Shown piece by piece: positions 1 to 56,239 of a stretch of 56,239 nucleotides of DNA; positions within the stretch are counted from its first letter, which is position 1; each line of letters opens with the position of its first letter. This stretch comes from Candidatus Avelusimicrobium vaccinum (GTDB taxonomy: Bacteria; Elusimicrobiota; Elusimicrobia; Elusimicrobiales; Elusimicrobiaceae): NCBI GenBank assembly GCA_902794895.1, contig CADBIY010000006.1, positions 1-56,239 of the forward strand, written 5' to 3'. The translations under genes and the position numbers were made by a program. The notes below the pieces were generated by a model, which saw nothing but the letters and a program-made list of their open reading frames with translations, had not been told where the DNA came from and ran no database searches.

Positions 1-503
1 TTAATAACGGCTGGTTAGAAAAAATACTAGATTATTTATTCCATACCCTAGACGGAGCCTCTCTTTCTGCGGTGATCGGCCTGTGCTTACTTAGTTACGC
101 AGGCAAAAGATTAGATGAAACCGCCAACAAATACACGTTGCTCCCTTATGCTTTTTCCAAACTTATGATGTGGCTGGCGTATGTTGTCGTGTGGGGAATC
201 GGGCTACGCTGGGGCGGTTGGTGGGGTTGGGATCATCCCACGTTTATGCTGCTGGCCAACCTGATCGTTTTTGGTTTTTTTGCCGCGCGGTTGTTTTTGG
301 CCGTGCGCACCCAAAACATGACTTCCTTCCGCCGAAACGCCATTTTAGCGGAAATCTACATCTTTATTTTATTTGCCAGCAATATGGGAAGTTTATTTTT
401 ATCCGGCATTGGGTTTATTGTGGGCGGACTGGCCATTTTGGGGATGATTTTCCTGTTCAAACGGACCTCCCGCTATATTAAAAACATGGAGATTTTTAAA
501 TGA
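1..503 (+). CDS. Integral membrane protein, C-terminal part (DUF2157/DUF4401-like), cut by window edge
   Basis: The reading frame is open from the first complete codon at position 3 to the TGA at 501-503, so the true start lies outside the window. The visible 166 residues are strongly hydrophobic, with about four membrane segments and short basic loops, and end in a basic tail. No catalytic motif is visible. The next gene starts inside the stop codon (ATGA overlap at 500-503) and encodes a GDYXXLXY-type protein. The usual partner of that family is a DUF2157/DUF4401 membrane protein, so I infer membership from this pairing and from the hydrophobic pattern. An internal GTG at 72 could be mistaken for a start, but coding-like sequence continues upstream of it. 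Function unknown. Confidence 0.6.
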   Translation, partial: NNGWLEKILDYLFHTLDGASLSAVIGLCLLSYAGKRLDETANKYTLLPYAFSKLMMWLAYVVVWGIGLRWGGWWGWDHPTFMLLANLIVFGFFAARLFLAVRTQNMTSFRRNAILAEIYIFILFASNMGSLFLSGIGFIVGGLAILGMIFLFKRTSRYIKNMEIFK

Positions 504-922
504 AAACGAAAATTTTAGCTATCAGTTTTGCACTTCCCTTTATTTGCTTACTTTTATGGACGCTTGATTTGGCTTGGCAACGCAGCCACGGGCAGGAAGT
601 AACCGTGACCGTGATGGGCTACGACCCGCGCGATTTACTATCCGGCCATTATATTCAGTATCAAATTGATTGGGCTAAAACCGACTGTGCCCAATTTAAA
701 AACGGTTGCCCTAAAGAAGATTTTTGCCAAGAAGCACGTTGGGGCCGCCAATGCCGTTTTTACATTCCGCAAGATAAAGCCAAGGACTTGGACACGCTCT
801 TTCGCAAACGCAATAATGACACCTTACGTTTTGAGGTGGTTTATTCGTACCGGCGCGGGCAGAGTGCTATTGCCAAGCAACTGTTAATTAACGGAAAAGA
901 CTGGCGGGAAAGCCTCCCCTAG
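500..922 (+). CDS. GDYXXLXY family membrane-anchored protein
   Basis: This 140-residue protein has one N-terminal membrane anchor (about residues 5-24), followed by a soluble domain on the far side of the membrane. The phrase at about residues 44-55 (PRDLLSGHYIQYQ) matches the hallmark of the GDYXXLXY family, with H replacing D in the GDY core. Several cysteines follow (in DCAQFKNGC and the region after it), suggesting disulfides in an extracytoplasmic domain. The start overlaps the upstream membrane-protein stop by four bases, which implies translational coupling. In the family the two proteins are typically encoded together; their biochemical role is not established. It ends about 50 bases before tRNA-Glu. 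Confidence 0.7.
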   Translation: MKTKILAISFALPFICLLLWTLDLAWQRSHGQEVTVTVMGYDPRDLLSGHYIQYQIDWAKTDCAQFKNGCPKEDFCQEARWGRQCRFYIPQDKAKDLDTLFRKRNNDTLRFEVVYSYRRGQSAIAKQLLINGKDWRESLP

Positions 923-971
923 CCTGTTTATTCCCCCGCGGTTGTGTTAAATTTGGTAAAATAAAGAAGAT

Positions 972-1045
972 GTCCCGTTCGTCTAGTGGTCCAGGACGCC
1001 GCCCTCTCAAGGCGGAGATCACGAGTTCGAATCTCGTACGGGACG
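972..1045 (+). tRNA. tRNA-Glu (anticodon CTC)
   Basis: The cloverleaf folds cleanly. The acceptor stem pairs 972-978 with 1038-1044, the discriminator is G1045, the anticodon stem is CCGCC/GGCGG, and the loop CTCTCAA gives anticodon CTC. The T stem is ACGAG/CTCGT. No CCA is encoded; the gene is followed at once by a run of seven T that can end transcription. It decodes GAG; a TTC isoacceptor would be needed elsewhere for GAA. GatCAB genes in this window imply that Glu-tRNA(Gln) is also made in this organism. Confidence 0.95.
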
Positions 1046-1071
1046 TTTTTTTATAGGGGGAAAATAGGGTT

Positions 1072-2130
1072 ATGGAATTATCAACCTTACAGGTTGTATT
1101 ATTATCTTGCTTAATACTTGTCGTGCTTTTCTTACCGCTTACCGTGCATAAAGTAGAAGAAAATTTAGAGGTGTTTTTGTTTGTGTGTGGGGCGGCCGCA
1201 GCCACAGTTTCAAACGTCTGGAGCGGGCATTTGGTTCTTACCGCATTAGAAGATCCTATCAAAATTACGCTTGCGGTATTAATTGCCGGTTTGTTATTCC
1301 GCCAATTTAATAAGCATTTGCAACAATTGACCCAAATATCCGTCAAAAAAATCGGCCTTCGCTGGACGCTTTTTTCTATCGTTCTCATTTTAGGCCTTAC
1401 CTCCAGTATTATTACGGCTATTATTGCCGCGCTTATTTTGGCGGAAATTACGGTGATGCTCCCGTTGGAACGTGCCGGACGGATTAAATTGGTTACATTT
1501 TCGTGTTATGCCATTGGCATGGGGGCTGTATTAACGTCTATCGGAGAACCGTTGGGAACGGTGGTTATTTCTAAATTGGCAGGGCCGCCGCATAATGCCG
1601 GATTTTTCTACCTCATTGAACACGTCGGTTGGTTTGTGTTGGGAGGGGTGCTCTTTATGGCGGGGATGGCCAGTTCTATTCGGGAAGGAACAATTAAACA
1701 CGCGCCGGGGGCGCATGCCGTAGAAGTAGGTGCTGATCATGATTTAAAAGGGATTTTTATCCGCGCCGGGAAAGTGTATTTATTTGTGATGGCATTGACC
1801 CTATTAGGGGATGGTTTAAAACCGCTTGCCCTACAAACAATTTCTCACTTGAGTGCCAACTGGCTTTATTGGATTAACATCCTTTCTGCCGTATTGGATA
1901 ATGCCACCTTGGCCGCTATTGAAGTAACTCCGACGATTAGCGACCGGACTCTTACCTTCTTGCTCATGAGTTTAATTGTTTCGGGAGGGATGTTGATCCC
2001 GGGTAATATTCCCAATATTATTTGTGCTTCCAAATTGGGGATTAAAAGCAAGGAATGGGTAAAGGCTGCTTTCGGTTTGGGACTTGCTTTGCTCATAGCA
2101 TTTTTTGTGATTTTGACCGCTGTTTTATAA
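1072..2130 (+). CDS. Predicted cation transporter (DUF1646/COG4756-like)
   Basis: A 352-residue polytopic membrane protein with roughly ten hydrophobic segments and few charged residues outside the loops. Features that recall the predicted cation transporters of the DUF1646 group are the buried polar stretches SIGEPLGTVVISKLAGPP (about residues 155-172), the SAVLDNATLAA stretch (about 268-278) and GGMLIPGNIPNI near residue 305. The acidic and asparagine residues in membrane segments resemble ion-binding sites of Na+/H+-antiporter-like folds. It lies alone between tRNA-Glu and an intrinsic terminator, and an AGGG-rich site precedes the ATG. The ion transported cannot be read from sequence, and family assignment is from recollection of motifs. 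Confidence 0.6.
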   Translation: MELSTLQVVLLSCLILVVLFLPLTVHKVEENLEVFLFVCGAAAATVSNVWSGHLVLTALEDPIKITLAVLIAGLLFRQFNKHLQQLTQISVKKIGLRWTLFSIVLILGLTSSIITAIIAALILAEITVMLPLERAGRIKLVTFSCYAIGMGAVLTSIGEPLGTVVISKLAGPPHNAGFFYLIEHVGWFVLGGVLFMAGMASSIREGTIKHAPGAHAVEVGADHDLKGIFIRAGKVYLFVMALTLLGDGLKPLALQTISHLSANWLYWINILSAVLDNATLAAIEVTPTISDRTLTFLLMSLIVSGGMLIPGNIPNIICASKLGIKSKEWVKAAFGLGLALLIAFFVILTAVL

Positions 2131-2152
2131 GAAAAATAAAGTTATAATTGGG

Positions 2153-2180
2153 CCGCCCGTTTGTTGACGGGCGGTTTTTT
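2153..2180 (+). terminator. Intrinsic terminator after cation transporter
   Basis: A seven-base-pair GC stem (CCGCCCG at 2153-2159 with CGGGCGG at 2168-2174) and an eight-base loop are followed by six T. It separates the transporter gene from glgP. Confidence 0.9.
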
Positions 2181-2240
2181 ATCGCTTGATAATCTAAATT
2201 TTATATAATTTGATATACCTTTTGACTGTAAGGAGACAAA

Positions 2241-4796
2241 ATGAAAATCCATTCTTTTAATGTGCAGCCTAATCTGCCTGAAAACATCAAATTTTTAGAA
2301 GAACTTGCCAACGATATGTGGTTTACTTGGAATTGGCAGGCAATTTTACTTTTTGTACAAATTGATTCTGATTTATGGACTCTTTCTAAGCGTAACCCAA
2401 AATGGTTTTTGGGCAGTGTATCCCAAAAACGGTTGGAAGAAATGAGCAAGGATGAAAATTTTGTAGCCAACGTCAATAAAGTAAAAGAAGCCTATTATAA
2501 TTATAAACGCAATCCGCATACCTGGTACCGTGAACATAAGCAGGAAAACGGACAATTATTAACGGCCTATTTTTCCATGGAATATGGAATCGGCGAAGGA
2601 CTGCCGATTTATTCCGGTGGTTTGGGGATGCTGGCAGGGGATCATATTAAATCTTCCAGCGATTTGGATATGCCGATTATTGGGGTAGGCTTATTTTATA
2701 AACAAGGTTATGTGCAACAGGTGCTCAACCGGGAAGGCTGGCAGAACGAAGAATATCCGGATAACGACTGGGCCCACATGCCGGTAGAACGGGTGAAAGG
2801 CACTGACGGAAACGATATTATTGTGGATATTCCGCTGGCCAATGAGATTGTGAAAGCATGCGTATGGCGTGTGCCGGTAGGGCGGACTTCGTTGTATTTA
2901 TTGGATACCAATTTGCAGGAAAATACTCCGGCGCAACGGGTCATTACCGAAAAATTATATGGTGGCGATCGCGAAAACCGCATTCGGCAAGAAGTAGTTT
3001 TAGGCATTGGCGGTGTTAAAGCACTTAAAGCCATGGGAATCCGGCCGACGGTGTACCATATTAACGAAGGCCATAGCGCATTTTTACTTTTTCAACGCAT
3101 CATTGATATTATGCAGGAGAAAAATCTCACCTTTGCACAAGCGCGCGAAATTGTGTGGGCTTCCTCCGTATTTACCACGCATACCCCGGTCATTGCCGGG
3201 AACGAACATTTTGACCCGGCCCTGGTGCGCAAATATATGCAGCGTTATGCAGATGAAATGCATATCAGTTGGGATGAATTTTTGGCGATTGGGAAAGAGA
3301 CGCCGCAGTCTGCTACGTATTGTATGACAGTCGTTGCCTTGCGTTTATCGGCATTTTGTAATGGGGTTGCCAAACTACACGGAGCCGTCAGCCGGGAGAT
3401 GTGGCACAATTTATGGCCGGATCTACCCATGACGGAAGTACCGATTACCAGCATTACCAACGGGATTCACAGTTCGTCTTGGATTTCGCACGAACATAAT
3501 GAATTATACCGTAAATATTTATTTAATAACGACCAACAAGGCGAAATTGATCCGTCTGACGAATCTGTTTGGGAAAAAATCAAAAATATTCCGGATGAAG
3601 AACTGTGGGCGGTTCATGATGCGCGTAAAAATAAACTCATTGGTTTAGTGCAATCCCGCTTGCAACGCCAATTAAAACGCCAAGGGTTTGACATCATGAC
3701 CGTCAAAAAGAGCAGCAAAGTCCTTCATCCAAACGTGCTGACCATTGGGTTCGCCCGCCGTTTTGCTACCTACAAACGCGCGACGCTTTTATTCAAAGAT
3801 TTGAATCGTTTAGATAAGATTGTCAATCATCCTACGCACCCGGTTCAATTTGTTTTTGCCGGCAAAGCACATCCGGCCGATACGGCAGGAAAAGAGTATA
3901 TCAAACTTATTGTGGGCTTAACTCAGAATGACCCGCGTTTCAAGGGAAAAATCGTATTTGTGGAAGACTATAATATGAATACGGCGCGTTATATGGTGCA
4001 AGGGGTAGATGTATGGCTTAATAACCCGATTCGCCCCATGGAAGCCAGCGGTACAAGCGGTATGAAAGCCGCGCTGAACGGGGCCTTGGCCCTTTCCGTA
4101 TTAGACGGTTGGTGGGACGAAGTCGGCCCGTGTGAATTTGGTTGGTCTGTGGGCGGTCCGGAAAATTATAAATCGGATGCGGAACGGGATGCTGTAGAAG
4201 CAGAATCGTTATATAGTTTAATTGAGCAAGAAATTGCCCCCACGTATTATGCCCAAAACGAAAAAGGTTTTTCTGCGGCATGGGTCAATTTGATGAAAGA
4301 ATCGGTTCGGCACATTGCGCCGGTGTTTAACACCAACCGCATGGTCAAAGAATATTACGAACGGTTCTATGTGCCGGCTCACAATTACGGCATGATGTTG
4401 CAGGAACCGGGCCGGGTAGAAGCCGTTGCCCAATGGCGCAATAAAATTGCGGAAAATTGGTACCGGGTGAGTGTGACGGATATTACGCCTACGCCGGAAA
4501 AAGCAATTTTAATGGGGGATAAAGTTAATTTTAAAGCCCGTGTACAATTAGGGAATTTAGCCCCGGAAGATATTCAGGTGGAACTATTCTTAGGCACGCG
4601 TGGTACCCGCGGAGATATTGTGAAGGTGGAAGCGATCGATATGACTTGTACCGGTAAAGAAGGGGACAGTTTTATTTATGATGTTTCCGTTTCTCCGCTC
4701 AATAGCGGTCGGCAAGATTATGCGTTGCGGGTACTTCCTAAAAATGACAGTATTCCCAATGTGCTAACGCCGCTATTTATTCGCTGGGAGGAGTAG
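2241..4796 (+). CDS. glgP: Alpha-glucan (glycogen) phosphorylase
   Basis: This cytoplasmic GT35 enzyme releases glucose-1-phosphate from alpha-1,4-glucans using pyridoxal phosphate. At 851 residues it has the layout of the bacterial/archaeal subgroup with an N-terminal DUF3417 domain (about residues 10-110, opening with LPENIKFLEELANDMWFTWN). The catalytic core begins at AYFSMEYGIGEGLPIYSGGLG (about 113-133). The PLP-binding lysine is K609, in the motif EASGTSGMKAALNG. A beta-rich C-terminal tail (about 730-851) ends in FIRWEE. An AAGGAG Shine-Dalgarno site precedes the ATG, and a TATAAT hexamer at 2204-2209 may be its -10 box. It is monocistronic: a terminator lies upstream and a structured repeat downstream. 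It would mobilise stored glycogen or imported maltodextrins. Confidence 0.95.
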   Translation: MKIHSFNVQPNLPENIKFLEELANDMWFTWNWQAILLFVQIDSDLWTLSKRNPKWFLGSVSQKRLEEMSKDENFVANVNKVKEAYYNYKRNPHTWYREHKQENGQLLTAYFSMEYGIGEGLPIYSGGLGMLAGDHIKSSSDLDMPIIGVGLFYKQGYVQQVLNREGWQNEEYPDNDWAHMPVERVKGTDGNDIIVDIPLANEIVKACVWRVPVGRTSLYLLDTNLQENTPAQRVITEKLYGGDRENRIRQEVVLGIGGVKALKAMGIRPTVYHINEGHSAFLLFQRIIDIMQEKNLTFAQAREIVWASSVFTTHTPVIAGNEHFDPALVRKYMQRYADEMHISWDEFLAIGKETPQSATYCMTVVALRLSAFCNGVAKLHGAVSREMWHNLWPDLPMTEVPITSITNGIHSSSWISHEHNELYRKYLFNNDQQGEIDPSDESVWEKIKNIPDEELWAVHDARKNKLIGLVQSRLQRQLKRQGFDIMTVKKSSKVLHPNVLTIGFARRFATYKRATLLFKDLNRLDKIVNHPTHPVQFVFAGKAHPADTAGKEYIKLIVGLTQNDPRFKGKIVFVEDYNMNTARYMVQGVDVWLNNPIRPMEASGTSGMKAALNGALALSVLDGWWDEVGPCEFGWSVGGPENYKSDAERDAVEAESLYSLIEQEIAPTYYAQNEKGFSAAWVNLMKESVRHIAPVFNTNRMVKEYYERFYVPAHNYGMMLQEPGRVEAVAQWRNKIAENWYRVSVTDITPTPEKAILMGDKVNFKARVQLGNLAPEDIQVELFLGTRGTRGDIVKVEAIDMTCTGKEGDSFIYDVSVSPLNSGRQDYALRVLPKNDSIPNVLTPLFIRWEE

Positions 4797-4990
4797 AGAC
4801 TTTCTTTTTCTGGAAACAGAAAAAGAAACAAAAAGATTTCGGCCCACACTTACAAAAATCACGTTGCGGCGAGAAATTTTATAACTCGCGTTGCTCAAAC
4901 AATAACATTTCTACTCCGCCGCGACGGATTTTTGAAAGCCCGTTAAGGGCCGCTTAAAAGCGAAAGCGGTAAACGATCTTTTGTGTAAAC
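4797..4990. repeat. Structured dispersed repeat, copy 1
   Basis: The glgP-trmL gap is almost entirely hairpins. First is a perfect 12-bp stem (4801-4812 with 4817-4828) with a GAAA loop, followed by AACAAAAAG. Then comes an imperfect long inverted repeat (4854-4879 with 4907-4933) around the loop sequence AACTCGCGTTGCTCAAACA. Two smaller hairpins follow (GCCC-GTTAA-GGGC near 4938-4950 and CCGCTT/AAGCGG near 4951-4970). A related element lies at 54926-55080 with the same loop and same order but different arm sequences. No repeat-encoded protein is apparent. Confidence 0.75.
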
Positions 4991-5011
4991 GTCATATAGC
5001 GGTCAATTGAT

Positions 5012-5470
5012 ATGTTAAACATTGTACTTGTAAACCCTGAAATTCCTTTTAATACCGGCAATATCGGCCGCTCCTGTGTGGCAACGGGTACGCGGCTACA
5101 TTTAGTTGGCAAATTGGGGTTTATTATAGCATCTAAAGAAATCCGCCGCTCGGGCTTGGACTATTGGCCTAATTTGGACTATAAACGCCACGAAACGTGG
5201 GAAAGTTTTTTAGAAGCGGAAAAACCGACGGAAGAAAAAATGTTTTTCTTATCTACCAAAGGTAAAAAGGCCTATTGGGATGCACAAATTCCGGATGGGG
5301 CGTATCTGATTTTTGGAGCAGAGTCGTGTGGACTTCCGAAAGATTTCTACACACGCTACGCCCACCGTTTATTTACTATTCCTATGACGGGGCCGGTGCG
5401 TTCGTTAAATTTATCTTCTTCCGCCGCCATTGTATTGTTTGAAGCGTTGCGGCAAAATCACATCCACTAA
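5012..5470 (+). CDS. trmL: tRNA (cytidine(34)-2'-O)-methyltransferase
   Basis: A 152-residue SPOUT-class methyltransferase. Members of this family methylate the wobble ribose of tRNA-Leu isoacceptors using S-adenosylmethionine. Visible hallmarks are the N-terminal NPEIPFNTGNIGR motif (residues 9-21), the central LIFGAESCGLP stretch, and the C-terminal knot region IPMTGPVRSLNLSSSAAIVLFE that forms the SAM-binding trefoil knot. The length is typical of the compact SpoU family members without an N-terminal RNA-binding extension. No Shine-Dalgarno site is evident before the ATG, which lies just after repeat copy 1. It converges on the minus-strand nudix-gatA-gatC operon with only 24 bases between, and no clear terminator was found there. 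Confidence 0.92.
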   Translation: MLNIVLVNPEIPFNTGNIGRSCVATGTRLHLVGKLGFIIASKEIRRSGLDYWPNLDYKRHETWESFLEAEKPTEEKMFFLSTKGKKAYWDAQIPDGAYLIFGAESCGLPKDFYTRYAHRLFTIPMTGPVRSLNLSSSAAIVLFEALRQNHIH

Positions 5471-5494
5471 AAATTTCTCCGGGAACTTTCTTAA

Positions 5495-5941
5495 TTATTC
5501 TTCCGTTTCCGGAGCAGCCTGGGTCGGTTCAATATGAAGAGAAGCCATCAGCATATCTACTAGGCGTATATCGCTGGGATATTGCACGAGTTCGTGTGCT
5601 TTTAATAACGATACCCAACGAATAGACAAAATTTCACTGGCATCGTGTTTACCAATGCGGCCCAGTTTTTTCATCAAATACCATTGGACCATCTTTTTGA
5701 CGTAGTTTCCCTGAAACGTAAACGCATATTTTACACGGATCATCGGCCGTACAATAACGGCTTTATATCCTGTTTCTTCCAACACTTCGCGCAACGCGGC
5801 TTGGCGGGGCGTTTCACCGGCTTCAATATGGCCTTTGGGAAACGTCCAAATTTTTTTACCTTTCATATTTTTGACTTGAACGAGGAGCACTTTCCGCCCG
5901 TCCAAAATCACGCCGCCGCACGAAAATTCACTTACCATCAT
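5495..5941 (-). CDS. NUDIX hydrolase
   Basis: A 148-residue single-domain NUDIX protein. The Nudix box is intact: GHIEAGETPRQAALREVLEETGYKA (positions about 38-62) supplies the glycine, REVLEE and E/G residues that bind Mg2+ and hydrolyse nucleoside-diphosphate-linked substrates. The arrangement FSCGGVILDG at the N-terminus and the central WTFPKGHIEAGE resemble Ap4A hydrolase or MutT-like members, but substrate cannot be fixed from sequence. The start overlaps the gatA stop by four bases, so it is the third gene of the gatC-gatA-nudix operon. The C-terminal tail (EPTQAAPETEE) is acidic and probably disordered. Confidence 0.88.
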   Translation of the reverse strand: MMVSEFSCGGVILDGRKVLLVQVKNMKGKKIWTFPKGHIEAGETPRQAALREVLEETGYKAVIVRPMIRVKYAFTFQGNYVKKMVQWYLMKKLGRIGKHDASEILSIRWVSLLKAHELVQYPSDIRLVDMLMASLHIEPTQAAPETEE

Positions 5942-7350
5942 ACGCTTTTTTCCAAATGATACGCTACGTTTAAAATCTTTTCTTCCTGTAAAATCGGTCC
6001 GTAAAATTGCACGCCGATCGGCAGATTGTTTTTATCTTTTCCAAACGGGACACTAATGCCGGCTAACCCGCCGATATTGCCTTGGCAGGTATATAAATCT
6101 GCCAAATACATGGAAAGCGGGTTTTCGTCTTTCTGGCCCAACTTAAAGGCGGTCGTCGGCGACGTGGGAGTTAACAAAACGTCTACTGTTTCAAATACTT
6201 TTTTGAAATCTTCGCGGATTTTTTCACGTACTTTCATGGCTTTTAAGAAACAGGCCTCGTAGCGGCTGGCCGTTAAGGCATAAGATCCGATAATAATACG
6301 TTTTTTTACTTCCAGTCCAAAAGGCGTGCGCGAACCTTCATAACAGGCATTTAAATCGGTTGCTTGCGTATCGGTATATCCATAGCGGATGCCGTCATAG
6401 CGGGCCAAGTTGGAACTAGCCTCCGCACTGGTAATAATGTAATAGCACGGAGCCGCATATTTAGCATGCGGAATATCTACTGCAATTAACTCGGCCCCGC
6501 GGGCTTTTAAATGTTCGGCGGCTTTTTGCACTTGCTGTTTAATTTCTTCATTTAAACCGTCTAAAAAGCCGTTGGGCAGACCGATTTTAATGCCTTTTAA
6601 ATCTTCCGTAAATTGTTGTGCATAGGCAGGCACTGGTGCTTCTAAAGAAGTAGAATCGTGCACGTCTTTCCCGGCCAGGACCTCCAAAGCCGTAGCGGCA
6701 TCTTTTACATTTTGGGCCAACACCCCTACTTGATCAGCACTGGAAGCAAAAGCAATCACTCCATAGCGGGAGATGCGTCCGTAGCCGGGTTTAATCCCAA
6801 CAACGCCGCAAAATCCGGCCGGTTGACGTACGGATCCGCCCGTATCAGTACCTAAAGCAAGGGGAACCATGCCTGCTGCAACCGCCGCGGCACTTCCGCC
6901 GGAACTGCCTCCGGGAACACGGGTTGTATCTGCCGGATTTTTGACCGGCCCGTACACAGAAGTCTGATTCGTGCTGCCCATGGCAAATTCGTCCATATTG
7001 GCGCGCCCGATAATGACCGCATCTGCCGCCAATAATTTTTCCACTACGGTAGATGTATAAGCGGACACATAATTTTGGAGCATTTTGGAACAGCAGGTGG
7101 CCTTATGGCCTTGGTATAAAATGTTGTCTTTAATGGCTACAGGAACCCCGGCTAACGGGCCCAGTTTTTCGCCGCGTGCTTTTTTTTGATCAATGGCTTT
7201 GGCCTGGGCAAGTGCATCTTGTTCAAACACTTCTACCAACGCATTTAAAGAAGGGTTCAGTTTGGCAATTTTTGCTAGCGAATCGCGGGTAATTTGCTCC
7301 GCAGTTTTTTCACCGGAAGTAATGGCAGTAATAATTTGGTCAATCGTCAT
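5938..7350 (-). CDS. gatA: Aspartyl/glutamyl-tRNA amidotransferase subunit A
   Basis: Subunit A of GatCAB generates ammonia from glutamine for conversion of Glu-tRNA(Gln), and often Asp-tRNA(Asn), to the amide form. The 470-residue length is normal. The amidase-signature catalytic triad is complete: K74 in VAIKDN, cis-Ser S149 in GGSSGGSAAA, and nucleophile S173 in DTGGSVRQPAGF. The gene follows gatC by one base and overlaps the downstream nudix gene. gatB lies far away at 34209-35651, so the complex is encoded at two loci. The cell presumably uses the indirect route to Gln-tRNA. Confidence 0.97.
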   Translation of the reverse strand: MTIDQIITAITSGEKTAEQITRDSLAKIAKLNPSLNALVEVFEQDALAQAKAIDQKKARGEKLGPLAGVPVAIKDNILYQGHKATCCSKMLQNYVSAYTSTVVEKLLAADAVIIGRANMDEFAMGSTNQTSVYGPVKNPADTTRVPGGSSGGSAAAVAAGMVPLALGTDTGGSVRQPAGFCGVVGIKPGYGRISRYGVIAFASSADQVGVLAQNVKDAATALEVLAGKDVHDSTSLEAPVPAYAQQFTEDLKGIKIGLPNGFLDGLNEEIKQQVQKAAEHLKARGAELIAVDIPHAKYAAPCYYIITSAEASSNLARYDGIRYGYTDTQATDLNACYEGSRTPFGLEVKKRIIIGSYALTASRYEACFLKAMKVREKIREDFKKVFETVDVLLTPTSPTTAFKLGQKDENPLSMYLADLYTCQGNIGGLAGISVPFGKDKNNLPIGVQFYGPILQEEKILNVAYHLEKSV

Positions 7351-7351
7351 A

Positions 7352-7633
7352 TTAAAGTACCTTCTTTACTTTTGCGCTATTCTCTTCCCTGGCAGGAAAA
7401 GCATCTCGCAAGGTTTGGGCCAAGGCCGGATTGGTTACTGCCGTGTCCGGGCGCATATGCGCCGATAAATTGACATTGGTCAGTTTAACATCTTCAGTAT
7501 TGACGGCGGCTAACTCATCCACCCATTTGAAAAGTGCTTTTAGTTGGTCTTCGTAGAGAGCGGCTTCCTGATCACTTATGTGCATTTTGGAAAGTTTGGC
7601 GGCCAGCTCCACATCTTTTTTAGTTATTTCCAT
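7352..7633 (-). CDS. gatC: Aspartyl/glutamyl-tRNA amidotransferase subunit C
   Basis: A 93-residue subunit that wraps around GatA and GatB and stabilises the complex. It has the expected pattern: an N-terminal helix opening ITKKDVELAAKLSKMHIS, a middle segment on hydrophobic heptads, and the NVNLSAHMRPDT stretch, equivalent to the family's L(R)xD region. The ATG is preceded by AGGGAG about ten bases upstream. It is the first gene of the gatC-gatA-nudix operon and has a recognisable promoter in the 69-base divergent gap shared with the CD225-like gene. Confidence 0.93.
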   Translation of the reverse strand: MEITKKDVELAAKLSKMHISDQEAALYEDQLKALFKWVDELAAVNTEDVKLTNVNLSAHMRPDTAVTNPALAQTLRDAFPAREENSAKVKKVL

Positions 7634-7660
7634 AATAAAATGCTCCCTTTAAAATTATAT

Positions 7661-7688
7661 TTTATATAATACCGAGGTAACTTTGCAA
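7661..7688 (-). promoter_or_regulatory. Probable sigma-70-type promoter of gatC-gatA-nudix
   Basis: Read on the minus strand, TTGCAA (7683-7688) and TATAAA (7661-7666) are separated by 16 bases. The spacing and match are good, and it sits 28 bases before the gatC ATG. Confidence 0.55.
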
Positions 7689-7702
7689 CGCAGGGGGAAA
7701 AT

Positions 7703-8017
7703 ATGGCAGAAAAAAACGAACAGTCTTTTTTAGAAAAGCCGGTTAATACGCATTTTACCTTGGCGGTTATTTCGGTTATTATTTCCTGTTTTACAGGATT
7801 TTGGACGATTCCGCTAGCACTTGCGGCACTTATTTTATCGTTACGTACGCAAGATCTGGTTCAAAATAACCGTTGGCAAGAAGCGCGGCAATCGGCCTGG
7901 TGGACCGGATTATTTGGTTGGCTGACGGTGGCAATCGCGTTCATCCCAGTCCTGTTGGTATTGTTCTTTGGAGGAGCTATATTGGCCTTTTTGGGGGCTT
8001 TGCTAAGTGCTGCTTAA
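7703..8017 (+). CDS. CD225/dispanin-like small membrane protein
   Basis: A 104-residue protein with two membrane segments (about residues 18-43 and 69-101) joined by a polar loop. The pattern NTHFTLAVISVIISCFTGFW, then IPLALAALILSLRTQDLVQNNRWQEARQSAWW, resembles the CD225/dispanin domain: a re-entrant or first helix, a small polar loop with an alternating A..S/A motif, and a second helix. Bacterial members have no well-defined function. AGGGGG lies a few bases before the ATG. It is transcribed divergently from gatC and converges on the pilin gene, sharing a bidirectional terminator with it. Confidence 0.65.
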   Translation: MAEKNEQSFLEKPVNTHFTLAVISVIISCFTGFWTIPLALAALILSLRTQDLVQNNRWQEARQSAWWTGLFGWLTVAIAFIPVLLVLFFGGAILAFLGALLSAA

Positions 8018-8038
8018 GGCCCCGCCATATTTGCAAAT

Positions 8039-8071
8039 AAAATAGCGCAGGAAAAATCCCTGCGCTATTTT
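8039..8071. terminator. Bidirectional intrinsic terminator
   Basis: A perfect 13-bp stem (AAAATAGCGCAGG with CCTGCGCTATTTT) with a seven-base loop has A-tract and T-tract ends on both strands. It lies between the convergent CD225-like and pilin genes. Confidence 0.9.
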
Positions 8072-8085
8072 ATTGGTCGGTTACA

Positions 8086-8568
8086 TTAAAAAACCATTTC
8101 ATATTGGGAACCGTTCAGGGTCATGCCTAATGGTTCGCAAAGTTGTTTATCGGTGCCGGTGCAAGTAATTTTGATGAGTTCTCCGTTTTTGTTATAAGCA
8201 GTAAGTGTGTAATAAACAATGTCTCCCTGTTGGCGGTGGGAAACGATACATTTATCGGCCCCGCTGCAGGAATCGGCAAAAGCGGGCGTACTAAAATACA
8301 CGCTGCGGGAATTGGAACCAATGACGACCCGGGAGGCACTTCCGTTAGTTATTTCTGTGGCGGTTAAAAAGGAATTGGCAGGATAAGAATTACCGTTGAG
8401 AACATATTTTGCATTGATCCAATCGCTGGCGGCTTTTAAATTAGTTAATCCTTCCGTAGCGCGTCCCCGTTCCATGGCGGTGCGGTATTTCGGCAGAGCG
8501 ATAGTGACTAAAATGCCGACAATGACCATGACAATTAATAATTCGATTAATGTAAATCCTCTTTTCAT
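8086..8568 (-). CDS. Type IV pilin-like protein (class III signal peptide)
   Basis: A 160-residue prepilin. The leader MKRG is followed by FTLIELLIVMVIVGILVTIALP, so cleavage and N-methylation by a PilD-type prepilin peptidase is expected between G4 and F5, with the conserved glutamate at mature position 5. The hydrophobic N-terminal helix is followed by an AMERGRATEGLTNLKAASDW amphipathic helix and a beta-rich globular domain. That domain holds cysteines (SCSGADKC, TCTGTDKQLC) that could form two disulfide loops. A strong AGGAGG site precedes the ATG. It stands alone with its own promoter and terminator, away from any assembly genes, so whether it is a major pilin, minor pilin or pseudopilin is unresolved. 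Confidence 0.9.
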   Translation of the reverse strand: MKRGFTLIELLIVMVIVGILVTIALPKYRTAMERGRATEGLTNLKAASDWINAKYVLNGNSYPANSFLTATEITNGSASRVVIGSNSRSVYFSTPAFADSCSGADKCIVSHRQQGDIVYYTLTAYNKNGELIKITCTGTDKQLCEPLGMTLNGSQYEMVF

Positions 8569-8589
8569 AACGCCTCCTATCTTTTTCTT

Positions 8590-8620
8590 ATTATAATAAA
8601 TTCATCTAAAAAGTGGGCAA
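8590..8620 (-). promoter_or_regulatory. Probable promoter of the pilin gene
   Basis: On the minus strand TTGCCC (8615-8620) precedes a TATTAT/TATAAT run around 8590-8598 with 16-19 bases between, about 20-25 bases before the pilin ATG and its AGGAGG site. Confidence 0.5.
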
Positions 8621-8654
8621 CTTTTCTGTTTTTTTATAGAATAAATAAAAGTCT

Positions 8655-9872
8655 ATGAATTTAAAAAGAGTTTTCTGGATCTTATTTTTACTCAACCTGC
8701 TCAATTATATTGACCGTCAAGTGCTTTATGCGGTTTTTCCGTTATTGCAACACGATTTATCGCTTTCTGACAGACAATTGGGGCTTTTGGCATCCGTTTT
8801 TATGTTGGTATACATGTGTTATGCGCCGGTTGTCGGGTTTTTTGCGGCGCGTACACCGCGGCGATATTGGATGGGTGCCAGCGCTATCTTATGGAGTGCT
8901 GCAACGCTCGCCTGCGGACTTGTGAAGAACTTTGCCGGGTTGCTTGTAGCACGCGGAGCAACCGGTGCCGGAGAAGCCGGATTTACCACCCTGGCCCAAC
9001 CGTTTTTGGCGGAACACTTTCCCAAAGAAAAACGGGCTACAATTTTAGCCCTATTCAGCCTTGCCTTGCCTGCGGGGGCGGCGTTGGGATACGTATTAGG
9101 GGGCATATTGGGCGCACAAATCGGCTGGCGCGCGGCGTTTGGCTGGGTGGGTGTTCCAGGCATCTTTTTGGGGTGGCTGGCGATCCGGTTCCTTCAGGAA
9201 CCTGCGGGGCGGACGCAAGTTTCAAGCAAACCGGGTTGGCGGTCCTATAAACAATTTTTACATCACAAACCGTTTATTTGGATCTGTTTAGCGCATGCCA
9301 TGATTACATTTATGATGGGTGGCTTTTCGGCATGGATGCCTACCTATTTTACACGTTATTTAGGTTTTAATGTCCAACAAGCCGGGTTCATTTTTGGGTG
9401 TTGTGTCGTGATGAGTGGCGCGGTGGGAACTTATGCAGGCGGCAAGTGGGCAGATGCGTTATTAACAAATCACAGGGATGCGTATTTTCGGGTGATGCGT
9501 TTCGGAATTTGGGGTGCGTTGCTGGCTGGGATAGCCGGTTTATTTGCGCCTGCTACTTGGATTTCCGTTTTATGTATTGGGCTTGCGGTGGCCTTTTTAT
9601 TCTTGCCGTTAGGGCCGGTGGCCGCCGCTTTAGTAGCGGTTACCCAAGCGGAAGTACGCGCCATGGCCTTTGCAATCAATATCTTTGTCATTCATTTATT
9701 AGGAGATGCCCTTTCTCCGGTTTTAATTGGCCAATGGTCTGCGCAGTGGGGACTTAAAACCGCTATGGCACTTGCGCTTGTAGCCGCAATTCCCGGACTT
9801 GTTTTTGTGCAATTTGCTTGCCGAACAAACGAGGTCGTATTTTTGGAATCAGTACCTCTTATGCAAAAATAA
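8655..9872 (+). CDS. MFS transporter, Spinster-like
   Basis: A 405-residue, twelve-helix major facilitator. The first helix carries the phrase LLNLLNYIDRQVLYAVFP (residues 13-30), which matches the NYIDR signature of Spinster-type and related organic-anion MFS carriers. The motif-A loop between helices 2 and 3 is FFAARTPRRYWMG, and the RGATGAGEAGF segment (about residues 100-110) matches the helix-4 motif of this branch. The N-terminal half is more conserved in style than the C-terminal half. Substrate cannot be assigned. No Shine-Dalgarno site precedes the ATG; a TAGAAT hexamer lies about 12 bases upstream. It is monocistronic, between the divergent pilin gene and the secreted orphan at 10024. 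Confidence 0.85.
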   Translation: MNLKRVFWILFLLNLLNYIDRQVLYAVFPLLQHDLSLSDRQLGLLASVFMLVYMCYAPVVGFFAARTPRRYWMGASAILWSAATLACGLVKNFAGLLVARGATGAGEAGFTTLAQPFLAEHFPKEKRATILALFSLALPAGAALGYVLGGILGAQIGWRAAFGWVGVPGIFLGWLAIRFLQEPAGRTQVSSKPGWRSYKQFLHHKPFIWICLAHAMITFMMGGFSAWMPTYFTRYLGFNVQQAGFIFGCCVVMSGAVGTYAGGKWADALLTNHRDAYFRVMRFGIWGALLAGIAGLFAPATWISVLCIGLAVAFLFLPLGPVAAALVAVTQAEVRAMAFAINIFVIHLLGDALSPVLIGQWSAQWGLKTAMALALVAAIPGLVFVQFACRTNEVVFLESVPLMQK

Positions 9873-10023
9873 ATTTATCAAGACCTATGCCGTAGTTTTC
9901 TTAAGACCTATCTCAAAATAGGCCTAAAGGCCCTTGTAAGTAATAAAATGAGAAAGTACACTTAAAATAAGGAAGGCAAATTTAAGACCGTATTGCTTTC
10001 GCAACCATAATTAGGAGGAAAGT

Positions 10024-10926
10024 ATGAAAAAAATGTTAATGGGAGTAGGGGCCCTGTTCATGTGCGGAAATATTGCCATGGCCCAGGTGGATGTGGAGGG
10101 AATGCAATTGCGGTTGGAGAGTGAAGTGATTTCTACTCAGATGGAGGCTTTTGAGAGAGAGTGTGAAAAACAAATTCGCGAATTAGATTCCTTGGTGACA
10201 GAGGTACAAGGAAAGGCGGATCGCGGAGAAATCAAACACAATAACCCCAAACAGATGGCAAGTCATATCAAAGAAATTGTAACACTTAAAAAGAAATACA
10301 ACGAAGTAGCCGGCAAATTAGCCAAACAACCCTTACGGGATGTTTCTAACCGTGCGAAAATGGAAATGAAAAAGAGATTGACCGAAATTGCAAATATAGC
10401 CCGCAAAATTCAAAACATAAAATTAAAACCTGAAAATCAAGCATTGTTGAATGTCTTACAAGACGAAATCGATAATAATAAAGACAACGAACAGTTCAAA
10501 GAAGAAATGTTGTCGACGGTGCAATTTGTGGGATACGTGAACTATTATGCGAAACCTTTCCCTGCAGCCTGGCCGACAGATCAACGGAGCCTTACGGTAT
10601 TCAAGGACTGGATGACGAAAACGAATCTGCTTGATTTTTATTCTCAATCGTTACACCACGGCGGAAGATTTCTGAAACCGGTAATTGCAGAAAGTATTAT
10701 ACGCGATATGTACATTACCTCCGACGGACATCCGTTTACCGTTGAGACACTGGTGACGGATCCTGTTTTCGAGGGTGCGTTTAGCCAATACCAAGAACTG
10801 GTAGAACAAGCGAACGAAATATTGGATGAACTTAACAGAAACGATACAAAAATCAGCAGCTTGGAATCTAACGATACTGCCCAAAGGATCAGACTTGATA
10901 GCTCGTTTGACCGAGCACAGAAATAA
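10024..10926 (+). CDS. Secreted helical protein of unknown function
   Basis: I do not recognise this 300-residue protein. A Sec signal peptide (MKKMLMGVGALFMCGNIAMA, cleavage after residue 20) is followed by a mature region that is largely charged helix: two coiled-coil-like stretches (about 25-70 and 80-160), a more globular middle (about 165-235, with aromatic YVNYYAKPFPAAWP) and a C-terminal helix (about 245-300). No enzyme motif is visible. An AGGAGG site precedes the ATG, and a strong terminator follows. The 150 bases upstream have no gene and contain two AAGACCTAT direct repeats and a small AGGCCT/AGGCCC hairpin. Likely a periplasmic or surface structural protein by composition only. 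Confidence 0.75.
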   Translation: MKKMLMGVGALFMCGNIAMAQVDVEGMQLRLESEVISTQMEAFERECEKQIRELDSLVTEVQGKADRGEIKHNNPKQMASHIKEIVTLKKKYNEVAGKLAKQPLRDVSNRAKMEMKKRLTEIANIARKIQNIKLKPENQALLNVLQDEIDNNKDNEQFKEEMLSTVQFVGYVNYYAKPFPAAWPTDQRSLTVFKDWMTKTNLLDFYSQSLHHGGRFLKPVIAESIIRDMYITSDGHPFTVETLVTDPVFEGAFSQYQELVEQANEILDELNRNDTKISSLESNDTAQRIRLDSSFDRAQK

Positions 10927-10944
10927 AGTAAAAAAAATAATTGC

Positions 10945-10975
10945 AAAAACCCACGGAGCAACTCCGTGGGTTTTT
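10945..10975 (+). terminator. Intrinsic terminator
   Basis: A perfect 14-bp inverted repeat (10945-10958 with 10962-10975), with a three-base loop and terminal T run, lies directly after the secreted helical protein gene. Confidence 0.93.
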
Positions 10976-11005
10976 GTGTAATATTTAAGGCTACTTCTCA
11001 CAATT

Positions 11006-11028
11006 TCCCCCGGCGTAAGCCAGGGGGA
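11006..11028 (-). other. GC-rich hairpin with GTAA loop downstream of hydrogenase gene
   Basis: TCCCCCGGC pairs with GCC-A-GGGGGA across a GTAA tetraloop, with one bulged A. On the minus strand it follows the hydrogenase stop by 13 bases but is not followed by a clear T run, so it may be a weak terminator or an mRNA 3' stabilising hairpin. Confidence 0.45.
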
Positions 11029-11041
11029 GTTTCATAGTTTG

Positions 11042-12502
11042 TTACTTAATATTATTTTCCAAGGCGTCTTTCACGCGCGGACTTTTAGCAACCAGGTCTT
11101 TAATCGGCTTAATCACGTCAGCCTGTCTTTTTAAGGTGCATGGCCCGCCAATACAACCGCCTTTACAACTCATTACTTCTAAGAGTTGGAAATCGCCTGC
11201 GCCTTTCGCGTAAGCATTTAAGATAAGCATGGTTTTTCTATCCAGCCCGTTGAGGGCCATTTTTTTGAAAGGACGTTTGCCGTTAATGGCATTTTCCACA
11301 GCCTGAGCAACGCCACCGGTTACCCCATAATAACGGGCTTCCGCGGAGATTCCCGGATCAAGAGGGGCTTCTTCACATTCTGCCGGGTTAATTTGGCGGG
11401 CATCCAGCAAGGCCCCCACTTCTTCATAGGTCATGACATAGTCTATATTGGGATCTTCCATTCCCTCTACCCGTTTCGATACGCACGGCCCGATAAAAAC
11501 GGTGGTAAACCCGTTTTTCTTTTCAATTTCTGCCGTATATCCGCCCGGTGTTTTAGTGTGGGATACAAAATCTTTCAGCGCCGGCAGATGCTTTTTGACG
11601 GCTTGTATCCAGGCCGCACAGCAAGAAGTCGTCATGAATTTGGCTCCGTTTTCCAACCGTTCTACCAATTCCCGGGCTTCATTAGCGGTGGTTACATCGG
11701 CTCCTAACGCCACTTCCGTTACTTTATCAAAGCCGGCCTTTTTCAGTGCCGTAATTAATTGGGGTAAGGTGCAATTAAATTGACCCACAATGGAGGGTGC
11801 AATCATGGCGCACATTTTACGGGTGCTTTTCATGGAAGTTAAGACATCAATGAGTTGGCTTCGTTCCATGATTGCTCCAAACGGACAGGCATCCATACAA
11901 TGTCCGCACGAAATACACTTAGCAAAATCAATTTGAGCAAATCCGTTTTCGCCTTTGTGAATAGCGTCTACCGGACAAGATTGTTCGCAAGGAACGGGTA
12001 CATACGTAATCGCATTATACGGGCAGGCTTCTTTGCATTGTCCGCAATTTTTACATTGATTGGGATCAATTTTTGATTTTCCATTCTCAAAAGAGATCGC
12101 TCCAAATTTACAGGCTTGCTGGCAATGACGAGCCAAACAACCTTGGCAGGCTTCGGTAACAATATGGCGTGCTTTTACGCACCCTTTACAGGCAATATCT
12201 AAAACGGTAAGCGGCACCGCCGGCACATCTTTGCGCAACAGGGCTTGCTTGGCATATTCATTTAAAGAGGTGGCTTCATCATCTTCTTCTACACTACAAC
12301 CCAATGCCGCTAATGTGCGGGCCCGGAAAACAGCCCGTTCTTTATAAATACAACACCGGACGGGTGATTTGGAATCACGTGGAATAACATGAAAAGGGAT
12401 CCGGTAGGCTTGTGTTTCCAAAAGTCCTTTATCAAAGGCTTCAATAACGCGGCGCAAAGACTCGCGTTTAAAGAAAATGGCTTTATTATCATTCGTATTC
12501 AT
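11042..12502 (-). CDS. Monomeric [FeFe] hydrogenase, group B-like
   Basis: A 486-residue iron-sulfur enzyme expected to interconvert protons and H2 with ferredoxin. The N-terminal part (about 105-210) holds ferredoxin-type cysteine clusters: CQGCLARHCQQAC, CKNCGQCKEAC followed by P, and CISCGHCMDAC followed by P, with an additional CEQSCP. The H-cluster domain follows: L1 TTSCCAAW (291-298), L2 IGPCVSK (337-343) and L3 EVMSCKGGC (442-450). All cluster-binding cysteines and the proton-relay cysteine C294 are present, but the usual proline of TSCCPxW is alanine. The extra N-terminal clusters, the IGPC form of L2 and the lack of partner subunits suggest a group B enzyme; this subgroup call is from memory. 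HydE, HydF and HydG are not in the window. Confidence 0.88.
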   Translation of the reverse strand: MNTNDNKAIFFKRESLRRVIEAFDKGLLETQAYRIPFHVIPRDSKSPVRCCIYKERAVFRARTLAALGCSVEEDDEATSLNEYAKQALLRKDVPAVPLTVLDIACKGCVKARHIVTEACQGCLARHCQQACKFGAISFENGKSKIDPNQCKNCGQCKEACPYNAITYVPVPCEQSCPVDAIHKGENGFAQIDFAKCISCGHCMDACPFGAIMERSQLIDVLTSMKSTRKMCAMIAPSIVGQFNCTLPQLITALKKAGFDKVTEVALGADVTTANEARELVERLENGAKFMTTSCCAAWIQAVKKHLPALKDFVSHTKTPGGYTAEIEKKNGFTTVFIGPCVSKRVEGMEDPNIDYVMTYEEVGALLDARQINPAECEEAPLDPGISAEARYYGVTGGVAQAVENAINGKRPFKKMALNGLDRKTMLILNAYAKGAGDFQLLEVMSCKGGCIGGPCTLKRQADVIKPIKDLVAKSPRVKDALENNIK

Positions 12503-12551
12503 AGATTATTCCTATTTTAGCATATTTGGAGGAATGCCATCGTATGGGATA

Positions 12552-13358
12552 CTATTTTGTAGAAGCAGAATTTGGATTAGAAGGTTGCGTAAAAGGACCC
12601 TTGATCACCCGGGGCATATACATTCGGTCTTGCAACGTGCCGCCGGAAACAAGAGCTTTGTAGGGTTTTTTAGCGGGTTGAGCAGGGGCGGCCGGTTTGG
12701 GCTTACTAGGAACAATCGTTGGTTGTTTCTCCTTTTTATAGTCTGCTAATGCCTCTTCTCCGGTCAAAAATTCTACCAGTTTATTTTGATTAAATACGGC
12801 AAACAACGGTTGTTTATCGGGCAAAGGGAGTTGTTTTGCAGACAGTCGGTAAATTAGCAGAGAAGAGGAGGCCGTTGTAAAAGTTTCGGGTGGGTCTGCT
12901 TGGGGATAGGCGGCTGTAAAATCTCCTTTACGCATCCCTAAATTAACTCCATAACGTTGATATACGGCTACAATATCTTGAGGAGTTGCCGCACAGGTTA
13001 CAAACGGATAAGGAGGAATATCGGTAAATACAAATTTACGATAATCCCGTGTATCTTGTCCGTATTGGACTAATTGGTATTTTTCTCCGGTGGAAGAGGT
13101 TAAAATTACTTCTTGTGCGGGGATTGCATCAACGGCTTTCAATACATCTGCTTTATTTTTGTGATGGAAAAGTTTAGTTAGTTTGAGGGCATTTTTATCC
13201 CATAAAGTTTGTTCATTTTGGGCGGGGGAAGGGTCCCCGGTCATTTCAATAACCAGTTCTTCCTCTGCATAAATTACCCGAGGGAAAAAACTCAAAAAGA
13301 TCCCCCACAATCCCAGGCAAAAGAAGCAAAATAACGATTTTCGAAACGCATGATTCAT
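12552..13358 (-). CDS. Secreted protein of unknown function with proline-rich tail
   Basis: Not recognised. The 268 residues begin with a basic start and a long hydrophobic stretch ending in IYA (residues about 8-31), a probable Sec signal peptide. The middle (about 45-215) looks like a mixed alpha/beta globular domain with FVFTDIPPYPFVTCAATPQDI as a notable stretch. A low-complexity P/K/A linker follows (KPKPAAPAQPAKKP, about 222-236), then a basic C-terminal tail. Such tails often reach across or bind to peptidoglycan, but nothing confirms this. It is upstream of the hydrogenase gene in the same direction, with a 49-base gap, and divergent from the RND efflux operon with 83 bases between. 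Confidence 0.7.
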   Translation of the reverse strand: MNHAFRKSLFCFFCLGLWGIFLSFFPRVIYAEEELVIEMTGDPSPAQNEQTLWDKNALKLTKLFHHKNKADVLKAVDAIPAQEVILTSSTGEKYQLVQYGQDTRDYRKFVFTDIPPYPFVTCAATPQDIVAVYQRYGVNLGMRKGDFTAAYPQADPPETFTTASSSLLIYRLSAKQLPLPDKQPLFAVFNQNKLVEFLTGEEALADYKKEKQPTIVPSKPKPAAPAQPAKKPYKALVSGGTLQDRMYMPRVIKGPFTQPSNPNSASTK

Positions 13359-13441
13359 AGGTAAAAACTAATCTACAAGTTTTATTGCCAAATGTCCAGT
13401 AGTTTATTACAATTCCCCAGTAAGTTTTTAGGAGAATGAAT

Positions 13442-14779
13442 ATGAAAAAAATCGCAGGAGTAGTTATGGCTGTTCTTATTTTAATCGGTTGCGGCAAAGA
13501 TAAAAAGGTGTTGCAACCAATGCCTGCTGTCGTACCCGCAATTATGGTACTTAAGCAAGATTTGCCATGGACCATGGAATATCCGGCTCAAGTGGTTGGT
13601 TCGTTAGATATTCAGGTGCGGGCACAAGTGGGGGGAATTTTAGAAGCCCGTTTATATAATGAAGGAGAGTATGTGGAGGCCGGAACACAACTGTTTCAAA
13701 TTGATGATCAACCCTATAAAGTGGCGTTGGAAAAAGCCAATGGCACGCTGGCCCAAGCCCAAGCCGAAGAACGGCGGACCCAGCGTACGTATGCGCGTAT
13801 GAAAAGTTTACGTGCGGACAATGCGGTCAGTAAGCAAGATTATGATAATGCCCTTTCTGCGTATGAAACGGCCAAGGCCAATGTGCAAGTAGCCAAAGCC
13901 GGGGTGAGTGATGCAGAAATTAATTTAGGTTATACGCGGGTGATTGCGCCTATTTCCGGAATTGCCGGCAAAGAAGCGCAATCGGTCGGCAGTTTAATAG
14001 CGCCGGAAGGGGCTTCCGGTTTGTTAACCTCTATGGTACAAATTCATCCCTTACATGTTAATTTCTCCATGCCGGGCAGTCAATTTCAGCAACTTGCCGC
14101 CGGATTTAGTTCAGGCCAAATTGCTTTAGGAAATTCCGGCAACAACCCGGGAACTGCGGAAAATCAAAAAAGTTACCGGGAATCTGATGTGAATGATGTT
14201 TCTATTTACGTGGAAGCCATTCTGCCAAACGGAAATCTGTATCCGGAGCGGGGTAAAATTATTTTTTTTGACAGTACCGAAAATGCGCAAACTTCCAGTT
14301 TGGATATTAAGGCGGAATTTGCTAATCCCGAGCACCGCCGTTTACTAATGCCCGGTCAATTTATTCGGGTTCGGTTGGTTGGCGCCGTATACAAAGATGC
14401 GGTTTTAATTCCTGCTTCTGCTGTGTTAAATACAGCCCAAGGGTTAATGACCTATGTAATTAAAGAGGATAATACCGTGGAAGCCCGCCCGGTAAAAGCG
14501 CAGTTGGAGGGCGATGTGTATTTAGTATCCAACGGGTTAGAAGGCGGAGAAAAAGTAGTAAGCGGAGGGCTTGTAAAAGTACGCCCTGGCGAAAAAGTAC
14601 AACCGCAACTGCAGGAATTTAAGTTGCCAGTGCAAAATAATCCCATACAACCGAAAGCCGCCGAAGGCAACACGGTTGCTCAATTAGAAGCGGAAATTCA
14701 AGCCGCAGAAGCCCCGGATACTGAAGTGTTACCGGTTGAGCAAACGGCTCCGGTTTCTTTGCCGTCGGGCGCAAATTAG
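13442..14779 (+). CDS. RND efflux periplasmic adaptor lipoprotein (AcrA/MexA family)
   Basis: The membrane fusion protein of a tripartite drug-efflux pump. I place the start at the ATG at 13442 rather than the in-frame ATG at 13436 because AGGAG (13430-13434) is then seven bases upstream. The protein begins with a lipoprotein signal ending ILIGC, so C17 would be lipidated. Next come a biotinyl-lipoyl half-motif (VRAQVGGILEARLYNEGEYV), a coiled-coil hairpin (about residues 90-145, with KANGTLAQAQAEERRTQRTY), the returning lipoyl half (TRVIAPISGIAGK) and beta-barrel domains. The C-terminal 50 residues are acidic and proline-rich. First gene of the adaptor-pump-channel operon; no regulator gene is adjacent. 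Confidence 0.93.
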   Translation: MKKIAGVVMAVLILIGCGKDKKVLQPMPAVVPAIMVLKQDLPWTMEYPAQVVGSLDIQVRAQVGGILEARLYNEGEYVEAGTQLFQIDDQPYKVALEKANGTLAQAQAEERRTQRTYARMKSLRADNAVSKQDYDNALSAYETAKANVQVAKAGVSDAEINLGYTRVIAPISGIAGKEAQSVGSLIAPEGASGLLTSMVQIHPLHVNFSMPGSQFQQLAAGFSSGQIALGNSGNNPGTAENQKSYRESDVNDVSIYVEAILPNGNLYPERGKIIFFDSTENAQTSSLDIKAEFANPEHRRLLMPGQFIRVRLVGAVYKDAVLIPASAVLNTAQGLMTYVIKEDNTVEARPVKAQLEGDVYLVSNGLEGGEKVVSGGLVKVRPGEKVQPQLQEFKLPVQNNPIQPKAAEGNTVAQLEAEIQAAEAPDTEVLPVEQTAPVSLPSGAN

Positions 14780-14788
14780 GGAGAAACT

Positions 14789-17700
14789 ATGTTTTCTAAA
14801 TTTTTTATTAATCGTCCCGTTTTTGCGACGGTTCTTTCGTTACTAATTTTACTGGCAGGGTTGGTGTCCATTTTCAATTTACCGATTGAACAATATCCGG
14901 ACTTAACTCCTCCGACCGTACAAGTAACCGCTCAATATCCGGGGGCCAGTCCGGAAGTAATTGCCAATACCGTAGCCGCTCCGTTGGAACAGCAAATTAA
15001 TGGGGTAGAGGATATGCTGTATATGAACTCTACCGCGGCTTCCAACGGAGATATGAATATTATGGTTTCGTTTAAGGTGGGAACTGATCCGGACCAAGCC
15101 ATGATTAACGTGAATAACCGGGTACAGGGGGCCCTGTCCAGTTTACCGGAAGAAGTGCGCCGGTATGGAATTACTGTTAATAAAAAATCTTCTGCTATTT
15201 TACAAATGATTGCGTTATATTCTCCAACGGGTCAAACCGATACCACGACTATTGGAAACTATGCGTTAATCAATATTATTGATGACTTGAAACGTATTGA
15301 AGGCGTCGGGGATGCGCAAGTGATGTCTGCCAACGATTATGCCATCCGTATTTGGTTAAAACCGGATATTTTGGCCCAAAAGGGGATGTCGGTCGGAGAT
15401 GTAGTGGCGGCCGTGCAGGCGCAGAATTCCCAACGTGCAGCCGGTAAAATCGGGCAACCGCCGCTGACGCAAAAAGTGGACCGTACGTATACCATGATTG
15501 CCCCGGGGCGTTTACAAACGCCGGAAGAATTCGGCGAAATTATTTTGCGTGCCCAAGAAGACGGTACGTCTCTTCGGTTAAAAGATGTGGCCCGCGTGGA
15601 ACTGGGTAGCCAAACGTATGAATTTGACGGAAGTTTTAATAAAAAACCGGCTGTGCCGATTGGGATTTTCCTCTCTCCGGGGGCGAATGCGGTGGCGACT
15701 GCTAAATCGGTGGGACAGCGCATGAAGGAACTGGCCCAAAACTTTCCGTCAGATTTAGATATGGATTACCGGGTAGCGTATGATACTACGCTCTTTGTAA
15801 AGGCTTCTATTAAAGAAGTAATTCACACGTTGATTGAAGCCATGGTGCTTGTGTTCTTGGTGGTTTATTTATTTTTAAAAGATTGGCGCGCAACACTTAT
15901 TCCGTGTTTGGCGGTGCCGGTTTCTATTGTCGGTGCTTTTGCGGGGATGATGTTATTTGGTTTTTCTATTAATACACTTACCCTGTTTGGGTTAGTCCTT
16001 GCGATTGGGATGGTAGTAGATGATGCAATCGTGGTCATTGAAAACGTGGAACGTATTATGCATGAGGAAAACGTATCGGTGAAAGAAGCCACGATTAGAG
16101 CCATGGAAGAAGTGTCGGGCCCGGTGGTAGCAATTGTGCTTGTGCTATGTTCGGTATTTGTCCCGGTTGCATTTATGGGCGGGTTGACTGGCGTGATGTA
16201 CCAGCAATTTGCTATTACGATTGCTGTTTCCGTAGTCATTTCCGGGCTAGTTGCTTTGACGTTAACACCTGCGTTATGTGCTCTGCTACTTAAAAAGCAA
16301 CCGCAGGTAACACATGGATTTTTCTACAAATTTGACCAACGCTTTGAAACACTAACGAACAAATACACCGGTGCCGTAGGTTTCTTTATTCGGCGTATTC
16401 CGGTTTCTGCGGTGATTTTAGTGCTGTTGGTGGCGGGAACCTTAGGATTATTTAAAATGGTTCCGGGTAGTTTATTGCCGGAAGAAGATCAAGGAATTGT
16501 TATGGTGGCGTCCCAGTTAGATCCGTCGACTTCTTTATCTAGCAGCCGTACATCTTCGGCTACGTTGGAAGAGGTAATTTTGGAGCAGCCTGCCGTTGCC
16601 CAAGAATTTACATTTACCGGATACAATTTATTGAGTAGCACACAGCAGAGCAATACAATCGCCTCTTTTGTGGCTTTAAAGCCTTGGGATGAACGCAAGA
16701 AAAAAGGCTTGTCCTCCACGGATGTAGTAGCCGGTATTTACCGTGATGCCATGAATCAAATTCCCGCCGCGGTGGTCATGCCATTTAACCCGCCGCCGAT
16801 TATGGGGATGAGTACGACCGGCGGTTTGGAAGGGTATATTCAAAACCGCGGTTCCGGCGGCAGTACCGATTTGGAAGGGCAACTCAATTCCTTTTTAACG
16901 GAACTTCGTAAACGTCCGGAAATTTCCAGCGCAAGTACCACCTTCTCAGCCATGGTGCCCCAATATGAATTGACGGTAAATGAAATTAAAGCGCAGTCTA
17001 TGGGGGTAGCGTTGGGAGATCTGTATGCGACGTTGCAAGGAACTTTTGGAACAACCTATATTAACGATTTTACCTATGCCAGCCGAAGTTTTAAAGTGAT
17101 GATGCAGGCAGAAGGGGATTTTCGCGCTTATCCGGAGCAAATAGGAGAAATTTATGTGCGTTCTCAAAGCGGGGCGATGGTTCCGCTTTCTTCCTTGATC
17201 ACACTCACTCCTGCGTTAGGACCGGACATGGTGGAGCGGTTTAACGTGTTCCCGGCGGCTAAATTCATTGCTAATCCTGCTCCGGGATACAGTTCGGGAG
17301 ATGCCATTCAAGCCGTTGAACAAACGGCGAAAACATCATTAGACGGTAACTACACGCTGGCTTGGACCGGTACCACCTATCAGGAAAAGATTGCCGGCAG
17401 TTCTTCTGCCAGCGCGCTGTTGTTGGGGATCTTGGTAGTATTTTTAATTTTGGCGGCCCAATATGAAAAATGGAGTTTGCCGGTGGCGGTATTGCTTGCG
17501 GTTCCGTTTGCTATATTTGGGGCTTTATTGGGTACGTGGATACGCGGACTTTCCAATGATATTTACTTTCAAATTGCGTTAGTTGCGTTGGTTGGGTTAG
17601 CGGCTAAAAATGCAATTTTGATTGTAGAATTTGCGGTATTACTGAAAGAAAAAGGGCTTGCCGCTGCTGAAGCGGCTGTTCAAGCGGCGCAGTTGCGTTT

Positions 17701-17911
17701 CCGCCCAATTGTGATGACTTCGCTGGCGTTTATCTTAGGGTGCGTTCCGTTGGCTATTAGCACAGGAGCCGGCGCGGCCAGCCGCCATTCTATCGGCACG
17801 GCAGTTGTGTTCGGTATGTTAGTGGCAACCGGAGTGGCACCTTTATTTATTCCATTATTTTTCTGCTGGTTCTGCGGTAAAAAGGAAACGGCACAAGAGG
17901 AAACCAAATGA
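14789..17911 (+). CDS. RND efflux pump inner-membrane transporter (HAE1, AcrB/MexB family)
   Basis: A full-length 1040-residue proton-driven multidrug transporter. The N-terminus FFINRPVFATVLSLLILLAG starts helix 1, and PIEQYPDLTPPTVQVTAQYPGAS is the family's first porter-domain signature. The helix-4 proton-relay aspartates are present in IGMVVDDAIVVIENVER (D407/D408 equivalents), and the helix-10 lysine is present in VGLAAKNAILIVEF. Two large periplasmic loops lie at about 40-335 and 560-870. HAE1 membership points to hydrophobic and amphiphilic substrates. The gene starts nine bases after the adaptor stop, and its own stop overlaps the channel gene start (ATGA), so all three products are probably made in balance. 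Confidence 0.96.
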   Translation: MFSKFFINRPVFATVLSLLILLAGLVSIFNLPIEQYPDLTPPTVQVTAQYPGASPEVIANTVAAPLEQQINGVEDMLYMNSTAASNGDMNIMVSFKVGTDPDQAMINVNNRVQGALSSLPEEVRRYGITVNKKSSAILQMIALYSPTGQTDTTTIGNYALINIIDDLKRIEGVGDAQVMSANDYAIRIWLKPDILAQKGMSVGDVVAAVQAQNSQRAAGKIGQPPLTQKVDRTYTMIAPGRLQTPEEFGEIILRAQEDGTSLRLKDVARVELGSQTYEFDGSFNKKPAVPIGIFLSPGANAVATAKSVGQRMKELAQNFPSDLDMDYRVAYDTTLFVKASIKEVIHTLIEAMVLVFLVVYLFLKDWRATLIPCLAVPVSIVGAFAGMMLFGFSINTLTLFGLVLAIGMVVDDAIVVIENVERIMHEENVSVKEATIRAMEEVSGPVVAIVLVLCSVFVPVAFMGGLTGVMYQQFAITIAVSVVISGLVALTLTPALCALLLKKQPQVTHGFFYKFDQRFETLTNKYTGAVGFFIRRIPVSAVILVLLVAGTLGLFKMVPGSLLPEEDQGIVMVASQLDPSTSLSSSRTSSATLEEVILEQPAVAQEFTFTGYNLLSSTQQSNTIASFVALKPWDERKKKGLSSTDVVAGIYRDAMNQIPAAVVMPFNPPPIMGMSTTGGLEGYIQNRGSGGSTDLEGQLNSFLTELRKRPEISSASTTFSAMVPQYELTVNEIKAQSMGVALGDLYATLQGTFGTTYINDFTYASRSFKVMMQAEGDFRAYPEQIGEIYVRSQSGAMVPLSSLITLTPALGPDMVERFNVFPAAKFIANPAPGYSSGDAIQAVEQTAKTSLDGNYTLAWTGTTYQEKIAGSSSASALLLGILVVFLILAAQYEKWSLPVAVLLAVPFAIFGALLGTWIRGLSNDIYFQIALVALVGLAAKNAILIVEFAVLLKEKGLAAAEAAVQAAQLRFRPIVMTSLAFILGCVPLAISTGAGAASRHSIGTAVVFGMLVATGVAPLFIPLFFCWFCGKKETAQEETK

Positions 17912-19314
17912 GCAAACAAAAATTATTTTTAATTAGTATGACCGTTCTTTTAGGGGCCGGGTGTATGTTGGGACCGAATTATAAACGCCCGGAAACGGAT
18001 TTACCGGCTGCAGTGAAAGCGAAAGATTTAAATGCTTTTACGCAACAAGATTGGTGGGCGGTGTTTGGCGACCCTGTATTAAATGCGTTGGAAAAGGAAG
18101 CACTTACTTATAATTATGATTTACAGGCGGCCATTGCCCGTGTAGATGAAGCCCGCGCGGATGTAGGAATTGCACGCGCGGATCAAATGCCCAGTTTATC
18201 GGGTTCGGGTTCCGGCGGCCGGGAAGGGAGTAAAGCCGGATCCGGCGAAAGTACCAGCCGGGCCGGAGTATCCTTATCGTTTGAACTGGATTTATGGGGG
18301 AAATACCGCCGGTTAAGTGAGGCGGCCCGTGCCCGGTTGCTTGCCAGCCAAGCGGCGCGTGATACAGTACGCCTTACATTAACGGCGGATGTGGCCAATA
18401 ACTATTTTAATATGCTGATGCTAGACGAACAAATCCGCATTGCAACGCGCACGCTGGAAGCCCGGCAAGAAACGGTCCGCGTGTATGAAAGCCGCTATAA
18501 AAACGGTTACTCCACCGAAGTAGATTTGCGCCGCGTGCAAGCCAATAGAGACAGCGTGCAAGCACAATTGCAGGAATTACAGTTACAACGTGCAAAGGCA
18601 GAAACGGCTTTATCGGTTTTGTTGGGGCAATCGCCGCGGCAGATGATTGAACAACATATTCCGCGCGGTAAAACCTTAAATGAAGTTACGTTAATTCCGG
18701 ATGTTCCTGCCGATTTGCCATCCGATTTATTGGAGCGCCGTCCGGATGTTCGTCAGGCGGAAGGCGAATTGATGGCGGCGAATGCGGACATTGGTGCGGC
18801 GCGTGCTTCGTATTTCCCGTCTATTTCTTTAACAGCAACGGCTGGATTTGCCAGCGCGGCGCTAGGTGATTTGTTTAGCGGTGCTTCCGGTGTGTGGAAT
18901 GCGGCGGCGGGATTAACTGCACCGATTTTTGAAGGCGGAAAAATCCGTGCCCAAAATAAAAAAGCCGAAGCACAGTACCGTGAACAATTAGCCGATTACC
19001 AAAAGACGGTACAACTGGCTTTTAAGGAAGCGTTTGATGCACTCAATGCCAACCGGATGAACCGTCAAATTTATGATTCGTACAAGGACCAAACAACGGC
19101 AATGCAACGCAGTTATGACCTAACTAAAAAACAAGAAGATGCCGGGCTGATTGGCGTTACTGATTTATTGGATGTAGAAGAAAATTTACTCTCTTCGCAA
19201 ATGAATTTGGCATCTTCGCGGGCAAACGAACTGCAAGCGGTGGTGAATTTGTGTAAAGCCCTTGGCGGCGGCTGGACAGAACAAAAAGGGTTTATTTCTG
19301 ATTCCGCCAATTAG
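17908..19314 (+). CDS. RND efflux outer-membrane channel lipoprotein (NodT/OprM family)
   Basis: The outer-membrane exit duct of the preceding pump. The 468 residues begin with a lipoprotein signal ending LLGAGC (lipidated C19), followed by GPNYKRPETDLPAA, the typical start of OprM/NodT proteins. Two repeats of the outer-membrane efflux domain (about 60-250 and 275-455) form long coiled helices. The second carries DLLERRPDVRQAEGELMAANADIGAARA, with the characteristic RRPDVRQAE signature followed by SYFPSISLTAT. It overlaps the pump gene by four bases. The stop lies within a small inverted repeat just before purB, and no strong terminator separates them. Confidence 0.95.
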   Translation: MSKQKLFLISMTVLLGAGCMLGPNYKRPETDLPAAVKAKDLNAFTQQDWWAVFGDPVLNALEKEALTYNYDLQAAIARVDEARADVGIARADQMPSLSGSGSGGREGSKAGSGESTSRAGVSLSFELDLWGKYRRLSEAARARLLASQAARDTVRLTLTADVANNYFNMLMLDEQIRIATRTLEARQETVRVYESRYKNGYSTEVDLRRVQANRDSVQAQLQELQLQRAKAETALSVLLGQSPRQMIEQHIPRGKTLNEVTLIPDVPADLPSDLLERRPDVRQAEGELMAANADIGAARASYFPSISLTATAGFASAALGDLFSGASGVWNAAAGLTAPIFEGGKIRAQNKKAEAQYREQLADYQKTVQLAFKEAFDALNANRMNRQIYDSYKDQTTAMQRSYDLTKKQEDAGLIGVTDLLDVEENLLSSQMNLASSRANELQAVVNLCKALGGGWTEQKGFISDSAN

Positions 19315-19337
19315 CAGTTATTTGCTAAAATAAAAGT
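19311..19337 (+). promoter_or_regulatory. Inverted repeat overlapping a -10-like box before purB
   Basis: TTAGCA (19311-19316) and TGCTAA (19323-19328) form a perfect 6-bp palindrome that overlaps TAAAAT (19326-19331). That -10-like hexamer ends six bases before the purB ATG at 19338, and no Shine-Dalgarno site is present. It could be an operator on a leaderless promoter, or a chance hairpin. No good -35 box was found. Confidence 0.3.
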
Positions 19338-20732
19338 ATGCAAAGATCAGTGCTTTGTCCGCTGGACGGACGGTATCGTGTGCGTGTGAATAACTTGTCT
19401 GTGCTTATGGGAGAGGCCGCTTTGGCGGCTAACCGCGTGTGCGCGGAGGTAACCTGGCTTAAAATTTTATCCGGCTTAAAATTGCCGCAACTAAAAAAAT
19501 TGACGGCTGCCGAACAAAAAATTTTAGATAAAATTTGCACGATTTCCTCGGCTGATTTAGACCTGTTGCAACAACTAGAAAATACCGGATACCAACAACT
19601 TCCGGCTACCCGCCATGATGTAAAAGCCGTAGAATATTTTTTACGCTTAAAATTACAAAACACTTCTTTAAAAGACCGGTTAAATTGGCTCCATTTTGCA
19701 CTTACCAGCGAAGATGTAAATAGCGTTTCGTATGCGTGCATGCTGGCGGACGGTGTGGAAAAAGTAATTTTGCCGTCTCTTAAAAAATTACATAAAAACT
19801 TAGATCATTTGGCGCGCAAAGAAGCACGTTCTGTTTTGCTGGCGCGTACGCACGGCCAGCCGGCTGTTCCTACGACATTTGGCAAGGAAATCCGTGTATT
19901 TACAGAACGTCTTTCCCGCCAAATAAAGCAACTTAACAACCAACAAATTTCTTGTAAATTCGGCGGCGCGGTGGGGAATTACAATGCCCATGTAGCAGCC
20001 TTTGAAAAAGTAAATTGGCGCAAAGCGGCGCAACAATTCGTGAACGCACTAAATAAAGGGCGCAAAACAAAAATCTTTTTAAGTCCGGTTTCTACGCAAA
20101 TTGACAACCGCGACAGTTATGCGGAACTTTTTGATAATTTACGGCGCATCAATCTTATTTTACTGGGTTTTTCCCAAGATATGTGGCGGTATATTTCGGC
20201 TGGGCTCGTTAAACAAAAAACGGTAGCGGGCGAGGTGGGTTCCTCTACTATGCCACAAAAAGTAAATCCAATCGATTTTGAAAATGCCGAAGGCAATTTA
20301 CAATTGGCAAATACGCTGTTTACCTTTTTTGCCGAAAAGTTACCGCTTTCCCGGTTACAACGTGATTTATCGGACTCTACGGTACTTCGCAATATGGGGA
20401 TGGCATTGGGATATTGTCTGGTGGCGTACTCCTCGTTGGAAAAAGGCCTTTCAAAAATAATCTTTGATAAACACGCCGCATTGGAAGAACTTGCCCAATA
20501 TCCGGAAGTCCTTGCGGAAGGCATCCAAACCATTTTGCGTGCTAACGGGTGTACACAAGCCTATGAACTCTTGCGAGATTTTACCCGCGGGAAAAAAGTA
20601 ACGGCCTTTTTGCTGGCTGATTTTATAGACGGACTTAATGTGCCTGCATCTGTCAAAATGCAGTTGCATCAATTAGACACGCAAACCTATCTTGGGTATG
20701 CGGTTCAACTTGCGGAGGGAAAAAATGATTGA
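19338..20732 (+). CDS. purB: Adenylosuccinate lyase
   Basis: A fumarase/aspartase-superfamily enzyme acting twice in purine synthesis, cleaving SAICAR and adenylosuccinate to release fumarate. The 464-residue length and the opening CPLDGRYR match the E. coli-type long PurB rather than the short Bacillus type. The superfamily signature is GSSTMPQKVNPIDFENAEGN (about residues 296-315), containing the catalytic serine loop. TSEDVNSVSYACML (about 122-135) and LARTHGQPAVPTTFGKE (about 170-186) give the substrate-binding regions with the general acid histidine. It overlaps purA by eight bases. The ATG lacks a Shine-Dalgarno site and may be read from a leaderless transcript. Confidence 0.94.
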   Translation: MQRSVLCPLDGRYRVRVNNLSVLMGEAALAANRVCAEVTWLKILSGLKLPQLKKLTAAEQKILDKICTISSADLDLLQQLENTGYQQLPATRHDVKAVEYFLRLKLQNTSLKDRLNWLHFALTSEDVNSVSYACMLADGVEKVILPSLKKLHKNLDHLARKEARSVLLARTHGQPAVPTTFGKEIRVFTERLSRQIKQLNNQQISCKFGGAVGNYNAHVAAFEKVNWRKAAQQFVNALNKGRKTKIFLSPVSTQIDNRDSYAELFDNLRRINLILLGFSQDMWRYISAGLVKQKTVAGEVGSSTMPQKVNPIDFENAEGNLQLANTLFTFFAEKLPLSRLQRDLSDSTVLRNMGMALGYCLVAYSSLEKGLSKIIFDKHAALEELAQYPEVLAEGIQTILRANGCTQAYELLRDFTRGKKVTAFLLADFIDGLNVPASVKMQLHQLDTQTYLGYAVQLAEGKND

Positions 20733-21741
20733 TATTGTATGCGGCGGTCAAGCCGGAGACGAAGGAAAAGGAAAAATTTCTGCTTATTTATCGTATAAGG
20801 GAAATTACGATTATTGCGTGCGTATCGGCGGTCCCAATGCCGGACATACGGTTGTGCAGGATGGAAAATCGTACACCCTTAAAAATATTCCGTCCGGCTT
20901 TTTAAACCCCAAAACTAAATTGGTACTCGGTGCCGGCGCCTATACGAAAACGGAGTGGCTGCTGGATGAAGTAAAAAAAACAGGCACGCAAGACCGTTTG
21001 ATTATTGATCCTTATGCTGTTTTAATTACAGACGCCCAAACCCAAGCAGAACGGGAAGCGGCACATTTTATGAATAAAATCGGCAGCGTGGGTACCGGCC
21101 TTGGGCAAGCCGTCAAAGAACGCATTGAACGGCGCGATATTAAATTTGCCAAAGACGAACCTTTGCTCAAAGAGTATATTCAAGATGTCCCCGAACTTTT
21201 AAACGATTGTTTGGATAAGGGCGGCCATGTTTTGTTGGAAGGCACGCAAGGTATTAAACTTTCCCTTTTGCATGGGGAATATCCGTTTGTGACTTCGCGC
21301 GATACGACGGCCAGCACGTTCTTGGGGGAAGCCGGATTGGGGCCTAAGAGTGTGCGGGATGTGTATGTGGTTTTTAAACCCTATGTAACGCGCGTAGGCC
21401 CCGGCCCGGTTGAACATGAAATGACCGACGAAAAGGAATTGGAAATTTATCACACCAAAGGTCACGAAATCGGCAGTGTCAGCAAACGCTTGCGCCGGGT
21501 AGGAAAATTTGAAGAACGTTCCGCCGCGCGTGCGATTATGATTAATAACTGCACGAAGATTGCCATTACCCATATTGATATGTTTCCCGGTAACGACCGC
21601 GTGAAAAACGAGGCTGATTTTACGGCCGAAGCCAAGCAGTTTTTGGCGGACTTGCGCGCGCTTTCCGCGCGGACGTATCCGCACCCGAAAATCGCGCTGA
21701 TTTCCACCGGCCCGGATATGGAAGATACATTGGTTCTATAA
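20725..21741 (+). CDS. purA: Adenylosuccinate synthetase, short archaeal-like form
   Basis: Catalyses the GTP-dependent joining of IMP and aspartate, the step before PurB in AMP synthesis. I start at the ATG at 20725, which has GGAGGG about six bases upstream and gives the family N-terminus MIDIVCGGQAGDEGKGK; an upstream in-frame ATG at 20692 would add non-conserved residues. At 338 residues it is about 90 shorter than the E. coli enzyme and matches the size of archaeal forms. GGPNAGHTV keeps the catalytic histidine. VLLEGTQGIKLSLLHGEYPF and KPYVTRVGPGPVEHEM are also archaeal in style. The usual tryptophan of GQWGDEGKGK is alanine. A terminator follows. Confidence 0.93.
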   Translation: MIDIVCGGQAGDEGKGKISAYLSYKGNYDYCVRIGGPNAGHTVVQDGKSYTLKNIPSGFLNPKTKLVLGAGAYTKTEWLLDEVKKTGTQDRLIIDPYAVLITDAQTQAEREAAHFMNKIGSVGTGLGQAVKERIERRDIKFAKDEPLLKEYIQDVPELLNDCLDKGGHVLLEGTQGIKLSLLHGEYPFVTSRDTTASTFLGEAGLGPKSVRDVYVVFKPYVTRVGPGPVEHEMTDEKELEIYHTKGHEIGSVSKRLRRVGKFEERSAARAIMINNCTKIAITHIDMFPGNDRVKNEADFTAEAKQFLADLRALSARTYPHPKIALISTGPDMEDTLVL

Positions 21742-21754
21742 TTAAAATAACTTG

Positions 21755-21787
21755 ATCCCCGGAAGAGTTTGCCCCGGGGATTTTTTT
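21755..21787 (+). terminator. Intrinsic terminator after purA
   Basis: An eight-bp stem (ATCCCCGG at 21755-21762 with CCGGGGAT at 21774-21781) is followed by a run of T to 21787. It ends the purB-purA transcript. Confidence 0.88.
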
Positions 21788-21850
21788 GTCTATTTTTTAA
21801 AAAAGTGTTACAATAGACGAAGTCGGCTTTTTTAGCCGTCTGGGGGAAGC

Positions 21851-22450
21851 ATGAAAGACATTATTTTTGATTTGGGCGGAGTTCTTGTGGATTGGGACCC
21901 GCGTTATTTATACCGCAAAGTTTTTGCTACCGAAAAAGAAGTAGATTGGTTTCTAGCCAATGTGTGTACGCAACCTTGGAACACTCAGCAAGATGCCGGG
22001 CGCAGTTTTGAAGAAGGGATCGCATTGCTGGAAGACAAATTCCCGGAATACGCGTTTGCGATTCGCTTTTATTGGACGCGCTGGGGCGAAATGATGGGCG
22101 GCGAAGTGCCGGGCACGGCGGATGTGTTGCGTGAAGTGAAAGCAAAAGGGTACCGGGTGTTTGCTCTTTCCAACTGGTCTGCGCAAACATTCCCATTGGC
22201 TCAAGCACGGTTTGATTTTTTAAAGGAATTTGACGGAATTGTAATTTCCGGTGAGGAAAAATTGGTTAAACCCGATCCGGTCATTTTTACACGGTTACTT
22301 GAAAAGTACAATTTAAAAGCCTCTAACTGCGTTTTTATTGATGATAACGCGGCAAATATTTCCAAAGCGGCCGATTTGGGATTTGAGACGATCCTTTTTA
22401 CCGGCGCAGATTCCTTACGCCAAACGCTTATCAGCCGCGGTATTTTGTAA
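21851..22450 (+). CDS. HAD-superfamily phosphatase (subfamily IA, YihX-like)
   Basis: A 199-residue soluble hydrolase. The nucleophile motif is FDLGGVLVDWDPRYLY, where D7 is the likely nucleophile; glycine at the +2 position is common in YihX and epoxide-hydrolase-like members. Motif II is FALSNWSAQ (serine/asparagine), motif III is the lysine in EEKLVKPDPVIF, and motif IV is VFIDDNAANISKAADLGF. The helical cap lies at about residues 20-85. Family members dephosphorylate small sugar phosphates, and YihX acts on alpha-glucose-1-phosphate, the product of glgP; assigning that substrate here is inference. GGGGGA lies before the ATG. It converges on the CNNM gene, with the two stop codons next to each other and no terminator between. 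Confidence 0.85.
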   Translation: MKDIIFDLGGVLVDWDPRYLYRKVFATEKEVDWFLANVCTQPWNTQQDAGRSFEEGIALLEDKFPEYAFAIRFYWTRWGEMMGGEVPGTADVLREVKAKGYRVFALSNWSAQTFPLAQARFDFLKEFDGIVISGEEKLVKPDPVIFTRLLEKYNLKASNCVFIDDNAANISKAADLGFETILFTGADSLRQTLISRGIL

Positions 22451-23743
22451 TTATTCCGCCTTGCTGATTAATGCTTCCATCAGTTTGTGCCTTCTAAATT
22501 TACGGGTTTCTAATAAAATTCCGTTGGCGTGTATTTTTTCGTTTTTGGTAGGTTCATGGTTTAATTTTAAACGTACCCATTGTTCTACCGTCATTGTGTT
22601 TGGAACATCTGCCGGAAGAGGCAAATCTAACCGTTCAAATAAATCGGTCATTTTTGCACTGGCACTGGCCGCCAAGGCAGAACCGAAAGGCCGTATATAG
22701 GCGGGGAAGAAATCATACTCATCTTCAATTTCTCCCACCATCTCCTCAAAAATATCTTCCAGAGTTAAAATACCGGTGATAGTACCATTGTCGGTTACCA
22801 AACAAATATGTTGTTTGTTTTTCATCATTTTTTCAAGTGCGGCGGAAATAATCGTGTCGGCTTCTAATCGCAAAATCGGGCGCACAATCGTGCGGGCGGT
22901 GGTAGGTTGTCCGGCGGCAACTTTGGTGGCCTGGAAGATGTCTTTGAAATTAAGATACCCGATAATACTTTGCGGGTCATCCGGTTTTTGCCGAACCGGG
23001 AAACGCGTGTGCATATCTAAATGGGCTTTGATAAAAGTATCTGCAATGGAGTCATCTGCATCCAGCATATACACCTGTTCCAGCGGTACTTGAATTTCCC
23101 GAATATTACGCACGCAAAACTGGGCAGTGGAAATGACGATTTTTTCTTCTGTTTTTCCAAATAGACGCGAGGAGGAAGCAATAGCCGCGGCCGTTCGTAA
23201 ATCTGCCATGGCGGCTTTTTTAACATCTTGCGGTTGCGGATTTTTGGATATACTTTGGGTGGTAATACGGACAATGCTTTCCATCAACTTAACCAGCGGT
23301 TCTAAAGCGGTATAAAGCACACGAATATAAGGAGATAATTTAAGTACCACATATTCTTTATTTTTAATAGCAAATGTTTTAGGGGTGAGTTCTGCAAATA
23401 CGATACTTACAAAACTAATCGGCAACACGACGAGAATCATGGCTAACGCATGCGCCAGGGACGGACTGATATGCCCATGTTGGGTAAGCCACGGGCTAAA
23501 CCAATTGGCCGCTCCGGATCCCCCGTAAGCGGCGGCTAAGGCACCGGCTAAAGTAATGCCGATTTGAACAATTGCTAAACTTCCTTCTAAATGGTCTTTT
23601 AAATAAAGTGCTTGTTCCGCGCCGGGTTGCTTTTCTTGTAATAAAAGCGACAGGCGCGTGCGTGAAATAGAAGCAATTGCCATTTCGTACGCGGCAAGTA
23701 ACGCGTTACAAAAAAGCATTAACAGAATAATGAGTAGGGTCAT
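22451..23743 (-). CDS. CNNM/CorC-type transporter-associated protein (DUF21 + CBS pair)
   Basis: A 430-residue membrane protein of the CNNM/CorC (HlyC) group linked to Mg2+ and other divalent-cation export or resistance. The order is: a DUF21 transmembrane domain (about 1-190) with a first helix containing AAYEMAIASISRTRL and the polar PISFVSIVFAELTPKTFAIK segment; a CBS pair (about 210-330), ending near NKQHICLVTDNGTITGILTLEDIFEEMVG; and a C-terminal CorC_HlyC domain (about 350-430). AAGGAG lies six bases before the ATG. It starts nine bases after the glycosyltransferase stop, so both genes are in one minus-strand operon. The haemolysin label often given to this family is misleading. Confidence 0.9.
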   Translation of the reverse strand: MTLLIILLMLFCNALLAAYEMAIASISRTRLSLLLQEKQPGAEQALYLKDHLEGSLAIVQIGITLAGALAAAYGGSGAANWFSPWLTQHGHISPSLAHALAMILVVLPISFVSIVFAELTPKTFAIKNKEYVVLKLSPYIRVLYTALEPLVKLMESIVRITTQSISKNPQPQDVKKAAMADLRTAAAIASSSRLFGKTEEKIVISTAQFCVRNIREIQVPLEQVYMLDADDSIADTFIKAHLDMHTRFPVRQKPDDPQSIIGYLNFKDIFQATKVAAGQPTTARTIVRPILRLEADTIISAALEKMMKNKQHICLVTDNGTITGILTLEDIFEEMVGEIEDEYDFFPAYIRPFGSALAASASAKMTDLFERLDLPLPADVPNTMTVEQWVRLKLNHEPTKNEKIHANGILLETRKFRRHKLMEALISKAE

Positions 23744-23752
23744 TTCAACTCC

Positions 23753-24694
23753 TTAAAAATTTATTTTTTCGTCTATCAGATAGGAAGGTCTGCATTTCAC
23801 TTCGGTAAAAATACGGCTTAAATATTCACCGATCACTCCCAAGGTAATTAACTGTACTCCGCTAAAAAATAAAATAGCAACCATTAAGGAGGTGTATCCG
23901 CTGACCGGGTTTCCCCAATACAATTTTTTAAATGCTGTCCAGGCGGCAAAAAGAAAAGAAATCAGGGATACTACCCCGCCAAAATACGTGCATAATTTTA
24001 GCGGTAATGTGGTGGAGGCAGTGAGTCCGTTTAACGCAAAATTCCAGAGTTTCCAATAATTCCATTTGGTGGTTCCGGCCGGGCGCGCTTCACGGCGATA
24101 AGGTACTGCAGCCGTTTTAAATCCCACCCAGGCAAAGAGCCCTTTCATAAACCGTTCACGTTCCGGCAGTTGCAAAAGTGCTTGTACTGTTCTTCGGCTG
24201 AGCAAACGGAAATCGCCCGCGTTATAAGGCATAGGATAAGCGGCAAAAAGATTATAAATCTTATAGAACATGTGGGCTGTGGTACGTTTAAGCCAAGAAT
24301 CGCTATCGCGGTTATCACGTTGGGCATATACTTGGTCGTAACCTTCCACATATTTTTGATAGAGGTCTTCAATCAGTTCCGGCGGATCTTGCAGGTCAGC
24401 ATCTATACATACAACAGCGCTTGCGGTGGCAAGCGAAAGGCCGGCTGTTAGAGCGGCTTCTTTTCCAAAATTGCGGGACAGGGTGACTACTTTTATTTCA
24501 GGCCGATTAGCGGCTTGTTGTTTTAGCCAGTCGGCCGAGCGATCGGTACTTCCATCGTCAATAAACAGATATTCATACCGGATACCCATTTTTTGCAGTA
24601 CGGTATCTGTTCTTTGCAAAAAAAGCGGAAGTACTGCTTGTTCATTATAAACCGGCACAATGAGGCACAGGCAAACGTTTTCGTGTGAATTCAT
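23753..24694 (-). CDS. Polyprenol-phosphate glycosyltransferase (GT2, GtrB/DPM1-like)
   Basis: A 313-residue membrane-attached GT-A enzyme that probably transfers a sugar from a nucleotide donor to undecaprenyl phosphate. The catalytic domain spans about residues 8-240, with CLIVPVYNEQAVLPLFL at the start, FIDDGSTDRSADWL for donor binding, VCIDADLQDPPELI with the D-x-D metal-binding aspartates, and NAGDFRLLSRRTVQALLQLPER typical of the GtrB subgroup. Two C-terminal membrane helices (about 235-265 and 270-295) are also typical, as in bactoprenol glucosyltransferase. It is divergent from copA, with 88 bases between. The acceptor pathway (LPS, teichoic-like or glycoprotein decoration) is not identified in the window. 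Confidence 0.9.
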   Translation of the reverse strand: MNSHENVCLCLIVPVYNEQAVLPLFLQRTDTVLQKMGIRYEYLFIDDGSTDRSADWLKQQAANRPEIKVVTLSRNFGKEAALTAGLSLATASAVVCIDADLQDPPELIEDLYQKYVEGYDQVYAQRDNRDSDSWLKRTTAHMFYKIYNLFAAYPMPYNAGDFRLLSRRTVQALLQLPERERFMKGLFAWVGFKTAAVPYRREARPAGTTKWNYWKLWNFALNGLTASTTLPLKLCTYFGGVVSLISFLFAAWTAFKKLYWGNPVSGYTSLMVAILFFSGVQLITLGVIGEYLSRIFTEVKCRPSYLIDEKINF

Positions 24695-24737
24695 TGTTAA
24701 TAGTATAGCATTTTAAACCTATTTTTCTAGGGCGTTT

Positions 24738-24767
24738 TCCGTAACGGACCTTTTAATTTTATACAAT
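24738..24767 (+). promoter_or_regulatory. Palindrome and -10-like box upstream of copA
   Basis: TCCGTAACGGA (24738-24748) is an inverted repeat placed where a -35 element would lie relative to TACAAT (24762-24767). A regulator binding here could block or remodel copA transcription. No copper-regulator gene is adjacent. Confidence 0.35.
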
Positions 24768-24782
24768 ACAAATAAAGATACT

Positions 24783-27206
24783 ATGATTTTACGTTTTACG
24801 GTTACCGGTATGAGTTGTTCTGCTTGCCAAGCCCGTGTGGAGCGGGTGGTTTGCGCATTGCCGGGTGTTCTTAAAGCTGACGTCAATTTATTACAACAGA
24901 CCCTGACTGTCCAAGCCGCGGAGAATGTGTTAATTAGTTCCATTGAACAGGCGGTTATACAAGCCGGATACGGCATCACTGCAGTTAGGGATCAACATGA
25001 AAAAAATAATTTGTGGGATCAAGAAACCGTCCGTTTAAAAAAACGTTTTACCGGTTCTCTAGGGTTATTGCTTCCGCTGATGCTACTGGCCATGGGGGGA
25101 ATGTTCGGTTTTTGGAAGGCTTCGCAAACACCGGCTTATGCTATTTATTTACAACTGGTTTTGGCCGGAGGGGTGGCGTGGATTAACCGGCTCTTTTTTA
25201 TCCGCGGTTTTAAACATTTATTTACGGGTGCTCCCAATATGGACAGTTTGGTAGCATTGGGGAGTAGCGCGGCTTTTTTGTCCGGCTTATTCGGGATTGT
25301 TTTTCCTAAGTTATCGGCTCCGGTTTATTTTGAATCGTCTGCCATGATTTTAACATTAGTTACGTTAGGTAAATGGTTGGAAGCCCGGGCAAAAGCCAAA
25401 ACGAACCGGGCAGTTTCTTCTTTGATAGAACTTTTTCCCCAGCAAGCCTTGATCCGGCGGAACGGACAAGAAATGTTACGGCGCCCGGAAGAAATTCGCG
25501 TGGGAGACGTCTTGCTTTGGCATACGGGAGAGCGTGCCGCTGCGGATGGAACCATACTGCAAGGCACGGGGACCGTGGACAGCGCTGCTTTAACCGGGGA
25601 GAGCCTTCCGCAGGAAAAAGAAAAGGGCGGGAGTGTCTCTGCCGGCATGTTACTACTCAATGGATATTTGGAAGTACAAGTAGAAAATTGCGGAACAGAA
25701 ACTACCTTGGCTAAAATGATTGCTTTGGTGGAAGAGGCCGCTGGCAGTAAAGCCCCGATTGCAAAATTGGCAGACCGCGTGAGCGGGGTTTTTGTCCCGG
25801 TTGTATTGGGAATTGCACTGCTTACGGGGCTTATTTGGTGGGTAGCCGGGGCTGCGCTTTCGCAAGGGTTGATGGCGGCTATTTCCGTATTGGTCATTTC
25901 GTGCCCGTGTGCGCTGGGGTTAGCCACTCCTACGGCGGTGATGGTGGGTATGGGCTTGGCGGCCCGTCATGGAATTTTGGTGAAATCGGCCGCCGCTTTT
26001 GAACGGGCGCATCAGGTCCGAACGGTGGTGTTGGATAAAACCGGCACCGTTACTACCGGGCGGATGCAGGTAGCGGGGATAGTTCCTTATCAAATCACTA
26101 AACAGGATCTTCTTGCTTGGGCGGTTTCACTTGAAAAATCTTCCTTACATCCATTTGCTAATGCGTTGGGCGACTACGCCCGGGAACGGGGAATTGCCGG
26201 GTGGCCGGCAGCGCAATTTGAAGTAGTGCCAGGGCGCGGAGTTCAAGCGAAGGTTCAACAGCAATGGGTGCGCGGCGGAAATCAGGCCTTTATGCGCGAA
26301 ATGGGTATTTTGATAGCACCCGGTCATACACAAAAAACAGTCGTCGGTTTTCCCGGATGTACCCCTTTATATTTTGCCTGTGAAAATAAATTTTTGGGAA
26401 CGGTTTGGTTTCGCGATACTATTAAAGAAAACGCGGCGCAAGCGGTTCGGTTATTGCAAGACCATCAAGTGCGAGTTTTATTATTGACCGGGGATCAACA
26501 GCAAGCAGCTGATTATGTAGCCGGGCAGACCGGGATCCGGGAAGTGCATGCGGAAGTTCTTCCGCAAGAAAAGGAACAAGTCATTCGTGATTTACAAAGC
26601 CGCCACCAATGCGTGGCTATGGTGGGTGACGGTATCAATGATGCACCGGCTTTAGTCCGCTCGGATGTAGGGGTAGCGTTAGGGAGTGGAACGGATATTG
26701 CAGTGGATTCGGCGGATATAGTCATCATGCAAGACGATTTGCGCAGTGTGGCGGGTGCTATTCTTCTTAGCCGGGCCGTGATGCGCAATATTAAACAAAA
26801 TTTATTTTGGGCTTTTTTCTATAATATAGTAGGGATTCCGTTAGCAGCCGGCGTATTTTATCCCTGGTTCGGTTGGCAATTAAGCCCCATGTTTGCAGCG
26901 GCAGCCATGAGTTTAAGTTCTGTATGCGTGGTAACCAATGCGTTGCGGTTGAGGTTTTTTACGTGGCCTTACCAAGCCAAGCAGGTGCAAGGAGTTAAAA
27001 TGAAAAAAACATTAGTTATTGAAGGAATGGTGTGCGGTCATTGTGCGGCTCATGTGGAGCGGGCCTTAAATGCTATTACCGGAGTGCAAGCAAAAGTCGA
27101 TTTGCAACGTAAAACTGCGGTGGTGGAATCGGCAACCGAAGTCGCGGATGACATCCTCAAACAAGCCGTGCAAAATGCCGGATATGAGGTGGTGTCTATT
27201 CAATAA
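24783..27206 (+). CDS. copA: Copper-translocating P1B-type ATPase with N- and C-terminal metal-binding domains
   Basis: An 807-residue P1B ATPase that exports Cu(I) across the inner membrane. The N-terminal heavy-metal domain (1-70) carries GMSCSAC. Membrane helices follow, with the CPC ion-binding motif (C374-P-C376) in VISCPCALGLATPTAV. The actuator has TGES, the phosphorylation site is D418 in DKTGTVTTG, the HP motif is SLHPFANAL and the hinge is MVGDGINDAP. Unusually, a second heavy-metal domain (740-807, CxxC at C751 and C754 in GMVCGHC) sits at the C-terminus and is preceded by its own ribosome-binding site and ATG. The ATPase core follows the Cu+ pattern, but the exact metal is inferred. 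Divergent from the GT2 gene; nadE follows after 27 bases. Confidence 0.93.
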   Translation: MILRFTVTGMSCSACQARVERVVCALPGVLKADVNLLQQTLTVQAAENVLISSIEQAVIQAGYGITAVRDQHEKNNLWDQETVRLKKRFTGSLGLLLPLMLLAMGGMFGFWKASQTPAYAIYLQLVLAGGVAWINRLFFIRGFKHLFTGAPNMDSLVALGSSAAFLSGLFGIVFPKLSAPVYFESSAMILTLVTLGKWLEARAKAKTNRAVSSLIELFPQQALIRRNGQEMLRRPEEIRVGDVLLWHTGERAAADGTILQGTGTVDSAALTGESLPQEKEKGGSVSAGMLLLNGYLEVQVENCGTETTLAKMIALVEEAAGSKAPIAKLADRVSGVFVPVVLGIALLTGLIWWVAGAALSQGLMAAISVLVISCPCALGLATPTAVMVGMGLAARHGILVKSAAAFERAHQVRTVVLDKTGTVTTGRMQVAGIVPYQITKQDLLAWAVSLEKSSLHPFANALGDYARERGIAGWPAAQFEVVPGRGVQAKVQQQWVRGGNQAFMREMGILIAPGHTQKTVVGFPGCTPLYFACENKFLGTVWFRDTIKENAAQAVRLLQDHQVRVLLLTGDQQQAADYVAGQTGIREVHAEVLPQEKEQVIRDLQSRHQCVAMVGDGINDAPALVRSDVGVALGSGTDIAVDSADIVIMQDDLRSVAGAILLSRAVMRNIKQNLFWAFFYNIVGIPLAAGVFYPWFGWQLSPMFAAAAMSLSSVCVVTNALRLRFFTWPYQAKQVQGVKMKKTLVIEGMVCGHCAAHVERALNAITGVQAKVDLQRKTAVVESATEVADDILKQAVQNAGYEVVSIQ
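27000..27206 (+). CDS. Possible internal translation product of copA: free CopZ-like copper chaperone
   Basis: Inside the 3' end of copA and in the same frame, AAGGAG (26989-26994) lies five bases before an ATG at 27000. Initiation there would give a 68-residue protein beginning MKKTLVIEGMVCGHC, the exact size and fold of a stand-alone CopZ-type chaperone with CxxC metal ligands. The upstream part (residues about 725-739) looks like a linker rather than membrane or catalytic sequence. The Shine-Dalgarno match is better than that of many true genes in this window. Whether it is used is not proven, and it may only reflect a former separate gene fused to copA. Confidence 0.5.
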   Translation: MKKTLVIEGMVCGHCAAHVERALNAITGVQAKVDLQRKTAVVESATEVADDILKQAVQNAGYEVVSIQ

Positions 27207-27233
27207 TTTTTTAAGTTTCAAAAGAGGGAAAGA

Positions 27234-29159
27234 ATGAAAAATTATGGTTTTGTAAAAGTTGGAGCCGGTCTTATTCCGGTACAAATAGCAAATCCTGTTG
27301 CAAATGCGGCAGAAATGGAAAAATTAATTTTCAACGCGGCCCAACAAGGGGTGCGCCTGCTGACATTTGGCGAACTTTCTTTAACAGGATATACCTGCAA
27401 CGATTTATTTTTACAACCTCTTTTGTTAACACAAACGCAAGAAGCACTGGCCGGATTAGTGCGCCGTACCTCAAAACTGGATCTTGTATTTATGGTGGGG
27501 TTGCCGATAGCGGCCGGACCGGTATTGCTAAATGCGGCCGCCGTTTGTTACCGGGGAAAAATTTTAGGCATCGTGCCGAAAACCTATTTACCGAATTACC
27601 GGGAATTTCAGGAGCCGCGCTGGTTTACTTCCGCCCGGGAATGGCAAGGCACGCATGTGGAAGTAGCCGGACAGACGGTACCCGCCGGTACCGACTTGTT
27701 ATTTGAGGTGGGGGAATGTGTGTTTGGAATAGAAATTTGCGAAGATTTATGGGCCGTAGAACCTCCGTCCGGTAAGGCTTGTTTACAAGGGGCAGATTTA
27801 ATTTTCAATTTGTCGGCCAGCAATACACTCGTCGGAAAACAGCAGTATGTACGCCAATTAGTCGCCCAACAATCTGCGCGTAGTATTTGCGGATATATTT
27901 ATGCATCGGGCGGTTTTGGGGAATCTACGACGGACGTGGTTTTGAGCGGCCATGCACTGGTCAGCGAAAACGGACATTTGTTGGCGGCCTCCGCTGATTT
28001 TGCAACCGGATCGCAACTTATTACCACCGAAATAGATTTGGAAAAAATACGTCATGAACGGCAAGTAAATACGACGTTTCGTCAAGCCGCTTCCTTGCTG
28101 ACGGGAATCCCGTATTACCGGATCGAAAGCGGACAAAAATCATCTGCCGTTTCCAAACTTTCCCGCGTGATTTCGCCCACTCCATTTGTTCCATCAACGG
28201 AGCGGCTGACCGCTGCCTGCGAAGAAATCTTTAATATTCAGGTATTGGGTTTGGCAACGCGCTTAACCAATGCGCATTTGCAAGCGGTTACCGTGGGAAT
28301 TTCCGGTGGGTTGGATTCCACCTTGGCGTTGTTAGTTTGTGTGAAGGCTTTTGACAAATTAGGGCTTTCCCGCAAAAAAATTACCGGGGTTACTATGCCC
28401 GGCTTTGGTACCACGGACCGAACCTATCAAAATGCATGTAAATTAATGAAAGGGTTAGGAATTACACAACGCGAAATTTCCATTAAAAAAGCATGTGAAC
28501 AACATTTTGCCGATATTGGGCATGTGCCTGCCAAACAGGATACAACTTATGAAAATGCACAAGCGCGGGAACGAACCCAAATTTTAATGGATGTGGCTAA
28601 CCAAACAGGTGGTATTGTGGTCGGAACAGGCGACTTATCGGAACTGGCGTTAGGTTGGGCAACCTATAATGGGGATCATATGTCTATGTATGGGGTTAAT
28701 GCAGATGTGCCTAAAACTTTAGTGCGTTCGTTGGTGGCTTGGGCTGCGCAAACACAGACGGAACCTAAAACGAGCCGGATATTAGAAGATGTGCTGGCGA
28801 CTCCGATCAGCCCGGAATTATTGCCGGCAAAACAAGGGAAAATTGCCCAAAAAACGGAAGATTTAGTCGGCCCGTATGAACTTCATGATTTCTTTTTGTA
28901 TTATTTTTTGCGTCATGGGTTTGGTCCGGAGAAAATTTTCTTTTTAGCCAAACACGCTTTTAAAAATAAATTCGCTCCCGCTGAAATTAAAAAATGGCTT
29001 TGTGTATTTTTCCGCCGTTTCTTTACCCAACAATTTAAGCGTTCCTGTATGCCGGACGGCCCGAAAGTAGGAACCGTGGGTTTATCCCCGCGGGGAGACT
29101 GGCGCATGCCCAGTGATGTTACTTGGGCTGCTTGGCAGAAATCATTGGAAAAACTGTAA
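27234..29159 (+). CDS. nadE: Glutamine-dependent NAD+ synthetase
   Basis: A 641-residue two-domain enzyme making NAD+ from nicotinic acid adenine dinucleotide. The N-terminal nitrilase-like glutaminase domain (about 1-290) shows its triad regions: the glutamate in LLTFGELSLTGYTCNDLF, the lysine in GIVPKTYLPNYREFQEPRWF, and the cysteine in GVCFGIE-type sequence, here ECVFGIEICEDLW (cysteine within IEICEDLW). The C-terminal synthetase domain (about 320-641) has the ATP-pyrophosphatase P-loop SGGLDSTLALLV and GTGDLSELALGWATYNGDHMS. The C-terminal block GLSPRGDWRMPSD is typical of the long anaerobe-type enzyme. AGAGGG precedes the ATG. It follows copA closely, and the tRNA downstream has its own promoter. 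Confidence 0.95.
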   Translation: MKNYGFVKVGAGLIPVQIANPVANAAEMEKLIFNAAQQGVRLLTFGELSLTGYTCNDLFLQPLLLTQTQEALAGLVRRTSKLDLVFMVGLPIAAGPVLLNAAAVCYRGKILGIVPKTYLPNYREFQEPRWFTSAREWQGTHVEVAGQTVPAGTDLLFEVGECVFGIEICEDLWAVEPPSGKACLQGADLIFNLSASNTLVGKQQYVRQLVAQQSARSICGYIYASGGFGESTTDVVLSGHALVSENGHLLAASADFATGSQLITTEIDLEKIRHERQVNTTFRQAASLLTGIPYYRIESGQKSSAVSKLSRVISPTPFVPSTERLTAACEEIFNIQVLGLATRLTNAHLQAVTVGISGGLDSTLALLVCVKAFDKLGLSRKKITGVTMPGFGTTDRTYQNACKLMKGLGITQREISIKKACEQHFADIGHVPAKQDTTYENAQARERTQILMDVANQTGGIVVGTGDLSELALGWATYNGDHMSMYGVNADVPKTLVRSLVAWAAQTQTEPKTSRILEDVLATPISPELLPAKQGKIAQKTEDLVGPYELHDFFLYYFLRHGFGPEKIFFLAKHAFKNKFAPAEIKKWLCVFFRRFFTQQFKRSCMPDGPKVGTVGLSPRGDWRMPSDVTWAAWQKSLEKL

Positions 29160-29164
29160 GGCGT

Positions 29165-29194
29165 TTGCAGGGATGAGCCGGAATATGTTATAAT
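29165..29194 (+). promoter_or_regulatory. Promoter of initiator tRNA
   Basis: TTGCAG (29165-29170) and a perfect TATAAT (29189-29194) are 18 bases apart and end four bases before the tRNA 5' end. Confidence 0.7.
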
Positions 29195-29198
29195 AAAG

Positions 29199-29272
29199 TG
29201 CGGGGTAGAGAAGCCTGGTATCTCGCAAGGCCCATAACCTTGAGATCACTGGTTCAAATCCAGTCCCCGCAA
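29199..29272 (+). tRNA. tRNA-Met (CAT), initiator-type with atypical positions
   Basis: The cloverleaf is complete, with anticodon CAT and no encoded CCA. The D loop AGCCTGGTA, the A11:U24 pair and the TTCAAAT T loop match bacterial initiator tRNA. Deviations are U1:A72 (T29199 with A29271) in place of the C1xA72 mismatch; an anticodon stem CAAGG/CCTTG, so only two of the three conserved G:C pairs remain (A29:U41); and an anticodon loop CCCATAA, giving C33 (29232) instead of the near-universal U33. Its own TATAAT promoter and a terminator indicate a single-gene transcript. Confidence 0.9.
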
Positions 29273-29287
29273 AATTTCACTTCTTAG

Positions 29288-29313
29288 AACCGCCCGGTCA
29301 AGGCGGTTTTTTT
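29288..29313 (+). terminator. Intrinsic terminator after tRNA-Met
   Basis: AACCGCC (29288-29294) pairs with GGCGGTT (29302-29308) and is followed by a T run. Confidence 0.9.
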
Positions 29314-29382
29314 ATGGGTACTTTGGCAGAAAGTTTTTTTTATGTACAATACAAAGAGGGTTTTGAAGGAGGGTTTTGAAGT

Positions 29383-30384
29383 ATGTCAATCGCGGTATGT
29401 GTAGGTAGCAATCAGCCAATTTCTGTGGTGCGTTTAGCAGGGGCTTTAGCGCGGCGCATCCAATCTGCCGGAAAGGAAACCATTCTGTTGGCAAGCAAAG
29501 GAAGTATTACGAATCCGGGACCGGTAGCCTTAAAAGAATTAGCCGCTTCTTCAACGGTAAAACAATGGGCCGGACAACTTGCAAAGCAACACGTGCAAAC
29601 GGTGGTTTCAATCATGAATTTGCGTGCGTGCGAAGCGGCTTTACAAGCGAAGATTCCGTTTATTTATGTGGAGTATGACGGTTTTAAAGAAGAAAAACCG
29701 ATCAAAACCAAAAAAAGCATTCTCAAAAAAGCCAAAAAAATCGTAGTTTTGTGTGAGCAGGCAACCCCGGCTTCCAAACGTGCCTATACCGGATTGAAAG
29801 TTGATTATGTGATGACCGCCGCATTAGGGGTACCCCATGGATCTTGGGGCCGGCCGAATGCCTTTAAAAAAGCAAATAATATAGTGGCTGTTGGCAAACT
29901 GTCGAAGGAAACCGGTTTTGATATACTCCTTACTTGCTGGGCCAAACTGGCACCTTTACATCCTTCGTGGCAACTAACTATTGTGGGAGACGGGGCCTAC
30001 AAAACGAACTTGAATCGTTTGATCACAAAGTATTATTTGCAAGGTAGTACGGAAATCGTTTCTGCTAAAAACGGGATTGAGCCGTATTTGGCACAAGCGG
30101 ATATTTTCGCCTATACTGCACAAAGCGCAAACCGCGCAGAAGAGTTACTGTGTGCGATGGCCAGCACCTTGCCTTGTATTGCATTGGAAAATTCCACAAC
30201 CGGTGCCCTGATTACAGACGGGATCAATGGGGTATTAGCAGCCGACGAAGCAGCGTTTGTATATGCGTTAGATGCGTTGATGGTGGATTGGGGATACCGG
30301 GTCGGTCTGGCGGTAAAAGCAGCCGAATTAAAAGACCGTTATTCTCCGGAACGATTCGTAAAAACGATTTTAGAAAATTTATAA
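29383..30384 (+). CDS. Glycosyltransferase, GT-B fold (GT4-like)
   Basis: A 333-residue soluble protein with the two Rossmann-like halves of GT-B enzymes. The C-terminal half (about 165-330) is recognisable: NNIVAVGKLSKETGFDILLTCWAKL, then WQLTIVGDGAYKTNLNRLI, and the donor-site helix QSANRAEELLCAMASTLPCIALEN. The usual EGFG/EGFP motif is weakened to NRAEELL. The N-terminal half is poorly conserved. A GAAGGAGG site precedes the ATG. It leads a three-gene cluster (GT4, GT4, GT9), suggesting a role in LPS-core or surface-polysaccharide assembly. Donor and acceptor are unknown. Confidence 0.75.
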   Translation: MSIAVCVGSNQPISVVRLAGALARRIQSAGKETILLASKGSITNPGPVALKELAASSTVKQWAGQLAKQHVQTVVSIMNLRACEAALQAKIPFIYVEYDGFKEEKPIKTKKSILKKAKKIVVLCEQATPASKRAYTGLKVDYVMTAALGVPHGSWGRPNAFKKANNIVAVGKLSKETGFDILLTCWAKLAPLHPSWQLTIVGDGAYKTNLNRLITKYYLQGSTEIVSAKNGIEPYLAQADIFAYTAQSANRAEELLCAMASTLPCIALENSTTGALITDGINGVLAADEAAFVYALDALMVDWGYRVGLAVKAAELKDRYSPERFVKTILENL

Positions 30385-30397
30385 TACCGAGGTCTTT

Positions 30398-31483
30398 ATG
30401 CGCATTACTTGCGTAATTGGTACACTGGGCGGAGGCGGAGCCGAACGGGTAATGACTTATTTGGCGGGCGGATTGGCCGCACGCGGGCATCAAGTTACTT
30501 TGCTAACGCTCGATAATTCCGTACCGGATTTTTATTCCGTGCCGGCAAATGTTCAGCGGATGCGCATTTCGTTACCTACTTTTCGTAAGGCCGGTTTTTG
30601 GGGTGGTTTTCCGCGGTTATGGAAATTAACCCAAGCCGTACGTGTTACCCGGCCGGACGTGTTAATCAGTTTTATGACCATTAGCGTAGTGGCTTCCTGT
30701 TGGTTATTACGTATTCCCATGATATATGCCGATCACTTAGATATTCGCTATTTGGCCTATTGCCGCAAATGGAAAATTTTACGTAATTGGTTGTTGCGTA
30801 CAGCATATAAAGTGGTCGTATTATCCAGGCGTGATGAAAAATTTATTAAGATGTATCACAAAAAATGGAGTCCGGCAGTTATTTATAATCCGGCATTGCC
30901 CGCTTCCACCGAGTCGTTTCCATGTCCAACTTTTTTAAGGCCGAATAAACAATATGTGGTGGCAGTAGGCCGGTTAGTCAAGCAAAAAGGTTTTGACCGG
31001 TTACTGGAAGCCTGGCGCCGCGTTTGTGATGATTTCCCCGCTTGGCGGCTTGCAATTATCGGAGCCGGCCCGGAGGAAACGGAATTAAAAGGATTAGCCG
31101 AAACATTAGATGTGCAACATAGCGTTGATTTTATCCCGCCTGTCAAAACCTTGGGACCTGTATATCAGCATGCCCAAATTTATTGTATGTCTTCGCGGGC
31201 AGAAGGATTTCCTATGGTATTATTAGAGGCGATGGCCGCCGGGCTGCCGGCAGTCAGTTTTGATTGTACCGGCCCGGATGTTATCATCCGCGACGGGGTG
31301 GATGGCTTTTTAGTCAAGCAAAATTATACGGACCGATTTGCAAAAAAATTAGAGGAACTGATGCGCCATGAACCGTTGCGCAAAAAATTAGGGGAGCAGG
31401 CGAAAACGGTCGTAGAGCGGTTTTCACTTCAAAACTATTTGGATGCCTACGAAAATTTATGCAAGGAAGCCTATCATGATTGA
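30398..31483 (+). CDS. Glycosyltransferase family 4
   Basis: A 361-residue GT-B retaining glycosyltransferase. The N-terminal acceptor domain opens with CVIGTLGGGGAERVMTYLAGGLAARGHQV, the glycine-rich loop typical of WaaG/PimA-like enzymes. The C-terminal donor domain has VAVGRLVKQKGFDRLLEAWRRV, LAIIGAGPEETELKGLAE and the E-x7-E motif in RAEGFPMVLLEAMAAGLPAV. Nucleotide-sugar binding is therefore clear, but the sugar is not. It follows the first glycosyltransferase by 13 bases and overlaps the GT9 gene by eight bases, consistent with one operon making a surface glycan. Confidence 0.88.
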   Translation: MRITCVIGTLGGGGAERVMTYLAGGLAARGHQVTLLTLDNSVPDFYSVPANVQRMRISLPTFRKAGFWGGFPRLWKLTQAVRVTRPDVLISFMTISVVASCWLLRIPMIYADHLDIRYLAYCRKWKILRNWLLRTAYKVVVLSRRDEKFIKMYHKKWSPAVIYNPALPASTESFPCPTFLRPNKQYVVAVGRLVKQKGFDRLLEAWRRVCDDFPAWRLAIIGAGPEETELKGLAETLDVQHSVDFIPPVKTLGPVYQHAQIYCMSSRAEGFPMVLLEAMAAGLPAVSFDCTGPDVIIRDGVDGFLVKQNYTDRFAKKLEELMRHEPLRKKLGEQAKTVVERFSLQNYLDAYENLCKEAYHD

Positions 31484-32654
31484 TTGGAATAGTGCCCCGG
31501 TAAAACAAAGTTTAGTTGGATTGCGCGAAATGCTTTTTTTACAAGGTCGCGATAGCCGCGTGGTACGGTATGCCATGGCTTATAGTTCCGTTAAAAAACA
31601 GTGGCTTGAAAAAATAAAACAAAGTGTACGGGGCGTGTTTAAAAAAAGGCCCAAATCGCCGGATGCTTTACACTTTTTTTTCTGGTTACCCGGCGGCCTG
31701 GGAGATGCGGCGTGTGCGCGGCGTGTGGTTAGCCGTTATCTGCAATTACTTCCTGATGCCCAGGTGGAAATTTACAGCCCGGTTCCGGGGGCAGTCAAAA
31801 CGGTATTTGCCGATTTCCCTCAAGTTGTACCGGTAAATACGGAAAAACAGTATTGGCATAACTTTGATTTGGTCGTTTTTGTCTGCTTAGGCGTAAAATT
31901 TTTGTATGCCCATGAAAGACGTTTGGCGCAATTGGCTCCGAATTTTCTTCCGGTATACCAACAGGCTGTTTTGGCGCAAAACAGTTTAGGAGCTCTGTGG
32001 AAAGATCCTTTTTTAACGGAACCGGCTTTGGGGCGTTGGCTTTTACGGCAAGGGGGAAAACGATTGGATCTGCTTGCATTTACAAGCGGACTGAATTTAG
32101 ATCAGCAGCCGGAGACAGTTTGGTCTGCTGTTCCTGAAAAATTAGTTAAGTGGGATTTGGTTCCCCATCAATACATTACCTTCCATGACGGAGCGGTTGG
32201 CGATACCCTTCCCACCCGAATGTGGCCGCGCAAAAATTGGGAGGAATTGCTGCTTCAGATCAAGAAAAGTTATCCGCAGTTAAAAATTGTCCAAATCGGT
32301 ACGGAGGAAAATTTTTCATATCCGCAAGCGGACGTCTGTTTATGCGGAAAAACCGCTACCACAGAATTACCTGCATTACTGGCAAGTAGTGCCTTACATG
32401 TGGATACGGAAAGCGGGCTGGTGCATTTGGCGCAGTATCTTCCTACAAAAAGTATTGTTCTGTTTGGCCCTTCAGATAAAGAATTTTTTAGTTATAAAAA
32501 GAACATCAACTTATCTTCCGGAAATTGCGGAGGATGTATGTGGATGACCTCTCACTGGATGCAACAATGTCCGTTATCTGCCGGGGGAGCTGCTTGTATG
32601 CAAGCCATTTCTACGGATCAGGTTTATCAAGCAGTACGGGAATTTTTACAATAA
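31476..32654 (+). CDS. Glycosyltransferase family 9 (heptosyltransferase-like)
   Basis: A 392-residue protein related to ADP-heptose:LPS heptosyltransferases. I place the start at the ATG at 31476, which has AAGGAAG just upstream and overlaps the preceding stop; an in-frame ATG at 31443 lies deep in the upstream gene. Recognisable segments are FFWLPGGLGDAACARRVV (a modified GGLGD acceptor-site motif), the donor-domain run LKIVQIGTEENFSYPQADVCLCGKTATTELPALLASSALHVDTESGLVHLA, and GPSDKEFF followed by a cysteine-rich C-terminus (CGGCMW, QQCPL, AACMQAIS) like that of GT9 enzymes. Whether heptose is the true donor is inferred. It converges on the MurJ-like gene with two bases between stops. Confidence 0.8.
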   Translation: MIDWNSAPVKQSLVGLREMLFLQGRDSRVVRYAMAYSSVKKQWLEKIKQSVRGVFKKRPKSPDALHFFFWLPGGLGDAACARRVVSRYLQLLPDAQVEIYSPVPGAVKTVFADFPQVVPVNTEKQYWHNFDLVVFVCLGVKFLYAHERRLAQLAPNFLPVYQQAVLAQNSLGALWKDPFLTEPALGRWLLRQGGKRLDLLAFTSGLNLDQQPETVWSAVPEKLVKWDLVPHQYITFHDGAVGDTLPTRMWPRKNWEELLLQIKKSYPQLKIVQIGTEENFSYPQADVCLCGKTATTELPALLASSALHVDTESGLVHLAQYLPTKSIVLFGPSDKEFFSYKKNINLSSGNCGGCMWMTSHWMQQCPLSAGGAACMQAISTDQVYQAVREFLQ

Positions 32655-32656
32655 AG

Positions 32657-34177
32657 TTAGTGGTTGCTTTTCGAAAAAGACTGCCGGATAAAGAATTGCA
32701 AATCTCCGCTGTAAGCGGATAATGCGCATAACGTCCCCATAAAAATAATTCCGCCTATAAAAACGGTACTCCACGGATTCGGCCCCGCAAAATACCAACC
32801 GTAAACGGCGGCCGGTACCAGCGCGATTATGTTTAACGAAAGAATCCTTGCTAATTGTTTTAAAGAAGTAGGCCCATCCCACGCAGGCGCATACTTACGT
32901 GCACAAATATAAACGGCAGCCGTACCGATCAAATTCGTGGCCAGTAATGTATAAGGATATGCCAACCCGCCCCAAATATGCATGGTTATGGGAATTGCAA
33001 CTAAAAAAGCACCGTATCCGATAAAAGAATAGGGTAAAAATTCTTTCCAAGTCCGCGTAGAAGAAAGTACGGTTGTTTGTAAAGTGCCGGGAACCATGAA
33101 AAGCATTACAAATAGGAGCGGACGTAAAAAACCGGCGGACAGCACGGCATCTTGCATGGTAAAAGCACCGCGTTTAAAAAACATGATGATGATTTCCGGA
33201 GCATAGAAACAAGAAAATACAGTGAGTGGCGCTAATGTAAAAATTAACCAGTGGTTAATGGACAGGTAATTGATATTTCCTTGTTTCCAATCCTGTTTTG
33301 CAACTTGTTCTGTCAGTTGGATTTTAGATAAATTGGTAATGCGTTGGGTTAAAATTTCTGAGGGGGTTTCTGCTAGTTGTCTGGCATAGTTAAGCGCGCT
33401 GATCCATCCCACGCCTAGTCCGCTTAACAGATATAATGGAACCCAACTGCATACAATGTTAAGAACAGATTGGATTGCAATACTAAACAAATTGTTTTTT
33501 AACCGGGCGGATAGTTTATACCCCCGGATAATTAGGTTCCATTGCAGTTCTTTATGCATCGCATGCCCCAGTAACACCGTTTGAATGGCATACGATAACA
33601 CAAATCCATACATCATACTGATAATACCGGCTTTCTTGCCCCACAAGAGTAAACAGATTAGCGGAATAATTGCATTTAGCGGCGATAGCAGGGCTACAGA
33701 AAAGCGGTGATACATTTCTAAAATGGACGTGAAGTAATTTGTAAATAATTGCAAACCGAAGAGTAAAAAACTAAGGCGGACCAATAAAGAGAATTGCGCT
33801 ACTTGTTCCACGCTAAAACGGGAAACCCCAGCAATTAAATAGGTGGGAAAAAGTATACCGGCTATGAACAGCAATGTAGAACCAATCATATAAACCAGTA
33901 AAAAGAAATTTAATACTTTGCGGCCTTCTCCGGGTTGTGTTTGTTCTAATACAATGGCTTGCGGAATGATGGAAGTTGTGTTAAACGTTTGAATGAAAAA
34001 AAGTAAAAGACCGATTAAGAAAAGCAAATAAAAGTAAACGTCTGTTTCAAGAGTGACACCAAAAAAGGCAGCCACTAACAGTGCATTGAAAAATGATAAA
34101 AATTTCCAAAAACCGGTGGCCCCGACGGCCATTACGGTTCCGGTACGGTAAGAAGTGGGTTTAAAAAGACGGACCAT
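32657..34177 (-). CDS. MurJ/MviN-like lipid flippase (MOP superfamily)
   Basis: A 506-residue membrane protein with about 13-14 hydrophobic helices. The N-terminus TGTVMAVGATGFWKFLSFFNALLVAAFFGVTLETDVYFYLLFL follows the MurJ pattern of a first helix with a conserved polar face and the G..ETDVY/A(F) segment. ISALNYARQLAETPSEILTQRI (about 265-286) matches the mid-protein MurJ signature (Y..ri..lP..l......), and FFKRGAFTMQDA the next one. MurJ flips lipid II; the adjacent glycosyltransferases allow that this copy instead moves another polyprenyl-linked glycan. Only one such gene is seen here. The ATG has no Shine-Dalgarno site, and a TATAAT box ends seven bases upstream. Divergent from gatB. Confidence 0.8.
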   Translation of the reverse strand: MVRLFKPTSYRTGTVMAVGATGFWKFLSFFNALLVAAFFGVTLETDVYFYLLFLIGLLLFFIQTFNTTSIIPQAIVLEQTQPGEGRKVLNFFLLVYMIGSTLLFIAGILFPTYLIAGVSRFSVEQVAQFSLLVRLSFLLFGLQLFTNYFTSILEMYHRFSVALLSPLNAIIPLICLLLWGKKAGIISMMYGFVLSYAIQTVLLGHAMHKELQWNLIIRGYKLSARLKNNLFSIAIQSVLNIVCSWVPLYLLSGLGVGWISALNYARQLAETPSEILTQRITNLSKIQLTEQVAKQDWKQGNINYLSINHWLIFTLAPLTVFSCFYAPEIIIMFFKRGAFTMQDAVLSAGFLRPLLFVMLFMVPGTLQTTVLSSTRTWKEFLPYSFIGYGAFLVAIPITMHIWGGLAYPYTLLATNLIGTAAVYICARKYAPAWDGPTSLKQLARILSLNIIALVPAAVYGWYFAGPNPWSTVFIGGIIFMGTLCALSAYSGDLQFFIRQSFSKSNH

Positions 34178-34208
34178 ATTTTGTATTATAGTATTTTAGG
34201 AGAATATT

Positions 34209-35651
34209 ATGACACAATTTGAACCTGTTATCGGGTTGGAAATTCACGTCCAACTAGCCAGTAAAACAAAACTGTTTTGCACCTGCCCCAACGGAATGGG
34301 GGAAGACAAGCAACCAAATACTTCTATTTGTCCGGTTTGTGCCGGACACCCGGGAGTGCTGCCGGTACTTACCGAAGGGGCTTTAGCCCTGGCCGTGCGT
34401 GCGGGACTTGCCATGAATTGTAAAACAAATACCTATTCTTCTTTTTCGCGGAAACATTATTTTTATCCGGATTTGCCCAAAGGCTACCAAATCACGCAAT
34501 ATGATGAACCGATTAACGGAGCCGGATTTATTGAAATCACCTACGGACCTAAAGATAATTTACAGAAGAAAAAAATTGGAATTCATCACGCGCATTTAGA
34601 GGAAGATGCCGCGAAATCTACCCATTTGGCAGATCATTCGTTGGTGGATTACAACCGCGCCGGGTGTCCGCTGTTGGAAATTGTCTCTATGCCGGATTTG
34701 CGTTCGCCGGATGAAGCGTATGCCTATTTGACGGAAATTAAACGCTTGATGCGTTGGGTGGGGGCTTCCAACTGCGACATGGAAAAAGGCGAACTGCGCG
34801 TAGATGTAAATATTTCGTTGCGCCCCGTTGGGCAGGAAAAATTTGGGACCCGGGCGGAAATTAAAAATTTAAATTCATTCAAAGCCGTTCGCGAAGCGTT
34901 AATTTATGAAATTAACCGTCAAACGGAAATTTTAAATAACGGCGGTCAAGTGAAACAAGAAACGCGTTTATGGGATAAAGAAGAACTTGTTACCAAGCCC
35001 ATGCGCTCTAAAGAAGATGCATTAGATTACCGTTATTTCCCGGAGCCGGATTTGCCGCCGGTTATTCTGGCAGATGACTGGTTGACGCAAGTTAAGGCAG
35101 GGATGCCGGAACTCCCGGCCAGTAAAGAAGCACGATTTACAGCGGCGGGTTTATCGACGTATGATGCGGGTGTATTAACCAGTTCGCGCGAAATTGCCGC
35201 CTACTTTGAAGAAGTAACTAAAAGCGGCAAGGTGTCGTTAAAAACGGCCTCCAACTGGATTCAAACGGATTTATTAGGACTTTTACATGCCGACAATAAA
35301 GAAATTGAAGATTCGCCGATTCCGGCATCTTCTTTGGCGGAATTATTGGAGTTTGCCGAGTCGGGAAAAATTAACCGTAAACAAGCCCGCGAGGTATTTG
35401 AGGAACTCTATGCCAAGGGCGGAAAAGCGGCTGATATTATCGCAGCGCGCGGTATGGTGCAAGTGAGCGACGAAGGCCAACTGGAAGAATGGGCTAAAGC
35501 CGCCATGGCCGCTAATCCCAAAGCCGTAGCCGATTATCAAAAAGGCAACAAGGCTGCTATCGGTGCATTAGTAGGCGGCGTGATGAAACTCAGCAAAGGC
35601 AAAGCCAACCCGAAATTAATCAGTCAGTTGTTGGGAAAATTATTAGGCTAA
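34209..35651 (+). CDS. gatB: Aspartyl/glutamyl-tRNA amidotransferase subunit B
   Basis: The tRNA-binding and kinase-amidotransferase subunit of GatCAB, 480 residues, normal length. The opening FEPVIGLEIHVQLASKTKLFCTC contains the family hallmark and the first zinc-ligand cysteines (CTCPNG, then CPVCAGHPG). The phosphorylating/amidotransferase core continues through SRKHYFYPDLPKGYQI and HLEEDAAKS; the C-terminal YqeY-like helical tail (about 325-480) binds the tRNA elbow. AGGAG lies eight bases before the ATG. It shares a 31-base divergent promoter region with the MurJ-like gene, and is unlinked to gatC-gatA at 5938-7633. Confidence 0.96.
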   Translation: MTQFEPVIGLEIHVQLASKTKLFCTCPNGMGEDKQPNTSICPVCAGHPGVLPVLTEGALALAVRAGLAMNCKTNTYSSFSRKHYFYPDLPKGYQITQYDEPINGAGFIEITYGPKDNLQKKKIGIHHAHLEEDAAKSTHLADHSLVDYNRAGCPLLEIVSMPDLRSPDEAYAYLTEIKRLMRWVGASNCDMEKGELRVDVNISLRPVGQEKFGTRAEIKNLNSFKAVREALIYEINRQTEILNNGGQVKQETRLWDKEELVTKPMRSKEDALDYRYFPEPDLPPVILADDWLTQVKAGMPELPASKEARFTAAGLSTYDAGVLTSSREIAAYFEEVTKSGKVSLKTASNWIQTDLLGLLHADNKEIEDSPIPASSLAELLEFAESGKINRKQAREVFEELYAKGGKAADIIAARGMVQVSDEGQLEEWAKAAMAANPKAVADYQKGNKAAIGALVGGVMKLSKGKANPKLISQLLGKLLG

Positions 35652-35705
35652 ATACCGCGTTAAAAATCATGCAAATTTTCTAATTAATAAAATGAGGGTC
35701 TTGCA

Positions 35706-35735
35706 TTGACCGCAAACGCGAAAAGTTAGTATTAT
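35706..35735 (+). promoter_or_regulatory. Promoter of pal-cpoB
   Basis: TTGACC (35706-35711) and TATTAT (35730-35735) with an 18-base spacer, 40 bases before the pal ATG. This is one of the better sigma-70-type matches in the window. Confidence 0.65.
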
Positions 35736-35775
35736 TTGAATAGGTAGAAACCTAAACTTATAAATGGAGACAGAA

Positions 35776-36291
35776 ATGAAAAACTTACTGAAAGTTGTGT
35801 TAGTCTTCACGTTAGCCGCCGGTTTAACCGCCTGCAAAAAAAACGTAAAAGACGACGCTAATGCCGACTTAACCGCCGGTACCGGTACCGAAATGGTGCT
35901 TGTTGATGAAACTGAAGTGCAATCCACCGAAGTTCCGACTCAAGAAGTGGCTTTGGGCGTGGTACATTTTGATTTGGATAAATATACTTTATCCGCCGAT
36001 GCCCGCAAAATTGTAGAAGCCAACGTACAAGCGATCAAAACCGCTGCTTCTGTTGCTTCTTACAAAATTACGGTAGAAGGTAACTGTGATGACCGCGGTA
36101 CGATTGCTTACAATATCGCTTTAGGTCAAAAAAGAGCCGATGAAGTAAAAGCCTATTATGTCCGCATGGGCATCCCGGCTGAAAATATTGCCACCGTTTC
36201 TTACGGGGAAGAAAAACCCGTTTGCTACGAAGCAAACCAAACCTGCTGGGCGCAAAACCGCCGTGCAGATACGTTGTTAGCCGTTAAATAA
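35776..36291 (+). CDS. pal: Peptidoglycan-associated lipoprotein
   Basis: The outer-membrane lipoprotein of the Tol-Pal envelope-constriction system. The ATG at 35776 is chosen because GGAGA lies five bases upstream; the in-frame ATG at 35764 would place extra charged residues before the signal peptide. The lipobox is LTAC (C20). After a disordered linker, the OmpA-like domain (about 60-170) has VHFDLDKYTLSADARKIV, and the peptidoglycan-binding motif is NCDDRGTIAYNIALGQKRAD, with aspartate and arginine in place; the usual HTDERG is NCDDRG. DNCC-type cysteines (CYEANQTC) near the end may form a disulfide. Followed after 30 bases by cpoB. tolQ, tolR and tolA are absent from the window. Confidence 0.94.
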   Translation: MKNLLKVVLVFTLAAGLTACKKNVKDDANADLTAGTGTEMVLVDETEVQSTEVPTQEVALGVVHFDLDKYTLSADARKIVEANVQAIKTAASVASYKITVEGNCDDRGTIAYNIALGQKRADEVKAYYVRMGIPAENIATVSYGEEKPVCYEANQTCWAQNRRADTLLAVK

Positions 36292-36321
36292 TTTGTGTCA
36301 GTAAAGGAGCCTGAACCTAAC

Positions 36322-37008
36322 ATGAAAACATGGACTAAATTTATTTTTATGGCCGGTTCAGGCTTTTTGCTGTCCGGCTGTGTTGCCAGCGAGCGTGATA
36401 TGAGCACGCTCAAATTGCAGTTGCAAGAACTCAATTCCACCATTGTCCAAATGCAAGCCAACCAAGCCGAGTTGGCGGGTAAAATGGACGAACTAAACCA
36501 CAATTTATCGGTTTCTAATGAGAATTTATCCCAGGTGGATAACCAATTTTCCCAATTATCTTCTAAGTTGGATGATTTAAAGGCCGCTATTCATGCGGTT
36601 CCTGCCGCTGAGACGGCACAACCGGCTGCTGCGGTATTACCTTCTGATTTGTTCGCAGAAGCGAAAACGTTGCTGGATAAAGGCGCTTACGATTCTGCCG
36701 CTACCGGCTTTAAGTTGTATATTTCTAAATATCCGGAAAGTGAAAATACGGAACAGGCCTATATGTATATGGGGGATGCTTATGCGCAAGCAGGGCAAAC
36801 CAAATCTGCAGCGGTTGCTTATGCCACGATTTTACAAAAGTTTCCAAAAAGCAAACTCATCCCGGCGGCTCGGTTGAAATATGCACGCAGTATTGTGCCG
36901 CTTGGAAAAACGGACGAAGCAAAAAAATATCTTAATTCGGTTGTAAAAGATTTTCCGGCTACCGAAGAAGCGAAATTAGCAAAAACGGAATTAGCCAAAT
37001 TAAAATAA
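36322..37008 (+). CDS. cpoB: Tol-Pal system protein CpoB (YbgF)
   Basis: A 228-residue periplasmic coordinator of outer-membrane constriction and cell-wall synthesis. The signal sequence of the ATG at 36322 ends LLSGC (C20), a lipobox, which makes this a predicted lipoprotein, unlike soluble E. coli CpoB. A coiled-coil trimerisation region follows (about 25-90, with QLQELNSTIVQMQANQ and related heptads), then an alanine/proline linker and three TPR units (about 110-228) beginning LFAEAKTLLDKGAYDSAATG. An AAGGAG site is 11 bases upstream, slightly long. The GTG at 36295 is in frame but would spoil the signal peptide. A terminator hairpin follows. Confidence 0.88.
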   Translation: MKTWTKFIFMAGSGFLLSGCVASERDMSTLKLQLQELNSTIVQMQANQAELAGKMDELNHNLSVSNENLSQVDNQFSQLSSKLDDLKAAIHAVPAAETAQPAAAVLPSDLFAEAKTLLDKGAYDSAATGFKLYISKYPESENTEQAYMYMGDAYAQAGQTKSAAVAYATILQKFPKSKLIPAARLKYARSIVPLGKTDEAKKYLNSVVKDFPATEEAKLAKTELAKLK

Positions 37009-37016
37009 ATCTTTCG

Positions 37017-37037
37017 AAAACGCCTGCCGGCGTTTTT
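37017..37037 (+). terminator. Intrinsic terminator between cpoB and tolB
   Basis: AAAACGCC (37017-37024) pairs with GGCGTTTT (37029-37036) around TGCC and is followed by T. It suggests that tolB is at least partly transcribed separately. Confidence 0.75.
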
Positions 37038-37053
37038 GTTTATATAAAATTAC

Positions 37054-38358
37054 ATGAAAAAAATAATTACTTCTTTGATGATCGTTGCCTTGTTGGCAGC
37101 AGTTTCTTTCCCGGCGCTTGCTGCGTCTGCTAAAACGGATGTTTATATCGGAATTACTTCCACCGGGGATAAACGTCTTCCGGCGATTGGAATGCCGCCT
37201 TTTCAATATACCGGTACCGGACCGGAAGCGGCCGCGGCGGCTGATTTAATACATGAAGTCATGCGCGGAGATTTATTATTTGCCCGTTATTTTGACGTAA
37301 CGGAAAACGGCCCGGAATTTAATTCCCGTAAATTAAGCGAAACAATGACCGCATGGACCCGTGCGAAAGCCAGTTATTTGCTGGCCGGAAATATCGCCTA
37401 TGCCGAACCTTACTATACGATTAAAATTTATGTGTATGATTTATCCACCCGGCAACCGGTTTTTGCCAAGGCTTTTAAGGGAACTAAAAACAGTTTACGT
37501 CGTTTGGGGCATATTGCTTCCGACCAAGTAATTGCTTCTTTGACGGGGAAACGCGGTATTGCCGATACTAAAATTGCTTTTGCTAATAACTCTACCCGGC
37601 ACAAAGAAATTTATATCGTAGATTATGACGGCGAAAATTTGCAAAAATTAACGAATGATAAAAGTATTGCCCTGCTTCCCCGCTGGAGCAAAGACGGACG
37701 GATTTTCTATACTACTTATAAATACCGCAACCCGGATATTTTTGCCATTGATTTGAAGGCCGGGAAAATCGCTCCCGTTATCCTAAAGGGAGGTCTCTCT
37801 TTAATTGGCGGTGTATCGCCGGACGGGAAAGCCTTAGTGTTTACGAGTTCGGGCGGTTCCAACCCAAGCATTTATATTTACAATTTAGAAACACATCAAA
37901 AACAACGTATTACTAACAAAACTTCCGTAGACGGTTCCCCGTCTTATTCACCGGATGGTAAATACATTACGTTTGTTTCTAACCGGGGGGGAAATCCACA
38001 GATTTATGTAATGGAACTTGCTACCGGGCAAACACGCCCGTTGACGAAAACATTTAACTGGTCCGATAGCCCGCAATGGTCGCCTACCGGAGAATGGATT
38101 GTTTTTTCCGGCCGGGAAGCCCCCTATCATCCTATGGATATTTTCCTGGTAGATTTAACGGGTACGCAAATCCGCCGCTTAACTACGGATGCCGGCTCTA
38201 ACGAAGACCCGACTTGGTCCCCGGACGGTCGCTTCATTGCTTTTACTACTACCCGCAACGGAAAACGTCAACTGTATATGATGGATATGGACGGGAGTGC
38301 TCCGCATTTGCTGGCTGACCTAAAAGGAGATTCTTTTACGCCTCATTGGAGTTTTTAA
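37054..38358 (+). CDS. tolB: Tol-Pal system beta-propeller protein TolB
   Basis: A 434-residue periplasmic protein that binds Pal. A Sec signal peptide (MKKIITSLMIVALLAAVSFPALAA) is followed by the N-terminal TolB domain (about 25-165) and a six-bladed beta-propeller made of WD40-like PD40 repeats. The repeats recur as SWSPDG-like stretches: LLPRWSKDGRIFYTT, SYSPDGKYITFVSNRGGNPQIY, QWSPTGEWIVFSGR and TWSPDGRFIAFTTTRNGKRQLY. Length is normal. There is no Shine-Dalgarno site; TATAAA (37043-37048) ends five bases before the ATG, so the mRNA may be leaderless. The order here is pal-cpoB-tolB instead of the usual tolB-pal-cpoB. Confidence 0.95.
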   Translation: MKKIITSLMIVALLAAVSFPALAASAKTDVYIGITSTGDKRLPAIGMPPFQYTGTGPEAAAAADLIHEVMRGDLLFARYFDVTENGPEFNSRKLSETMTAWTRAKASYLLAGNIAYAEPYYTIKIYVYDLSTRQPVFAKAFKGTKNSLRRLGHIASDQVIASLTGKRGIADTKIAFANNSTRHKEIYIVDYDGENLQKLTNDKSIALLPRWSKDGRIFYTTYKYRNPDIFAIDLKAGKIAPVILKGGLSLIGGVSPDGKALVFTSSGGSNPSIYIYNLETHQKQRITNKTSVDGSPSYSPDGKYITFVSNRGGNPQIYVMELATGQTRPLTKTFNWSDSPQWSPTGEWIVFSGREAPYHPMDIFLVDLTGTQIRRLTTDAGSNEDPTWSPDGRFIAFTTTRNGKRQLYMMDMDGSAPHLLADLKGDSFTPHWSF

Positions 38359-38381
38359 ATCATTTCAGATAAACCACTTAT

Positions 38382-38415
38382 AAAAGGGGGGAAAACTCAA
38401 TTTCACCCCCTTTTT
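38382..38415 (+). terminator. Intrinsic terminator after tolB
   Basis: AAAAGGGGG pairs with CCCCCTTTT over a 15-base loop and ends in T. Confidence 0.75.
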
Positions 38416-38422
38416 AGCGATC

Positions 38423-38449
38423 AAAAACCCCGGCTTTCAGGCCGGGGTT
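38423..38449 (-). terminator. Intrinsic terminator after RDD gene
   Basis: AACCCCGGC (38426-38434) pairs with GCCGGGGTT (38441-38449). Read on the minus strand it is followed by TTTTT, 20 bases after the RDD protein stop. Confidence 0.85.
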
Positions 38450-38468
38450 GTGTGAAATTAAGTTTTCT

Positions 38469-39377
38469 TTAATTAGTGGTGCATACGTCTACATTAGCCG
38501 CTCCCGCGCAGCCGTCCGGAACAAGCGGTTGGCAACAAGGCCAAACCGCGTTTGGTTTCATAATAAAGGCGTAAGTGGCGTTTTCAGGCCGTTGCGCACG
38601 TACGGTGCCGTCATCTAAAAAGGTAAAATCAAAACCGTTTTCGTTATACGGAGTTCGCTGTTCCTGGGGAAGTTGTTGTAAAAGCGGCATTTTAGATAAA
38701 GTTAACGTATCTTCAATGCGTTGCTGAATAGAAGGTTGGTTGGGACTATTTTTTTCATTTGCCATTTCATGCATTGCCAGAAGGATAACAATAACAAACG
38801 GAAGTAGAAATAAAGCGACCATACCGGCAATAGAGACCCCCAGTATCACATAATGTGTTTGTACTTCCGGCAAAAGATCACCCGGTTGGTAATTTTTATC
38901 GACTACATAAGTAGAGGCAATTATATCATGTAAGGCCCGTTTTTGTTTATTGGCTCCTGCCATTAAAAAGCCGATATAAAGGGTAAATGCAGAAATCCAT
39001 TTTCCTAACGTGCGGCCTGTGGCGTGCCAAAAAGAAATACGCTGTCCGCTTTCTCCTACCACTTTAATTCCAAATACTAATTTTCCAAGGGTGGCTTGAT
39101 AGCGGCTACTTTCCATCCAGGAATAGTAAAGCCAAAAAAGAATCAGTGAGATCAGTTGGAAGCCAAAGATTCCGCCATACATTTTTAACAACGAGTTCAT
39201 CATATCTGCCGTTGGGGGTTGGCCGGCCTGGGCGGCAAACATCGGGAGTAAGGGCCGCAGAGCGACAAACATCCACACTCCGTATAGTAACATGAGTGGA
39301 ATAGTAAGGATTATAGAATCCAGAACAAAGGCACCGAAACGTTTCCAAAAACCGGCATATGGATATATTTTAGACAT
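38469..39377 (-). CDS. RDD-family membrane protein with unusual C-terminal domain
   Basis: A 302-residue protein in two parts. The N-terminal RDD domain (about 1-170) has YAGFWKRFGAFVLDSIIL, which contains the defining R-x-x-A-F-x-x-D arrangement, and three membrane helices; TLGKLVFGIKVVGESGQRIS follows the second. A fourth hydrophobic segment (about 178-205) leads to a 95-residue extracytoplasmic tail, including FDFTFLDDGTVRAQRPENATYAFIM and a cysteine-rich end (WPCCQPLVPDGC, then VDVC). Such a tail is not part of the RDD family and has a pilin-like flavour. Function unknown; RDD proteins have been linked to ion transport. The gene is 70 bases downstream of tdk, with its own terminator. Confidence 0.75.
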   Translation of the reverse strand: MSKIYPYAGFWKRFGAFVLDSIILTIPLMLLYGVWMFVALRPLLPMFAAQAGQPPTADMMNSLLKMYGGIFGFQLISLILFWLYYSWMESSRYQATLGKLVFGIKVVGESGQRISFWHATGRTLGKWISAFTLYIGFLMAGANKQKRALHDIIASTYVVDKNYQPGDLLPEVQTHYVILGVSIAGMVALFLLPFVIVILLAMHEMANEKNSPNQPSIQQRIEDTLTLSKMPLLQQLPQEQRTPYNENGFDFTFLDDGTVRAQRPENATYAFIMKPNAVWPCCQPLVPDGCAGAANVDVCTTN

Positions 39378-39447
39378 TTTTCCTCCTTTTTCTCCAATAT
39401 AACTTTTGCAATAGAATCTGTCAATAAAATTTATTATTTAGAAATTA

Positions 39448-40020
39448 TTAAATTTTAGGTTTTTTATAGCACCGTCTGCAACGCGCTTGATAGGAATCCG
39501 TAGTTCCTACTACAATACGTTTGGTATCTTTGCTGGTCCGTTGTGTAAAACTGGCGGGATTTCCGCATTTGGTACAAACCGCTAAATTTTTGGTAACATA
39601 TTCGGCCTTTGCAAGCAAAGCAGCCGTAACTTCAAACGGTTCTGCGCGGTAATCGGTATCCAGTCCGGCCACGATGACGCGTTTACCCATATTGGCGAGT
39701 TTTTCGCACACTTCCACAATTCCTTTATCAAAGAAATTAACTTCATCAATCGCAATTACTTGGGTATCTTTTTCGATAAGGGATAAAATTTCCGAAGAAT
39801 TTTTTACACAGGTGGCTGCTACTTTATTTTGGTTATGGCTAGTAATACTATCAATTCCGTAGCGGGTGTCAATTTTCGAATTAAATAACTGTACTTTTTG
39901 CTTGGCAATTAAAGCCGTGCGTACGCGGCGGATCAGTTCCTCCGTTTTTCCGGAAAACATACATCCGCAAATTACTTCGATCCAGCCTTGTTTGTGGTAC
40001 ATCAGGGGATTATGGGTCAT
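39448..40020 (-). CDS. tdk: Thymidine kinase (type II)
   Basis: A 190-residue salvage enzyme phosphorylating deoxythymidine with ATP. The P-loop is GCMFSGKTEELIRRV (about residues 20-34), the Walker B region is QVIAIDEVNFFDKGIVEVCE, and the lasso/substrate region is VIVAGLDTDYRAEPFEV. Four zinc-binding cysteines lie in CTKCGNPASFTQR and CRRCYKK. Length and domain order are typical. GAGGA lies before the ATG. It is the last gene of the long minus-strand run, 12 bases after lptD. With deoC upstream in the same operon, it suggests nucleoside salvage. Confidence 0.95.
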   Translation of the reverse strand: MTHNPLMYHKQGWIEVICGCMFSGKTEELIRRVRTALIAKQKVQLFNSKIDTRYGIDSITSHNQNKVAATCVKNSSEILSLIEKDTQVIAIDEVNFFDKGIVEVCEKLANMGKRVIVAGLDTDYRAEPFEVTAALLAKAEYVTKNLAVCTKCGNPASFTQRTSKDTKRIVVGTTDSYQARCRRCYKKPKI

Positions 40021-40032
40021 TTTTTTCCTCGC

Positions 40033-42213
40033 TTAATTTCTTAAATTTTCCGGGTTCATCCACGGGTATAAATAGGTATCTTCTGCCGGTTTGAGTCCGG
40101 CCCGGCTTCCGCCACCACATAGAATATTAAACCGGAAAGCAAAAGATAAATTATGGTTGCGGTGTCGGACAGACAATTCCAACCGGGCATCGTGAAATTC
40201 GCGCGCTACCCGAACCATTTTATTAAATCCTACTAAACTTTCCCTGTATAGGGAAGCATCGATTCCCAAATCCAAGAGCCATTTTTGGTTATTAGGCCGG
40301 ATACCCCATGTTGTGGTAACGGTGTAACGGTCGGCGCTGGTTTGGTATTTAGTACTGGACGGAGCATTATCTGCAAAGTTATTTAGGCCGATTCCAATGA
40401 GTTGATTTTTAATAGAGAAATTAGTTTGGGCAATAAAGTGTACATTTTTTTCAATCAAATCATATTGGTTTTGAAAGAATAAATGAAGCGCCCCGTCTGG
40501 AGAAGTATATCCGGCTTCCAGCAAAAGAGGCTCCATGTGTGTTTTTAAGTGCTTCCAGGTAATATCCCGGCCGGTACCGGTAACAGGGTTATAAGCATAA
40601 TCTCCTAAAATAAACCCGGTTTGGAAACGTACATAGGTTTGGAAATTAGGCCGGTAGTAGTGATCAAAATACAAACGGTTCCGTTCAATGCCTTGGTCGG
40701 CAGACAGTTGGTCGCTGGATAAGGTTCCGGTAGATAAACGTTTGGTAAATTGATAACCGAAATTGGTTGTTCCCAAAAAAGTCCGTGCTTGCAAATTCTG
40801 GTCTGTACCAATGCGTCCCACCCAAGCATCTTTGCCTTTGTATTGTTTATCGTTAAACGTAATTGTTTGGTCATAAAAGACACTGGGTAGAAAAGTAAGT
40901 CCGCGCGAAATTCGTAGTGACTTTTCAGTGGTCCATTTTGCATGTGCCTGGCGTTGGTAAGGTCCTTCTTCATTATTTTCTTGCAATACAGATGTGTTGT
41001 TAAAATCCGCCTCAAAACGGTGTGCCAAATGTAAAACCGGGTCGTTAAATGGAAGTTGCATGTATTTGATTTCCGGGAGTACGCGTTTTTCAGCCAGGAA
41101 CTTTTGTTTTTCCCAGGAAAAAATATCTTTTTCCTGATAGTTGATCCGCAAGGTAGAACGGCGGGTTTGCCGCGAAACAGAGAAGTTGGTATCCTGATCT
41201 GGCATGAAAATATACGGATTACTGCGGAAGAAGGTATCGTTAAAATACGGGTCAGATACTTTACGAAATTTCGTCTGGAATTGATATAAAGCCCCATGGG
41301 TGTTATTAAAATGGTCGGATGAATCATACATTTCCCACCAATATCCGCCCTGAAGCCCCCAGCGTTTTGTATCCGCCAGTGAAATATGTTGTGCATTATG
41401 GTCGTTGATATAATAAAATTCCCCGGTTCCATTCAGTGTGGGGGAAGTTACCGCGTTTAGCCCGCCTCCGATACCGAATCCGGATTTGCTGTAATAGTCC
41501 AAATTGATCACCGGCCGCAATCCTAAAACAGGACGGAAAATAGAAGAGGTTAATACCCCGAAACCTACTTTTCCGCTTTGGGTGAAATCCACGTAAGTAG
41601 TCCACGGTTTTTGGGAATCTAATGAACGCCAAAATACCGGCAAATATAAAACGGGGAAACCATCCAATTTGAGTACAGCATTTGTACCAAAAACCCGTTT
41701 CTTCGGAGAAAGAGATAATTTCCCGACAGAAAGGGTATAATGCGGGTCTTCGCAATCACAACAGGTTACTTCCGCATGACGGAGTATTTGTTTCCCGTTT
41801 TTAGAAGAAATGGATTGGGCCCCTAACACGCGCAACGGGGGATATTCCGTGGTCAGTTCTTCGGCTTGAAAATCTTTTGTTGTGTAATTTACAGATACAT
41901 TTTTCCCGCGTACTACGCCACCTTGTCCGTCTTCTACGGTCAAAGGACCTATGGAGGAAATGGTGGTGTTGGGTTCGTCAAACGTAATATTTTCTCCGGT
42001 AACGGTACGCTTTTTACCATCGGGAGTTTTTTGAATGAGGGTAACATTTCCGGTTAAATTAATTTTTTTATGGTCGGGTTCCAAAGTAGCCTGATCCGCG
42101 GTAAAATAGACAAAGCCTTCTTCCGGCGGTTCAGGCAACGTATGCTCTTGGCCGTGTAGTATAGCCGGATATAATACGAGTAAACAAAGGGGGAGAACTT
42201 TATTTATTTGCAT
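40033..42213 (-). CDS. lptD: LPS-assembly outer-membrane protein LptD
   Basis: A 726-residue outer-membrane beta-barrel that inserts LPS into the outer leaflet. A signal peptide (about residues 1-21) is followed by an OstA/LptA-like beta-jellyroll domain (about 35-150) with repeats such as ADQATLEPDHKKINLTGNVTLIQ. The barrel region (about 175-726) starts after the cysteine stretch TCCDCEDPHYTL, with KLSLSPKKRVFGTNAVLKLDGFPVLYLP matching the conserved LptD plug-barrel junction. Aromatic beta-strand alternation continues to the end. No Shine-Dalgarno site; it overlaps the ROK kinase stop by ten bases, consistent with coupled translation. Indicates a true LPS-bearing diderm. Confidence 0.9.
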   Translation of the reverse strand: MQINKVLPLCLLVLYPAILHGQEHTLPEPPEEGFVYFTADQATLEPDHKKINLTGNVTLIQKTPDGKKRTVTGENITFDEPNTTISSIGPLTVEDGQGGVVRGKNVSVNYTTKDFQAEELTTEYPPLRVLGAQSISSKNGKQILRHAEVTCCDCEDPHYTLSVGKLSLSPKKRVFGTNAVLKLDGFPVLYLPVFWRSLDSQKPWTTYVDFTQSGKVGFGVLTSSIFRPVLGLRPVINLDYYSKSGFGIGGGLNAVTSPTLNGTGEFYYINDHNAQHISLADTKRWGLQGGYWWEMYDSSDHFNNTHGALYQFQTKFRKVSDPYFNDTFFRSNPYIFMPDQDTNFSVSRQTRRSTLRINYQEKDIFSWEKQKFLAEKRVLPEIKYMQLPFNDPVLHLAHRFEADFNNTSVLQENNEEGPYQRQAHAKWTTEKSLRISRGLTFLPSVFYDQTITFNDKQYKGKDAWVGRIGTDQNLQARTFLGTTNFGYQFTKRLSTGTLSSDQLSADQGIERNRLYFDHYYRPNFQTYVRFQTGFILGDYAYNPVTGTGRDITWKHLKTHMEPLLLEAGYTSPDGALHLFFQNQYDLIEKNVHFIAQTNFSIKNQLIGIGLNNFADNAPSSTKYQTSADRYTVTTTWGIRPNNQKWLLDLGIDASLYRESLVGFNKMVRVAREFHDARLELSVRHRNHNLSFAFRFNILCGGGSRAGLKPAEDTYLYPWMNPENLRN

Positions 42214-43181
42214 GGTGAAACGTCTTTTAGGGCCTGATGTAACGCATACAGGGCCGAGCCGGTTCCTCCCATATCCGGATCTTTGGAAACAACTAATTTA
42301 AGCCGTTCAAACGGAGTTTTAATTTGTTGATGGTTTAGAACGTCTTGGAGAGCGGGCATAAAGTAAGTTGCCGCACCGGAAATGCCGCCTGTTAACACTA
42401 CGGTATCTAAATCTAAAAGTAACACAGCATTGGCAATTCCAATTCCCAAATACCGTCCGGTATCTTGCCAAATTTTTAAGGCTTCCGGGCACCCTTGTTT
42501 GGCGGCTTGGGAAACAAGCGCAATTTTAAAATCATCCTGGCCCTGGAGCAATTTGGCTAAGATGGATTGCGGATGTTGGGCGATGGCTTCGCGCACGCGG
42601 CGTTTGATACCTATCGTACCTACAAACGCCTCTAAGCAACTTCGCGCACCGCAACCGCAAAGCGGACCGGTCGCAGGATCCGCAATTTTCATATGTCCGA
42701 GTTCGCCGGCGGTTCCATGGGATCCCTGATAAAGTTCCTGATTCAAAATCAGTCCGCCGCCTACCCCGGTACCTAACGTGACCACGAGCACATTGGTTCC
42801 TTGCCGGTGCAATAATGATTCATAAACGCCCCAGGCGGCTAAGGTGGCATCATTTACGAGTGCAGGTAAAATTCCGGTCTGTTGGTAGATTTGTTGAGCC
42901 AGCGGCCAGTTATCCACATGGTCAAATTTTAAATTCGGGTTATAACGTAAAATGCCGGTGACGGGATCCACATCTCCGGGGGCTCCAATCGCTACGGAAA
43001 CCGGTTGCGGGGCATATTTTTGACGAATTTGATTGATAAAATTGCCGATTTGGGAGACAAACCCATCCGGCCCGTTCGAATAATCCGTTTCTACTTTTAG
43101 ATGTTCCAGCACTTCCTGTTTATCATTAAGAACAAAAAATTTAACAAAGGTTCCGCCAATATCTACTCCAATTCCAATCAT
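42204..43181 (-). CDS. ROK-family sugar kinase (glucokinase-like)
   Basis: A 325-residue cytoplasmic ROK kinase. The N-terminal phosphate-binding motif is GIGVDIGGTFVKFFVLN (residues 3-19), the catalytic base is in VNDATLAAWG, and the adenosine motif is TLGTGVGGGLILNQELYQG. The ROK zinc-binding CGCGARSCLEAFVG is intact. ALLLDLDTVVLTGGIS completes the family signatures. Glucose, N-acetylglucosamine and related sugars are typical substrates. Glucokinase is the natural assumption, and no sequence-based choice among hexoses is possible here. AAGGAG precedes the ATG. It sits between xerC and lptD in the long operon. Confidence 0.88.
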   Translation of the reverse strand: MIGIGVDIGGTFVKFFVLNDKQEVLEHLKVETDYSNGPDGFVSQIGNFINQIRQKYAPQPVSVAIGAPGDVDPVTGILRYNPNLKFDHVDNWPLAQQIYQQTGILPALVNDATLAAWGVYESLLHRQGTNVLVVTLGTGVGGGLILNQELYQGSHGTAGELGHMKIADPATGPLCGCGARSCLEAFVGTIGIKRRVREAIAQHPQSILAKLLQGQDDFKIALVSQAAKQGCPEALKIWQDTGRYLGIGIANAVLLLDLDTVVLTGGISGAATYFMPALQDVLNHQQIKTPFERLKLVVSKDPDMGGTGSALYALHQALKDVSPCK

Positions 43182-43183
43182 AG

Positions 43184-44062
43184 TTACTCCTTACATTTTG
43201 GATGCGCATGTTGATATACATTTTTTAATTTTTCAATAGAAACATGTGTATATACTTGCGTAGCTGCTAAACTTTGGTGGCCGAGCATTTCCTGTAAACT
43301 GCGTAAATCACAACCGTTATTTAAAAGATGGGTGGCAAAAGAATGCCGCAAACTATGCGGCGTAATTTTACGCGCCAAATTTGCAGCAATGGCGGTATTT
43401 TTAAAGATATAAGCAAGTCCGTCTCCGGTTAATGGTTTCCCGTTTTTATTTAGAAATAAAGCATCCTCCGGTTTTGGGGAAGGGCGGCACGCCAAATAGT
43501 CTTTAATAGCGGCCAACGCGGCATCTGTGACCGGCACTAAACGCTCTTTGGATCCCTTTCCGAAAACCTTTACAATTCCATTAAAAAAATCAATATCGCT
43601 TATTTTCAAAGAGGTTACTTCACTGCGGCGCAGTCCGCTGGAGTACATCAGTTCAAATAAAGCCCGGTCCCGCGGGGCAAGTTTACTGTGCGCCGCCGTA
43701 TCTAATAAGTGTTCGGTTTCGGATTCCGTTAAAAATTTCGGTAAAATTTTTTGGCGTTTAGGAGCCGGCAATAATTTGAAAGGGTTGCGGGCTATTTTTC
43801 CTTGGTCTAATAAAAAGGCTGCCAAACTGCGTAATGAGGCAATGCGTCTTAAAATGGTGTTGCGTGCCGGATTATTTTGCATTTGCTGGGCAGCCAGAAA
43901 AGCGCGCATAGTGGACGTGGTAAAATAACGTAAATCATCTTGGTTGCGTTGTCTTAAAAAATGCATAAACTCCTGCAAATCCGCCCGATAACTTTTTAAT
44001 GTATTGGGCGAAAAATTTTTGTTTTGCAGATGCATTAAAAATGCGTCAATCCACTCTTGCAT
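43184..44062 (-). CDS. xerC: Tyrosine recombinase XerC/XerD-like
   Basis: A 292-residue site-specific recombinase with the normal two-domain size. The SAM-like N-terminal DNA-binding domain is at 1-95 (LQNKNFSPNTLKSYRADL); the catalytic domain follows. The active-site residues are visible: arginine in SSGLRRSEVTSLK, lysine in GKGSKERLVP, HxxR in TPHSLRHSFATHLL, histidine in LGHQSLAATQVYTH, and the nucleophilic tyrosine in YTH. Members resolve chromosome dimers at dif with FtsK. XerC and XerD cannot be separated confidently without their partner. The dprA-topA-xerC order is also found in other bacterial groups, which supports xerC as the name. Confidence 0.9.
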   Translation of the reverse strand: MQEWIDAFLMHLQNKNFSPNTLKSYRADLQEFMHFLRQRNQDDLRYFTTSTMRAFLAAQQMQNNPARNTILRRIASLRSLAAFLLDQGKIARNPFKLLPAPKRQKILPKFLTESETEHLLDTAAHSKLAPRDRALFELMYSSGLRRSEVTSLKISDIDFFNGIVKVFGKGSKERLVPVTDAALAAIKDYLACRPSPKPEDALFLNKNGKPLTGDGLAYIFKNTAIAANLARKITPHSLRHSFATHLLNNGCDLRSLQEMLGHQSLAATQVYTHVSIEKLKNVYQHAHPKCKE

Positions 44063-44070
44063 AGCGTGTG

Positions 44071-46353
44071 TCAGGCCTTTTTTTCTTGTTTAGCGGAAGC
44101 CTTTTCCTTTATTTTTTCAATTTCTTCCGGAGTGACTGTTACAATGGTTTTACATTTCGGATACCCGGAACATCCTAAAAATTCACCGCGTTTAGAGGTG
44201 CGTAAAACCAGGGGTTTACCACATTTTTCACATAGGCGGTCGGTAACAATGGGACCGGAGGCGGCTACTTTGTTCCCTTGGGCATCTAACGAAAAAGTAT
44301 TTTTACATTTCGGATAGGCAGAACAGGCTAAAAATTTGCCCCGCCGTCCGGTACGGATGACCATCGGAGAACCGCATTTATCGCAAACTTCGCTGGTGGC
44401 TTCCGGTTGTACTTTTTCCCCGGAACTGGAAAGATTAATTTTTCCTTTGCAGGTAGTATCGCTACAAACAAGATATTCCCCAAAACGGCTGCGTTTTTTA
44501 AGCATCATTTTACCGCAAACAGGGCATTTTTCATCCGTTTTTTGGGCACCGGGACGCTGCATATCTTTATCGGCTTGTGCCAGTTCCCGGCTAAAATTAG
44601 CATAGAAATCCTTCAATAATTCAACCCATTTTTGTCCGCCTTCGGCCACTTGGTCCAATTTTTCTTCCACACCGGCCGTATAGGAAAGGTCCATAATTTC
44701 TTTGAAGAAACCTTTTAAACTTTCAGTTACGGTGATCCCTAAATCAGTGGCGATCAGTTTACTGGTTTTCGGTTGCCGTGCAATATATTTGCGGTCCAAA
44801 ATTGTTTTGATGGTTGGAGCATAGGTAGAAGGACGGCCAATTCCGTGTTTTTCCAGCGTTTTAATTAAACTGGCTTCGTTGTAGCAAGGAGGCGGCGTCG
44901 TTTTATGCGGTTTAGAATTTAACGAAACCAATTTTAATTCATCCCCTTCTACCAATACCGGCAGTAAGGCCGAATCATTATCTTCGGTATTTTCGTCTTC
45001 CTCATTATCTTTGTAAATGGATAAATACCCGGGGAATTTTACCGTCCGTCCGTTCGCACGCAACAGACACGTTTTTTCATCACCGGACGCAATATCAATG
45101 GAAACGGTATTAAATACCGCGTCTGCCATTTGGCTGGCCACAAAGCGTAGCCAGATGAGTTCATAGAGTTTATATTGGTCGGCAGTTAAAAAAGGTTTCA
45201 TAGCCTGGGGGGTGCGGCGGACATCTGTCGGGTGGATAGATTCGTGTGCTTCCTGTGCTCCCATTACTTTGCTTTTGTATACCGGTTGTTTTGCCGGAAC
45301 AAATTGCGCACCGTATTTTTCGCCGATAAATTTTTTCGTTTGTTCCTGTAATAATTTGGAAACGTTAAAGGAGTCGGTACGCATATAGGTAATTAAACCG
45401 ACGGTTTGGCCCGAAATTTCAATCCCTTCGTACAAGTGTTGGGCTGTCATCATCGTTTTTTGGGAAGGGAATCCCAATTTATTATAGGCATCTTGTTGCA
45501 TGGAACTGGTAATAAAAGGCGGTTTCGGTTTTTGTTTTACCTCTTTCTTTTCCACTTTAACTACTTGATTGGGGCCTTTGCGTAAAACATCCGATACCGG
45601 TGCTAACGAGGCTTCGGTAGCAAAAACGGTATTTTTGACTTTATAATCTTCCGCAAACAAATGATAAGTAGTAGTTTGTTCCACATTTTTGCCCTGCCAT
45701 TTGAGCACGCGTGCCCAAAATTGGGGGGCGGTTTGCGGTTTTTCAAATTGGGCGCTGATCGTCCAATATTCCTGTTCTTTAAAATCGGCAATTTCTTTAG
45801 CGCGTTCGGCCAGTAACCGAACGGCGACCGACTGTACACGCCCGGCCGACAAACCGGAAGTAATTTTTTTCCATAAAAGAGGAGATAATTTATAGCCCAC
45901 AATGCGGTCCAATACACGTCGTGCTTGCTGCGCGTTGACCAGATTGTCATCAATTTTACGGGCATGGGCAAACGATTCTTTAATGGCCGCGGGGGTAATT
46001 TCATGAAAGAAAATACGTTGATAGCGGTCTTTGGGTAATTTCAGCAGTTCTACCAAGTGCCACGCAATGGCTTCCCCTTCACGGTCAGGGTCGGTAGCAA
46101 GGTAAATTTCGCTGGCATTTTTGGCTACAGCAGTTAATTCCGCAATGAGACGTTTGGCACGGTCTACCGGCACATATGTGGGGGTAAAATCGTGGTCAAT
46201 ATCTACGCCAATATCTTTAGAGGGTAAATCCCGCACGTGACCGAAGGAACTGCGTACAATATAATCATTTCCCAAAATTTTGCTGATTGTTTTTTGTTTA
46301 GTGGGAGACTCCACAATCACGAGTTTTTTCCCTTTGATATTCGTGGCTGCCAT
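44071..46353 (-). CDS. topA: DNA topoisomerase I
   Basis: A 760-residue type IA topoisomerase that relaxes negative supercoils. The TOPRIM domain opens with KKLVIVESPTKQKTISKILG, with DREGEAIAWHL carrying the metal-binding acidic residues (LATDPDREGEAIAW). The catalytic tyrosine is in GLITYMRTDSFNVS. The C-terminal region has three tetra-cysteine zinc ribbons: CPVCGK with CSDTTC, CDKCGS with CSAYPKC, and CEKCGK with CSGYPKC. They are followed by a lysine-rich tail. AAGGAAG precedes the ATG. It lies between dprA and xerC, with gaps of 20 and 8 bases. Confidence 0.97.
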   Translation of the reverse strand: MAATNIKGKKLVIVESPTKQKTISKILGNDYIVRSSFGHVRDLPSKDIGVDIDHDFTPTYVPVDRAKRLIAELTAVAKNASEIYLATDPDREGEAIAWHLVELLKLPKDRYQRIFFHEITPAAIKESFAHARKIDDNLVNAQQARRVLDRIVGYKLSPLLWKKITSGLSAGRVQSVAVRLLAERAKEIADFKEQEYWTISAQFEKPQTAPQFWARVLKWQGKNVEQTTTYHLFAEDYKVKNTVFATEASLAPVSDVLRKGPNQVVKVEKKEVKQKPKPPFITSSMQQDAYNKLGFPSQKTMMTAQHLYEGIEISGQTVGLITYMRTDSFNVSKLLQEQTKKFIGEKYGAQFVPAKQPVYKSKVMGAQEAHESIHPTDVRRTPQAMKPFLTADQYKLYELIWLRFVASQMADAVFNTVSIDIASGDEKTCLLRANGRTVKFPGYLSIYKDNEEDENTEDNDSALLPVLVEGDELKLVSLNSKPHKTTPPPCYNEASLIKTLEKHGIGRPSTYAPTIKTILDRKYIARQPKTSKLIATDLGITVTESLKGFFKEIMDLSYTAGVEEKLDQVAEGGQKWVELLKDFYANFSRELAQADKDMQRPGAQKTDEKCPVCGKMMLKKRSRFGEYLVCSDTTCKGKINLSSSGEKVQPEATSEVCDKCGSPMVIRTGRRGKFLACSAYPKCKNTFSLDAQGNKVAASGPIVTDRLCEKCGKPLVLRTSKRGEFLGCSGYPKCKTIVTVTPEEIEKIKEKASAKQEKKA

Positions 46354-46373
46354 ACGTTCACTTCCTTAATAGA

Positions 46374-47510
46374 TTAAAATTTACTCTTACTGTATAGTCC
46401 GTTTTCGCAAGTTAAAAATCCTTGCACTTCCAAATCAAATAACAGTCCGGCGGTTTGCGGCACATCTAACTGTAATGCCTCGGCTATTGCATCTAAACTA
46501 ACTTGTCCCGTTCCGACACAAGCCATTACCTGTTGTTGTTGGTCCGTTAATTTTTCCAAGGGTTTATCCGGCGTTTGTTCGCCATGTTCAAAATAACGTG
46601 CGTCCAAACCAAACCGGGAAGCCTGTGGTATATAGTCTAGTATATCTGCGACGGAAGTTACAACCCCCGCCCCTTGGCGGATCAAAGAATTAGGCCCTCC
46701 GGATACGGGGCTGTCTATCGGGCCGGGAACGGCTAACACGTCTTTTCCCATCTCGAGGGCCAACTTCGCAGTAATAAGTGCCCCGGATTTCACTTCGCCT
46801 TCTACTACAACAACGGGTTGCGATAATGCGGCAATAATCCGGTTGCGCCGCGGAAAATGGAAGGCATTGGGTGGTTTATTAAAGGGCAGTTCGCTGATGA
46901 CGGCTCCGCCATATTCTAAAATGGCTTTTTCAAGGGCGCGGTTTTCAGGGGGATAACAACGGCCAATCCCGGTACCGATTACCGCAACGGTTGGTTTTTT
47001 GAGCCGTACGGCCGCGGCTTGGCATTCGCTATCAATTCCGCGGGCCAGTCCGCTGATAATGGTTACTCCGCATTGGGTTAATTCTTCGGATAGTTTCCGG
47101 GCAACCCGTCGGCCATAAGGGGTAATTTTACGCGTGCCGACCATGGCCACACACGCTTGGTTTTCCGTGGGAGGTTTGCCTAATACGTAAATAGCAATAG
47201 GGGCTTCTTTGCAATTGCGTAACGATTGGGGATATTCTTCATCTTCCGGTAAATAAATATGTCCGCCTAAAGCGGCGGTTTTATCCCATTCTTCTTGGGG
47301 ATTAACGGAAAAGGCCTCGCGCAAAAGGTGCGCGGCGGTATCGGGATTTAAGTGGGCTTCGCGGGCTAAAGTAGAGGCATCTTGGCGCAGAATTTCTTGT
47401 GCGGAACCGAAAATTTCAATCAGCCGCTCTAACCAATCCGCCCGAAAATACAAAAAGGCATTTAATTGGATGCGTGCCAGCCGTTCTTCGGTGGAAACCG
47501 CGGTGTTCAT
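46374..47510 (-). CDS. dprA: DNA-processing protein DprA (Smf)
   Basis: A 378-residue protein that loads RecA on incoming single-stranded DNA during transformation. The N-terminal SAM-like region (about 1-75) is followed by the Rossmann-type DprA domain (about 80-300), with VAMVGTRKITPYGRRVARKLSEELTQCGVTIISGLARGID as the family signature, then GIGRCYPPENRALEKAI and GALITAKLALEMGKDVLAVPGPIDSPVSGGPNSLIRQGA. A winged-helix C-terminal domain (about 320-378) ends the protein. It overlaps comM by four bases. Together with comM and the type IV pilin, it suggests DNA uptake, though DprA is also present in non-competent bacteria. Confidence 0.95.
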   Translation of the reverse strand: MNTAVSTEERLARIQLNAFLYFRADWLERLIEIFGSAQEILRQDASTLAREAHLNPDTAAHLLREAFSVNPQEEWDKTAALGGHIYLPEDEEYPQSLRNCKEAPIAIYVLGKPPTENQACVAMVGTRKITPYGRRVARKLSEELTQCGVTIISGLARGIDSECQAAAVRLKKPTVAVIGTGIGRCYPPENRALEKAILEYGGAVISELPFNKPPNAFHFPRRNRIIAALSQPVVVVEGEVKSGALITAKLALEMGKDVLAVPGPIDSPVSGGPNSLIRQGAGVVTSVADILDYIPQASRFGLDARYFEHGEQTPDKPLEKLTDQQQQVMACVGTGQVSLDAIAEALQLDVPQTAGLLFDLEVQGFLTCENGLYSKSKF

Positions 47511-49045
47511 ACGTCTGCGACTCCCTTGCGGTCCAACGGGCGGTACTGCATAACTTCCACTAAATGTTTCACTTCAATCTCTTTTTTCCCTTCTAAATCT
47601 GCAATCGTACGGGCCGTTTTAAGAATTTTATCTAAACTCCGCGCACTGAGGCCAAATTTACGCATTGCTGCTTCCAACACGGTGTCAGCCCCAGGGGGAA
47701 GTGTACAAAATTCTTTAATTTGTTTGGTGTTCATAAATGCATTCGCTGTGGTAGAAGTGCCTTGAAAACGGTTTCTTTGTATTTCACGCGCTTGAAGCAC
47801 CCGTTCGCGAATTTGTGCGGAAGATTCGCCTTCGCTAGTTTTATTCCAATCGCTGTATTTGACCGGATTAAGATTTACGGTCAGATCGATACGGTCTAAT
47901 AAAGGCCCTGAAATACGCGATTTATAGCGGTTAATTTGCATGGGAGAACAGGTACAAGGTTTTAAGGGATTTCCTAAGTTTCCGCAAGGGCAAGGGTTCA
48001 TGGCAGCAACCAAGGTAAAACGGGCCGGATACGTAACGGTTTCTTTCGCACGGGAAATGGTGACCAGGCCGTTTTCCAACGGTTCGCGTAAAACTTCCAG
48101 GGCCGCGCGTGAAAATTCTGCAAATTCGTCTAAAAATAAAACACCATTATGTGCCAGCGAAACTTCGCCCGGGCGCGGTGTGGAACCGCCGCCAATTAAC
48201 GCAACATTGGAAATGGTATGGTGCGGATCCCGGAACGGGCGTTTGGTCAACAAGCGGCTTTTTCCCATTAAATTGCAAATCGAATAAATTTTTGTAATTT
48301 CCAATGATTCTTCTTGCGTAAGCGGAGGTAAAATGCCGGGAAAACGTTTGGCGAGCATACTTTTTCCGGTGCCGGGCAGACCAATCATGAGCACGTTATG
48401 CCCTCCGGCGGCGGCAATTTCAAGTGCCCTTTTGGCTAAGGCTTGGCCCTTTACTTCCGCAAAATCCAACAGGGGTTCCGGTGGTTCTTCTTCGGCAGGA
48501 ACATATTGCAGCGTTACCGCTTCTTGGGTGATTTTATCTTCCAAATAATCGGTCAATTCCTTTAAGGTGTGCGGGGTAATAAAAGGGGCAGAGGATACTT
48601 GCCCTTCCAATACATTTTGCGGAGGAATGACGGCTGTTTTTCCAAGTTTTTTACAAGAAATCAACATGGGTAGCACCCCTGCGCAGGGACGCAAGGTCCC
48701 ATCCAGGGCTAGTTCCCCTAAGATAAGTAGATCCTTTAATTTTTCGCGCGCCGGCTCGGAGAGTTGTTCACTTGCGGCCAAAATGCCCAAGGCAATCGGC
48801 AAATCAAATTGCGTACCGCTTTTACGAAGTTCGGCCGGGCTTAAGTTGACGGTAATGCGTTTTAAAGGGAAATCAAAACCACTGTTTCTTACGGCGGCTA
48901 CGACACGTTCTTTGCTTTCGCGTACTTCTGTGTCCGGGAGGCCTACAACGGTTAAGGTGGGCATGCCCGGAGCAATGTCCACCTCTACTGAAACCGAAAA
49001 ACCTTCAATGCCTCGAATGGCACCTGTATATACCGTGGATAACAT
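47507..49045 (-). CDS. comM: YifB-family Mg chelatase-like AAA+ ATPase (ComM)
   Basis: A 512-residue hexameric helicase-type AAA+ ATPase. In Vibrio, ComM promotes branch migration during natural transformation. The start is taken at the ATG at 49045, one base after the TGA of the preceding gene (TGATATG), because family members begin MLSTVYTGAIRGIEG; a longer in-frame start at 49090 adds 15 unrelated residues. The N-terminal Lon-like domain (1-120) is followed by Walker A VLMIGLPGTGKSMLAKRFPG, Walker B NGVLFLDEFAEFSR and FTLVAAMNPCPCGNLG, with a cysteine pair typical of the family. Adjacent dprA overlaps. Confidence 0.93.
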   Translation of the reverse strand: MLSTVYTGAIRGIEGFSVSVEVDIAPGMPTLTVVGLPDTEVRESKERVVAAVRNSGFDFPLKRITVNLSPAELRKSGTQFDLPIALGILAASEQLSEPAREKLKDLLILGELALDGTLRPCAGVLPMLISCKKLGKTAVIPPQNVLEGQVSSAPFITPHTLKELTDYLEDKITQEAVTLQYVPAEEEPPEPLLDFAEVKGQALAKRALEIAAAGGHNVLMIGLPGTGKSMLAKRFPGILPPLTQEESLEITKIYSICNLMGKSRLLTKRPFRDPHHTISNVALIGGGSTPRPGEVSLAHNGVLFLDEFAEFSRAALEVLREPLENGLVTISRAKETVTYPARFTLVAAMNPCPCGNLGNPLKPCTCSPMQINRYKSRISGPLLDRIDLTVNLNPVKYSDWNKTSEGESSAQIRERVLQAREIQRNRFQGTSTTANAFMNTKQIKEFCTLPPGADTVLEAAMRKFGLSARSLDKILKTARTIADLEGKKEIEVKHLVEVMQYRPLDRKGVADV

Positions 49046-49046
49046 A

Positions 49047-50156
49047 TCAGTTAAAACTGAGCACGATAACGGATGGCGTGATGTTGACAACCGTAAAATT
49101 TACATTGTATTTGCGGATAATTTTGGCTGCTAATTCTTCCGGCGTGGAAATATTCGCCGATACCTCAAATTGGGCACTGGAGTTAGCATATTTTACGAGG
49201 TTGTAATCTTCAATTTCACGCAAATCCTTAAAAATATCCTGAATTTGTTTTAACCGTTCAATCGTATTTACATTTTTGATAGTTACATTAAATACATTGG
49301 CGGAATTAATAGCCGCATTGATAGGCTCCGCTAATTGTTTAGCGGCTGCTTCACAAGCGGCGGCGATCGATTTTTGGGCAGCAATTTCCGGTAACGGATC
49401 TAACCCGCTTTGTTGTTGGGCCCCTTCTGCTACCACCGCATAATTGTTGGTGGCGTATACATGGATATTTGCCCGTGCACGATAACTTTTAAAAGGAGAA
49501 GATAGCGCATTGGACAGTGTTTCAAGCGGATTTGTTTGTGCATCCGCTACAATGACAAAGCGTGCCCCTTCTCCCCGTGCTTTATCAATGGTTGGATTGG
49601 GATTTTCAATGTTATTTTGGCTTAAATTATCGCCGTTTACCAGCGCATACGGTTGATTCTTCAGGGCGCGGTAAATGGCTTGTTTACAGTCTTGCTTGAG
49701 AGAAATATCTTCTCCGTTCATTTCCCGGGAGGTTACCAAAATGGTTGTTTTTTTAGCGAAGACATCGGATTCGTTTTGTTTAATAATTTCGCCGATATCT
49801 TTTACCAGTACCATGGCCTTTATTTTTGTATACCAATCATCCCCTTTACGATAGGCTTTTTGCACGTGGCTGCGGCGGATAAAACCAGCGGTTTTGGAAG
49901 TAATTTTATCTTCCACAAGTTGCGCTTGGTCGACGGTAGTGGCAGAGGAAATAAAGATACCGGCCACTTTTTCTACCGCGGCTTTTTGGGCCGCAAGTAC
50001 GCCGTCTTTGCGCATTTGTCTTAAATTATTTTCGTCATAAGGAACCAAGGATTCAGCCACTACATATTCCCCTTCGCCTTTGGGCCCGATGCGAAACGAA
50101 GAACAGGCACCGAGTGTCAGTGTGGAAATTAACAATAACAAAATGAGTTTTTTCAT
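49047..50156 (-). CDS. Lipoprotein with FlgT/LPP20-like N-terminal region
   Basis: A 369-residue lipoprotein (lipobox LGAC, C18). The N-terminal mature region (about 30-115, with GVLAAQKAAVEKVAGIFISSATTVDQAQLVEDKI) resembles the repetitive alpha/beta domain of FlgT and LPP20-type proteins. The central part (about 130-215) holds a KKTTILVTSREMNGEDIS region and ARFVIVADAQTNPLE, reminiscent of CsgG-like or FlgT middle domains. The C-terminus (about 270-369) is a second alpha/beta domain ending VVNITPSVIVLSFN. Flagellar genes are absent from the window, so a flagellar role is not supported. GGAGG precedes the ATG. Its stop is one base before comM, and its start overlaps the preceding stop by one base. 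Confidence 0.75.
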   Translation of the reverse strand: MKKLILLLLISTLTLGACSSFRIGPKGEGEYVVAESLVPYDENNLRQMRKDGVLAAQKAAVEKVAGIFISSATTVDQAQLVEDKITSKTAGFIRRSHVQKAYRKGDDWYTKIKAMVLVKDIGEIIKQNESDVFAKKTTILVTSREMNGEDISLKQDCKQAIYRALKNQPYALVNGDNLSQNNIENPNPTIDKARGEGARFVIVADAQTNPLETLSNALSSPFKSYRARANIHVYATNNYAVVAEGAQQQSGLDPLPEIAAQKSIAAACEAAAKQLAEPINAAINSANVFNVTIKNVNTIERLKQIQDIFKDLREIEDYNLVKYANSSAQFEVSANISTPEELAAKIIRKYNVNFTVVNITPSVIVLSFN

Positions 50157-50605
50157 TATTTTTTACCCTCCGGATCCAGCCCAACTTTTTTAAGTTGTTC
50201 ACGGGAAAGACGCATAATCACGGCGCACCCGCCGTCTTCCATATATTCGGTCGAGACTAATTCCATGTGTTGGATTATTCCCTGTGCGGAGGAATCAATC
50301 GTGCTCCCGGTGGAAACAGCATCTACGACCTGCACGTTGGATTCCAAATCAGCACCATATAATACCTCTGTTGCCCGTTGGTAAGCATGAGCAATGGCGG
50401 CTTCCCGGCTCATGATACGGCGTTGGGAATCTGTTTGATGGGCCGGATTGGGTGCACCAAAACCGCGAACCCATAAATAATCTCCGCTGAGCAGAGTATC
50501 GTTAAAAGAAGGGGCAATAGTACCGTTTTTGACGGCAGTTTTTAATGAATGGCCACATGCCGCTAAACAAAGAACTGCTAAACTTAATACAAGTATTTTT
50601 TTCAT
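50156..50605 (-). CDS. LPP20-like outer-membrane lipoprotein
   Basis: A 149-residue lipoprotein with a clear signal ending CLAAC (C17). The mature domain follows the LPP20/FlgP pattern: YLWVRGFGAPNPAHQTDSQRR, then AAIAHAYQRATEVLYGADLESNVQVVDAVS, then the strand region QHMELVSTEYMEDGGCAVIMRLSRE. Members form small alpha/beta rings or decorate outer-membrane structures. GAGG precedes the ATG, two bases after the DnaA-like gene's stop. Coupling with the larger lipoprotein immediately downstream suggests the two act together. Confidence 0.75.
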   Translation of the reverse strand: MKKILVLSLAVLCLAACGHSLKTAVKNGTIAPSFNDTLLSGDYLWVRGFGAPNPAHQTDSQRRIMSREAAIAHAYQRATEVLYGADLESNVQVVDAVSTGSTIDSSAQGIIQHMELVSTEYMEDGGCAVIMRLSREQLKKVGLDPEGKK

Positions 50606-50607
50606 GG

Positions 50608-53409
50608 TTACCTCAATAATTCAGAAATAACTTTTACATAGGTGCTAGGAGAGGTGGCATTTTCTGCATTAATAATACCACAACGGATTAGCATAATTTC
50701 CAACATATGTGTAAGAATATCATAAAAATTTTCCCGCACGGAAGGATCACACGTGTTCAGGGCAGGCCCTAAAATAACGGCGCCCTTTAATTTTTTATTA
50801 TCACATAGGTTTGCGATTTTAAAAGCCGAGGAAATGATATTTTCTGTCGCGTAAGAAGACCGCACGGCAATCTCAAATCCACCGGGAATGCCTAATTCCT
50901 TGGCGCGTTGTTGCAAAGCATAAACCATCCAATTCATCATATGGGCACTGTTTTGCGGATAGAAGAAGCCAATTCTTCCCCATTCGCCGTTACCCACCGT
51001 TGAAATAGAAGTAATATCTTCCGGAGAATGGGTTAACAGTTCGCTATTCGGGTCTTCCCCTTCTGTTGCCAATAATTTTTCAAAAATAACAGCCTGCGAG
51101 CGTTTATCTGCTTCCAGCTGGGGAAAAATTAAATTTTCTAAAACCTTTAACCGGTGTATGCTACGCATAATCGTGCTAAGCGTCATGCGGGAGCCGCCGA
51201 AAAAGGAAGTAATTTGGTTATCGTTTAAGTCTACTCCGTTGTCCAATAGCATTTTTTTGACAATTTTTAAATGGGTGCTTCCGCCCGCAGGTTTTAATTC
51301 GGAGATCCAGCCGGAGTCTAACCGGAAGCGGATTAATTCTTCCAATTTTACCAAACTTTCCGGCGGATATTTAGAAGTAATGACAATTTGTTTTTGTTCC
51401 CGCAAAAATTTATTGAGAAGTGCGGAAATATGTTTACGGTTTTGCTCGTTAATTGCTAATAAATGGATATCGTCAATCAGCAGTACTTTAACGGTGTCCA
51501 TGAATTTATCAAATTTTTCAATATTTCCTTCCATGACGTAGCGTTGGATTCCGCGGGAAAAACGAACGCCGTTTGTCATGAAGATATTTTCCTGACCAAA
51601 TTTCTTGGAGAAGGCATAAGCCATGGCATTTAAAAAATGGGTCTTCCCGGTACCGGTTGCGCCATGGAGCACGAGCGGATTATAAAGTTTGCCGGGATTT
51701 TCAATTACAGAAATAGCGGTGGCATGTGCAAAGCGATTGACGGACATCACCATATTTTCCAAGGTATAAGTCGGTAATAATGGGACCTCCAACGGCCAAT
51801 TATGTTTTTTCAATTCGGAAAGCGGCAGTTCAATGGAATGATCAATGGTGGTTGTTTTTTCGAACACCGTTTTTGCAGACGGGTTGGCAGATTTGGGAGC
51901 CGGTTTTGGAGAAACAGGCCGGGGCGAAACAGGTGTTGAAGAGCCAGACGCCGGGTTTGCAGGTGGCGGAGGAACCGCTTTTCGGCGCAACTTAAAAGTG
52001 GTATTTTCCAATGAGGCCTGCTTGGGTGCATCCGGCGCATGGGGTGCAGCGGGTATTGCCCGTTTTTTTAAGCGAATCGTAGGTGTTCTTTCCGGTTGTT
52101 CCAAATTTGGATTTTTGTGGTGCATAGGTTGGGCATCTTGTGTATTATGAAATGATTTTTGATATTGGGAACGCATCACTTCCGGATTTAATGTCGTCGT
52201 GAGATTAAATGTTTTTTCTAACGAGTCTGTTTGCGACTCACGGATTGTAATTTCCGGTAAATCATTGGTGAGAGCAGCCGGCGCTTGTGGAGCATTTTGC
52301 TTGGTAGAAGGCGGCAATGTGTCAGTTAATTTTACTTCTTCCGGTAATTGTGGATTTTGTTTATTTTCCATAAGGTTCCCTTCTTCCGGGGTATGACCCG
52401 GGTTTGTGACTGCACGGACAACAGGAATTTCCGGCAAATCAGTATTCAAAATAGCATCTGCCGGGGAAAAGGCCTGCTTCCCCTGTGAGGCAGTTGGATC
52501 ATTCAAACGTATTGTTTCTTCTTGTTCGGCTGCTTTAGCCGCAATTTCAGCGGCTAAGGAAGGCGATGTATTTGCATGTTTTACAAATTCCATGTCTTTC
52601 ATGGAGAGGCGGTCCGTAATAGCGGTTAATTCTTCTAAATCAATAATACTGGTTTGATCTTTAATTTTTTGTTCAAATACATTGAACGTTTCTTCTAAAC
52701 TATCTTTTCCGTCTGCCAAATTATACAATTTTTGATCCCGTTGCTTTTGGGCGGATAAGTCGGGCGTATTTAAATCGGCATCCATGAACATGTCATACTT
52801 GGTTTCTGCCGCAAAAATATCTTCCACTTGCGGCATTTTATTTAGGAAAGAATCCTCCATATCTTTAATGAGCATATCGTTTTCATTAATAGGAGGTCGT
52901 TCTTCTATGGTTTCGGGCGTATTATGCGGGGGAATGTCCGTAGAAGATATATCGGGAACTTTTATCGATTGTTTTTTCAGATCTTCTAAAGAGGAGGTCT
53001 CTTCTAGCGAGATTTGTTTGTTTCCGGGAGTATTGGATGCTTGGAAAAAACTCTCCGAAGGATCTAGGGTGATAAAAGAAGGAAAATCCTTATCTTCCTT
53101 GGAAACATCTGTATTAAACAGCGGTTCACCCAGTATGCCACCCGGTACAAATTGATTTACTTTGTTGGCTTGTACAACGCCTTCCCGCGTAGCAGTACGA
53201 ATTTTTTCGATCGAATCTTCATCTAAATCAGCGGGAAGATCAAAAGCGTATACGTAAGGTGCTTGGGCCGGTTGGGGGTCTTTCACATATCCTTGTAATT
53301 TCTTAGCGATAATCCGGGCGTCGTGCTCTGTACCGTCAATTACTAACGTATAGAGAAGACTTTTTGTTTCCGGGTCAAGGCGTGAAATAACTTCCCAGTT
53401 TTTAATCAT
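50608..53409 (-). CDS. DnaA-family AAA+ protein with long disordered linker and novel C-terminal domain
   Basis: A 933-residue protein. Residues 1-95 look like a small globular domain. Residues about 96-540 are low-complexity, rich in P, T, S, E and D, with four SLExT motifs (134, 237, 396, 466) and three T[IF][RK]L motifs (299, 444, 471). The AAA+ module (about 545-780) is clearly DnaA-like: NRFAHA...[20 protein letters not shown] (Walker A 583-590), LLIDDIHLL (Walker B), sensor 1 near IVITSKYPP, and an arginine-finger-like IRFRLDSGW. The DnaA domain IV (DnaA-box-binding helix-turn-helix) is absent; instead residues about 804-933 form an unrecognised domain. It is therefore not the replication initiator. 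It overlaps deoC by four bases and is followed by two lipoproteins, comM and dprA. Confidence 0.88.
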
Positions 53410-54050
53410 TTTCCCTCAATAATTTTTACTCCGCTGCTGGCACCGATCCGTGTAGCCCCTGCTGTAATCATGGCATCAAAATCTTCCCGGGAACGGACCC
53501 CGCCGGATGCCTTTACTTGCATGTGTTGCGGAATGGAACGGCGCATTAAAGCCACATCTTCAACGGTCGCCCCGCCGCCGGTAAATCCGGTAGAGGTTTT
53601 TACAAAATCGGCCCCTGCTTGTGCGGACAATTTACAGGCAGTTACTTTTTCGTCATCCGTTAATTGGGAGGTTTCGATAATCACTTTTAAAATATGTCCT
53701 TGGCAGGCCTTGCGTACCGCTTGAATATCGGTTAGGACGGTGTTTAAATCGTTTCCTTTAAGGGCGCCGATATTGATAACCATATCAATTTCGTCGGCGC
53801 CATTAGCAATTGCGTCTTGGGTTTCGGCTACTTTGACAGCCGTTGTATTAGCCCCCAGCGGAAAACCAATGACCGTGCACACTTTCACTCCACTGCCTTT
53901 TAATTGTTGTTTGGCCAATTTGACCCAATACGGATTTACGCACACACTGCAAAATTCGTATTGGCGCGCTTGCGCACACAAGGTTTCAATGTCTGCCTGC
54001 GTAGCGACCGGTTTTAAAAGAGTATGGTCAATAAATTTTGCCGGGTTCAT
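53406..54050 (-). CDS. deoC: Deoxyribose-phosphate aldolase
   Basis: A 214-residue class I aldolase converting 2-deoxyribose-5-phosphate to glyceraldehyde-3-phosphate and acetaldehyde. The start at 54050 follows a GGGGGA site five bases away; an in-frame ATG at 54062 has a poorer context. [39 protein letters not shown] and [12 protein letters not shown] are the expected strands, and the Schiff-base lysine is in [47 protein letters not shown] closes the TIM barrel. It overlaps the DnaA-like gene by four bases and lies 12 bases after tpiA, which handles its product by way of triose phosphate. Confidence 0.95.
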
Positions 54051-54062
54051 ACATTCCCCCAT

Positions 54063-54818
54063 TTAGTTAAAGTTAATGATGCGGGCAAATTTTTCCGCAA
54101 TTAAAGATTGACCGCCCACTAAGGCTCCGTCTACATCCGGTTTAGCCATAATTTCGTCCACGTTCGTATCTTTTACACTGCCGCCGTATAAAATGCGGGT
54201 AGATTGTGCAAAAGCGTCTCCATAGGTTTTGGCTAAATAAGCGCGAATAGCGGCATGAACTTCTTGTGCCTGTTCCGGGGTAGCGGTTTTACCGGTACCG
54301 ATTGCCCACACCGGTTCATAAGCAATAATAATGCCGTTTAATTGTTCGGCGGTAAATCCGGTGAGTCCGTTTTTGAGTTGGCCTTCAATTACTTCCATGG
54401 TTTTATTGGCTTCACGTTCTTGTAACGTTTCGCCTACGCAGAAAATTACTTTTAAGCCATGGCGTAAAGCAGCGGCAACTTTTTTATTTAAAATTTCGTC
54501 TGTATCGCCAAATACGCTGCGGCGTTCGCTGTGCCCGATTAGGGTAAGGGTGGCTCCGGCATCTTTGGCTTGTACCGGAGAAATTGCAGACGTGAAGGCG
54601 CCTTTATCTTCCCAATGTACATCTTGGCAAGCAACTTGGATTTCAGTATCTTTGGTTAAACGGGTTACAATGTGTAAAGCGGTATAGGACGGAGCAACAA
54701 TAATTTCGGCATTATTTTTGTTTCCAGCTTTGGCAAGAGCAGTTACTAAAGCGGCAGCCTCAGCGATTGTATTATGCATTTTCCAGTTCCCGGCAATGAT
54801 CGGTGTTCTTGTGGTCAT
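54063..54818 (-). CDS. tpiA: Triosephosphate isomerase
   Basis: A 251-residue glycolytic enzyme. The ATG at 54818 has AGAGGA seven bases upstream and gives the family N-terminus MTTRTPIIAGNWKMHN; a 73-residue in-frame extension (to 55037) is encoded by the structured repeat and is rejected. Catalytic residues are the lysine in GNWKMH, the histidine in LTLIGHSERRSVFG, and the glutamate in IIAYEPVWAIGTGKTATPEQAQ. The phosphate-binding end is ILYGGSVKDTNVDEIMAKPDVDGALVGGQSL. It is the first gene of the long minus-strand operon. The leader contains a perfect TTCCGC/GCGGAA hairpin (54857-54874). Confidence 0.96.
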   Translation of the reverse strand: MTTRTPIIAGNWKMHNTIAEAAALVTALAKAGNKNNAEIIVAPSYTALHIVTRLTKDTEIQVACQDVHWEDKGAFTSAISPVQAKDAGATLTLIGHSERRSVFGDTDEILNKKVAAALRHGLKVIFCVGETLQEREANKTMEVIEGQLKNGLTGFTAEQLNGIIIAYEPVWAIGTGKTATPEQAQEVHAAIRAYLAKTYGDAFAQSTRILYGGSVKDTNVDEIMAKPDVDGALVGGQSLIAEKFARIINFN

Positions 54819-54925
54819 GTGAATATCCTCTATCATATAAAGTAATACGGCAAACGTTCCGCTTTGCGGCGGAAATTCCCTCTTACATACTACCATAAAG
54901 TGAGCAAAATGAAAAGAGATTTCTC
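54819..54925 (-). other. tpiA leader region
   Basis: The 107 bases before tpiA hold no gene. Visible are a perfect 6-bp hairpin TTCCGC-CTTTGC-GGAA-type (54857-54874) and AT-rich stretches that may contain the operon promoter (candidate TAGTAT-like -10 near 54890). No known riboswitch was recognised. Confidence 0.35.
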
Positions 54926-55080
54926 TATACTTTTTCTCATGTGAGAAAAAGTAACAAAAAGAACACCGCCCAGAGGCGGCCCGCAGGGTCATAAAAAGCA
55001 GCCCGATTGGGAAATTTCGTAAACTCGCTTCGCTCAAACATACAAAATTTCTCTTCCAATCGGGCGCTTTTTATAAACGC
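54926..55080. repeat. Structured dispersed repeat, copy 2
   Basis: A perfect 12-bp stem (54928-54939 with 54942-54953, TACTTTTTCTCA arms) is followed by ACAAAAAG. Then come a CCGCC-CAGA-GGCGG hairpin near 54967-54980 and a long imperfect inverted repeat (54991-55018 with 55043-55074, arms around GCCCGATTGG) with loop AAACTCGCTTCGCTCAAACA. The order, the A-rich spacer and the loop match copy 1 at 4797-4990, while the arms differ in sequence but remain self-complementary. On the minus strand the loop reads FERSEF, a string I recall from many short hypothetical proteins, which are probably translated repeats. Confidence 0.75.
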
Positions 55081-55184
55081 TCCAAAAGGGCGGGGAAAAC
55101 GACCGTACCTCCCATAAGGAAACCACTTTTTTTGTAATTGTAGTTGTGCGGCCCATTAAGCATAATAGCCGGGCGGTATTTCAT
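55071..55184 (-). other. Short reading frame next to repeat copy 2
   Basis: A minus-strand frame of 37 codons starts at ATG 55184 (MKYRPAIMLNGPHNYNYKKS...) and ends in the repeat arm at 55071. Without an ATG, the frame extends a few codons upstream with FGVRPLD. Codon content looks protein-like, but there is no Shine-Dalgarno site, and part of it is repeat sequence. It may be the remnant of a gene end carried with the repeat. The rest of the 55081-55284 gap shows no gene I can support. Confidence 0.25.
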
Positions 55185-55284
55185 ATCCAACGGGCGGACG
55201 CCGAAACGCAAAGTTTAGATTACTCCACTTTGTTAAATATTCCCGTAGATACCAAATGGGAATGCGTCTGTTGTTAATGAAATT

Positions 55285-56112
55285 TCAAATAGCCGTTAGG
55301 CAAATGTCGTGTTTGTCGGCCAGTTTGACGACTTCTTCCAAGTCTAATACCAACGTTTTATCGGCTTCGAAGGCAAGTACGCTGATGCCGGACTTGACGA
55401 GTGTTTCAATAGTGCCTTTTCCTAATACCGGTAAATCATAGCGCTCGTCCTGATTGGGGCGCGCAACTTTGACAACGGCTACGGCGGATTTTTTCCCGGC
55501 ATTTTCGCGCACCAGTTCACCGGCACGCAAAATACAACGGTCTGTGCCTTCCATTCCTTCTACAGCAATCACGGCATTTTGGCTGACTACACACGTCAAC
55601 CCAATGTCCAACCCGGCAATTTGCTTGGCTGTTTGAAAACCAAAGGATATGGCTTGTCGTTCTTCATCGGTTGGTTTGCGTTTGGAAAGTACGCCGGCCG
55701 GCGGCAAGAAATGTTCCAAAAACAAAGCGGAACTGGCAAATTCAATACCATCTTTTTTAAATTCGTCCATCACGCGGGATAGGATATTTTTGGTTTGCAT
55801 ATTTTTTAAGGAGGCCAAAAACTTTGCCCCGCGTAAATCGGGCATTAAATTCGAAAAAATAGACGTGTGTTGTACCCGCCCGGCCATCACCACGCGCGTT
55901 ACTCCGTTTTTTTTAAAAAATTGGATACACGCACCTAATTGGCCGAGCCGTAACGATTGAAATTGGTCTGCGCAGTCGGCATAATCGGCGGCGTGTGCAT
56001 TTCCTTTAGCGCCGGCTACGAAAACTTGCAATCCGCTGGATTTGGCCTTTTGGGCAATGTATACCGGCATTTTCCCTTCGCCGGCAATCAAACCGATTTT
56101 ATTGTTCGTCAT
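55285..56112 (-). CDS. lpxI: UDP-2,3-diacylglucosamine pyrophosphatase LpxI
   Basis: A 275-residue lipid A enzyme that hydrolyses UDP-2,3-diacylglucosamine to lipid X; it is the LpxH substitute in many bacteria. The N-terminus KIGLIAGEGKMPVYIAQKAK (residues 5-24) and the segment RVVMAGRVQHTSIFSNLMPDLR match the LpxI (DUF1009) N-terminal domain. The C-terminal DUF1009 core has VVSQNAVIAVEGMEGTDRCILRAGEL and VVKVARPNQDERYDLPVLGKGTIETL, with the catalytic aspartate in PNQDERYDLP. It overlaps the upstream lpxA frame by 14 bases. It is followed by repeat copy 2. Confidence 0.93.
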   Translation of the reverse strand: MTNNKIGLIAGEGKMPVYIAQKAKSSGLQVFVAGAKGNAHAADYADCADQFQSLRLGQLGACIQFFKKNGVTRVVMAGRVQHTSIFSNLMPDLRGAKFLASLKNMQTKNILSRVMDEFKKDGIEFASSALFLEHFLPPAGVLSKRKPTDEERQAISFGFQTAKQIAGLDIGLTCVVSQNAVIAVEGMEGTDRCILRAGELVRENAGKKSAVAVVKVARPNQDERYDLPVLGKGTIETLVKSGISVLAFEADKTLVLDLEEVVKLADKHDICLTAI

Positions 56113-56239
56113 CTTCGTTTATTTTACGTTTGGCTCCGGTTACCCCGCGTTGGGAATTGCGGCAGAAGTCAATCATATGTTTTACTTCCGCACAAGGATT
56201 ATTGGCTTCTAATTCCGTACAGGCTTCTTCCAAACGTTT
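56099..56239 (-). CDS. lpxA: Acyl-ACP-UDP-N-acetylglucosamine O-acyltransferase, C-terminal part
   Basis: The minus-strand frame is open from the window edge to a TAA at 56099-56101 (46 residues visible). The stretch EACTELEANNPCAEVKHMIDFCRNSQRGVT fits the C-terminal helical tail of LpxA, whose members end in an EVK...DF...S.RG pattern. The catalytic left-handed beta-helix lies outside the window. Overlap with the lpxI start (14 bases) and the common lpxA-lpxI pairing support the call. LpxA performs the first acylation of lipid A synthesis. Confidence 0.7.
   Translation of the reverse strand, partial: KRLEEACTELEANNPCAEVKHMIDFCRNSQRGVTGAKRKINEDDEQ

Follow-up and report, generated by a model that had tools for sequence, protein, structure and literature searches.

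Two intergenic stretches of the 56,239-nucleotide contig analysed here (the window, from Candidatus Avelusimicrobium vaccinum) raise the question of why a repeat should hold its shape while its letters change. The sequence-only reading had described two related multi-hairpin elements with a common loop and unlike arms, and had suggested either selection on folding, as RNA or cruciform, or a mobile element that remakes its arms. The two do belong to one family of structured non-coding repeat, at 4800-4956 (copy 1) and 54926-55095 (copy 2): a covariance model trained on relatives together with the two window copies recovers them with E values of 5e-24 and 2e-27, respectively, in a search of the window with filters off, and its next matches (E of 0.003 and 0.01) lie on the opposite strand of the same two loci. 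With up to three mismatches allowed, the loop pattern has two matches in the window, where chance predicts 0.17. The large arms are unlike between the copies and each pairs with its own partner, as had been proposed, with folding energies far below those of dinucleotide shuffles (z = -5.9 for copy 1 and -6.8 for copy 2; 0 of 200 shuffles in each case).

Both copies have the same layout. Besides a short hairpin (H1) and an A-rich linker (ACAAAAAG), each has a closing stem rich in GC and a long, imperfect hairpin with AACTCGCKTYGCTCAAACA as its cap. Copy 1 begins 3 nt past a stop codon. Its H1 (4801-4828; arms 4801-4812 and 4817-4828, loop GAAA at 4813-4816) is present in both RNA and DNA folds and covaries across copies, and is followed at 4829-4840 by the linker CAAAAAGA and the TTTC (4837-4840) that loop/linker pairing tests mark as the pseudoknot partner of GAAA. 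The fold also gives an outer stem, CGGCCC (4840-4845), with its complement GGGCCG (4947-4952) closing the element, and a long hairpin whose 5' arm is variable in sequence (4854-4882, from folds and covariation) and whose 3' arm (4902-4934) has a one-sided bulge, CTACT. The tip between them is AACTCGCGTTGCTCAAACA on the plus strand (4883-4901), and the cross-phylum mismatch test described below points to the minus strand as the one that folds. In copy 2, H1 (54928-54953; arms 54928-54938 and 54943-54953) has the loop ATGT, and the pseudoknot is weak, at about three pairs. The linker CAAAAAGA (54955-54962) is followed, within the linker region, by an extra GC hairpin, CCGCCCAGAGGCGG (54966-54979), recognised from the fold and from alignment with copies that do not have it. 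The long hairpin folds from a 5' arm at 54991-55021 and a 3' arm at 55041-55074 with a one-sided bulge, CTCTT, around the tip AACTCGCTTCGCTCAAACA (55022-55040, plus strand), which was identified by sequence and a pattern search; the mismatch test again indicates the minus strand (TGTTTGAGC-GAA-GCGAGTT) as the probable folded one. By sequence and alignment, the closing GGGCGGGG (55088-55095) is the partner of CCGCCC in intact relatives. The two tips differ slightly from the loop as first quoted, and the initial description had also overlooked the pseudoknot, the outer stems, the folding strand, the organisation in pairs, and the cross-phylum distribution.

Folding, not sequence, is strongly supported as the object of selection, in agreement with the first of the two original suggestions. 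In a set of 15 copies chosen by hand, compensatory changes occur at 26 of 35 pairs and 93% of cells pair; the covariation score of this set is 0.519, against 0.142 when shuffled. In an alignment of 90 matches, which was fitted to the covariance model and hence is biased towards it, the score is 0.538 against 0.133 (sd 0.006), with double, compensatory changes in 31 of 35 pairs, and it falls to 0.07-0.105 when partners are slid by one to three columns. The mini-hairpin inside the tip covaries as well, occurring as GC-TTC-GC, as AC-TTC-GT, and in larger versions such as GCGCGG-TTCC-CCGCGC. Across copies, one-sided bulges recur at constant positions, and some copies (L025, L034) carry slippage-type deletions bounded by short repeats.

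An H-type pseudoknot forms between the H1 loop and the linker downstream of the A run, and the words that match are new in each lineage. Within the genus these loop/linker words are GGAAA/TTTCC, GCAAA/TTTGC, GGCAC/GTGCC, GGCAG/CTGCC, GGCCT/AGGCC, and GGCGG/CCGCC, and the pairing score is 10.5 against 9.33 (sd 0.29) with linkers permuted (0 of 2000 permutations); at least four pseudoknot pairs are kept in only 34 of 61 copies. A cross-phylum set gathered by the tip alone gives 12.8 against 9.43 (sd 0.30; 0 of 1000), with words such as CTTGAT/ATCAAG, CTTGAC/GTCAAG, CTTGAA/TTCAAG, TCGCC/GGCGA, and GCGGCC/GGCCGC. The linker also mirrors the purine arm of H1 in 39 versus 10 informative cases (p = 4e-5), many of which differ little; this is the pattern that an intramolecular triple helix would need, and is suggestive only.

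To ask which strand folds, each element was folded without wobble pairs and isolated mismatches were counted, using one representative per sequence cluster. In the 96 clusters that come from other phyla, the quoted strand has 46 A.C mismatches (G.T when read on the complement) to 16 G.T (p = 2e-4), and 61 T.C (G.A when read on the complement) to 8 G.A (p = 3e-11). Because of this excess, the complement, with the tip TGTYYGAGC-GNA-GCGAGTT, is taken as the strand whose fold is kept, and RNA folding energy is better for it in 80 of the 96 clusters. Within the genus the counts of the mismatch test are small and give no significance, and in the genus alignment the G.T versus A.C count leans the opposite way, 76 to 35, with the excess coming mostly from one column. 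On the complement strand the triloop is GNA in 159 and ANA in 17 of 177 cases, from searches that favoured GAA. The sequence GCGAAGC forms an unusually stable DNA mini-hairpin. Papers such as PMC4686876 contain both this sequence and the mini-hairpin phrase.

The family extends well past the window. A search of the genome and its relatives, as the sequence-only reading had advised, found five copies in this 1.45-Mb draft (two on C6, the window, with others at C2:107172-107329, C27:6790-6949, and C9:24720-24873) and a widespread family, so the outcome named there as a refutation, a total of only two copies, does not hold. Of 25 genomes in the genus, 17 have 1 to 39 matches each, related species range from 0 to 39, and at the same threshold there are none in 16 genomes of the neighbouring family; phylum-wide, there are matches in 39 of 198 sampled genomes, with weak ones in some of those outside the family. 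Three genomes (G011, G018, and G024) have several near-identical copies at contig ends, as expected if these were recently amplified repeats. The tip pattern AACTCGCTTCGCTCRRACA occurs in at least 118 stretches (one genome per species) against about 7.5 expected by chance, by our own estimate from simple base counting. Hosts include Bacteroidota, Pseudomonadota, Bacillota, Nitrospirota, a Gastranaerophilales bacterium, CPR, and others, and in most of the matches listed the tip is flanked by long complementary arms that are mutually unrelated. In 19 host genomes there are 1 to 72 tip matches each, versus 0-2 for a reversed control pattern. We considered a viral origin and rejected it, as 63 viral-contig matches fall mostly in one repeated AT-rich context without complementary arms. 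In Rfam, only tRNAs match in the window, and 20 element loci give chance-level hits, none above the gathering score; a search of an open-access collection turned up no paper giving the motif. Our claim of novelty rests on these two results, and so common a feature may already have been recorded under a genus-specific name.

The elements are often arranged in pairs. Close pairs in the genus are convergent in 12 cases and divergent in none, Variovorax sp. OV700 has seven convergent pairs spaced 247-267 bp, and each of two Marinobacter genomes has seven. Four Variovorax units measure 565-580 bp between inverted repeats CCGAGGCCGG and CCGGCCTCGG and contain no transposase ORF; neither target-site duplication nor insertion into palindromes is significant in these four units with defined ends. 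Pairs in Noviherbaspirillum are divergent and mostly spaced 462-466 bp, and the core lying between their H1 hairpins is conserved; N. suwonense (L406-L419) has 72 tip matches, mostly in divergent pairs of about 465 bp with a conserved core of about 200 bp and outer hexamer-repeat tails (CAACGG) of varying make-up. On Paraburkholderia megaplasmids (H16-H22), a piece of about 64 bp around the H1 of the Variovorax unit matches at least 37-40 places per megaplasmid. The genes between convergent copies in G011 (hydF-like, rplM/rpsI, a phosphodiesterase) were set aside: they are housekeeping genes, and the number of such pairs is about that expected by chance.

Elements are intergenic and occur in all four orientations of flanking genes, as judged with a crude ORF caller. 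The genes flanking the window copies are housekeeping genes (trmL, tpiA), and at both loci the closest relatives carry the element and others lack it, their gaps being occupied by unrelated hairpins or pilin genes; in many relatives (L317-L326) the trmL gap holds another hairpin family (CCGGCCGGAAA...TTTCCGGCCGG) in place of the element. Elsewhere in this genome (L004, region of C16:17138), a weaker tip match follows closely on a tRNA gene; the 3' end of that gene and the hairpin after it (GGGCGAGCCATTTAAAAACCACGCG) have a second copy about 170 bp on, resembling an integration site. A pilin start lies within 800 bp of 35 of 54 sampled genus elements, and in 33 of these the pilin is transcribed away, compared with a chance proximity of about 7% from own-genome pilin density, in a sample that favours high-scoring copies and one clade. 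This position might reflect function, or spread by gene duplication. Matches to the type IV pilin N-methyl family number 62 in the genome itself (for example, at 8494-8565 of the window, minus strand), and pilin genes sit at different loci in related species, such as upstream of tpiA in some; from their positions, they look as though they were themselves moving. In the clade of G024, G073, and G089 (L331-L345), elements form part of longer modules (AGAAACAGTGTGGCYTAAACNAATCG...ACGGGCATAGAG), themselves repeated, that lie upstream of pilins and carry small 3' hairpins (AAAAGGNNNCCTTTG). Outside the genus, gene-linked regulation was rejected, as 100 neighbour proteins fall into 131 families, none found more than twice.

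We think it probable, with considerable reserve, that each copy is one half-unit of a mobile repeat that is non-autonomous, REPIN-like, and recognised in the form of a folded single strand. Each half-unit, of about 160-250 nt, folds into the H1 hairpin, the pseudoknot, and a long hairpin of about 60 nt whose tip is conserved; within genomes the copies amplify, and sites are filled in some close relatives and empty in others; and half-units often form convergent pairs, with those of Variovorax making units of about 570 bp bounded by inverted repeats. A mobile repeat is favoured because the family is patchy, amplified, and organised in paired units without a constant neighbour, and recognition in single-stranded form because the fold is strand-specific. 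A trans-acting enzyme or host factor would recognise one strand, most likely of DNA, when it is single, perhaps during replication or natural transformation, and would then copy or move the unit. Mobilisation would be limited to copies that still fold, so that the fold would be conserved while arm letters drift with compensation, and resident copies would decay afterwards. The original suggestion of a mobile element thus finds support in the patchy distribution, the near-identical amplified copies, and the inverted-pair units, and its proviso that the element remakes its arms does not: many copies within one genome share arms, so arms are a lineage trait and are not remade at each insertion. 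Several observations fit the mobile-repeat interpretation less well. No mobilising protein was found; Y1 transposases (RAYT) and reverse transcriptases were rejected as mobilisers since neither tracks copy number, and the REP-associated Y1 transposase PF01797 is absent from G000 (the genome of the window), G007, G011, G012, and G013, of which G007 has 34 copies and G011 has 39. No target-site duplication was detected in the four Variovorax units, a small sample, the strand test lacks significance inside the genus, many genus copies lie upstream of pilin genes, and transposition is deduced, with no event seen directly. A broader proposal, that these are a bacteria-wide class of mobile structured elements in which each end is a pseudoknot plus a long hairpin, the folded strand is read by a shape-recognising enzyme, and the tip module is possibly common with attC, is advanced only tentatively.

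The strand asymmetry bears on several alternatives. A symmetric cruciform, one of the forms first suggested, is disfavoured because mismatches are strand-asymmetric outside the genus, and the same result weighs against passive maintenance of palindromes, in which one arm is rewritten from the other by template switching as the DNA replicates, giving complementarity without selection. The long arms and the deletions in L025 and L034 would suit such a process, but it predicts strand symmetry and perfect palindromes, and leaves aside the one-sided bulges at fixed places and the covariation of a non-contiguous pseudoknot; we regard it as highly improbable. Ordinary bidirectional terminators or mRNA-stabilising hairpins between genes would account for the intergenic setting, for the start of copy 1 so near a stop codon, and for the terminator-like hairpins that several relatives have in the same gap. 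However, terminators need neither a conserved tip nor a pseudoknot; copies also lie upstream of genes and between divergent genes as well as downstream, those sampled in the genus being mostly upstream of pilins; and where pairs are convergent, the strand inferred to fold reads outward, not inward, making this explanation improbable too.

A structured RNA made from the TGTYYGAGC-GNA-GCGAGTT strand is a more serious contender, be it a protein-binding RNA, a 3' or 5' module of mRNAs, or the RNA of an RNA-guided or retro-type mobile element. That strand has the G.U-compatible and G.A mismatches, the H-type pseudoknot with a U-rich linker, the linker mirroring of the H1 purine arm, and the preferred RNA folding energy. 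Yet G.T and G.A mismatches stabilise single-stranded DNA too, and every gene orientation occurs, with no constant neighbour gene, no Rfam match, and no reverse transcriptase that tracks the copies; on balance we consider an RNA unlikely. We favour single-stranded DNA as the recognised form because of the analogy with REPINs and attC sites and the likeness to Vibrionaceae and Shewanella attC tips on the recombining strand.

If the mobile-repeat interpretation is confirmed, one structural design has been kept over many phyla with its sequence almost free, pointing to a partner, widely shared or widely transferred, that recognises single-stranded nucleic acid in folded form. The interpretation would also explain many unannotated long intergenic palindromes, which coincide with assembly breaks in the genus, and connect dispersed repeats with integron attC sites in a way open to testing. 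Such tests are feasible because copy-rich hosts are in culture (Variovorax, Marinobacter, Noviherbaspirillum, and Parabacteroides).

Among known systems, the triple-helix H-type pseudoknots of telomerase RNA and ENE-like elements are similar in topology alone (H1, loop pairing, and an A/U-rich linker mirroring a purine arm), and we claim no homology. MITEs with long terminal inverted repeats lack an ORF, as do the 565-580-bp Variovorax units, but no target-site duplication was detected in the four units, no parent transposase was found, and their ends are conserved in structure rather than in sequence. REP, BIME, and REPIN elements, which RAYT (TnpA-REP) mobilises, are likewise non-coding intergenic palindromes, single and in inverted pairs, amplified and patchy, with single-strand folding implied. 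REPs, however, are tagged palindromes of 20-40 bp with GTAG/CGTC (PMC3733652), whereas the elements here have another layout, of about 160-250 nt with a pseudoknot and a long hairpin, and copy-rich genomes are without RAYT-type genes. Integron attC sites differ in that the window elements have no R boxes (RYYYAAC/GTTRRRY) at their foot and are closed, by eye, by CGGCCC/GGGCCG or CCGCCC/GGGCGG; H1 and the pseudoknot are foreign to attC, and no cassette array is seen at the window loci. Nonetheless, attC sites likewise keep structure over sequence, act as a folded single strand, and have one-sided bulges. In cassette arrays of Vibrio, Aliivibrio, and Shewanella (L204, L426-L428) the attC tip TCGCTTCGCTCA is common with the element, and in some attC sites of these genera a tip identical or similar to that of the element (AACTCGCTTCGCTCAAACA, TTTCGCTTCGCTCA) lies on the corresponding strand, with the recombining bottom strand as reference.
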